From NCBI GenBank assembly GCA_947388185.1, contig CANDQP010000026.1, forward strand, positions 1 to 33,984: a DNA stretch of 33,984 nucleotides, given 5' to 3'. The translations under genes were made by a program, and so were the position numbers. Source of the DNA: an uncultured Dorea sp. Lineage in GTDB: Bacteria; Bacillota; Clostridia; Lachnospirales; Lachnospiraceae. The notes beneath the pieces are model-generated. The model made no database searches. It saw only the letters and a list, made by a program, of their open reading frames with translations, and was not told the origin of the DNA. Positions 1-33,984 of the stretch are shown in pieces (position 1 is the first letter of the stretch; each line of letters begins with the position of its first letter).

Positions 1-102
1 GAGCCGTTATGGCTCCATTTTGGACTTTATAAGTGGCAAACTCGGGTTCTACCACAGATGCACCCACTTTACAAGAAGTTCGGTTATTGTAACCCGGCGT
101 AA
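1..102 (+). other. Possible 3' end of an ORF entering from the left edge
   Basis: Frame 1 is open from the first base for 33 codons and stops at TAA 100-102. The end of the reading is LPQMHPLYKKFGYCNPA. I do not recognise the peptide, and 33 open codons can occur by chance. If real it is the C-terminus of a plus-strand gene converging on the minus-strand gene that ends at 108. It could equally be non-coding intergenic sequence. Confidence 0.22.
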
Positions 103-107
103 GCAAG

Positions 108-1052
108 TCAGTTACTCTTCCTTTCTCTCATGCGCGCCCTCAGCTCATTAAGCATCTCTCCATGATGCCGTGATTGCATCCGCGGAAATGCTCCAAGCAG
201 ACGTCTGGTGATCCGTGTAGTGCGTTCCGAAAGCTCTGTATATCTTCCCTTCAATTCTGCGTACTTGCCGCGAAGCTCTGCCGCGACTGCTCTCTGCTCT
301 TCCCTGCAACGGTTCTCCCGTATCTTCTCCTCCATACGCTCGATCCGCTCTTCTATGAATCTCCTCTGTTCCTCCGACGCATTCTCAAGCTTCCCGCGCA
401 GTTCTGCTGCCGATTCCTCCAACTGCTTTCTCGTCTCCTGGGACCGCTCCAGAGTCTCCATCACATTCTCATGGATATTCTCACCCAGCCTGTCCGAGAT
501 CTCCTTGAGTTCTCCGGCGATCTTATCCATCGTTTCGAGCCTCTTGTTAAGCTTCAGGACTTCCGCCGCCGTGGCGCACATATCAATGAATGTAACTCCC
601 GAAAACACTACAGCCAACACGATCCCCACAGTAAGCGGGATCATCTCAACCCCTTTGCGGAACACCGGATGGATCACTCTTACGATCACCACGCAGGCAA
701 CGCCCCATGCAAGGGAGAAGACCAGACACACATATCCTCCGATATTCAGCGGCTGGTTCGAATAGTCCCACCATTTGTGATGGAAGATCTTATCCATCAG
801 ATAGCCCGTCATTCCCTCGATCGCAGTGACCAGCGCCGTGGACACCAGGTACAGCGCCGCAATATTCAAATCCTTCGTCTCTAACAGAATCACGACACTG
901 CCGACTCCTATCCCGTAGACCGGGCAGATGGGTCCGTTCAAGAATCCCCTGTTCACGAACTGTCTCTGCTTAACCGTCGCAAACGCAACCTCCGTACACC
1001 ACCCCAAAAAACCATATATAAAAAAATACGAAACAAAATAGTATATCTGCAT
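108..1052 (-). CDS. Putative ABC transporter permease-like membrane protein (CmpB/PF06541 type) with coiled-coil tail
   Basis: A 314-residue protein. Residues 1-155 hold about four to five hydrophobic membrane segments with the family's features: an N-terminal FIYGFLGWCTEV, GFLNGPICPVYGIG, and WDYSNQPLNIGGYVC. This matches the PF06541 family annotated as putative ABC transporter permease, whose transport role is unproven. Residues 165-314 are a long charged helical region (KRLETMDKIAGELKEISDRL onward) rich in Glu, Arg and Lys, predicted cytoplasmic coiled coil. The start ATG at 1052 has GGAGGAG just upstream. It is transcribed divergently from feoA and its promoter overlaps the feo promoter. 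Substrate is unknown; no ATPase partner is adjacent. Confidence 0.8.
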   Translation of the reverse strand: MQIYYFVSYFFIYGFLGWCTEVAFATVKQRQFVNRGFLNGPICPVYGIGVGSVVILLETKDLNIAALYLVSTALVTAIEGMTGYLMDKIFHHKWWDYSNQPLNIGGYVCLVFSLAWGVACVVIVRVIHPVFRKGVEMIPLTVGIVLAVVFSGVTFIDMCATAAEVLKLNKRLETMDKIAGELKEISDRLGENIHENVMETLERSQETRKQLEESAAELRGKLENASEEQRRFIEERIERMEEKIRENRCREEQRAVAAELRGKYAELKGRYTELSERTTRITRRLLGAFPRMQSRHHGEMLNELRARMRERKSN

Positions 1053-1092
1053 CTTTCTCCTCCGGTAACTGTCTATAAATCTTATGTTTACC

Positions 1093-1121
1093 AGTATACT
1101 TCACATTGCTATCTTCGTCAA
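1093..1121 (-). promoter_or_regulatory. Sigma-A-type promoter of the 108-1052 gene
   Basis: On the minus strand TTGACG (1116-1121) is separated by 17 nt from TATACT (1093-1098), about 40 nt upstream of the ATG at 1052. It overlaps the opposing feoA promoter, so the two polymerase sites should exclude each other. Confidence 0.7.
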
Positions 1122-1134
1122 ATAGTGATATGAT
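1106..1134 (+). promoter_or_regulatory. Sigma-A-type promoter of feoAB
   Basis: TTGCTA (1106-1111), a 17-nt spacer, and TATGAT (1129-1134) preceded by TGA, giving an extended -10. It lies about 50 nt upstream of the feoA start and interlocks with the minus-strand promoter at 1093-1121. Confidence 0.6.
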
Positions 1135-1146
1135 AGATTTGTAATA

Positions 1147-1165
1147 GATAATAAGAATCAATAAC
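1147..1165 (+). promoter_or_regulatory. Candidate Fur box of feoAB
   Basis: GATAATAAGAATCAATAAC matches the classical 19-bp Fur consensus GATAATGATAATCATTATC at 15 of 19 positions by hand alignment. It sits just downstream of the feoA -10 box, at the expected transcription start, where a bound repressor would block initiation. Iron-responsive Fur or DtxR control of feo genes is well established; binding here is inferred. Confidence 0.45.
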
Positions 1166-1185
1166 ATTTACAAGGAGCGATACAT

Positions 1186-1416
1186 ATGACACTCAAACAA
1201 GGGAAGAACCATCTCACCTACCGTGTCCGGTCCATAGATATGGAACTTCAGTTAGAACGGCGCCTCGAAGCGCTTGGACTCACCGAAGGGTCTCTCATCA
1301 CGATACTGAACAATGATAAGAAGGGATCTCTCACCGCAAGATTCCGCGGTACCCGGTTCGCTCTGGGCCGGCGGATCGCAGACCACATAGAAGTTACGGA
1401 GGTGCAGGAACTATGA
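1186..1416 (+). CDS. feoA: FeoA, ferrous iron transport accessory protein
   Basis: A 76-residue SH3-like FeoA-domain protein, the normal size for the family. Visible motifs are RRLEALGLTEGSLITILNND and the C-terminal FALGRRIADHIEV. FeoA is a small cytoplasmic protein required by or regulating the FeoB ferrous iron transporter. AAGGAG lies 8 nt upstream of the ATG. The stop overlaps the feoB start by 4 nt (ATGA), so the two are translationally coupled. A Fur-like site upstream suggests induction under iron limitation. Confidence 0.9.
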   Translation: MTLKQGKNHLTYRVRSIDMELQLERRLEALGLTEGSLITILNNDKKGSLTARFRGTRFALGRRIADHIEVTEVQEL

Positions 1417-3458
1417 AAAAGACCGTCAATGTAGGATTTATCGGCAATCCGAACTGCGGGAAGACCACCCTCTTTAACGCATTTACCGGGGCGAACTTGA
1501 AGGTTGCCAACTGGCCCGGCGTAACGGTAGAGAAGAAAGAAGGAAAAACTGTCTACGAAGGGCAGGAATTCAAGCTCATCGACCTGCCAGGTATCTACAG
1601 CCTGACTTCCTATACTATGGAAGAGACCGTTTCCAGGGAGTGTATTATGAGCGATGAGGTAGATGTGATCGTCGACGTTATCGATACATCCTGCCTGGAA
1701 CGCAACCTGTACCTGACGCTGCAGCTCATCGAGCTTGGCAAGCCTGTCGTTCTCGCATTGAACATGATGGATATCGTGGAAGAACGCGGAATGGAGATCG
1801 ACCTCCACCGGCTCCCGGAGATGCTCGGCGTACCGGCCATCCCCGTTACCGCCAGGAAGAAGTCCGGCCTCTCCATTCTGATGCATGCGGTCGCCCATCA
1901 CAGCCAGAGCAAAGAGGCCGGGCCGTTCATCCATCACCATACCGGCAAGTCCTCCTCCCACATGCACAATCATCACGAAGAGTACGCCATGGTCTATGAG
2001 GACTATATCGAAGACAAGATCGACATCATTATGAGACATTTGACCGAACAATACCCCGACGTGGCTAATCCGAGATGGCACGCCATCAAGCTGCTTGAGA
2101 TGGACAAAAATGTAACCGAAAGCCATCCGCTTGACCTTCACGATGTGATTGACCGCAGTTACGAGAAGGATATCATCAACCAGAAGTATGATTTTATCGA
2201 GGAAGTCATCGACGAGATCCTGGTCAACAAATCCGCCAAGGAAGAATCCACCGACAGGATCGACCGTTATCTCACACACCGGTTCTTCGGACTTCCCATC
2301 TTCCTTGGGATCATGGCGCTGGTATTCTTCCTGACCTTCACGATCGGCGACTGGCTGAAGGGATATTTTGAGATCGCGCTGGAACAGATCTCACTGCTTA
2401 CTGCCGGCGGACTTGACGCTCTCCATGTAAGCCCGATGCTGAAATCCCTGATCGTAGACGGGATCATCTCGGGCGTGGGCGGGATCCTTACCTTTCTCCC
2501 CAATATCTTCATCCTCTTTCTGGCCCTGGCCCTGTTGGAGGACAGCGGATATATGGCGAGAGTCGCCTTCGTCATGGACGATATCATGAGCGGGCTTGGC
2601 CTGTCCGGGCGTGCTTTCCTCCCCCTCCTCTTAGGGTTTGGATGTTCCGTCCCCGCCATCATGGCCTCCAGGGCATTGGAACACCGGCGCGACCGTTTTA
2701 AGACCATACTGATCACACCGTTTATGTCCTGCAGCGCCAGGCTTCCCATCTACGTCCTGTTCTCTTCGATGTTTTTCGGAAGATACGCCATGATCGTCTG
2801 CTATTCCATGTATCTGATCGGAATCGCAGTCGCCATTGCCACCGCATTCATTCTGTCGAAGATCGACGGAAGTAAGGCCGAACACACACTGCTGATAGAG
2901 CTTCCGGAGTACAAGTCGCCCAATGCACGGACTATATTCATCTATGTGTGGGAGAAGGTCAAGGATTATCTGGGCAAAGCCGGAACCGTCATCTTCGTCG
3001 CTTCCGTGATCATGTGGGTTGTCTTAAACTTCGGTCCTCATGGATATGTCACAGATATCACCCAGAGCTTCGGTTCTCTGATCGGCAAGGCAGCCGTTCC
3101 GCTGTTTGAACCTGCCGGACTTGGATACTGGCAGATCATTGTTGCCCTGATCGCCGGGATAGCGGCGAAGGAAGTCGTCGTATCAAGCTGCAGCGTACTG
3201 TTCGGCATCCAGAACATCACCACCGCAGGCGGCATGGACGCCATGGTCGCCACATTAGGCGGGCTTGGCTTCGGCGCGGCGAACGCCTACGCGCTGATGG
3301 TATTCTGTCTGCTGTACATACCCTGTACAGCCGCCATTGCCACGATCCACCGTGAACTGAGAAGCATAAAACAGACCCTTGGGATCCTGGCTTACCAGTT
3401 ATTCATTGCATGGCTTATGAGCGTGATCGTGTACCGTATCGGGATGCTCTTACTTTAA
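1413..3458 (+). CDS. feoB: FeoB, ferrous iron transporter (GTPase-permease)
   Basis: A 681-residue inner-membrane Fe(II) transporter. The N-terminal G domain shows G1 GNPNCGKT (residues 11-18), G3 DLPG (57-60) and G4 NMMD (117-120). A linker at residues 162-188 carries nine histidines (HHH at 174-176, then HMHNHH), a metal-binding-looking insert between G domain and membrane domain. The C-terminal half has the FeoB gate motifs, including LGFGCSVPAIMASRALEHRR and PFMSCSARLPIYVLFS with the conserved cysteines. The gene overlaps feoA by 4 nt. No FeoC follows. Somewhat short compared with about 770-residue E. coli FeoB, but ordinary for Clostridia. Confidence 0.96.
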   Translation: MKKTVNVGFIGNPNCGKTTLFNAFTGANLKVANWPGVTVEKKEGKTVYEGQEFKLIDLPGIYSLTSYTMEETVSRECIMSDEVDVIVDVIDTSCLERNLYLTLQLIELGKPVVLALNMMDIVEERGMEIDLHRLPEMLGVPAIPVTARKKSGLSILMHAVAHHSQSKEAGPFIHHHTGKSSSHMHNHHEEYAMVYEDYIEDKIDIIMRHLTEQYPDVANPRWHAIKLLEMDKNVTESHPLDLHDVIDRSYEKDIINQKYDFIEEVIDEILVNKSAKEESTDRIDRYLTHRFFGLPIFLGIMALVFFLTFTIGDWLKGYFEIALEQISLLTAGGLDALHVSPMLKSLIVDGIISGVGGILTFLPNIFILFLALALLEDSGYMARVAFVMDDIMSGLGLSGRAFLPLLLGFGCSVPAIMASRALEHRRDRFKTILITPFMSCSARLPIYVLFSSMFFGRYAMIVCYSMYLIGIAVAIATAFILSKIDGSKAEHTLLIELPEYKSPNARTIFIYVWEKVKDYLGKAGTVIFVASVIMWVVLNFGPHGYVTDITQSFGSLIGKAAVPLFEPAGLGYWQIIVALIAGIAAKEVVVSSCSVLFGIQNITTAGGMDAMVATLGGLGFGAANAYALMVFCLLYIPCTAAIATIHRELRSIKQTLGILAYQLFIAWLMSVIVYRIGMLLL

Positions 3459-3486
3459 AATGAAACTCCCCCTTATTCTCAACAAT

Positions 3487-3505
3487 GAAGTTACACGGTA
3501 ACTTC
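3487..3505 (+). terminator. Short hairpin after feoB
   Basis: An 8-bp perfect stem GAAGTTAC/GTAACTTC with a 3-nt loop, 28 nt after the feoB stop. It is followed by TGATTGCATTT rather than a clean U tract, so it is at best a weak terminator. The next promoter starts almost immediately. Confidence 0.35.
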
Positions 3506-3508
3506 TGA

Positions 3509-3536
3509 TTGCATTTCTGGAAGAATGTGATATAAT
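3509..3536 (+). promoter_or_regulatory. Promoter of the DUF6465 gene
   Basis: TTGCAT (3509-3514), 16-nt spacer, TATAAT (3531-3536) with an upstream TGA forming an extended -10 (AATGTGATATAAT). The same 13-mer occurs at the PHP-gene promoter (5180-5192). Confidence 0.65.
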
Positions 3537-3583
3537 ATTCACGACTCAGTGAAGAGGCTTAGGAGAAATTAGGAGGAATTATA

Positions 3584-4174
3584 ATGGTTACAAAGAAAGA
3601 AGTATCCGAAACTAAGAAAACTGAAACTGCGAAGACATCTGCTGCGGAGATTGTTACAGAATCGACAGAGGCAGCGAAGCCGGCCAGGACAACCAGAAAG
3701 AAAGCAGAGAAGAAAGAACCCGAGAAGAAGACTGCAGAGACCGCAGCAGAATCAGTGAAACCAGTTGTAGAAGCAGAGACAGCAGAATCAAAAACGCCTG
3801 AGAAGACACCTGAGAAGAAAGAACCTGAGAAGAAGACGTCTGCAAGATCAACAAAGAAAGAGACAACCGTGAAGAAGGATACAGCGAAGAAATCACCTGC
3901 GAAGACAACCGTGAAGAAAGAAACGGTTAAAAAAGAAACCGTGAAGAAAGAGACAGCAGCCAAAAAAGAGATCAAGGTGAATGCGGTTGTTGAGCACTAT
4001 GGACGACAGATAGAAGAGAGCGCGATTGTTGCCAATGTGAAGAAAGCATGGACAGCGTCCGGTAAGAAGATCAAGGATATCAAATCGATCGAATTGTATA
4101 TTAAGCCGGAAGAGAACGCGGTTTACTATGTCGTGAACGGAACAGAGACGGGAGCAATTGCATTGTACGAATAG
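3584..4174 (+). CDS. Lys/Thr/Glu-rich DUF6465-family protein, histone H1-like N-terminus
   Basis: A 196-residue protein in two parts. Residues 1 to about 128 are low complexity, with repeats of the KKETV, KKEPEKK and PAKTTVKK type, resembling histone H1-like bacterial tails that bind nucleic acid. The last 68 residues form a compact domain (KVNAVVEHYGRQIEESAIV onward, ending VNGTETGAIALYE) that matches what I recall of DUF6465 in Lachnospiraceae. AGGAGG is 7 nt upstream of the ATG. It has its own promoter and probably forms an operon with the membrane protein 15 nt downstream. Nucleoid or RNA binding is a guess from composition. The repeated codons make slippage-driven length change likely. 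Confidence 0.8.
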   Translation: MVTKKEVSETKKTETAKTSAAEIVTESTEAAKPARTTRKKAEKKEPEKKTAETAAESVKPVVEAETAESKTPEKTPEKKEPEKKTSARSTKKETTVKKDTAKKSPAKTTVKKETVKKETVKKETAAKKEIKVNAVVEHYGRQIEESAIVANVKKAWTASGKKIKDIKSIELYIKPEENAVYYVVNGTETGAIALYE

Positions 4175-4189
4175 GATTGGTTTTAAGTG

Positions 4190-5071
4190 ATGTGGGTTGG
4201 AGATAATTTACTTGAGATGATGAACGGACAGTTTGATGCGTTTTTGCCGATGAACGGACAGTTTGATACAGCCCTTGAATGGGCTTCGCAGATGATATTC
4301 GCGATGCAGATCGCGGCGGTTGTGATCGGACTGCTGGTCTGTTTCCTTGGATTGAAACTGATCAGAGTATTATCCGCAATCTCGGGTCTGGCAGTGGGAG
4401 CGGTATTAGGAACGGCCGCGGCTTTCGGACTCCGGTTTTCAGGTACGATGATACCTGTCACGATACTGGTATGCGCGGTCGTAGTAGCGGTGTTAGCCGT
4501 GGGAATCCGTAAGATAGGAGTCTTTTTTGTGATATTCCTCTATACGGCGGGGATCGTGCTGTCTCTGAATATACCGCAGCCCATGATCCTGCTGATCGCG
4601 TGCGGAGCAGCGGCGCTGCTGGCGGCAGTGCTGTCTATGATCTGGACGGATCCTGTCGTGGTAGTCATTACCGGAATATCAGGAGGTCTGTCTGCAGGGA
4701 TATCTGCTGCAGCGCTGCTTGGAATGGGCGGCAACATATTGCTTAGATACGGGATCAGCGCTGTTCTGGCGCTGCTTGGGATCTTGACGCAGTTTATGAT
4801 CCAGTCCAGGAAGATCGGCAAGAAAGAAAAGGTATATGCCAGTCAGATGCGCAACCAGGTATCCAGAGAATCTGAAGTTGAGAAGGCAAGACGGATACTG
4901 GAAGATGACGAAGAAGAGGATGAGGAATCTGATATCAGAACTGCGGGAAGTACCAGGAAGACCAAGACCGGCAGGAAGAAGAAGGTCAGCAAAAAAGTCT
5001 CCGCCAAGAGCGTTAAAAGCGATGATATGGAAGAGGATGACGATATAACGATCATTCATGAAGATTTGTAA
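4190..5071 (+). CDS. Multi-spanning membrane protein (DUF4203/TMEM198-like) with charged tail
   Basis: About 293 residues. A hydrophobic core of roughly seven membrane segments (from IAAVVIGLLVCFLGLKLI to LALLGILTQFMI) is followed by a cytoplasmic tail of about 80 residues that alternates acidic (DDEEEDEE) and basic (KTGRKKKVSKKVSAK) blocks. The fold resembles the DUF4203/TMEM198 group; no function is known. I chose ATG 4190; a GTG at 4187 and ATGs at 4217 and 4220 are alternatives. The N-terminus contains a tandem 30-nt duplication, so MNGQFD appears twice. It follows the DUF6465 gene closely and ends at a strong terminator. Confidence 0.72.
   Translation: MWVGDNLLEMMNGQFDAFLPMNGQFDTALEWASQMIFAMQIAAVVIGLLVCFLGLKLIRVLSAISGLAVGAVLGTAAAFGLRFSGTMIPVTILVCAVVVAVLAVGIRKIGVFFVIFLYTAGIVLSLNIPQPMILLIACGAAALLAAVLSMIWTDPVVVVITGISGGLSAGISAAALLGMGGNILLRYGISAVLALLGILTQFMIQSRKIGKKEKVYASQMRNQVSRESEVEKARRILEDDEEEDEESDIRTAGSTRKTKTGRKKKVSKKVSAKSVKSDDMEEDDDITIIHEDL
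4220..4267 (+). repeat. Tandem 30-nt period duplication inside the membrane-protein N-terminus
   Basis: The 18-mer ATGAACGGACAGTTTGAT occurs at 4220-4237 and again at 4250-4267, exactly 30 nt apart. It repeats MNGQFD in frame. Each copy begins with ATG, so the duplication also duplicates a possible start codon. Confidence 0.8.
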
Positions 5072-5076
5072 TTTTG

Positions 5077-5121
5077 AGTTACTGTTTACGGGCGTGCCAG
5101 TGAGCGGTAACTTTTTGTTTT
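5077..5121 (+). terminator. Intrinsic terminator after the DUF6465/membrane protein operon
   Basis: A 13-bp stem with several G-U pairs, 5077-5089 against 5100-5112, loop GGGCGTGCCA, followed by TTTTGTTTT. It starts 6 nt after the stop codon. Confidence 0.85.
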
Positions 5122-5164
5122 ATCGATTCTGTCAGGGAATTTCATCCATACAGATCCGATCTGG

Positions 5165-5192
5165 TTGTATTTTAGGCCAAATGTGATATAAT
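5165..5192 (+). promoter_or_regulatory. Promoter of the PHP-domain gene
   Basis: TTGTAT (5165-5170), 16-nt spacer, TATAAT (5187-5192) with the TG extension. It is 58 nt upstream of the chosen start. Confidence 0.65.
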
Positions 5193-5249
5193 AGAGGAAG
5201 GTGCAAGATTATCGGAACCGGAGAAATATAAGTGAAGGAGGCCTTAGCG

Positions 5250-6080
5250 ATGAAGATTGATATGCATTGTCATGTTAAAGAGGGCTCGATCGACAGTAAA
5301 GTAAGTCTGGATGAATATATCACGAAGCTAAAAGAGCATGGGTTCGAAGGGATGCTGATCACAGACCATGATACTTACAAGGGATACCGTCATTGGAAAT
5401 ATCACATGAAGGGGAAGGTTCATGAAGATTTTGTAGTATTGAAGGGGATCGAATATGATACCTATGATGCAGGGCACATTATCTGTATTATGCCGGAGGG
5501 CGTTAAGATGCGCCTGTTGGAGATCAAGGGGCTGCCGGTGAGTGTCCTGATCGATTTTGTGCATCGCCACGGCGGAATCTTAGGACCGGCGCATCCCTGC
5601 GGTGAGAAGTATCTGAGTTTTGCTCATACGAAGAAGTTTTATAAGTCGCCGGAACTTATCAAGAGATTCGATTTTATTGAAGGATTTAACGCGTGCGAGC
5701 CGGAAGAGTCCAACGCAGGTGCAATGAAGCTTGCAATGAAGTATAAGAAGCCTGCGATCGGGGGAAGTGATTCCCATAAGCTTGACTGTGTTTCGCTTGC
5801 ATATACGGAACTGCCGAATAGAGTGACCTGTGAGACAGAACTGATCTCATTGATCCGCAGCAAGGTGCCGATCGGTGTGGGCGGCACTATATACGGGAAG
5901 ACGACGAAGGATAAGATCGGGAAGGCGAATAAGCTGTTGGTGTACTCTTTCTGGTTCTATAATAAGGGCGGCGCTTTATTGAAGATGCGCAAGAGGAAGG
6001 AGAAGGGCCAGGTGGAGAATCCGATCGATCCGATCGATCCGATCGAGATTCCATATCTTAAACTTCAGGGAAAGGCTTAG
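5250..6080 (+). CDS. PHP-domain metal-dependent phosphoesterase
   Basis: 276 residues from ATG 5250, which has AAGGAGG 8 nt upstream; the longer GTG start at 5232 would lie inside that ribosome site. Metal-ligand motifs of the PHP superfamily are present: MHCH (His6, His8), ITDHDT (Asp39, His40), GIEYD (Glu68), GPAHPCG (His115) and GGSDSHK (Asp174, His176). PHP proteins hydrolyse phosphoesters with a trinuclear metal site; relatives act on histidinol phosphate, nucleotides or cyclic substrates, and the substrate here is unknown. The C-terminal tail carries an IDPIDPIE repeat from a 9-nt tandem repeat. Monocistronic. Confidence 0.86.
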   Translation: MKIDMHCHVKEGSIDSKVSLDEYITKLKEHGFEGMLITDHDTYKGYRHWKYHMKGKVHEDFVVLKGIEYDTYDAGHIICIMPEGVKMRLLEIKGLPVSVLIDFVHRHGGILGPAHPCGEKYLSFAHTKKFYKSPELIKRFDFIEGFNACEPEESNAGAMKLAMKYKKPAIGGSDSHKLDCVSLAYTELPNRVTCETELISLIRSKVPIGVGGTIYGKTTKDKIGKANKLLVYSFWFYNKGGALLKMRKRKEKGQVENPIDPIDPIEIPYLKLQGKA

Positions 6081-6082
6081 AC

Positions 6083-6108
6083 AGAGAGAGTCCTACGGGA
6101 CTCTCTCT
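6083..6108. other. Perfect hairpin with UACG tetraloop between convergent genes
   Basis: AGAGAGAGTCC (6083-6093) pairs perfectly with GGACTCTCTCT (6098-6108) around a C(TACG)G loop, a UNCG-type very stable tetraloop when read on the plus strand. Neither side has a U tract (plus side reads TTGAAAAAC), so it is not a canonical intrinsic terminator. It contains the stop codon of the minus-strand DUF4230 gene. A shared 3'-end stabiliser or weak bidirectional terminator is likely. Confidence 0.6.
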
Positions 6109-6866
6109 TGAAAAACAATGACTACTTTATACGCAGGTGATACCGATTTGACAACTGGTTGATAAGTTTCATAGGCGGACAGCTTAGCAAATCGATCCGC
6201 TTCTTCAAATCTTTCTTTTTCATTCAATTTTTCCTGCAGTTTTTGCACTGCTTCTGTTTCAAACTGCTTATGCTGCTCCTGATTTAATTCGATATCTCCA
6301 AATGCCAGCCATCCATTCTTGGTGTCTCCAATCTCTGTTTTCCCGGGATCAAAACTTGTATTATGAAGCACAGCATGCGGGATCTGAATGGTTAATTCAT
6401 AAGTCTCTTCATTTAACTGAATATTCTCCGGTGTGATCTGTGTCAGATCTATAGTATATTGTCCTGTTCCGTGAATCGTCAACGCCTGTTCCCTATTAAA
6501 AAATCCCAAATTGAACAATCCGGTATCCGTTATCGTTGTATTAACGTATGCCTCCTGTTCTTCTACTATCAACAATTTTTGCCGTGTTGTTTCTCCTAAA
6601 ATCGCCTCTTCAAAATCTGCCGCTGTAAATCCCAAAATACCGTTGTTTTCCAGTGTTAAATCATGATTTTCAACAGGCTGTACTTTTTCTGAGGTATTTC
6701 TTTTCTGTATAAAAAAAATACAAACGATCAGCCCTATTATTAAAAATACGCCGATCAAAAGAAGTTTAATTGATAGTCCTTTTTTCCCGTATTTCTTAAA
6801 TGCCTTTTCTACCGATTCGTCTATAATACATTTGAGCTCTTCGCTGCTGATATTCTCTCTACTCAT
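6093..6866 (-). CDS. DUF4230-domain single-pass membrane protein
   Basis: 257 residues. A short cytoplasmic N-terminus (MSRENISSEELKCIIDES) precedes one transmembrane helix at about residues 32-53 (LLLIGVFLIIGLIVCIFFI), then an extracytoplasmic domain of about 200 residues. The domain pattern (TTITDTGLFNLGFF, TGQYTIDLTQITPENI, ETYELTIQIPHAVL) fits DUF4230, a family of unknown function common in Firmicutes. The start overlaps the end of the preceding 57-residue gene by 8 nt, so the two are co-translated. It lies downstream of the kinase-STAND gene but is separated from it by a strong terminator. Confidence 0.82.
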   Translation of the reverse strand: MSRENISSEELKCIIDESVEKAFKKYGKKGLSIKLLLIGVFLIIGLIVCIFFIQKRNTSEKVQPVENHDLTLENNGILGFTAADFEEAILGETTRQKLLIVEEQEAYVNTTITDTGLFNLGFFNREQALTIHGTGQYTIDLTQITPENIQLNEETYELTIQIPHAVLHNTSFDPGKTEIGDTKNGWLAFGDIELNQEQHKQFETEAVQKLQEKLNEKERFEEADRFAKLSAYETYQPVVKSVSPAYKVVIVFQERVP

Positions 6867-7032
6867 CTTTTATCCTTCCCCTTGATTCTCCTGAAATAGT
6901 ACAAGTTTTCGGTTTTGCGCAAGTCGCATCATTCCATCTGTGGTAACAGGCATATACGGTGATCGCTCCTGCTGTTACAACTGTGATGACAACGAATGCA
7001 GCGATTATTATTTTTTTCTTTTTCTCCTTCAT
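6859..7032 (-). CDS. 57-residue membrane peptide with Cys motif
   Basis: Starts at ATG 7032 (MKEKKKKIIIAAFVV), has one membrane helix at about residues 8-29, and ends with a small Cys-bearing tail. The tail reads WNDATCAKPKTCTISGES, which resembles a zinc-ribbon-like repeat often seen in clostridial surface proteins (ATC..PKTC..CG.T.G), but the second Cys of the CxxC pair is Ser47. A longer frame back to 7185 begins inside the terminator of the upstream gene and is rejected. The start overlaps the stop of a possible 20-codon ORF as ATGA. Function unknown. Confidence 0.65.
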   Translation of the reverse strand: MKEKKKKIIIAAFVVITVVTAGAITVYACYHRWNDATCAKPKTCTISGESRGRIKDE

Positions 7033-7091
7033 TTGTTTATGGTCCTTCCTTTCTCTGTATAATCTCTGTAAACCTGTATTAATCTCTTCAT
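7029..7091 (-). CDS. Possible 20-residue leader or small ORF
   Basis: GGAGGGG lies 4-5 nt upstream of ATG 7091, the best ribosome site in this stretch. It opens a 20-codon frame (MKRLIQVYRDYTEKGRTINK) whose TGA overlaps the ATG of the 57-residue gene. The 57-residue gene has only a weaker GGAAGG site of its own, so translation of this ORF may feed it by coupling. The peptide is basic and has no recognisable family. It could also be a chance frame. Confidence 0.4.
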   Translation of the reverse strand: MKRLIQVYRDYTEKGRTINK

Positions 7092-7107
7092 TGACCCCTC
7101 CTTCCTG

Positions 7108-7123
7108 ATGCTGTTCACAGCAT
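7108..7123 (-). promoter_or_regulatory. Palindrome ATGCTGT-GA-ACAGCAT, candidate operator
   Basis: A 16-bp inverted repeat with 7-bp arms lies 17 nt upstream of the possible small ORF at 7091. A TGATATGCT extended -10-like element overlaps its upstream arm on the minus strand, with no good -35. A regulator-bound promoter for the three-gene DUF4230 unit is plausible because a terminator cuts it off from the kinase gene. Confidence 0.4.
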
Positions 7124-7157
7124 ATCACAAGAATTTTTGCACCCGGATTAGTCGATG

Positions 7158-7199
7158 CAAAAAGAACAGCCTCCAGACAAATCATCTGAAGACTGTTCT
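7158..7199 (-). terminator. Strong intrinsic terminator after the kinase-STAND gene
   Basis: A 15-bp stem, 7185-7199 against 7163-7177, with two or three G-U pairs, 7-nt loop, followed by TTTTT on the minus strand. It begins about 20 nt after the stop codon at 7220. Confidence 0.9.
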
Positions 7200-7219
7200 C
7201 TCATTTCCATATAATATTG

Positions 7220-10200
7220 TCATTTGTCTTCCGCTTCCATACTCTCCATAACCTTCCTGCAGGCATCTTCATCACCTGAGTAATAGCAGACTTCCAGCAA
7301 ATATTGATACAGCTCCATCTTTTTTCTGGCATAGGGGAGAATCTCCTGGTATTTTCCACAGGTCTTTATCCCTGAACGAAGAAGCTCTTGTGCTTTTTCC
7401 AGATTACCCAATTCTGTCATCATATTCGCATATGGAATTACGATAATATCTATATGCTCTAATTCCGTTGCACAGGTCTTGCCGACAATGTCATCCGCAA
7501 TGCTGCAGTATTTCATCGCTTGTATTTCATCCGGAACTATCAGCGTATAATACCATGCAACAGACATCGCATACTCCCACCGTAACCCGGAATACTTCTG
7601 CGCATTCTTTTCAATCTTCCTTCCTGCCTGCTCCAAAAGCCTGACAATCCCTTTCTTATTCTTCGGCGTGCTTCTCATCAGAACATTTGCCTTATTCAGC
7701 ATATACTGGGTGAGCAGGATTTCTTTACGGCCGTCTCTTGCCAGTTTCATATGGAAAATGGACCGGTCAATCGCTTTCATCAACTTTCCAAGATCACAAT
7801 ACTCATTGTCGTGTTCATATTGTCCGTCCAATCTTGTGTCGTAAAAGTCTGCCAGCATGTCATAGTATTCTGCCTTTATATGTTGGTTACTGTCCCTTGC
7901 AAAACTTTTCATTGCCTCAATCAGTTCCCATGCTTTTCCCAGTGCCCGTTGCTCCAAGTACACGGAAATCAACTTATGGTAAAGGGTCGTGATCACATAT
8001 CTGTTTTTACACGCAGGTTCATGTATCAGTTCCTCCGTATGACGAATGATATACTCTTCCCTGTCCACAGGCATATGAAGCAGCACATATCCGGCCAGTT
8101 CAATGCAGATATCCAGCTTTCCAAGCGCCTCGGTCTTCCTCGATTCATCCAGCACGCTTTCCGCCAACTGCAAGATCTGTTTTACTTTTCTATGATCCGT
8201 TGCTTTCTGCGCACCGCCCTGACTGACTCTTTTTTTCCATACCTCTCCGATCATGCCTTTTTTGTGCGCCTGCTTCTCCAGCCAGTCCCCTGTTTTGGAA
8301 TCCTTTTCAAATACGGAATTCAGATATCCGTTGATCTTAAGATATGGCAGCGGAAACTCTGCACGTTCTGCTTCAGTCCTCAGCCGCACATACAGAAATT
8401 CCGTGATATGACCGGCATCCGCCAGATATCTGTCCTTCCATTCCCATCCGCCGACTACTTCCCGAATAACCGGATGCATGGACAGCATTGTATCCGAACA
8501 AGTAATCCAGCCCTCTTCTTCCAGCTCATTCACAGGATCCATGGATGCCAGTTCCATCATTTCACTGAAAATATCAAGCTCAACGCCTGGCTGTGCAAAA
8601 AGAGAGAGTGCTTTCAGGATTCTTTTTTTCTCCTGATCCTGTCCATGATACGGAAAGACAACGAAAATAATATTTTTAATTGTCTCCCTGCCTGTCCTGC
8701 TGTCTTTCTCAAATCTGATTTTTTCAGAAGACATATTGGAAAAACCAGATTTCTCCACAAGCGTTTCTGCTTCCGCAATGGTAATCCGGCTGCTCTTGAT
8801 CTGCCGCGCGATCAATTCCAGTATCAGTGTATGCCCATCGCTTTTTGAAATAATATGATCCAGATAGCGTTTTTCGTCATCCTTTAGTTTCAGCCCCGAA
8901 TAATTTTCAAATAAATGATATAGCTGTGAAGGCTTCTGCAATGCCTCTAAACGCAGCTGCGCACCATTATCTGAAGGCGGCTTATCCCGCGAGATCACCA
9001 GCACTTTCCAACCGACGCGCAGCATCTGAAGAAATTCTTCTGTAATTTCCCCGCTGAAATTATCGATCACCAAAAGCGCTTTTTTCTGGGCGAGAATCCT
9101 GCTTAGTATCCTCAATTTGCGTATAAAATAATCACTGTCACTCTCTGCGGGCTCCTGCTTAGCCGTATTGATCTGGAGGCCGACATCATCAATCAATAAA
9201 TGCTGAATAGAATCCCGGTAATACAGATACAGCATCGTATCAAACTCTATGGCATTCGCAGAAACGAATTCCCTTGCCAGAGAGCTTTTCCCTATACCTC
9301 CTATCCCGGTCAGAAAAAAGCATTGGGATGCACCCTGTCCGAACCACTCCTCAAGTACCATGAGTTCATGGCATCTGCCTACAAAATATCGGTTCTGCGG
9401 AACTATTGCAGAACAAACATAGGGGATGGCTGTGTTGGCTAACCCGGAAAGCTCGTTTAATCTTTCTACAACCTCTCCCATCGTCTGGTATCTGTCAAAC
9501 CGATAGTTCGCAAGCGTTTTGTGAAAGAAATCCGACAGTTTCACAAACAGCTTATCCTGATAGCTGATATTGCCATATTTTGATCTTTCAAAACAATATT
9601 CCGCATCCGATACACACTCCGCGGCCCGCGGCGGATTACCAAAAATCAGGTAGAACAGCAAGGCTCCTATACCATAGACATCCGTATAAAACCCAAATTT
9701 ATGGAACTGCCCCATTTGATGTTCCAGAGGCGCAAATCCTTTTGTATAAGAAAACCTGCATCCGCTCATATTTTTTTCCTTCAGGCTCTTTATCCTGACC
9801 AAAGAGTCAAAATCAAACAACTGCACCAGTTCCGTTGCGCTGCCGCCTGCTGTATTTTTGAGGACAAATACATTGTCCGGCTTCATATCGAGATAAAGAT
9901 ATCCTGCCTTATGGATTCCGGCAACCACCTGAGAAACCGACCGCACGATACGGATACAGTCCTTCATATTTGAAAATGTATGGTATGTCAGAGTCCCGCC
10001 TTCAAGATAAACGGAAGGAATATAAACCGTATTATTTTGATCAAAACAGCGCAGCATATTTGTCATGGAATTTGTCAGACCTTCGGTCAGGAACAGGCCA
10101 TTCCCCTTTCGGAATGCCCGCCGCATGTTATCTTTTGCCTCCTCAAATTTCTCCTTATCCCCGCCGCCGGGAATCACTTCTCCGGTCTTGGTCCGCCTGA

Positions 10201-10408
10201 TATTCAATTCGAATGGATAACACTCTTTCAGCCGGATAGGTTTTTCTTCCCCAAAATCTGTCTGGTAAACAGCGTCATAGACGATACAGGAACCTCCCCT
10301 GGCAATTTCTTTTTGGATTGTATAAGACAAGCTGTTATCCCTGCATTTCAGTACGGTGTCTTTTTCCAGTGCAGTTCTTTGTTCCATGTTCTCACTTCCA
10401 ATTCTCAT
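7220..10408 (-). CDS. Ser/Thr protein kinase fused to NB-ARC (STAND) ATPase and helical repeats
   Basis: 1062 residues. The N-terminal Hanks-type kinase has a Gly loop (ARGGSCIVYDA, 36-46), Lys61, a catalytic loop YLDMKPDN (172-179; HRD replaced by YLD, catalytic Asp174 kept), DFD instead of DFG (199-201) and APLE (226-229). The NB-ARC/STAND ATPase follows, with Walker A GIGGIGKSS (368-376), Walker B ALLVIDN (444-450), sensor VLVISRDK, and a winged-helix MHPVIREV motif. The last 350 residues are helical, TPR-like. This is the STAND order effector, nucleotide switch, sensor repeats. Start is ATG 10408, or ATG 10387, which has a better GGAAG site. Role in signalling or defence is inferred. Confidence 0.88.
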   Translation of the reverse strand: MRIGSENMEQRTALEKDTVLKCRDNSLSYTIQKEIARGGSCIVYDAVYQTDFGEEKPIRLKECYPFELNIRRTKTGEVIPGGGDKEKFEEAKDNMRRAFRKGNGLFLTEGLTNSMTNMLRCFDQNNTVYIPSVYLEGGTLTYHTFSNMKDCIRIVRSVSQVVAGIHKAGYLYLDMKPDNVFVLKNTAGGSATELVQLFDFDSLVRIKSLKEKNMSGCRFSYTKGFAPLEHQMGQFHKFGFYTDVYGIGALLFYLIFGNPPRAAECVSDAEYCFERSKYGNISYQDKLFVKLSDFFHKTLANYRFDRYQTMGEVVERLNELSGLANTAIPYVCSAIVPQNRYFVGRCHELMVLEEWFGQGASQCFFLTGIGGIGKSSLAREFVSANAIEFDTMLYLYYRDSIQHLLIDDVGLQINTAKQEPAESDSDYFIRKLRILSRILAQKKALLVIDNFSGEITEEFLQMLRVGWKVLVISRDKPPSDNGAQLRLEALQKPSQLYHLFENYSGLKLKDDEKRYLDHIISKSDGHTLILELIARQIKSSRITIAEAETLVEKSGFSNMSSEKIRFEKDSRTGRETIKNIIFVVFPYHGQDQEKKRILKALSLFAQPGVELDIFSEMMELASMDPVNELEEEGWITCSDTMLSMHPVIREVVGGWEWKDRYLADAGHITEFLYVRLRTEAERAEFPLPYLKINGYLNSVFEKDSKTGDWLEKQAHKKGMIGEVWKKRVSQGGAQKATDHRKVKQILQLAESVLDESRKTEALGKLDICIELAGYVLLHMPVDREEYIIRHTEELIHEPACKNRYVITTLYHKLISVYLEQRALGKAWELIEAMKSFARDSNQHIKAEYYDMLADFYDTRLDGQYEHDNEYCDLGKLMKAIDRSIFHMKLARDGRKEILLTQYMLNKANVLMRSTPKNKKGIVRLLEQAGRKIEKNAQKYSGLRWEYAMSVAWYYTLIVPDEIQAMKYCSIADDIVGKTCATELEHIDIIVIPYANMMTELGNLEKAQELLRSGIKTCGKYQEILPYARKKMELYQYLLEVCYYSGDEDACRKVMESMEAEDK

Positions 10409-10434
10409 ATATGTCTTTTTGCTACATGATGATT

Positions 10435-10445
10435 GTACACTGTAC
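10435..10445. promoter_or_regulatory. 11-bp palindrome GTACA-C-TGTAC upstream of the kinase-STAND gene
   Basis: A perfect 5-bp inverted repeat around one base in the 65-nt gap between the 424-residue gene and the kinase gene. A TACAAT -10-like hexamer overlaps it on the minus strand without a clear -35. Could be an operator of an internal promoter, or chance. Confidence 0.25.
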
Positions 10446-10473
10446 TTTTACCATACTGGTTTTACTGCTACAT

Positions 10474-11748
10474 TCACTGTTTGTCCTGATTCCCGTTCAG
10501 ACTGTGTATGTATTCCTCATTTTCCAGATACATTTCATGTATAAATTCCCTGAAAACTGTCAGCGGTTCCTGGCTTTTACTGCAATAAAGGAAAATCCAG
10601 TCATACGGATTGCCTAAATACAATTCAAGGTAACCCACTTCCAGGAGCATCTTGTTGATATCACTTATAAACCTTTCATCATCCCCGTCAGACGCCTGAT
10701 ATACCATCATATTCTTACTTGTTATGAACCGATCATTTTGATTGGGGAAGGCTTTGCGGATCCAAAAATAGTAAAAATATGTCAGGATCAGAGTCTTTCG
10801 GATACTTTCCGGCTCAACATGCTCGCCTTTTAATATTTTTTCTATCGTTTGCCTGTTGGGGAACTGCCTCTCTGCAACTTTGGGTAAAAGCGGATTATTT
10901 TCCAGCAAGGGCTTAATACTCCTGTCAGACTTTATAACAAAAAGAGGCTCGATCCTGCCGTCTTCCTTTTCCTCGACCTCATCCAGTCCCAAAATCTGTC
11001 TGAACACTTCCGATGTGCTTCGAACGGATTCCATATTCACGTCTAACATCTGAATTTTCGTTCTTTCCAGGTCAGCCAGTCCATCTCCTCTTCCGCGCAG
11101 CTTCTTCCACAGCTTTTGAATCTCTTCCGTAGCTCCCGCATGATTATATCCAAATTTCTCCGCATTCACCATGAAATAATCAAGGAGTTCCTCCGGATCT
11201 TGAAACTTATCAATTTCCCTTACGATTGTAGAGGTAAATAAAATATCTCCGTCAAATACCATCCTGCTGTTCATCACATTGGGAATATCCTTATCTGGCA
11301 GTGAGTGAAGCATCTCTAACGCTTTCAGATAATTCATTCCTCTGCAGAGGCAAAAATAGTATACGGCCTCCTCCATCACATGACAGTCAAAGCTCTTCAT
11401 CAGCATTACCCGCCTGAAAAAATCATCTGTCCCTTCTTTATCAAGCCCAAACGCAAAGCAAATCTGGAATCCGGTCCTGCGGCTGATTCCTTTATCTTTC
11501 GTATACCATTCCTTTATACTTCTTGGCATTGGTGATATCCCGGCATTTTCAAAGGCGGTCCTGATATAGGCTGATTTTTGATTGATATCGCCAAGATCAC
11601 CATTATAACCATGTTCCTTTATAAACTCATCCAGTGAAGCAGCAAAGGTACGAAACATCCCTGCGGTATCCAATATGATCTCTCTCGGATAATCCTCATT
11701 CGCCGCTTCAAGAGCCTTTATTCCCATAGATTTTGTATAATTGTCCAC
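10474..11748 (-). CDS. Unrecognised 424-residue protein with HTH-like segments, partner of kinase-STAND
   Basis: Starts at GTG 11748 with AGGAGG 9 nt upstream. I do not recognise a family with certainty. Residues about 88-120 (ISRRTGFQICFAFGLDKEGTDDFFRR) resemble the helical core of Xre-like proteins of Lachnospiraceae in which a short-codon FGLGL-type turn precedes an E-rich helix. A second segment (FPNRQTIEKILKGEHVEPES followed by IRKTLILTYFYYFW) has a similar look. No membrane segment or signal peptide. It lies 65 nt upstream of the kinase-STAND gene on the same strand, so a regulator or substrate role for that kinase is plausible but inferred. Confidence 0.7.
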   Translation of the reverse strand: MDNYTKSMGIKALEAANEDYPREIILDTAGMFRTFAASLDEFIKEHGYNGDLGDINQKSAYIRTAFENAGISPMPRSIKEWYTKDKGISRRTGFQICFAFGLDKEGTDDFFRRVMLMKSFDCHVMEEAVYYFCLCRGMNYLKALEMLHSLPDKDIPNVMNSRMVFDGDILFTSTIVREIDKFQDPEELLDYFMVNAEKFGYNHAGATEEIQKLWKKLRGRGDGLADLERTKIQMLDVNMESVRSTSEVFRQILGLDEVEEKEDGRIEPLFVIKSDRSIKPLLENNPLLPKVAERQFPNRQTIEKILKGEHVEPESIRKTLILTYFYYFWIRKAFPNQNDRFITSKNMMVYQASDGDDERFISDINKMLLEVGYLELYLGNPYDWIFLYCSKSQEPLTVFREFIHEMYLENEEYIHSLNGNQDKQ

Positions 11749-11794
11749 CGATGGCTTCCTCCTGCATTAAACTTATTTTGCTTCATTCCGCCCC

Positions 11795-12631
11795 TCAAAG
11801 GATCAGCCCCGCCGCTGCACCGAACCCAAATAAAGTAAAGATCACTTTCAGATTCTCCCTCTTATCCGGATTCACCTTACACAGAACCGCAAGGCCTGCT
11901 CCCGCCCCCGTGCTAAGCCCAGCGGTCACGGACGCAAATGTTATAGCGCCTCCCAGATATAGCTGGGTTAAGATAACAGAAGCCGCACAGTTTGGTATCA
12001 GCCCGATCACGGCAGCGATCACAGGCTGAAATATCGTATCCCCAAGCAAAAACGCCGATAATCGCTCCATTCCAAAGACCTCTGCCGCAAGATTCAGCAC
12101 ACCGGTAAATAAAAACAAAAATACGAAAATCCTTGCCGTATGATCCCACGCTGACCGAAGAATTCCTTTTTCTTCATTATGGTCTCCCCATTCCCGGCAA
12201 AGATTCCCCGTTTCTTTCGGCGCCGATATCCATTTCGAAAGAAACAGATCTGTAAGATATCCGGCTAAGACCGCGATCACGATCTTCGCTGCTATGAGCG
12301 GCCAGACTTCCGCGATCGCATCTAGATTGCCAAGCATGATCAGAACCGCTTCATCAGAAGTCGCTATAAAAACCGACAGGAGAGTTCCCACCGAGATGAT
12401 TCCGCCTGCATAGAGGTTTGCCGCCATAACAGAGAATCCGCACTGAGGGATGCATCCTAACAGCGCTCCCACCGCAGGTCCCGCTTTCCCCACCTTCAAA
12501 AGCACCTTTTTGGCATATGTTCCTGAATACTGCTCTAACGCTTCGATCAGCGCAAAAGCAACAAACAGATACGGCAGCATCTTCAGAACATCCATGCCGG
12601 TGTCCGTGAGAATATCTTTCATCATTTCCAT
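11795..12631 (-). CDS. Putative heavy-metal exporter, ArsP_2 family (putative manganese transporter)
   Basis: About 278 residues from ATG 12631; a longer TTG-initiated frame to 12667 starts inside the upstream terminator and is unlikely. Two related halves carry the family hallmarks: LLGCIPQCGFSVMAANLYAG with IATSDEAVLIML in the first, and IGLIPNCAASVILTQLYLGG with AGLSTGAGAGLAVL in the second. The duplicated P-x-C motifs suggest metal-coordinating re-entrant loops. PF11449 proteins are described as 10-TM heavy-metal exporters; the true substrate is unknown. The mRNA begins just after a terminator 25 nt upstream, so its expression source is unclear. The 424-residue gene follows after 46 nt. 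Confidence 0.82.
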   Translation of the reverse strand: MEMMKDILTDTGMDVLKMLPYLFVAFALIEALEQYSGTYAKKVLLKVGKAGPAVGALLGCIPQCGFSVMAANLYAGGIISVGTLLSVFIATSDEAVLIMLGNLDAIAEVWPLIAAKIVIAVLAGYLTDLFLSKWISAPKETGNLCREWGDHNEEKGILRSAWDHTARIFVFLFLFTGVLNLAAEVFGMERLSAFLLGDTIFQPVIAAVIGLIPNCAASVILTQLYLGGAITFASVTAGLSTGAGAGLAVLCKVNPDKRENLKVIFTLFGFGAAAGLIL

Positions 12632-12655
12632 AGATACGACAATCCTTTCATGCAG

Positions 12656-12692
12656 TGAAAAAACCAACAGGGTAGTTTCCTGCCTACCCTGT
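12656..12692 (-). terminator. Intrinsic terminator after the cytidylate-kinase-like gene
   Basis: Perfect 9-bp stem ACAGGGTAG/CTACCCTGT (12684-12692 with 12667-12675 on the plus numbering), 8-nt loop, then TTGGTTTTTT on the minus strand. Its U tract ends only about 25 nt before the start of the ArsP_2 gene. Confidence 0.9.
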
Positions 12693-12730
12693 CAACTCTG
12701 TCTCTTTTGCCGGCATACCGCCGGATATAC

Positions 12731-13354
12731 TCAGCTTCGTCCCCGATATACTGTCTCAAGCACATCGGCTGTCCCTTCTATCCCAAGCCTGCTTACATTC
12801 AGAAGCAGCTGATGGGATGATACACTTCCCCACTCCAGTCCTGTGTGGGATTCGTAATAATATTTCCGCTCACGGTCAACACGCTTGATCTTATCTGCCG
12901 CCTTCTTCTCCGACAGATCGTATCTCTTTGCAATCCTTTGTATCCTGTCTTCCATATCCGCACAGATGAACACATCAAGACACATCGGATGGCCCTTAAG
13001 TATCTGTCCCGCACATCTTCCCACGATCACGCAGGGCCCTCTCTGTGACAGCTTACGGATGATCTCGGATTGCAGCTCATATACCTGCTCATTCAAAGGC
13101 TGCGTGTAATCAGCCGACCGGATCGCTTCCCGGTACTCCATCGGAGCGATCACATATCCCGTGAGGAAACTGTTGAGGGTCGTCTCATCTACTGCCCTGG
13201 CTGTCTCCTCTCTGATATCCAGTCTTTCTGCCGCCATCCTGACCAGATTGTTATCATACAATGGAATATCAAGCCTTGTTGCAAGTATATTGCCAATCTC
13301 GTGTCCCCCGCTTCCAAACTGACGTCCAATCGTAATAATCTTGTGTTCTGCCAT
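12731..13354 (-). CDS. Cytidylate kinase-like family protein
   Basis: 207 residues from ATG 13354, chosen because GGAGG lies 7 nt upstream; the frame is open to 13402. P-loop GRQFGSGGHEIG (residues 9-20) and the DNNLVRMAAERL, VIVGRCAGQIL and RIKRVDRERKYYY-type elements match the cytidylate-kinase-like PF13189 proteins widespread in gut Clostridia. These are related to Cmk and may phosphorylate a nucleotide, but most are uncharacterised and are not the housekeeping Cmk. It has its own -10 upstream and a terminator downstream, so it is a one-gene unit between the NAD operon and the metal permease. Confidence 0.86.
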   Translation of the reverse strand: MAEHKIITIGRQFGSGGHEIGNILATRLDIPLYDNNLVRMAAERLDIREETARAVDETTLNSFLTGYVIAPMEYREAIRSADYTQPLNEQVYELQSEIIRKLSQRGPCVIVGRCAGQILKGHPMCLDVFICADMEDRIQRIAKRYDLSEKKAADKIKRVDRERKYYYESHTGLEWGSVSSHQLLLNVSRLGIEGTADVLETVYRGRS

Positions 13355-13400
13355 AGGTATTCCTCCTTCCTGGTACAAACTACTCTTTACTGCTACTTCC

Positions 13401-13425
13401 ATTATACCCCTATTTCAAGGAAAAA
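13401..13425 (-). promoter_or_regulatory. Probable -10 region of the cytidylate-kinase-like gene
   Basis: TATAAT on the minus strand at 13401-13406. A TTGGCA sits 19 nt upstream, a longer than ideal spacer, so the -35 is uncertain. Confidence 0.4.
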
Positions 13426-13434
13426 TGCCAACTT

Positions 13435-13947
13435 TTATTTCACATCTACCAGATAATTCTTCTCCCGCAGTACATCTTCTATCATATCCAGAGTCTCTTC
13501 TTTATCAGCGATCACCTTATGATAATGGTAATTGGAAGTGATATTCTTAAGAGGCCTGGATTTGCCGCTATGAATGTCCGCTATGAATTCAGCTACCTTT
13601 CTTCTGGAATTAATATTCAATTCCGCTTCTATCCGTCCGTACACTCTGTGATTGATCATTACATTCTTGATCATTCCCCCAAGATCTACGATCGCGCACA
13701 ATTCCTCTTCTAATTGTTCATCCGTGTGCTGCACCTTGAACACCCTGCTCACGGAACCTGCCGTATTCAGAATATACCCCCTGTTCGTAGATATGATGTC
13801 ATAGCCTGCCGCACGGATCAGGGCTATATCCTGCACGATCACCTGGCGGCTCACCTTGTATATGGCAGCCAGCTTCGTACCTGACAGCGGAACCGCGCTC
13901 TTCTGAATCTGCGCAACGATATCCTCTCGTCTGTCCAAACCGGTCAT
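13435..13947 (-). CDS. niaR: NiaR, niacin-responsive transcriptional repressor of NAD synthesis
   Basis: 170 residues from ATG 13947 (AAGGAGG 8 nt upstream). The N-terminal winged helix (LDRREDIVAQIQKSAVPLSG, then GTKLAAIYKVSRQVIVQDIA) is followed by a 3H domain with the conserved His residues in INHRVYGRIEAEL, IADIHSGKSRPL and SNYHYH. NiaR (YrxA) binds nicotinic acid as corepressor and shuts off NAD synthesis and niacin uptake genes in Firmicutes. It is the last gene of nadA-nadB-nadC-niaR, so it likely autoregulates the operon. Confidence 0.92.
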   Translation of the reverse strand: MTGLDRREDIVAQIQKSAVPLSGTKLAAIYKVSRQVIVQDIALIRAAGYDIISTNRGYILNTAGSVSRVFKVQHTDEQLEEELCAIVDLGGMIKNVMINHRVYGRIEAELNINSRRKVAEFIADIHSGKSRPLKNITSNYHYHKVIADKEETLDMIEDVLREKNYLVDVK

Positions 13948-13975
13948 AAATCTGCCCTCCTTCATAAAACCTCAT

Positions 13976-14827
13976 CTATACCGCGTGAAGGTTCTTAAGA
14001 GAGATATCCAGTATCGGCGCGGAATGTGTCAGCGCCCCGCTTGAAATATAGTCCACGCCCAGGGATACCAGACGTCCGATATTCTCTTTTGTCACATTGC
14101 CTGAACATTCCGTCTCAGCACGTCCGCCGATCACACGGATTGCTTCTTTCATCTCTTCTGAAGACATATTATCAAGCATGATAATGTCGGCGCCTGCTTC
14201 CACAGCCTCCTTTACCATGTCAAGGTTCTCTGCCTCAACCTCTATCTTCCTCACAAAGGGCGCATACTCCTTCGCCATCTTCACCGCCCTGGCAACGCTT
14301 CCCGCTGCGCCGATATGGTTGTCCTTAAGCAGCACCCCGTCTGACAGATTATATCTGTGATTATACCCGCCGCCTACACGCACCGCATACTTTTCGAATA
14401 TCCGCATATTAGGCGTTGTCTTCCGGGTGTCTAACAGCTTCGTTCCGCTGCCCTTGAGAAGCTCTGCAACAGAATGCGTATATGTCGCGATCCCGCTCAT
14501 ACGCTGGAGATAATTCAATGCGACACGCTCACCGGACAGGAGGACTCTGATATCACCTGTTACCTTCCCCATCAACTGCCCTTTCTTCACTTCGTCTCCG
14601 TCCGCACAGTAGAACTCGGCCTCAGTCTTCTCATCCAGCAGTTGGAATACTCTCCTGAAAACATCCAGGCCCGCTATGATCCCGTCCTGCTTGCAGATCA
14701 GGTCCACCTCTCCTTTTACTGCTTCCTTCATCACAGAATTCGTCGTCACATCCTCACTGGATATATCCTCTCTCAGCGCCTCCAGGATCAATTGATCCGC
14801 CTGCAGGGTCATTGTTATCTTATTCAT
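13976..14827 (-). CDS. nadC: NadC, nicotinate-nucleotide pyrophosphorylase (carboxylating)
   Basis: 283 residues, normal length. Converts quinolinate and PRPP to nicotinate mononucleotide, CO2 and pyrophosphate. Recognisable motifs are LSGERVALNYLQRMSGIAT, LLDTRKTTPNMR, GGGYNHRYNLSDGVLLKDNH, IEVEAENLDMV and ADIIMLDNMS. The start overlaps the nadB stop by 4 nt, giving translational coupling. Confidence 0.96.
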   Translation of the reverse strand: MNKITMTLQADQLILEALREDISSEDVTTNSVMKEAVKGEVDLICKQDGIIAGLDVFRRVFQLLDEKTEAEFYCADGDEVKKGQLMGKVTGDIRVLLSGERVALNYLQRMSGIATYTHSVAELLKGSGTKLLDTRKTTPNMRIFEKYAVRVGGGYNHRYNLSDGVLLKDNHIGAAGSVARAVKMAKEYAPFVRKIEVEAENLDMVKEAVEAGADIIMLDNMSSEEMKEAIRVIGGRAETECSGNVTKENIGRLVSLGVDYISSGALTHSAPILDISLKNLHAV

Positions 14828-16020
14828 ATCAATCCACTCTCCTTATCTTCTTTTATCTTTTCGGCTGCTCTTCCTGCGAACACCAGACTCTCAAGCAGAG
14901 AATTGCTTGCCAGACGGTTCGCACCATGAACACCGTTACAGCTGGTCTCTCCTACCGCATACAGCCTGTCCATCGACGTATGGCTGTCCGAATCCACCCA
15001 GATCCCTCCCATAAAATAATGCTGGGCCGGCACCACCGGGATCCACTCCTTCGTCACATCATACCCCTCTTCCAGACAATGCCGGTAAATATTCGGGAAA
15101 TGCTTCAAGATCTTCTCCCTTGGGATCGGCTCCATAGAAAGCCAGACATGATCTGTACCCTCTTCTTCCATCTGTTCCCTGATGGCCTGTGCCACGACAT
15201 CACGCGGAAGCAGCTCGTCCACAAACCGCTCTTTCTTATGATTATACAGTACTGCCCCCTCTCCCCGCACAGATTCCGAGATCAGAAATCTGCGTCCAGG
15301 TTTCAGGGAATAGAGTGTTGTCGGATGAATCTGAACATAATCCAGATTCTCCAGACGTATCCCATGCGCCTTCGCTATCCTGACCGCATCGCCGGTCAGA
15401 TGCGGGAAATTCGTAGAATGCTGATAATTACCGCCGATTCCGCCGCTGGCAAGAATCGTATGATCTGCATAGATCTTAAGTGTCTCCCGCTGCTCCTGAT
15501 CCGGCCCATCCGCCTTCCCGGCCAGAATTCCCGCACAGGCGCCATTCTCTTCTATAATATCTGTCATCTCCGTATACTCATAGATCGTCACGTTCGCAAG
15601 CTCCTTCACCCGCTCAAGCAGAGTACTGGTAATCTCTTTCCCTGTAATATCCTCGTGAAATAATATCCTCGGCCTTGAATGCGCCCCCTCTCTCGTATAT
15701 ATGAATTCCCCGTTCTCCTGCTCGAACCGGACTCCGTAACCGACCAGATCCCGGATCACCGCCCGTGAACCCCGGATCATAATATCCACAGATTCCCGGC
15801 GGTTCTCATAATGTCCCGCCTTCATCGTATCCTCAAAATAACTGTCATAGTCTTCCTCGTCTCTCTGTACACAGATTCCGCCCTGTGCCAGAAAGGAATC
15901 ACTGCTCTCCAGATCTGATTTGGTGATCAGCACAACCTTCATATCTTCCGGAAGCTTAAGTGCGCTGTATAAGCCTGCTATCCCGCTTCCTACTATGACT
16001 GCATCCGTATGTATCTCCAT
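14824..16020 (-). CDS. nadB: NadB, L-aspartate oxidase (short form)
   Basis: About 398 residues from ATG 16020 (GGGGGA 8 nt upstream; the frame continues to 16062 inside nadA). FAD Rossmann motif VIVGSGIAGLYSALKL near the N-terminus, AQGGI, REGAHSRPRILFHEDITG, and the C-terminal FAD loop GANRLASNSLLESLVFAG are all present. It oxidises aspartate to iminoaspartate, the NadA substrate. It lacks the C-terminal helical domain of the about 530-residue enterobacterial enzyme; such short NadB forms are known in Clostridia, so this is not read as truncation. Confidence 0.94.
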   Translation of the reverse strand: MEIHTDAVIVGSGIAGLYSALKLPEDMKVVLITKSDLESSDSFLAQGGICVQRDEEDYDSYFEDTMKAGHYENRRESVDIMIRGSRAVIRDLVGYGVRFEQENGEFIYTREGAHSRPRILFHEDITGKEITSTLLERVKELANVTIYEYTEMTDIIEENGACAGILAGKADGPDQEQRETLKIYADHTILASGGIGGNYQHSTNFPHLTGDAVRIAKAHGIRLENLDYVQIHPTTLYSLKPGRRFLISESVRGEGAVLYNHKKERFVDELLPRDVVAQAIREQMEEEGTDHVWLSMEPIPREKILKHFPNIYRHCLEEGYDVTKEWIPVVPAQHYFMGGIWVDSDSHTSMDRLYAVGETSCNGVHGANRLASNSLLESLVFAGRAAEKIKEDKESGLI

Positions 16021-16036
16021 CTTCATCTTCCCCCGA

Positions 16037-16939
16037 TTACGCCAGCTCAAGCATCCGCTCAAGAGGCCTGACCGAACCTTCCCTGAGCTCTTTTGTCACA
16101 TGAATCTCATTTTCGCCGTTCTTCAGCACATCTCTGATCTTCTCTAATGTGATCATCTTCATATCCTGACAGACTGGTTCCGTCTCGGTGAAATAGAAGC
16201 TCTTCCCGGGGTTCTGTCTTTCAAGTTCAAACCGGACCCCCGTCTCCGTACATATAATGAATTCCTGACACTCACTCTTATGGGCGTATGCAATGATCCC
16301 GGACGTGCTCCCGATATAATCCGACATCTCCCGCACCGCCTGCGGGCATTCCGGATGTGTCAGGATCTCTGCCTGCGGGTGAAGCTCCTTCTCCTTCTGT
16401 ATCTCATGCACCGCCATCTTCTCGTGGACCGGACAGTACCCTTCATTATATACAAAATGCTTCTTTGGCACCTGTTCTGCTACAAAGTGCGCAAGATTCC
16501 TGTCCGGTATGAAGAATATGTTCTGATTCGGCAGCGCTTCCACAATCTTCACCGCATTCGACGAAGTGACACAGACATCCGAATGCTTCTTTAACTCGGC
16601 TGTAGAATTAATATAGCACACCACAGCAAGATCCTCGTATTCTTCCCGCATCCTTTGGATCGTCTCCGCATCTGCCATATGCGCCATTGCACAATCAGCA
16701 GACAGCTCCGGCATTAGGACTGTCTTGTCCGGATTCAGTATCTTAGCGCTCTCTCCCATAAAGGACACCCCGCAGAACACGATCGTCCGTTCCTTCAGAT
16801 CAACTGCTGCTTTACTTAGATAGAACGAATCTCCGACATAATCTGCAATCTCCTGCACCTCAGGGGCCACATAATAATGTGCCAGAATCACTGCATTCTT
16901 CTCTTCTTTTAATCTCTGGATCTCTTCCGTAATACTCAT
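16037..16939 (-). CDS. nadA: NadA, quinolinate synthase
   Basis: 300 residues from ATG 16939 (AGGAG 9 nt upstream). Condenses iminoaspartate with DHAP to quinolinate on a [4Fe-4S] cluster. The three expected cluster cysteines are Cys83 (LSADCAMAH), Cys169 (NEGYCPVHE) and Cys257 (EPVCQDM), with spacing like the Thermotoga enzyme. Also visible are ILAHYYVAPEVQEIADYVGD, CYINSTAELKK and HPECP. First gene of the NAD operon, transcribed from a strong promoter directly upstream. Confidence 0.96.
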   Translation of the reverse strand: MSITEEIQRLKEEKNAVILAHYYVAPEVQEIADYVGDSFYLSKAAVDLKERTIVFCGVSFMGESAKILNPDKTVLMPELSADCAMAHMADAETIQRMREEYEDLAVVCYINSTAELKKHSDVCVTSSNAVKIVEALPNQNIFFIPDRNLAHFVAEQVPKKHFVYNEGYCPVHEKMAVHEIQKEKELHPQAEILTHPECPQAVREMSDYIGSTSGIIAYAHKSECQEFIICTETGVRFELERQNPGKSFYFTETEPVCQDMKMITLEKIRDVLKNGENEIHVTKELREGSVRPLERMLELA

Positions 16940-16969
16940 ATCCCTTGTCTCCTTTTTTAAACTCACCCC

Positions 16970-16998
16970 ATTATATCACTGTATACTACATATGACAA
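16970..16998 (-). promoter_or_regulatory. Promoter of nadABC-niaR
   Basis: On the minus strand TTGTCA (16993-16998), exactly 17 nt, then TATAAT (16970-16975) with TG extension. The -35 lies within the last codons of the 80-residue gene upstream. A GTGTCTTGTCA stretch over the -35 is a candidate NiaR half-site region, since niaR closes the operon; the operator itself is inferred. Confidence 0.75.
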
Positions 16999-17228
16999 GA
17001 CACATGAATAGACAAAGCATCCATAAATTCTCTTTTGCTCATACACAAAGCATTGATCATTCCCTGCTGATCCTCTAACAATCCGCGGATCTCCCTGTCA
17101 TTTTCAGCACAATGTTCAAGCATATATCCAAGCCGCTGATAATATAGACCGATCTCTCTGTCCTCCTCTTCTTCCTCCTTCTTAAGCCTCCTGCACCTCT
17201 GCCATAATTCTTCCGCATTTTCTTTCAT
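16986..17228 (-). CDS. Small coiled-coil protein at the end of the T7SS locus
   Basis: 80 residues, AGGAGG 6 nt upstream of the ATG. Charged and helical throughout (LWQRCRRLKKEEEEEDREIG, later ENDREIRGLLEDQQGMI), no membrane segment or signal. I do not recognise the family. Its position after the effector and lipoprotein genes suggests a chaperone, adaptor or second immunity factor for the type VII system, but nothing in the sequence proves this. The 3' end carries the nadA promoter. Confidence 0.65.
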   Translation of the reverse strand: MKENAEELWQRCRRLKKEEEEEDREIGLYYQRLGYMLEHCAENDREIRGLLEDQQGMINALCMSKREFMDALSIHVSCHM

Positions 17229-17252
17229 TGCCGGCCTCCTGTTACTATCTCC

Positions 17253-18086
17253 TCACTCCAGAAGAATATACACCTTCGTTCCTAATATCCCGGAATATTC
17301 TCTCTCCTTCTCCAACTTGATCTTATCCAGATATTCGCATCTCTCTCTCATATTGTCCGCTGGAAGAAGATTGCCGGATGCATCATATCTCTCAGCATTC
17401 GAAATCTGCAGTACCAATGCCTCGTTGGGAATCCTGGGCTTCCTTCCCTGCGCCTCCGAATAGAGGAAGCTGCCTTGATCTTCTCGATTCCCGGGATTCC
17501 TGACCCTTATGACCTCCTTACAGGTTTCCCCTGCCATCCGCTTAAGCTCATCCGTCACTGCTGCCGTTCCCTCTTTCAGCTGAGTCTCCAGAAGCTTTAG
17601 CTGGTCTTTCTCCAGATATTCGATGTAAAGATTATTCCTCAGATAGATAAATTCCAACCCCATCGTGGATTCCCTCTCATACAGATTCTTATTCGCAGGT
17701 TTCTTGCTTACGAATCCCAGGCTGCTGTTCTTCAACTCCTCATCCAACACTCCAAGATCAAGAATTTCCAGCAGATACGCATCCAGATTCGCCCTGTATA
17801 CTGCCTGCATACACAGATAATACCGGCTGAGCCTATCCCCCTTCGACAACCCCTTTGCCTCACACAGTTCATGATTATAGCGGTATATATAAGGGTTGTC
17901 CGACACCTCCTTAAGCGACGGAACCTTAAGCTTCCCGGCAAGTTCATACTGATATTTGCTCTCCATACCTTCCTCCTTCCTGCGGCATCCCTGTCCCAGC
18001 CAGCATACTGCCAGGAACAGGACCGTCATTGTTATTCTATTTATATATTTTTTATACACTCTCCCATTACCTCTCTTTTGGCTCAT
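17253..18086 (-). CDS. Membrane-anchored or lipoprotein, candidate immunity protein
   Basis: 277 residues from ATG 18086, or 268 from GTG 18059 just past the effector stop, which is preceded by GAGAGG and gives a more typical signal (VYKKYINRITMTVLFLAVC). A hydrophobic signal ends at Cys34 (CWLGQGC); the lipobox is poor because -3 is Gly and -2 is Gln. The mature part has repeated YIxxL and KxL helices and no known domain. The gene overlaps the effector gene by 20 nt or abuts it, so the pair is tightly linked. T7SSb toxins acting outside the cytosol commonly have membrane-anchored immunity proteins, which makes this the candidate. Function is inferred. Confidence 0.7.
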   Translation of the reverse strand: MSQKRGNGRVYKKYINRITMTVLFLAVCWLGQGCRRKEEGMESKYQYELAGKLKVPSLKEVSDNPYIYRYNHELCEAKGLSKGDRLSRYYLCMQAVYRANLDAYLLEILDLGVLDEELKNSSLGFVSKKPANKNLYERESTMGLEFIYLRNNLYIEYLEKDQLKLLETQLKEGTAAVTDELKRMAGETCKEVIRVRNPGNREDQGSFLYSEAQGRKPRIPNEALVLQISNAERYDASGNLLPADNMRERCEYLDKIKLEKEREYSGILGTKVYILLE

Positions 18087-19524
18087 CGAATTTAACAGAT
18101 TGTATCTTTATGTAAGCATCCCCGGCGCGGTTCTTCTCAGGCTCCGTATAATCCGAATCCTCCGGTGTGATATAGTACCGCTCTCCCCATGATGAGACTT
18201 CTATCCTCCCGTCGTCCGTAAGCCCGGTCACCGTCATCGCGTGCCCTCCGTCCATATGGGCCGGCTCGTCTTCATCATCCACAAGCCTTACCGGACAAGT
18301 GCTGATGATGATCCGTTTCCCCTGCTCCATCTCTTCTTCGCATCTTTTGTATACCTGACTCGGCACACACTCAATATTCTCAATCCTGGCCTCCAGACCA
18401 TAGCTCTCCATATATCTCTCAAAACGATAGATCCTGTCTTCCTGTGTCGTCCCCCTTCCGACCGTTTCTGACCGATCCTCCCCGGCATCGTAAATATCAT
18501 ATTCCGCCCCCATGATTTCCGCCTTGTTATGATTATCGCTGGCACAATACAGATCCATAATAAGCCGGTTATAGTTTATATAAGTGTTTCCATTTACATT
18601 TTCAAGGAATAGAGGAAAACCAAATACCTTCTCGAAATCTTCTTCTTTCCTTCGGTATTCATCCGCAATAATATTCGCGAACGCCACATATCCGCACCCT
18701 TCGCTGTTCAGCTTCATCAATAGCATCTCAATATCCTCATCCGTGTAATCCGCGTATTCTTCATAGCCGCGGACCAGTTCTCTCATATATTCCCTGTCAG
18801 TCTCTTCGCCCCTCTGCCATAAGGTATACGGGCCATTCTGATCCCCGCCCTTATCCCGGTAACACATAGTAATACGTATACCCGCATTTATGATCTGCCT
18901 GCGCCACTCGCTTCCTCCAGCCATCATATATCCGCCCTTTTGAAACGTGCCCGCAATCTCGGCAAGCCCCTTTTGTATCCATGCGTCAATACTGTCACTG
19001 CCTGTAAACAGATGGTCTGTCGCCGCTGCGATCTCATCAAATCTCTCTGATTTCTCACGCCATTTTTCGTATAATCTCTGGCTGTTATCGGCCAGACGTG
19101 CATATTGTCCGGCCTTCCGATTATAGTAAAGGGACAATAGCGGTTCCTCTGCCATAGCCGTCTTTCTTCTGAACAGAGCTTCGCTTAAGAGATACCCTTC
19201 CTTCATACTGAGCGCATTTTCCATCTGACTGTATATGTTCTCTCCGTCTAACACTTCATCTCCCGCAAGACCCGCAAGCATATGAAAGTCCGAACTGCCG
19301 GCACGGCTGGCGGCCTGTATCCCTTCAATAAGGATCTTATAATCTTCAAGCTGCCTTTTCAGAGCTTCAAAAGCTGCGCTCTCTATCTCACTGTCTTTGG
19401 CAAAACGATCAATACTCCTGCTTACGATCTGAAGCGCCTTTTGATTCTCCTGCAGTCGGTTTACCGCCCCTTTGCATTGATTTTTCAGATCAAACGGATT
19501 CAGATAATCATCCCGCCGCATCAT
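18067..19524 (-). CDS. T7SS effector candidate with papain/C39-like cysteine protease domain
   Basis: 485 residues. The N-terminal 200 residues are helical (LKNQCKGAVNRLQENQKALQ onward), like the secretion-targeting part of LXG-type effectors. The C-terminal part has a cysteine-protease signature: SEGCGYVAFANIIADEY with Cys277, GGHAMTVTG with His428, and VSSWGERYYI, which recalls the papain NSWG motif with Ser444 in place of Asn. No signal peptide, as expected for type VII export. The start overlaps the stop of the small helical gene by ATGA, with GGGGGGAGG just upstream. The target and catalytic competence are unknown. Confidence 0.75.
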   Translation of the reverse strand: MMRRDDYLNPFDLKNQCKGAVNRLQENQKALQIVSRSIDRFAKDSEIESAAFEALKRQLEDYKILIEGIQAASRAGSSDFHMLAGLAGDEVLDGENIYSQMENALSMKEGYLLSEALFRRKTAMAEEPLLSLYYNRKAGQYARLADNSQRLYEKWREKSERFDEIAAATDHLFTGSDSIDAWIQKGLAEIAGTFQKGGYMMAGGSEWRRQIINAGIRITMCYRDKGGDQNGPYTLWQRGEETDREYMRELVRGYEEYADYTDEDIEMLLMKLNSEGCGYVAFANIIADEYRRKEEDFEKVFGFPLFLENVNGNTYINYNRLIMDLYCASDNHNKAEIMGAEYDIYDAGEDRSETVGRGTTQEDRIYRFERYMESYGLEARIENIECVPSQVYKRCEEEMEQGKRIIISTCPVRLVDDEDEPAHMDGGHAMTVTGLTDDGRIEVSSWGERYYITPEDSDYTEPEKNRAGDAYIKIQSVKFDEPKER

Positions 19525-19799
19525 ACACCTCCCCCCAATTGCCCTATCATCCTATCAAATTCGGTAAACGCAGCGTTAAGGCTTCTGATATTGCCTGCCT
19601 CCTGATCAAGATTCCTTCCAAGATCAGCGATCCGCTCCTGCAGCCTTCCATATGCCGCCTTGCTCTTCGCATTGGCTGGAAGGGTCGTTCTTGTATCCTG
19701 CGAAGATAACGGGGCATTGGCAAGATAAGCTGCCGCGCTCCCTATCTGTCTTGCGCCTTCTTTCACTTTTCCCTGATGAATATGAATTCTGTCTGCCAT
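19521..19799 (-). CDS. Small helical T7SS partner protein (SACOL2603/DUF3130-like)
   Basis: 92 residues, two predicted helices (LERHIHQGKVKEGARQ-like start, then AAYGRLQERIADLGRNLDQE) with a short loop, the shape of WXG100-related small exported proteins. Its match to the small-helical T7SS effector-partner families (TIGR04197/DUF3130) is my recollection and not checked. Such proteins bind the LXG effector N-terminus and help its export. It sits between essC and the effector gene and overlaps the latter as ATGA, which supports that role. Confidence 0.72.
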   Translation of the reverse strand: MADRIHIHQGKVKEGARQIGSAAAYLANAPLSSQDTRTTLPANAKSKAAYGRLQERIADLGRNLDQEAGNIRSLNAAFTEFDRMIGQLGGGV

Positions 19800-19824
19800 C
19801 TTGCCGCTCCTTTTTATCGTCTGA

Positions 19825-22800
19825 TCAGATATACTTCGGAAGACGTATTCTCCTGCTGACCCCGTTTCTGAACAGCAGACCGTCCCCGAACCTTGGATTC
19901 TCTCTCATACTTGCAACCGGAAATATGGGTACGACTCCCTGATCCCCCAGTACAAGCCCGTTCGCGGCCTGTTTTACCATTCTGTCGATCTCGCTGATTC
20001 CCCGTGACTTTGCCGCATGCACCGTGATGATACAGATGATCCCAAGCGCGGTTCCTTCCTTAATGAGAGATACTGCCTTGCCCTGCCTGTTCCCTATAAA
20101 CTCTGAGAAATCCTCCAGATCATCGATCAGGACCGTGCAAAAAGGCATTTCCCCGACGATCGCTTTGGGACTCGATCCGGGAGATCCTTTAAGCCTTTCC
20201 TGTAAAATTCTACGCCTGTCCTTAATCTCCTCTGTCAGCTCGTCCAAAAATATCTCCAGTTCCCCTTCCCCCTCCACATACAAAATATTCGGCTTCTGAC
20301 GGTAAGAATAGAGTTCCATGCCTCTCCCGTCAAACAGATATGCTTTCCCCTCGGCAGCCGCCTGATCCGCAAGCACCCGTAAGATATTGGTTTTTCCTGT
20401 CCCGGTGTTCCCCACGATCACAAACATGCCTGCCGTCCTGTCAAATCCTATCGCCGTTACCTCCTCTGTATCAAGCCCCACCAGATAACCTCTCCTGTCA
20501 TCCGTATAATCCTTTAACATAGCCGGGAACAACTGCTTTGGAAGGATCGGAATATGCGGCGCCTCCCTGCCCGGATATCTCTTGCGGATATCCTGCACCA
20601 GCATCTTCAGCGCCTTGCTGTATGCCGCCTTATCCCCGCATTCTGCCATAACATAGATCTGCGCCTCATGCACCGTCTCGCCGCCAGCCAGCACCCGCCC
20701 TTTTATATCTGACTGCTTATACTCTGTCCGCCCTACTGCAAGAAACGTCTCATTCTCATCAAAGTTATACCCTGCTATTTTATTTTTGAAATTATTCAGA
20801 GTCGCCTGGCGAACCGCGCTTTGCCTTGCTGCTGCGGCAACCGTATAGATTCCAAGCCCCATACCGTCCCTCGTAAGCCTCGTAATAAATTCTTCCTCTT
20901 CTATTCCCAGCTCTTTCACAACATCAAGCTGGTCTACCGCCACGATTATCCATTTGAGACGCGTGCCTGATAACTCCTGATATGCTTCCGGCGAGGAGGC
21001 AGCATACCTGGCGAACTGACTTTTTCTTGCAGCGATCTCCTCTATGATCAGTTTCCTGAACTTCCGATACCGTTCTTCATCATCCAGAGATATGTATTCT
21101 GCCGTATGCGGAAGCTCCTTCATAGGCATACAGCCGTTGTTCCCGCAATCCAGAATGTAGAAATTCACCATATCCACATCACAGGCTATTGCTAAGCTTG
21201 CAAGAACCGTCGTCAAGAACACTGTCTTGCCAAACCCGGGAGATGCCGCAAACAGCAGATTGCCGTCTTCTGCAGGACAATACTCCAATTCCTTCTGTTC
21301 CTGCGACTCCGGGATATCCACCCTTCCTATACGGACAACCGGCAGCTCTCTTCTCTTTCCTATATCCGCATTCCCGGCAGCATACGGACTGATGATCATC
21401 TTCTTAAGAGGCGGCAGCCAGGGCCTCTTAACCACTGTTCCTCCTTCCCTCGCGAAAGCCTTCTTGATCTGCTCTGCCGCTGCCTCTATCTGTGTCTTTC
21501 CCTCACGGTACTTCTCTCCTTCGCCGCTTAGATCTTCATTGACAAGTTCTCCCTGCCCCAGTTCATTGACCACATAGACCCGGTCGTCCGCCTCATCTTT
21601 CTCTTCATTCTCCCTGTACGGCGCTTTACTGAGCGCCGACTGGAACAATTCATAGATCTCATTATTCCCAACCTCAAGATATGCCCTTCCCGGTATGGTG
21701 ATACCCGCCGCATCCATTGTCTTCAGGACTTCTTTGCTGTCGCTCTCATTCTGCACCTTCAGACATATCCTGAACCGGCTGTTGCAAAAGATCTGTTCGT
21801 CCACGATACCGGCCGGCTTCTGCGTCGCCAGGATCAGATGGACGCCCAGACTCCTTCCTATGCGCGCCGCCGAGACCATCTCCTTCATAAAATCAGGCTG
21901 CTCTTTTTTAAGTTCCGCAAATTCATCGCAGATAATAAAAAGATGCGGGATCGCTTCGGGCGCCGTTCCTTCTTTGAACAGCTTCATATAGCCGTTGATA
22001 TGGTTCACATGATATTCTCCGAATATCCTCTGCCGCCGGGACAATTCTGCCTTCACCGAGACTAACGCCCTAACGCTGCCTCCTCTGTCCAGGTTCGTGA
22101 TCGTCCCCAGGTGATGCGGAAGCTCCCGGAACAGATCTGCCATCCCTCCTCCCTTATAGTCGATCAGCAGAAATCCAACCTCATTAGGATGAAAATTCAC
22201 CGCCAGCGACAGGATGTAACTCTGAATCAGCTCAGACTTCCCGGAACCGGTGGTTCCTGCCACCAGACCGTGAGGACCGTGCGCCTTCTCATGCAGGTTC
22301 AAAAACAGGATATCGTCCTTCGACCGCATCCCCAAAGGCACCGCCAACGATTTGTGCGACTGATTCCTTCTCCAGCGATTCTGGATATCAAGTTCTTCTG
22401 GATGTCGGATCCCGTACATTTCAAAAAAGGTGATCTGCTCCGGAATATGGCTTGTAATCCTCTGCTCATGTACCAGTACGCTCAGATCTCTCGCCATCCA
22501 TTCAAAGTCTGCATCCCGGTCATCATACAGCCCAAGCCTCTGCTCCAGGTACTTCCGTTCTTCCGTCAGGAGCACCCCTTCCTCAGAATTCTTAAGAATC
22601 AGAACCGTACCGGCGAACTCAGGAAGGCTGGCCCGGATATCACCGGTATACACTGCAGATACTCCCAGCGCCTCCCCGTCCATATGGAGATATTCCATGA
22701 TCCTGTGATCCAGTATCCAGGCAGGCTCATCGATCAGAAACAGATAATGCGGCAGATTCAGCGTCTCCTTCTTTCCCTCCTTCAGACGGCCCGCCCGCTC

Positions 22801-24015
22801 CTTCAAGATCTGATAGACACTGCCCAGTACAAGATCCCTTGACCGCTCTGAGCTGACCATTCCCAACACATTCACCGGACGTATCCGCAGATGAGGCAGC
22901 CAGCGCATCCATGCGAATTCCTCTTCATATCTCCGGTCATAGACCGCGATAATCTGTACATCATGATAACTGTGGAAAAATGCGATCTGAGATACCAGTA
23001 ACTTCATCTGCCGGTGCAGAAGCTCCTTAGCTCCCGCCAAGCCAAGATTCGCCTTCCTCAGATTGACTGCCTTGGGCTTATCCAAGACAGCGTATCTTCG
23101 CCGTATCCTTCCCGCAAGCTCTGTCAATTCATCCTCCCCCGCATTCCATGCCGGTTCCTTTCCCTCGACTGTATATTCCGTTTTTCCCGTGTAATGCCCG
23201 ACAGCCGCGGTGAGGAAATCACTGTCCGAATGCATTCTCTCATAGATTCGGCTGTCATATCTCCTCACCATCTCACAGAGCCTCTCAATATCCGGGAACT
23301 GATATGCATAGATTGCCTGTTCCCTCTCATAGCACAGCGCAATCTCTTTTTGCTTATGCCGCAGATATTCCATATATTGTTCGCTTCGCTTCCTGTTCCT
23401 TGCTTTTCGTTCCTTCTTACCGCCTATGTATTTTATCCCGGAAAATACAGCCGCCATCCCGGCCCCCGCCGCCGATACAAGCAGATATGTGCCGCGGCCT
23501 GCGAACAGACCTGCTGCAGCCGTCACCGCCGCCATTCCAAGCGGCGGCAGCATTGCCATAAGAAGCTCTCTTTTATTCTGTTTTTCTTTTTCTCTGGGAA
23601 GTTCGATCTGAATCTTATCTGCAGACGGCCTCTTTATCAGCCTTGGCGAACGTTGATAGACCGGAAAACCTTCCGGGTCTTGTACCGGTAATTTCTCTGT
23701 AAATGCTGTTGTATATCCGTCGGAAGAGCCCCAAACCGACATCTCATCTTCCCAGATCTCAACCTTTATATTCTTTAGTTCCAGAATATCACCGGGACGC
23801 AGCTTAAAATCACCCGGCGTCAATGCCCTCTGGTTCAGGCTGACATGCTCCCCGCCTGCGGCTTCATAGAACCCCTGCATCCCTCTTATATAGAATCGGC
23901 TCTTCAATCCATAGATCCGAAGCACAGCTTCCTCACCCGAAGAGACTGTGATATTCTCCTCCCTGTAAAACAGACGCATTCCCATCCCCCTTCCCGGCAG
24001 ATCCATTCCGATCAT
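19825..24015 (-). CDS. essC: EssC, FtsK/SpoIIIE-type T7SS ATPase
   Basis: 1396 residues. The N-terminus (about 1-120) resembles the EssC FHA-like region. Two membrane segments lie at about 147-195 (LLMAMLPPLGMAAVTAAAGL and onward). Three P-loop domains follow: GTTGSGKSEL near residue 590 with LLIDYKGGGMADLF, SPGFGKTVFL near 925 with FYILDCGNNG, and NTGTGKTNIL near 1203 with TVLIDDLEDF. EssC is the motor and substrate selector of T7SSb. The annotated ATG 24015 overlaps the essB stop; ATG 23979 with AAGGGGG upstream is also plausible. Third gene after essB and esaB in the operon. Confidence 0.94.
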   Translation of the reverse strand: MIGMDLPGRGMGMRLFYREENITVSSGEEAVLRIYGLKSRFYIRGMQGFYEAAGGEHVSLNQRALTPGDFKLRPGDILELKNIKVEIWEDEMSVWGSSDGYTTAFTEKLPVQDPEGFPVYQRSPRLIKRPSADKIQIELPREKEKQNKRELLMAMLPPLGMAAVTAAAGLFAGRGTYLLVSAAGAGMAAVFSGIKYIGGKKERKARNRKRSEQYMEYLRHKQKEIALCYEREQAIYAYQFPDIERLCEMVRRYDSRIYERMHSDSDFLTAAVGHYTGKTEYTVEGKEPAWNAGEDELTELAGRIRRRYAVLDKPKAVNLRKANLGLAGAKELLHRQMKLLVSQIAFFHSYHDVQIIAVYDRRYEEEFAWMRWLPHLRIRPVNVLGMVSSERSRDLVLGSVYQILKERAGRLKEGKKETLNLPHYLFLIDEPAWILDHRIMEYLHMDGEALGVSAVYTGDIRASLPEFAGTVLILKNSEEGVLLTEERKYLEQRLGLYDDRDADFEWMARDLSVLVHEQRITSHIPEQITFFEMYGIRHPEELDIQNRWRRNQSHKSLAVPLGMRSKDDILFLNLHEKAHGPHGLVAGTTGSGKSELIQSYILSLAVNFHPNEVGFLLIDYKGGGMADLFRELPHHLGTITNLDRGGSVRALVSVKAELSRRQRIFGEYHVNHINGYMKLFKEGTAPEAIPHLFIICDEFAELKKEQPDFMKEMVSAARIGRSLGVHLILATQKPAGIVDEQIFCNSRFRICLKVQNESDSKEVLKTMDAAGITIPGRAYLEVGNNEIYELFQSALSKAPYRENEEKDEADDRVYVVNELGQGELVNEDLSGEGEKYREGKTQIEAAAEQIKKAFAREGGTVVKRPWLPPLKKMIISPYAAGNADIGKRRELPVVRIGRVDIPESQEQKELEYCPAEDGNLLFAASPGFGKTVFLTTVLASLAIACDVDMVNFYILDCGNNGCMPMKELPHTAEYISLDDEERYRKFRKLIIEEIAARKSQFARYAASSPEAYQELSGTRLKWIIVAVDQLDVVKELGIEEEEFITRLTRDGMGLGIYTVAAAARQSAVRQATLNNFKNKIAGYNFDENETFLAVGRTEYKQSDIKGRVLAGGETVHEAQIYVMAECGDKAAYSKALKMLVQDIRKRYPGREAPHIPILPKQLFPAMLKDYTDDRRGYLVGLDTEEVTAIGFDRTAGMFVIVGNTGTGKTNILRVLADQAAAEGKAYLFDGRGMELYSYRQKPNILYVEGEGELEIFLDELTEEIKDRRRILQERLKGSPGSSPKAIVGEMPFCTVLIDDLEDFSEFIGNRQGKAVSLIKEGTALGIICIITVHAAKSRGISEIDRMVKQAANGLVLGDQGVVPIFPVASMRENPRFGDGLLFRNGVSRRIRLPKYI

Positions 24016-24671
24016 ATATAGAGGATCGCCGCAAGAAATATCAGCGCCAAAACTACAGTGACGGCATATAATCTGACCAATCGTCTGTACTTTTTCACTT
24101 CTGCTCCCCTCATATACCGCTTTTCTTCCTGTAAAAGGTTTTCATAATGCTCCGTAAGAACCTTTTTCTCTTCCTGCACCGTCTCCGGTTCCAGGAAATC
24201 AGCAAGGTCATCCCCTGCATTCAGAAGCTCAAAGCCTTCGTACAGATAATCCTCATACGGCCTTGAGCCGTCCAGCACATATCCGATCAACGCCTGATAG
24301 CGTCTTAAGAATTCCTTCTCCCGGTCCTTCCCGCAATGCCGGATAACGTCCCTTCTTTTTACCCTCACTCTGCCAAGTATATCGTAATACAGATTCTCAG
24401 GTTCCATTGAAAACTCATACTTCATATATAATTCCTGAAGATCCGCCGCCTGCAGAAGAACCGCGAGCTTTACAGGCCCGTCTGCCTCCCTTAGCTCTTC
24501 TAATACCTGCATTCCCCGCAGATCAAAGCTCATGCAGACCGTCTCTTTCTCTTCTTCGATCCTGCAGGGAAGCAGCAGATGATGTCTCTCCTCCAACCGT
24601 CTGAAGTCATAGACCGTCTCTGCCGCCATATCGCTTCTCTGAACCCTGTCTCTCAAAACTCCCTCCTCCAT
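24012..24671 (-). CDS. essB: EssB/YukC-like T7SS membrane protein, short form
   Basis: 219 residues. The pseudokinase-like cytoplasmic domain has the family pattern EFSMEPENLYYDILGRVRVK and FLRRYQALIGYVLDG. A single membrane helix at about 200-219 ends the protein. Typical EssB/YukC is about 400 residues with an extracytoplasmic C-terminal domain; here that domain is absent. EssB links EssC to the membrane complex. ATG 24671 or TTG 24656 (GGAGGAGGG just before) are both possible starts. Confidence in the family is good, in its start moderate. Confidence 0.85.
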   Translation of the reverse strand: MEEGVLRDRVQRSDMAAETVYDFRRLEERHHLLLPCRIEEEKETVCMSFDLRGMQVLEELREADGPVKLAVLLQAADLQELYMKYEFSMEPENLYYDILGRVRVKRRDVIRHCGKDREKEFLRRYQALIGYVLDGSRPYEDYLYEGFELLNAGDDLADFLEPETVQEEKKVLTEHYENLLQEEKRYMRGAEVKKYRRLVRLYAVTVVLALIFLAAILYI

Positions 24672-24711
24672 GCGGCGCGCCCTTCGCCTGGCGGCAGTCC
24701 ACGCCTTCCTG

Positions 24712-24951
24712 CTAATACAGCTCGCACTCGATGAGAAGAATATCTCCCTGGAAGATCTTTCCCTCCTGAAAACTAAGCATGGAATTCAAATACGCCTTTT
24801 TGCGCAGAGAATACACCCTGATCTGCCTTCCATGACATACCGATGTGAAGTATCCGTTTTCGCGGAGTCTTTGGTATACTTCCTCGATCTTCTGCTCCGG
24901 TTTCACCATGACGTCCAGCTTCTTATTATCTGCCGCAAATGTGACGATCAA
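24712..24951 (-). CDS. esaB: EsaB/YukD, ubiquitin-like T7SS protein
   Basis: 79 residues with ubiquitin-like topology: MIVTFAADNKKLDVMVKPEQ followed by helix VYQRLRENGYF and a C-terminal ILLIECELY. EsaB/YukD is a small cytoplasmic regulator of T7SS. The start is TTG 24951 with GAGGGAAGG shortly upstream, as no ATG precedes the conserved N-terminus. It lies between esxA and essB, the usual T7SSb order in Clostridia. Confidence 0.88.
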   Translation of the reverse strand: MIVTFAADNKKLDVMVKPEQKIEEVYQRLRENGYFTSVCHGRQIRVYSLRKKAYLNSMLSFQEGKIFQGDILLIECELY

Positions 24952-24962
24952 CTGCCTTCCCT

Positions 24963-25259
24963 CTAACCGCGGTTCATGGCGCCTGCTGCCCGGTCAAACT
25001 CCGCATACTGCTGTGCGTTCCTTACCACGCCCTGACCGATCGCGCTGATCAATTCCCTCATAGCGTTAAAACTCGGCGCCATCTCCGCAACTCTGGCAGC
25101 AAACCCTTCATATCCGCTTCCTTCCCATAATTCCGGAAGCTGACGGTTCACAACGTCGTTCAGATAATTCTGGAGAGCCGTAACATCCTCCACATGGCTT
25201 CCGATCTCATGCCCCCTGGCAATAACATCCTCGGTGTTCATCCTAATACTCATAGGCAT
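24963..25259 (-). CDS. esxA: WXG100 protein, EsxA-like T7SS substrate
   Basis: 98 residues from ATG 25259 (GGAGG 4 nt upstream) or 96 from ATG 25253 (10 nt upstream). Two helices separated by a turn with the WXG motif LWEGSGYEGF (Trp45-Glu46-Gly47). WXG100 proteins form exported dimers and also act as T7SS core substrates. First gene of the T7SS operon, with a long structured leader upstream. Confidence 0.9.
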   Translation of the reverse strand: MPMSIRMNTEDVIARGHEIGSHVEDVTALQNYLNDVVNRQLPELWEGSGYEGFAARVAEMAPSFNAMRELISAIGQGVVRNAQQYAEFDRAAGAMNRG

Positions 25260-25261
25260 TC

Positions 25262-25475
25262 TTCCTCCATTTTTCAACAATTTTCTGTTAATACTCCTGT
25301 TAATTTCTTTCACATGGGATTGTCATGATATTCATGATATTGAAGGTTCAGATGGAACCTTCAATACAGACTGATGTAAATCTGATCTGATTAATTCGAA
25401 TCAATTGAATTCAATTTGATAAATGAGAACCATACATATATTCAACAGCGCTGTATGTATGTGAGTCGTATCTTA
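25262..25475 (-). other. Hairpin-rich leader of the T7SS operon
   Basis: About 200 nt between the promoter and esxA without a gene. It holds a 10-bp stem TTGAAGGTTC/GAACCTTCAA (25340-25349/25355-25364), a nested stem CATACATA/TATGTATG (25431-25438/25454-25461) around an inner palindrome CAGCGCTG, a 14-bp palindrome AATTGAATTCAATT (25403-25416) and the direct repeat CATGATATT x2 (25324-25341). None has a U tract, so they are not terminators. Confidence 0.6.
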
Positions 25476-25498
25476 CATTACCTTCACCGATTTGTCAA
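25470..25498 (-). promoter_or_regulatory. Promoter of the T7SS operon
   Basis: On the minus strand TTGACA (25493-25498), 17 nt, TAAGAT (25470-25475). It is about 210 nt upstream of the esxA start; no other good promoter is nearer. Confidence 0.75.
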
Positions 25499-25569
25499 TT
25501 ACTAACCGTTCGACAAATCACCATTCTCTGCTTTTTACACAAAAATGAAATCGAAAAATTAGATATTTT

Positions 25570-25728
25570 TCACAATGGGAAGCACTGAAGCCTTTCCGTA
25601 CATTTACAGAGACCGGATTCCCGAGGGAACTGATCGAAGAACTGGAACGAAGGACGGCTCTGAGCGCCCTAAAGGACGGCGGACTGGACGTGATCTCCGT
25701 CGGCAAGATCAAGGGCTTGACGCGCTGA
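25570..25728 (+). pseudogene. deoB: Decayed phosphopentomutase (deoB) fragment
   Basis: A plus-strand frame with no start codon reads QWEALKPFRTFTETGFPREL and later ALKDGGLDVISVGKIKGLTR before TGA 25726-25728. DeoB proteins contain HWE..LxKPFxTF..GFPxELI..FEKRTG near residue 90-120 and FGRTxLNALKDAGxDVIxIGKI about 130 residues later. Here the two parts are joined through ERRT/RTAL, suggesting an internal deletion at a short GGACG match. The tail GKI-KGLTR also skips the usual YDIFAG. The fragment is antisense to, and overlaps, the 3' end of the AAA-ATPase gene. Assignment is from memory of the family. Confidence 0.7.
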
Positions 25729-27333
25729 TATAACTGCTTCTATCAGAACCTTATCTCCTATAATGATTTCTTTTACTCCTATAACTTTCTTTTTATTAAA
25801 ATTAAAACTCACCATATATCCCTTATTCAGATGATAATAATCCAGATAGCCTGCAAGCTGCTCTTCGCCTCTGGAATTATAAGCTTCCCCTCGCCACAGC
25901 TTCAATTCGATTATGAACTGCTCCTTGCCATAATCTACAATAATATCTGTCCGTTCCATATTACGTGTCCGGGATTCGATATAATAATTTCCCTTTCCGT
26001 TAATAATCGGCTTCAAATAAAGCAAGAAATATCTTCTTCCGTCTTCCTCATAAAATCTTCTCTCTTGATCTCCGTACAGTTCATCAAAATGAATAACAAA
26101 TTTTTCCAAGATCAATCTCATATTTAACCGTCCGTCCTGATCAAACTGATTCCGATCCTTCAAGGCGGCATCATAAATCCTATCCTGCTGCATCTTAGGA
26201 GAAGCAAGGAAATAATTGTACAGAAGAACTTCAAATATCCGATTAGCTATGACAACAGAATTATTAACCTTCTTAACGAATCCGAACATCAGCGCCGTCT
26301 CAACCGAACGGCTTCCCAGAACATAAGCGATCTCCTTCCCTTTAAAAAGCAATTCCCGAAGCAGCCCTTCAAGTTCCGGATCGTCTTCTACCTTATTCAA
26401 AAGAGACTCAAATAAGGTGTTCTGTTCCGTAAGAAGGCGTCTGACCGCCTCTAAGAATCCTTCCTTCGTCCATGCAGCCCTTTTATCCGAGAATGCCCCG
26501 CTCCCTGCAATACCTTCATCTATCAGCTTGCACAGCTTAGATACCAGAAACGGATAGCCGGACGTATAATCATGGATAAACTCTGCCATCTCTCCTACAT
26601 CCATCCCCGTACAATAATCCGCTTCATACTGCCGAAGCATTCCCGCTATCTCCTCGGATGAAAAGCTCATATCAACCAGGAAATCTGCAGCAATGTTCCA
26701 TGGACTGTTCAGCTTATGCTCTACCTCAGATCTGAGCTTCCGTTTTATATTTTTAACATCGTAAACGCCCGCTAAGATAACGGACCAAAAGGTCGGTGTC
26801 TCATCCCGGTCAATATAATACCCTCTAAGCTGGGCAAGAAAATCCATAAACACCTGGTTATTCGTTGCACTGTCCGCTTCATCTACCATGAGAACGACCG
26901 GCTTTTCGGCATACTTGCAAATCAAACTGAGAGAACGGAATAGCTCAACCAGCTCCAGCTCTTCTCTTCGATATCTTAGTACCTCCTCCAGTTCATTCAC
27001 CGCCGCCAGTTCCGCCTGTCCCTTTATATCTTTTCTATCCTTTATTTTAAGCAGGAACGCCGATGCAAACGCAGCAGAAAATGTATTCTCATTTCTGAAT
27101 TTTGCGTCGCTCATTTCCTTTTGGAAATCCAGGCTGACCACTATATATTCTTCTTGTAAGAATCTGCCGAGAGCCCGCAGGATGGTAGTTTTCCCATATT
27201 GACGCGCCCGGTTGATCGTAAAATACAACCCTTTGTCAACCATTTCCCTGATCTGGATCAGCTTCATTCCTGTATCGACCATATAATGCTGATTCGGCTT
27301 GCAATCTGCACTTACATTAAAAACCTTCTGCAT
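25669..27333 (-). CDS. AAA-ATPase-like protein with PD-(D/E)XK nuclease-like C-terminus
   Basis: About 554 residues from ATG 27333 (GGAGA 8 nt upstream; the frame extends to 27348). N-terminal AAA-ATPase_like domain: Walker A ARQYGKTTILRAL near residue 43 and Walker B VVLMVDEAD near 150. C-terminal PDDEXK_9-type nuclease signature ERTDIIVDYGKEQFIIELKL near residue 490. Such proteins are abundant in gut bacteria; their function is unknown. The family normally ends near IGDKVLIEAVI; the extra tail of about 17 residues comes from reading antisense through the deoB relic, so the original stop was probably lost. Monocistronic. Confidence 0.85.
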   Translation of the reverse strand: MQKVFNVSADCKPNQHYMVDTGMKLIQIREMVDKGLYFTINRARQYGKTTILRALGRFLQEEYIVVSLDFQKEMSDAKFRNENTFSAAFASAFLLKIKDRKDIKGQAELAAVNELEEVLRYRREELELVELFRSLSLICKYAEKPVVLMVDEADSATNNQVFMDFLAQLRGYYIDRDETPTFWSVILAGVYDVKNIKRKLRSEVEHKLNSPWNIAADFLVDMSFSSEEIAGMLRQYEADYCTGMDVGEMAEFIHDYTSGYPFLVSKLCKLIDEGIAGSGAFSDKRAAWTKEGFLEAVRRLLTEQNTLFESLLNKVEDDPELEGLLRELLFKGKEIAYVLGSRSVETALMFGFVKKVNNSVVIANRIFEVLLYNYFLASPKMQQDRIYDAALKDRNQFDQDGRLNMRLILEKFVIHFDELYGDQERRFYEEDGRRYFLLYLKPIINGKGNYYIESRTRNMERTDIIVDYGKEQFIIELKLWRGEAYNSRGEEQLAGYLDYYHLNKGYMVSFNFNKKKVIGVKEIIIGDKVLIEAVISARQALDLADGDHVQSAVL

Positions 27334-27360
27334 GGTATCCGTCTCCATCCGTTTTATTTT

Positions 27361-27389
27361 ATTCTAGTATTCTTTCTGTCTTTTTGCAA
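27361..27389 (-). promoter_or_regulatory. Promoter of the AAA-ATPase gene
   Basis: TTGCAA (27384-27389), 17-nt spacer, TAGAAT (27361-27366) on the minus strand, 27 nt from the start codon. Confidence 0.6.
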
Positions 27390-27413
27390 TACTGTCTGCG
27401 ATCAGAATATCCC

Positions 27414-28199
27414 TCAGAAAATATCCTTCTTACAAAACCGATAGAATCCCACGCTGATACCGATCACCGTCAGAACCAGACCAACCGCCAGATACTCTGC
27501 ATTCAGGCACTCGTCGGCAACAATGTCCGCCCCTTCCGTATAGCCAAAGGGCGTAATATATTTCAGAAATTTTGCGTCCTCTGTCAGATTGGCAATAATA
27601 TTGAGAAAATACAGGAGCGCCGCCAGGCCAAGCCCGATACCGGCTCCGCTGCGGCTTATAAACGCGGATATTCCGAAGCAGACGGACGCCACCTCGATCT
27701 GCAGGATGAAGTAGGCTAAAAACAACAGGAAGAGCGGCCGGCTATCCGCCGATTCCCCTACTGCGTATACGGATAACACCGTAACAAGAATGACGGCCGC
27801 ATTCAGAATTATGATCTGCAGGATCATGGAAATGAACTTTTGGCTCACTACGTTCCTTCGGCTCACCGGATGAGTCAGCAGAAATTCCGCCGTCTGTTCC
27901 TTCTCTTCCTTAGCCAAAACGGAAATACCCAGAAGCGCCGAGAAAAACGCCCCTCCAAGCCCAAGGATATTACCGCACTCCACACCAAAGAATCCCATGA
28001 ACTCACCGAAGTTCAGCCTGTCCATTCCAAATGCGGCAGAAAAGCTGCCCATCTCGGCAAACATAGAGCTTACGTCCCCCATCTGCGTCTCCATCTCAGG
28101 ATAGATCAGAACACAGAGCGCCAGCATAAACGCGATGACCGCCGTCCATATGATCAGTGTGATCCTTCCTTGTTTTAATTCATGTTTGATCAGCGTCAT
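27414..28199 (-). CDS. ABC-2-type exporter permease
   Basis: 261 residues from ATG 28199 (AAGGAG 7 nt upstream; 1 nt after the ATPase stop). Six hydrophobic segments and the ABC-2 pattern, including SVLAKEEKEQTAEFLLTHPV near residue 110, a typical coupling region. Pairs with the ATPase upstream to form an exporter of unknown substrate, under the TetR regulator of the same operon. Confidence 0.9.
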   Translation of the reverse strand: MTLIKHELKQGRITLIIWTAVIAFMLALCVLIYPEMETQMGDVSSMFAEMGSFSAAFGMDRLNFGEFMGFFGVECGNILGLGGAFFSALLGISVLAKEEKEQTAEFLLTHPVSRRNVVSQKFISMILQIIILNAAVILVTVLSVYAVGESADSRPLFLLFLAYFILQIEVASVCFGISAFISRSGAGIGLGLAALLYFLNIIANLTEDAKFLKYITPFGYTEGADIVADECLNAEYLAVGLVLTVIGISVGFYRFCKKDIF

Positions 28200-28200
28200 A

Positions 28201-29076
28201 TCAATTCTCCTTTTCTGCATAATAATGCATGAATATCTCTTCCAGATCTGGATCTGTGATGGATATATCCGTCAGCGGCAGCTCGGACAGGGTACGAAGC
28301 AGAATGTTAAGATCTCCGCCATAGAGAAAGCTTATGGAATCCCCGTCTGTCTGTACGTCTTTGACCTGTGCAAGCTCCGGCAGGCTGCTGACGCCGCTAA
28401 GCCTCACCCGCCTGGTATCGGTATGCCCAAGGTTTTCCGTAGTATCCGAGGCTAACAGGCGTCCTTCCCGAATGACGGCCGCATGACGGCAGTACCGTTG
28501 AATCTCCGAGAGAATATGTGAAGAGACGAATATGGTCGCGCCTTTGGCGTTGCGCTCTTCCAGTATGGCATAGAATTCCCGCTGCATCAGCGGATCCAGC
28601 CCGCTTGTCGGCTCATCCAGGATACATACCTCCGGCTCATGCTGCAGCGCGCAGACAATGGACACCTTCTTACGGTTGCCAAGAGACAGCTCGCGGATCT
28701 TCTTGCTCACATCCAATTCCAATCGGCCGCAGAGATCCGCTGCTTCCGCGCGGCAATCCCTGCCCCTTAGATCCGCGGAGAACTTTATCACATCCTTCAC
28801 CCGCATATTGTGGTAAAAAGATGCCTCCGAGGGCATATATCCTACACGGGAAAGAATCTCTTCTCTCTGGCGGATACTATCCATCCCAAGGATCTGCGCA
28901 CTTCCGCCCGTGGGAGCAATCAGTCCCAGAAGGGTCCGGATAGTAGTGCTCTTCCCGGCTCCGTTCGGTCCGATAAATCCGAAGAAATCCCCCTCTTCCA
29001 CCGTCAGGTTCATATCCGTGATTCCCCGTGACCTTCCATAATATTTCGTAAGTGAATTCGTCTTTATTGCATTCAT
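28201..29076 (-). CDS. ABC transporter ATP-binding protein
   Basis: 291 residues. Walker A FIGPNGAGKSTTIRTLLG, signature LSLGNRKKVSIVCALQHEP, Walker B CILDEPTSGLDPL, and H-loop VSSHILSE are all intact. Drug/lipid-exporter type ATPase with an accessory C-terminal domain. Lies between the TetR gene (6 nt) and the permease gene (1 nt). Confidence 0.95.
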   Translation of the reverse strand: MNAIKTNSLTKYYGRSRGITDMNLTVEEGDFFGFIGPNGAGKSTTIRTLLGLIAPTGGSAQILGMDSIRQREEILSRVGYMPSEASFYHNMRVKDVIKFSADLRGRDCRAEAADLCGRLELDVSKKIRELSLGNRKKVSIVCALQHEPEVCILDEPTSGLDPLMQREFYAILEERNAKGATIFVSSHILSEIQRYCRHAAVIREGRLLASDTTENLGHTDTRRVRLSGVSSLPELAQVKDVQTDGDSISFLYGGDLNILLRTLSELPLTDISITDPDLEEIFMHYYAEKEN

Positions 29077-29082
29077 TATCTC

Positions 29083-29700
29083 TCAAGACTCCTTTCTCAG
29101 ATACACATTCTTCCAGAATGTCAGCATCTTCGAGAAATCCTCTTCCAACGTCTTCGCCTCCAGAACTTCCCCCCGCTGAGATATCTCCCACAGATAACCC
29201 ACAGACATCAGGTAGATCTGGCGATGCATCATCGTAAGATCCAGCCCGGGGATAAAATCCTCCGGATCAAGCCCTGCAAGGGCATCCGCCGCCTTCCTGT
29301 CAAAATGCTCCCGGTAGCTCCTCTGGATATCCTCGCAGACAACCGGATCCTTCTCATAAAATGCTTTCATGGCAAACGCAGCTATATCCGGATATTGACA
29401 CATGATCTGAATTTTCGCGTACATCCCGCGTTCCATCATCCCAAACAGGTCCCTGCACTCATAGCAATGATTCCGGGTAAGATATTCGATCGTGATATCC
29501 GCCGCTTTCTCCCACAAAAACAGATACAGCTCCTTCTTATTATGAAAATAGTGAAACAGAAGGGATTTGCTGATTCCCGCCTCATCCGCAATCTCCTGCA
29601 TAGGGCTCTTCTTATAAGCATTCTGGGAGAATACACGGAATCCGGCATTGATGATCCTCTGCTGTTTCTCAACAGGCAGGAAATAGAATTTCTCATTCAT
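29083..29700 (-). CDS. TetR-family transcriptional regulator
   Basis: 205 residues. The N-terminal helix-turn-helix is clear: MQEIADEAGISKSLLFHYFH, then NKKELYLFLWEK. The ligand domain is unassigned. First gene of TetR-ATPase-permease, so it likely represses its own operon and responds to an exported compound. GAGG lies 7 nt upstream of the ATG, within reach of the inverted repeat at 29724-29760. Confidence 0.93.
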   Translation of the reverse strand: MNEKFYFLPVEKQQRIINAGFRVFSQNAYKKSPMQEIADEAGISKSLLFHYFHNKKELYLFLWEKAADITIEYLTRNHCYECRDLFGMMERGMYAKIQIMCQYPDIAAFAMKAFYEKDPVVCEDIQRSYREHFDRKAADALAGLDPEDFIPGLDLTMMHRQIYLMSVGYLWEISQRGEVLEAKTLEEDFSKMLTFWKNVYLRKES

Positions 29701-29723
29701 ATCAAAACCTCGCTGACTAAAAC

Positions 29724-29760
29724 GGTCAATGGCTATAACTATTATTATAATCCATTGACC
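29724..29760 (-). promoter_or_regulatory. Inverted repeat GGTCAATGG-N19-CCATTGACC, candidate TetR operator/promoter
   Basis: Perfect 9-bp arms flank a TA-rich centre with TATAAT-like hexamers on the minus strand. It is 24 nt upstream of the tetR start. Two operator half-sites bracketing the -10 is a sensible autoregulatory layout. Read as RNA it could also act as a weak hairpin after cdd. Confidence 0.55.
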
Positions 29761-29782
29761 ATTTTTGAGAAGCCCTCATTCT

Positions 29783-30199
29783 CTATAAATTCTCCGGCCC
29801 AAACCCCTGCGGCATCAATTCCTGTAATGTATATATCTTGTAATCTTCCGTTCCTGTAGCAAGGATGATCTCGAATTCCTCTGGGCTGCAGAACTCCATC
29901 ATCACCTGACGGCAGACGCCGCACGGCGGCGTATAAGACTCCAACCGCCCATCCGGCCCGCCTACCACACAGATAGCCCGGAAGCTCCTGACGCCCTCGC
30001 TGACCGCTTTGAAAAATGCCGTCCGCTCGGCACAATTCGTTGGAGTATAAGCCGCATTCTCAATATTGCACCCCGTATATATCTTACCGTCCTTCGCAAG
30101 CAGCGCTGCGCCCACCTTGAAATGAGAGTACGGCACATAAGAATAGGTAAGCTGTTCTGCCGCAGTGGTAATCAATTCCTTTATCTGTTCCTTCGTCAT
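29783..30199 (-). CDS. cdd: Cytidine deaminase
   Basis: 138 residues, typical of the tetrameric zinc enzyme. Zinc motif TNCAERTAF (Cys-Ala-Glu) and PPCGVCRQ provide the three cysteines; SHFKVGAALL and CNIENAAYTP also match. Converts cytidine and deoxycytidine to uridine and deoxyuridine. 18 nt after udp on the same strand. Confidence 0.96.
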   Translation of the reverse strand: MTKEQIKELITTAAEQLTYSYVPYSHFKVGAALLAKDGKIYTGCNIENAAYTPTNCAERTAFFKAVSEGVRSFRAICVVGGPDGRLESYTPPCGVCRQVMMEFCSPEEFEIILATGTEDYKIYTLQELMPQGFGPENL

Positions 30200-30217
30200 G
30201 TTCTTCGCTTCCTTTCG

Positions 30218-30997
30218 CTAAAGCCGGTTCCTGTCCTCTCTGATCAAAGTCCGCAGCGCTTCAACCGCCACCCGTACCGCCATATCCGTATCGTGAACGA
30301 CCGGGTTGGGAAGCCCTTCCTTCTCCCTCTCCTGATTCGCGACCACAAGGAAGCAGGAACCTACTCTGACACGCAGGCTGCTTGCAACGACGAACAATGC
30401 CGCCGATTCCATCTCAGATGCCAGACATCCCAGTCTCTTCCATGCTTCCCACTTGTTCAGCAATTCATAACTGACCGGTTTGGTCTCCGGAGAATGCTGC
30501 CCATAGAAGGAATCCTTACACTGTACCACCCCTACATGATAATTCACTCCCAGCTTCCCGGCTGCATCCGTCAGTGCATTGACAATCTGGATATCCGCTA
30601 CCGCCGGGAATTCGATCGGCGCATACTCCCGGCTGGTTCCCTCCATACGGATCGCTCCGCTTGCGATCACCACATCACCGCTCATCACATCCGTCTGCAT
30701 GCCGCCGCAGGTTCCGATCCGGATAAATGTATCGGCCCCTGACATTACCAGCTCTTCCATCGCAATGGATGCCGACGGGCCGCCGATCCCTGTGGACGTC
30801 ACACTCACCTTCACTCCATCCAGATACCCCGTGTAGGTGACATATTCCCGGCTGTCCGCCATCAGCTTCGCATCATCAAAATACTTCGCAATCTTCGCAC
30901 AGCGCTTGGGGTCTCCCGGCATGATCACATATTTGCCCACGTCCCCCTCGCCAACCTGGATATGATACTGCTTTCCTTCAATTTCTGAATAATTCAT
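30218..30997 (-). CDS. udp: Uridine phosphorylase (nucleoside phosphorylase family 1)
   Basis: 259 residues from ATG 30997; the frame reaches 31093 but runs into the upstream terminator. Phosphate-binding [19 protein letters not shown], and the ribose-binding [10 protein letters not shown] identify the PNP/UDP family; the [13 protein letters not shown] segment favours uridine phosphorylase. Cleaves uridine to uracil and ribose 1-phosphate. Cotranscribed with cdd for pyrimidine salvage from a promoter after the ade terminator. Confidence 0.88.
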
Positions 30998-31021
30998 AGA
31001 ATCCCTCGCTTTCTTAAGATA

Positions 31022-31050
31022 AGTATACCAGAAAGTCAGCCTTCTCTCAA
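31022..31050 (-). promoter_or_regulatory. Promoter of udp-cdd
   Basis: TTGAGA (31045-31050), 17 nt, TATACT (31022-31027), 25 nt from the udp start, directly after the ade terminator. Confidence 0.7.
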
Positions 31051-31057
31051 TCAGTTT

Positions 31058-31096
31058 AAAAGCGAAAAGGCGCCGGCAAACATCCGCCGACACCTT
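31058..31096 (-). terminator. Intrinsic terminator after ade
   Basis: 11-bp stem with two G-U pairs (31086-31096 against 31067-31077), 8-nt loop, then TTCGCTTTT on the minus strand, 45 nt after the ade stop. Confidence 0.88.
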
Positions 31097-31141
31097 ACAT
31101 AATAGATTATGATTTGACTATAAAGATTCCCTGCCGAAAGA

Positions 31142-32929
31142 TCACCTGGCAACGATCGGCAAGAATTCCTGCGTGATCGCATTGATCATACCAAGATCCG
31201 TAAGCCTTGCCACCGGTACAACAGGCAATGGCAGAATTGCCATATTAAAGAGCGGGAACGCCACACCCTTCATACCTAATGTTTCAAGCGATTCTTTAAA
31301 CTTATGACTCTGAGCTGCGATCGTTTCGATCGGAGTATTGGACATAAGACCTGCTACAGGCAATTTCATCTCCGCAAGGATCTCACCGTCACGCACGCTG
31401 ACATAGCCCCCTGCATTCTCTTTCAGACGGTCGATTGCTATGATCGCATTCTCCGGCGTGTCATAGATCACTACAATATTGTGGCAGTCATGCGCGACCG
31501 TGCTGGCTACCGCACCCTCTTGTATCCCGTAAGATCTGACAACTGCCTGTCCGATCGTGCCCGCTCCGTAACGGTTGATGACCGCCGCATACTTCAGGTC
31601 CGGATCACCGGAAATATCAAGAACTCCGTCCTTCACAGGTATATCAGCCGTCTCAAAATCAGTCATGAATCCCTTCTGCGGATCAAATGCGATAATATTG
31701 CACCGTACATTCCCATCACAGCCGGGAACTTTGATCTGCAGCTTCCCGGCATCAGGAGTTGGAATAGAAACAGAATTGACCGACTCGATCTCGTAGTCTT
31801 TATCCTCGATCTCTGCCAGGAGTTTCCCTTCCTCTGCCACCAGCTCTCCGGCATAAAATACTGCCTTGGGAGCAAGCTCCGTCAAATCATCAAATAACAG
31901 CACATCTGCGGCATATCCCGGCGCAACTGCTCCAATACCCTTGATTCCTGCCTCACGGGCCGCATTGATGGTTGCAATCTTAATTGCATCAACCGGATCC
32001 AAACCCGCGCGGATTGCCTTCGCAGCGATATAATTCTCATGTCCGCGTTTCAAGATATCATCTGACTCTGTATCATCTGTTGCAAAAGTCACCAGATCCA
32101 TATATCTGAAGTCCTTAACCCCCTGTATGATATCATCAATATCCTGGGAAATAGAACTTTCCCTCGCATCAACGTTAATTCCCACGCGTAACCTGTCACG
32201 GGCGTCCTGTGCGCTGATGCACTCGTGATCGCTCATCGGACCTCCGCAGGCATATGCGGAAACCTCCCGCCCATGGATGCAGAACATATGTCCCTGTGCA
32301 AACTTCTCTTCGTCAAGACACCGGCCGACTAATGATACCATCCTTGGCGCATTATTCATCACGCCGTAATAATCCATAACCTCCGCAAGGCCTGCTACGC
32401 GGGGAAGCTTAAATAACTCGGCGATTTCTTCCACACCGAATTCTGCCCCGCCATTTTCCTTACCCGGAAGAGACGGTACACAAGACGGCGCCAGAATCAA
32501 CTGACGCATAGGAAGATCTTCACTGCACTCGTGCATATACTGAACGCCTTTCACCCCAAACACATTGCCGATCTCGTGGGGATCGGTGATAACTGTAGTC
32601 GTGCCATGCGGAATGACAGCTTTGGCAAAATACCGTGGGGTCATCATCGTGCTTTCGATGTGAATGTGTGAATCAATGAATCCCGGGGTCAGGTATGCGC
32701 CTTTCGCATCATATTCTTTTGCTCCCTCTAAGGGAGTCTCAGGACGCCCCGTATTGTCCGGGTCACATTGCACATGGGCAATAAATCCTTCGCAGATACC
32801 TACGTCACCGGGATAGATCTCCCCGGTAAAAACATTCACGATCCGGGCATTTCTAATAACAAGATCACATGGGATGCGTCCAATCGCGGCATCAACAAGC
32901 CTTATTCTGTCTTTGGGTTGTATTCTCAT
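31142..32929 (-). CDS. ade: Adenine deaminase
   Basis: 595 residues. Amidohydrolase metal motifs PGFIDSHIHIEST and TTTVITDPHEIGNVFG near residues 83-125, later MFCIHGREVSA and ATDDTESDDILKRGH. The C-terminal domain with VAHDCHNIVVIYD also fits Ade. Converts adenine to hypoxanthine and ammonia with a dinuclear metal centre. It follows the paralogue at 32949 with a 19-nt gap and no strong ribosome site, so expression depends on the operon. Confidence 0.94.
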   Translation of the reverse strand: MRIQPKDRIRLVDAAIGRIPCDLVIRNARIVNVFTGEIYPGDVGICEGFIAHVQCDPDNTGRPETPLEGAKEYDAKGAYLTPGFIDSHIHIESTMMTPRYFAKAVIPHGTTTVITDPHEIGNVFGVKGVQYMHECSEDLPMRQLILAPSCVPSLPGKENGGAEFGVEEIAELFKLPRVAGLAEVMDYYGVMNNAPRMVSLVGRCLDEEKFAQGHMFCIHGREVSAYACGGPMSDHECISAQDARDRLRVGINVDARESSISQDIDDIIQGVKDFRYMDLVTFATDDTESDDILKRGHENYIAAKAIRAGLDPVDAIKIATINAAREAGIKGIGAVAPGYAADVLLFDDLTELAPKAVFYAGELVAEEGKLLAEIEDKDYEIESVNSVSIPTPDAGKLQIKVPGCDGNVRCNIIAFDPQKGFMTDFETADIPVKDGVLDISGDPDLKYAAVINRYGAGTIGQAVVRSYGIQEGAVASTVAHDCHNIVVIYDTPENAIIAIDRLKENAGGYVSVRDGEILAEMKLPVAGLMSNTPIETIAAQSHKFKESLETLGMKGVAFPLFNMAILPLPVVPVARLTDLGMINAITQEFLPIVAR

Positions 32930-32948
32930 ATCATACAGAAGCAGCTCA

Positions 32949-33984
32949 TCACTCCACGATCAGCGGTACGATCTCGCTTCGCTTCACATCCACAAGCCCT
33001 TTGTCCGTCAGTTTTAACGCGGGGCTTACCGGAAGTCCCAGAGTTCCAAGCGACATAACCGGATTACTGTGCCGATACCCCAGATCCTTAAGGCTGTCCC
33101 GGACTGCTCTAAGCCCGAGAGCCGTCTCTCTGACTCCCTGCTCGGAAAGTATGCCGCACACCGGCAGCGCCAGCTCTGCAAGGACCTTTTTGCCCTTAAC
33201 GGTCAGGAATCCTCCCTGCAGTTCTTGAATCCTTCTCACAGCGAACAGCATATCCTCCGGGTCGTCCCCTGCAACAAAAAGATTGTGATGATCATGGAAA
33301 TACGTGGCGGCAACGGTTCCGGTATTCAGACATGAGCCGGTAATGAATCCGTAACCGATATTCCCGTTTTTCCCATGGCGTTCTAAGACCATGGCAAGCA
33401 GACACCCGCTGCCCTTCCAATCCACTATATGATCCCGCACCGGCATGGCAATCAGCTTCTCCTCCGTCTGCGTCCGGTCCGGGTGTACCTCTATCACACG
33501 AACAGTAACTTCATCTCTGCCGCTATCCGTCCTGACCTCAAAATCCGCAAGCGTCACCGGCGGCAGGCAGACACTCCGGTAAAAATCTTCCGGGAACCGG
33601 TAGGATACCGGAACCTCCCGCCTGCTTTTCTGAGAGAAGATCTGAACGCCGTTCTTGTATACATACGTCGGCTCCATCACCGCAGGGTCGTCAAGCAGCA
33701 CAAAGTCTGCAAGCTTCCCGGGCGCAATCACTCCTCTGTCATACAGATGCATCCTTCGGCTCGGCGTGTATGTGGCGCAGTAGATCGCCATTTCCGCAGG
33801 GAACCCGGTCTCTATTGCCTTCTGTACAACATAGTTAAGCTGCCCTTTCTCGTAGAGGACATCCGCCATGGTATCGTCCGTCACAAAACCGCAGTATTCA
33901 TAGAGCTGATTTTGACAGATATATTCCAGCACTTCCGGTTTCAGCATCTTGTCCTGTATCTCGAAGAACATGCCGTTTTCGATC
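32949..33984 (-). CDS. Adenine deaminase paralogue, 5' end beyond the window
   Basis: The C-terminal 345 residues are present and the frame is still open at the right edge (preceding residues IENG). Matches include VTDDTMADVLYEKGQLNYVV, TYTPSRRMHLYDRGVIAPGK, LADFVLLDD, a YFHDHHNLFVAGDDPEDML segment and a closing ALKLTDKGLVDV, typical of Ade-family amidohydrolases. Sequence is clearly different from the downstream ade, so it is an old paralogue or a related deaminase with another substrate, not a recent copy. Confidence 0.88.
   Translation of the reverse strand, partial: IENGMFFEIQDKMLKPEVLEYICQNQLYEYCGFVTDDTMADVLYEKGQLNYVVQKAIETGFPAEMAIYCATYTPSRRMHLYDRGVIAPGKLADFVLLDDPAVMEPTYVYKNGVQIFSQKSRREVPVSYRFPEDFYRSVCLPPVTLADFEVRTDSGRDEVTVRVIEVHPDRTQTEEKLIAMPVRDHIVDWKGSGCLLAMVLERHGKNGNIGYGFITGSCLNTGTVAATYFHDHHNLFVAGDDPEDMLFAVRRIQELQGGFLTVKGKKVLAELALPVCGILSEQGVRETALGLRAVRDSLKDLGYRHSNPVMSLGTLGLPVSPALKLTDKGLVDVKRSEIVPLIVE

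Follow-up and report, generated by a model that had tools for sequence, protein, structure and literature searches.

The window, by which we mean the whole 33,984-nucleotide stretch of DNA analyzed here, contains four neighboring genes that are transcribed from the minus strand in the order of a 424-amino-acid (aa) protein that we refer to as the partner (11748 to 10474), a 1,062-aa kinase (10408 to 7220), a short Cys peptide, and a DUF4230 protein (6866 to 6093). The coordinates and motifs given in an earlier note on this DNA are correct, and D174 and K374 are the residues it named. A terminator-like hairpin (7160 to 7202, minus strand) lies just past the kinase stop codon and separates the kinase from the DUF4230 unit, in line with the description of the downstream unit in that note as separately controlled. 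This hairpin of 19 bp, with a run of U at the end of its 3′ arm, was found by folding (-27 kcal/mol; z, -4.75; equaled by 0 of 200 shuffles) and was not listed by a simple terminator scan. Both downstream products that had been described, a Cys peptide and a DUF4230 membrane protein, are present. The membrane-anchored peptide overlaps the DUF4230 gene and probably starts at 7032 (6859 to 7032; about 57 aa), not at 7185, and the assignment of the DUF4230 protein (6093 to 6866), which has one N-terminal membrane helix, agrees with a Pfam match of 46.7 bits (cut-off, 27).

The four genes lie in an accessory cassette (6080 to 11780). In a close relative (G206), exactly this block is missing, and the flanking blocks are 86 to 98% identical. 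The adjoining segment, 3484 to 6079, is in the opposite orientation in G206 and, where aligned, in four further relatives; the cassette site is empty in three of those four, and the stretch from the fourth ends short of the site. The flanking PHP and ArsP_2 genes are about 2 kb apart on one contig in 9 of 11 other genus genomes, which is too close for the cassette to lie between them. Based on the empty sites and this close spacing, the sequence comparison indicates that a single block of four genes was either acquired here or lost from the other genomes. The GC content of the cassette genes is 0.38 to 0.45, versus 0.46 to 0.51 in the six flanking genes measured, and a search of the cassette junctions for flanking repeats returned chance-length matches only. 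The partner and kinase genes are each single copy in their own genome (E ≤ 0.01), and a full-length kinase match was found in 1 of 12 genus genomes, which is the genome of the window itself. The inverted 2.6-kb segment beside the cassette comprises the PHP-domain gene and two neighbors and is inverted relative to G206 and four genus members; inverted repeats of above-chance length were looked for at its ends and none were found.

The kinase protein is 1,062 aa as listed (7220 to 10408, minus strand), and its translation probably starts at an ATG at 10387, because homologues begin with MDxRxAL. It comprises a Hanks-type kinase domain (residues about 25 to 325; 9434 to 10336), an NB-ARC ATPase and winged-helix region (residues about 342 to 655; 8444 to 9385) with the Walker lysine K374 and an MHD-like histidine, H645, and TPR-like helical repeats (residues about 739 to 1062; 7223 to 8194) that are the presumed sensor. 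Pfam matched Pkinase at 46 bits (cut-off, 31.7) and NB-ARC at 39.8 bits (cut-off, 23.5), and TPR weakly; NCBIfam gave partial matches only, far below cut-off; and the PADLOC matches listed (25 of 29), in which PD-T4-6, mad6, and MkoA are the named families, lie over the kinase region. AlphaFold2 predicted a kinase (about 19 to 323), an alpha/beta switch, a winged helix, and a helical-repeat superhelix (pLDDT, 84.1; pTM, 0.64). Foldseek ranked the STAND-TPR structure 6mfv first for this model, followed by plant NLR and CED-4 chains and then kinases, and the nearest solved kinase by sequence profile is PpkA (E = 3.6e-22). Domain models, predicted structure, and structural matches therefore agree with the kinase-STAND-repeat reading of the earlier note.

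That note had also pointed to altered HRD (Y-L-D) and DFG (D-F-D) motifs with intact catalytic Lys and Asp. Neither kinase alignment (A2, 11 rows; A4, 37 rows) shows any variation at K61, D174, N179, D199, or D201, and because of this invariance across relatives we read Y-L-D and D-F-D as traits of the family rather than decay. The catalytic residues look selected. With the VAIK Lys, HRD Asp, Asn, and DFG Asp all conserved, we class the domain as a Hanks-type kinase with a complete catalytic set. An NB-ARC-type P-loop, a winged helix with an MHD-like His, and C-terminal repeats likewise place the remainder of the protein among the STAND NTPases. K374 and H645 are invariant in the 37-row alignment, which consists of the window sequence and 36 of 40 candidates (L172, two sequences of L186, and L192 were left out). 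The relative L014/L172 (same contig) is without both, having Arg in place of K374 and H645 missing; the 11-row alignment takes in L014 and the 37-row alignment omits that relative.

The partner (10474 to 11748, minus strand; GTG start) has no Pfam, NCBIfam, or PADLOC match and belongs to an unnamed family. It has a probable XRE-like helix-turn-helix (HTH) at residues about 30 to 120 (11661 to 11389), and the remainder is alpha-helical and carries a conserved GNPYDW motif. Foldseek searches of PDB and BFVD gave no match to the helical C-terminal domain at E ≤ 0.001. Since the VIA rows span mainly residues 30 to 120 and 233 to 376, we do not claim a new fold. T5 and T172 are Ser/Thr in all 67 sequences of the partner alignment (A3: the window sequence and 66 of 69 candidates, with L149, L165, and L169 left out). 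A first contig scan with the partner sequence alone returned no match, and an early alignment (A1) was too diverged as a scan query. The gap between partner and kinase (10409 to 10473) contains a palindrome, GTACAGTGTAC, that is a possible operator or a chance occurrence; we rejected a shared operator, as the pattern is present in 0 of 75 further loci that were scanned and inspection by eye showed no inverted repeat shared among them.

The earlier note treated the 424-residue gene and the kinase gene as parts of one system, and the co-occurrence in other genomes that it took as the test of this is clearly seen from both directions. The partner profile had matches in 54 of the 397 genomes from the family and in 4 of the 398 from the phylum, with the genome of the window counted in both. 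Sixty-nine partner neighborhoods were fetched, and after one from the kinase search (L121) and one with no partner ORF picked (L112) were set aside, 67 loci were retained. A kinase-model gene directly adjoins the partner in 51 of these and lies within three genes in 60; the loci with no kinase within that distance are L016, L075, L079, L081, L089, L106, and L119. By rank from the partner, the kinase rate is 52/129, 12/120, 5/112, and 0/93, and 1/131 farther out. Even among weak partner matches (<50 bits; 29 of 67 loci), a kinase adjoins 24. Conversely, a kinase-profile scan of named genomes returned 125 relatives, from which 79 loci were kept, and a partner is present in 75 of them (54 on the same strand, 21 on opposite strands). 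In the 54 same-strand loci the HTH gene comes first and the kinase second, with a median gap of 56 bp, and distances of 1.5 to 4.1 kb occur in seven opposite-strand pairs and one same-strand pair. Four kinase loci are without a partner (L168, L184, L191, and L195), two of which (L184 and L191) begin at a contig end. The partner-search and kinase-search sets overlap, with at least 10 contigs apparently common to both. For the 68 pairs retained after filtering on length, score, and distance, partner distances correlate with kinase-domain distances (r = 0.91; 0 of 2,000 permutations equally high). Kinase or partner model matches were found in 0 of 199 ORFs from 20 arbitrarily chosen regions of related genomes. 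Taken as sequence evidence, these results indicate that partner and kinase form one unit.

The taxa with kinase relatives include Lachnospiraceae, Oscillospiraceae, Erysipelotrichaceae, Selenomonadaceae, Synergistaceae, and Chloroflexi/Flexilinea, with gut or rumen MAGs contributing many of the records, and the named strains Ruminococcus albus 7 and Butyrivibrio proteoclasticus B316 have copies in which the pair was confirmed with both models. One contig (L161) carries two partner-kinase pairs about 8 kb apart.

The portion of the kinase protein that follows the kinase domain differs among loci. Some partner relatives are found with kinase-NB-ARC-TPR proteins about 1,000 aa long, as in the window, and others with kinase-NB-ARC-TPR proteins about 1,430 aa long, mostly of the opposite-strand type. 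At another locus (L019), a partner relative accompanies a kinase in which NB-ARC is absent and a Big_2 Ig-like domain is present; the kinases of L020 and L022 resemble it in length and ending. A kinase similar to the L019 type (L064) has a predicted membrane segment, and none was predicted at the cut-off used in the L019, L020, and L022 kinases. Among the matches listed, the kinases that accompany HTH-only relatives contain predicted membrane segments. Judged from these comparisons, the kinase and the HTH partner are constant and the kinase tail is variable. The STAND order of effector, switch, and sensor proposed in the earlier note holds for the presence of kinase, switch, and repeats. The case for the kinase as its effector is weaker, given that members of this partner family also occur with kinases that have no STAND region.

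The leading explanation is that the locus encodes a dedicated kinase-regulator pair, a reading that we prefer over a STAND effector mainly because the HTH partner and the kinase are kept while the tail changes, and to which we give about an even chance of being right. The TPR repeats would sense a cytoplasmic ligand, and the NB-ARC switch would exchange nucleotide and assemble, thereby activating the N-terminal Ser/Thr kinase. The kinase would then phosphorylate or bind the partner encoded beside it, with T172 as the best candidate phosphoacceptor, and the XRE-like HTH of the partner would bind DNA and control transcription of the pair and of local targets, which at many loci may be genes for envelope proteins or lipoproteins. 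PknK of mycobacteria offers a parallel: one account describes a kinase with a STAND portion that phosphorylates the DNA-binding regulator VirS (PMC4601284), and another gives PknK further substrates (PMC9045387). As described, PknK resembles the window protein in joining a Hanks kinase to a C-terminal STAND part, whereas VirS is of the AraC type and not of the window partner family. By this analogy, the pair reads as a kinase and cognate regulator with interchangeable sensors, with phosphorylation and DNA binding as the presumed steps. A broader form of this proposal, which we offer only tentatively, is that such pairs, each of one kinase and one cognate regulator, are a widespread Ser/Thr counterpart of two-component systems in gut bacteria, with the HTH regulator kept, intracellular NLR-like STAND-TPR sensors and extracellular Ig-like receptors swapped for each other, and different inputs thereby connected to envelope or defense genes nearby.

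Envelope-type neighbors (band-7, TPM-like, and zinc-ribbon proteins) occur at a few loci, of which L174 has TPM and zinc ribbon by eye and L016 has a zinc ribbon by Pfam. This set recalls envelope-stress operons as described in one report (PMC11237479) and leads us to lean towards envelope stress, although only few loci have it. Among same-strand pairs, 12 of 32 loci have a secreted-like gene in the first downstream position (≤1 kb). The corresponding figures are 7 of 46 for the first gene upstream, 53 of 486 for genes far from the pair, and 0 of 13 for opposite-strand pairs, all counts being uncorrected for relatedness. A looser count gave 16 of 32 loci versus 60 of 555 genes; the count of one gene per locus is the stricter.

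Immunity is a serious rival to the signaling pair. Bacterial NLR-like/Avs STAND defense proteins have an N-terminal output domain, a STAND ATPase, and a C-terminal sensor, and the window kinase protein has this same domain order; it differs in that its output domain is a kinase of the Hanks type whose catalytic residues are conserved, and in coming with a near-obligate partner. An anti-phage system would use the repeats to detect a phage product and the STAND module to activate a growth-arresting kinase, with the partner as autorepressor or required cofactor. Besides the domain order, this explanation draws on the accessory nature of the cassette, with its single full-length kinase among 12 genus genomes and its absence from a close relative, and on the genomic context of some copies. 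On the R. albus 7 plasmid pRUMAL01 (L249), the partner and NB-ARC kinase lie between a PIN toxin-antitoxin pair and BrxL with ThiF/Mov34, a setting that is defense-island-like, and on the B. proteoclasticus plasmid pCY186 the pair is about 3 kb from a caspase-family gene. Six viral contigs carry kinase relatives, four of them also with a clear partner gene (L201 to L204), but the partner itself matched 0 of 50,697 annotated phage records at E ≤ 1e-3. In a PADLOC scan, 94 neighbors (L122 to L152) matched 135 models versus 44 for 94 proteins from arbitrary regions; these counts are of models and not of proteins, the control set contained a Cas9 locus, and the comparison weighs on neither side. 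The resemblance of the kinase domain to the PD-T4-6 and mad6 kinases in PADLOC would be expected from many Hanks kinases. The pairing of the partner family with Ig-like-tailed kinases that are without STAND also speaks against an anti-phage role, which we hold to be less likely than the signaling pair. On one of the viral contigs, a 53-kb IMG/VR sequence (L202), the pair is near one end, just past XRE repressor-like and integrase-like genes (by eye), and may be prophage cargo or host flank.

Kinases and TPR repeats also occur in VMAP-type conflict systems, which are described in one source as having kinase or AP-ATPase effectors and TPR, with most of the kinases catalytically disrupted (PMC7159879). 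The window protein has kinase and AP-ATPase/TPR domains in common with these systems, whereas its kinase residues are conserved and Pfam detected vWA in 0 of the 10 window proteins scanned.

A toxin-antitoxin module comes next. HipBA pairs an XRE-type HTH gene with a kinase gene, as the window probably does, and in a module of this kind the partner would repress the operon and neutralize a toxic kinase, with STAND gating its release. The HTH-then-kinase order with its short median gap and the probable XRE-like fold of the partner fit such an arrangement, and there is a precedent in DS-6, presented in one article as a HipA-like kinase system with phage defense (PMC13092281). In contrast to HipBA, the window pair has a Hanks fold, with Pfam returning Pkinase and no HipA family at E ≤ 1, and a STAND-TPR sensor. 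Moreover, the partners, at about 400 aa, are large and include a conserved domain besides the HTH, 21 pairs are on opposite strands, and some loci have the kinase alone or the partner alone. We consider a HipBA-like module improbable.

The earlier note included DUF4230 as a component of the system, and the analysis gave this no support. A phmmer search with the window protein (E ≤ 1e-3) found DUF4230 relatives in 0 of 85 kinase loci, and of five relatives elsewhere, one of them 65% identical, 0 of 5 had a kinase or partner in the fetched flanks (in one of these stretches, L247, the DUF4230 gene was itself absent from the ORF calls). We rejected DUF4230 as a core component and keep it and the Cys peptide as cassette passengers. 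That all four genes make up one functional system is the least probable explanation: they do form one block, and at other loci the genes immediately downstream of same-strand pairs are enriched in those for secreted or membrane proteins, but the terminator-like hairpin past the kinase and the lack of co-occurrence in both directions speak against it.

Returning to the dedicated kinase-regulator pair, we found no description of the partner-kinase combination in the open-licence PMC papers searched, in keeping with the statement in the earlier note that no named system is known to have this set. The pair is a variation on known themes, since kinase-STAND proteins and kinase-HTH pairs are each already known. 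Bacterial Ser/Thr kinases have been described, in one account, as pleiotropic and not exclusive in their targets (PMC4601284); dedicated kinase-regulator pairs, if real, would be the opposite. Through them, bacterial NLR-like proteins would also gain an output at the level of transcription, and the pair could then serve as a switch for sensing stress or invaders in many gut bacteria. Neither Pfam nor NCBIfam has a model that matches the window partner, and with named strains carrying copies, this proposal can already be put to the test.

Several other gene families recur beside the pair. The commonest Pfam family is DUF6591, with nine occurrences (94 of 174 neighbor genes picked; relatedness uncorrected); it is present in 22 of 299 family genomes, and the genome of the window is without it. 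Other recurring neighbors include an Ig-like lipoprotein, dynamin with a HerA-like ATPase, metallo-beta-lactamase with Hsp70, band-7, and NERD proteins. At one locus with no kinase nearby (L016), a partner homologue scoring 498 bits is beside band-7/zinc-ribbon, ClpX-like (Pfam), and MoxR-like (by eye) genes. Dynamin-like and HerA-like ATPase genes are near the pair in L130, L164, L178, L199, and L201 (by Pfam in L164 and L201, by phmmer in the others) and are possibly a membrane-remodeling module. In both L185 and L193, an opposite-strand pair is followed, in the same order, by a metallo-beta-lactamase, an unnamed protein of 364 to 370 aa, and an Hsp70-like protein.
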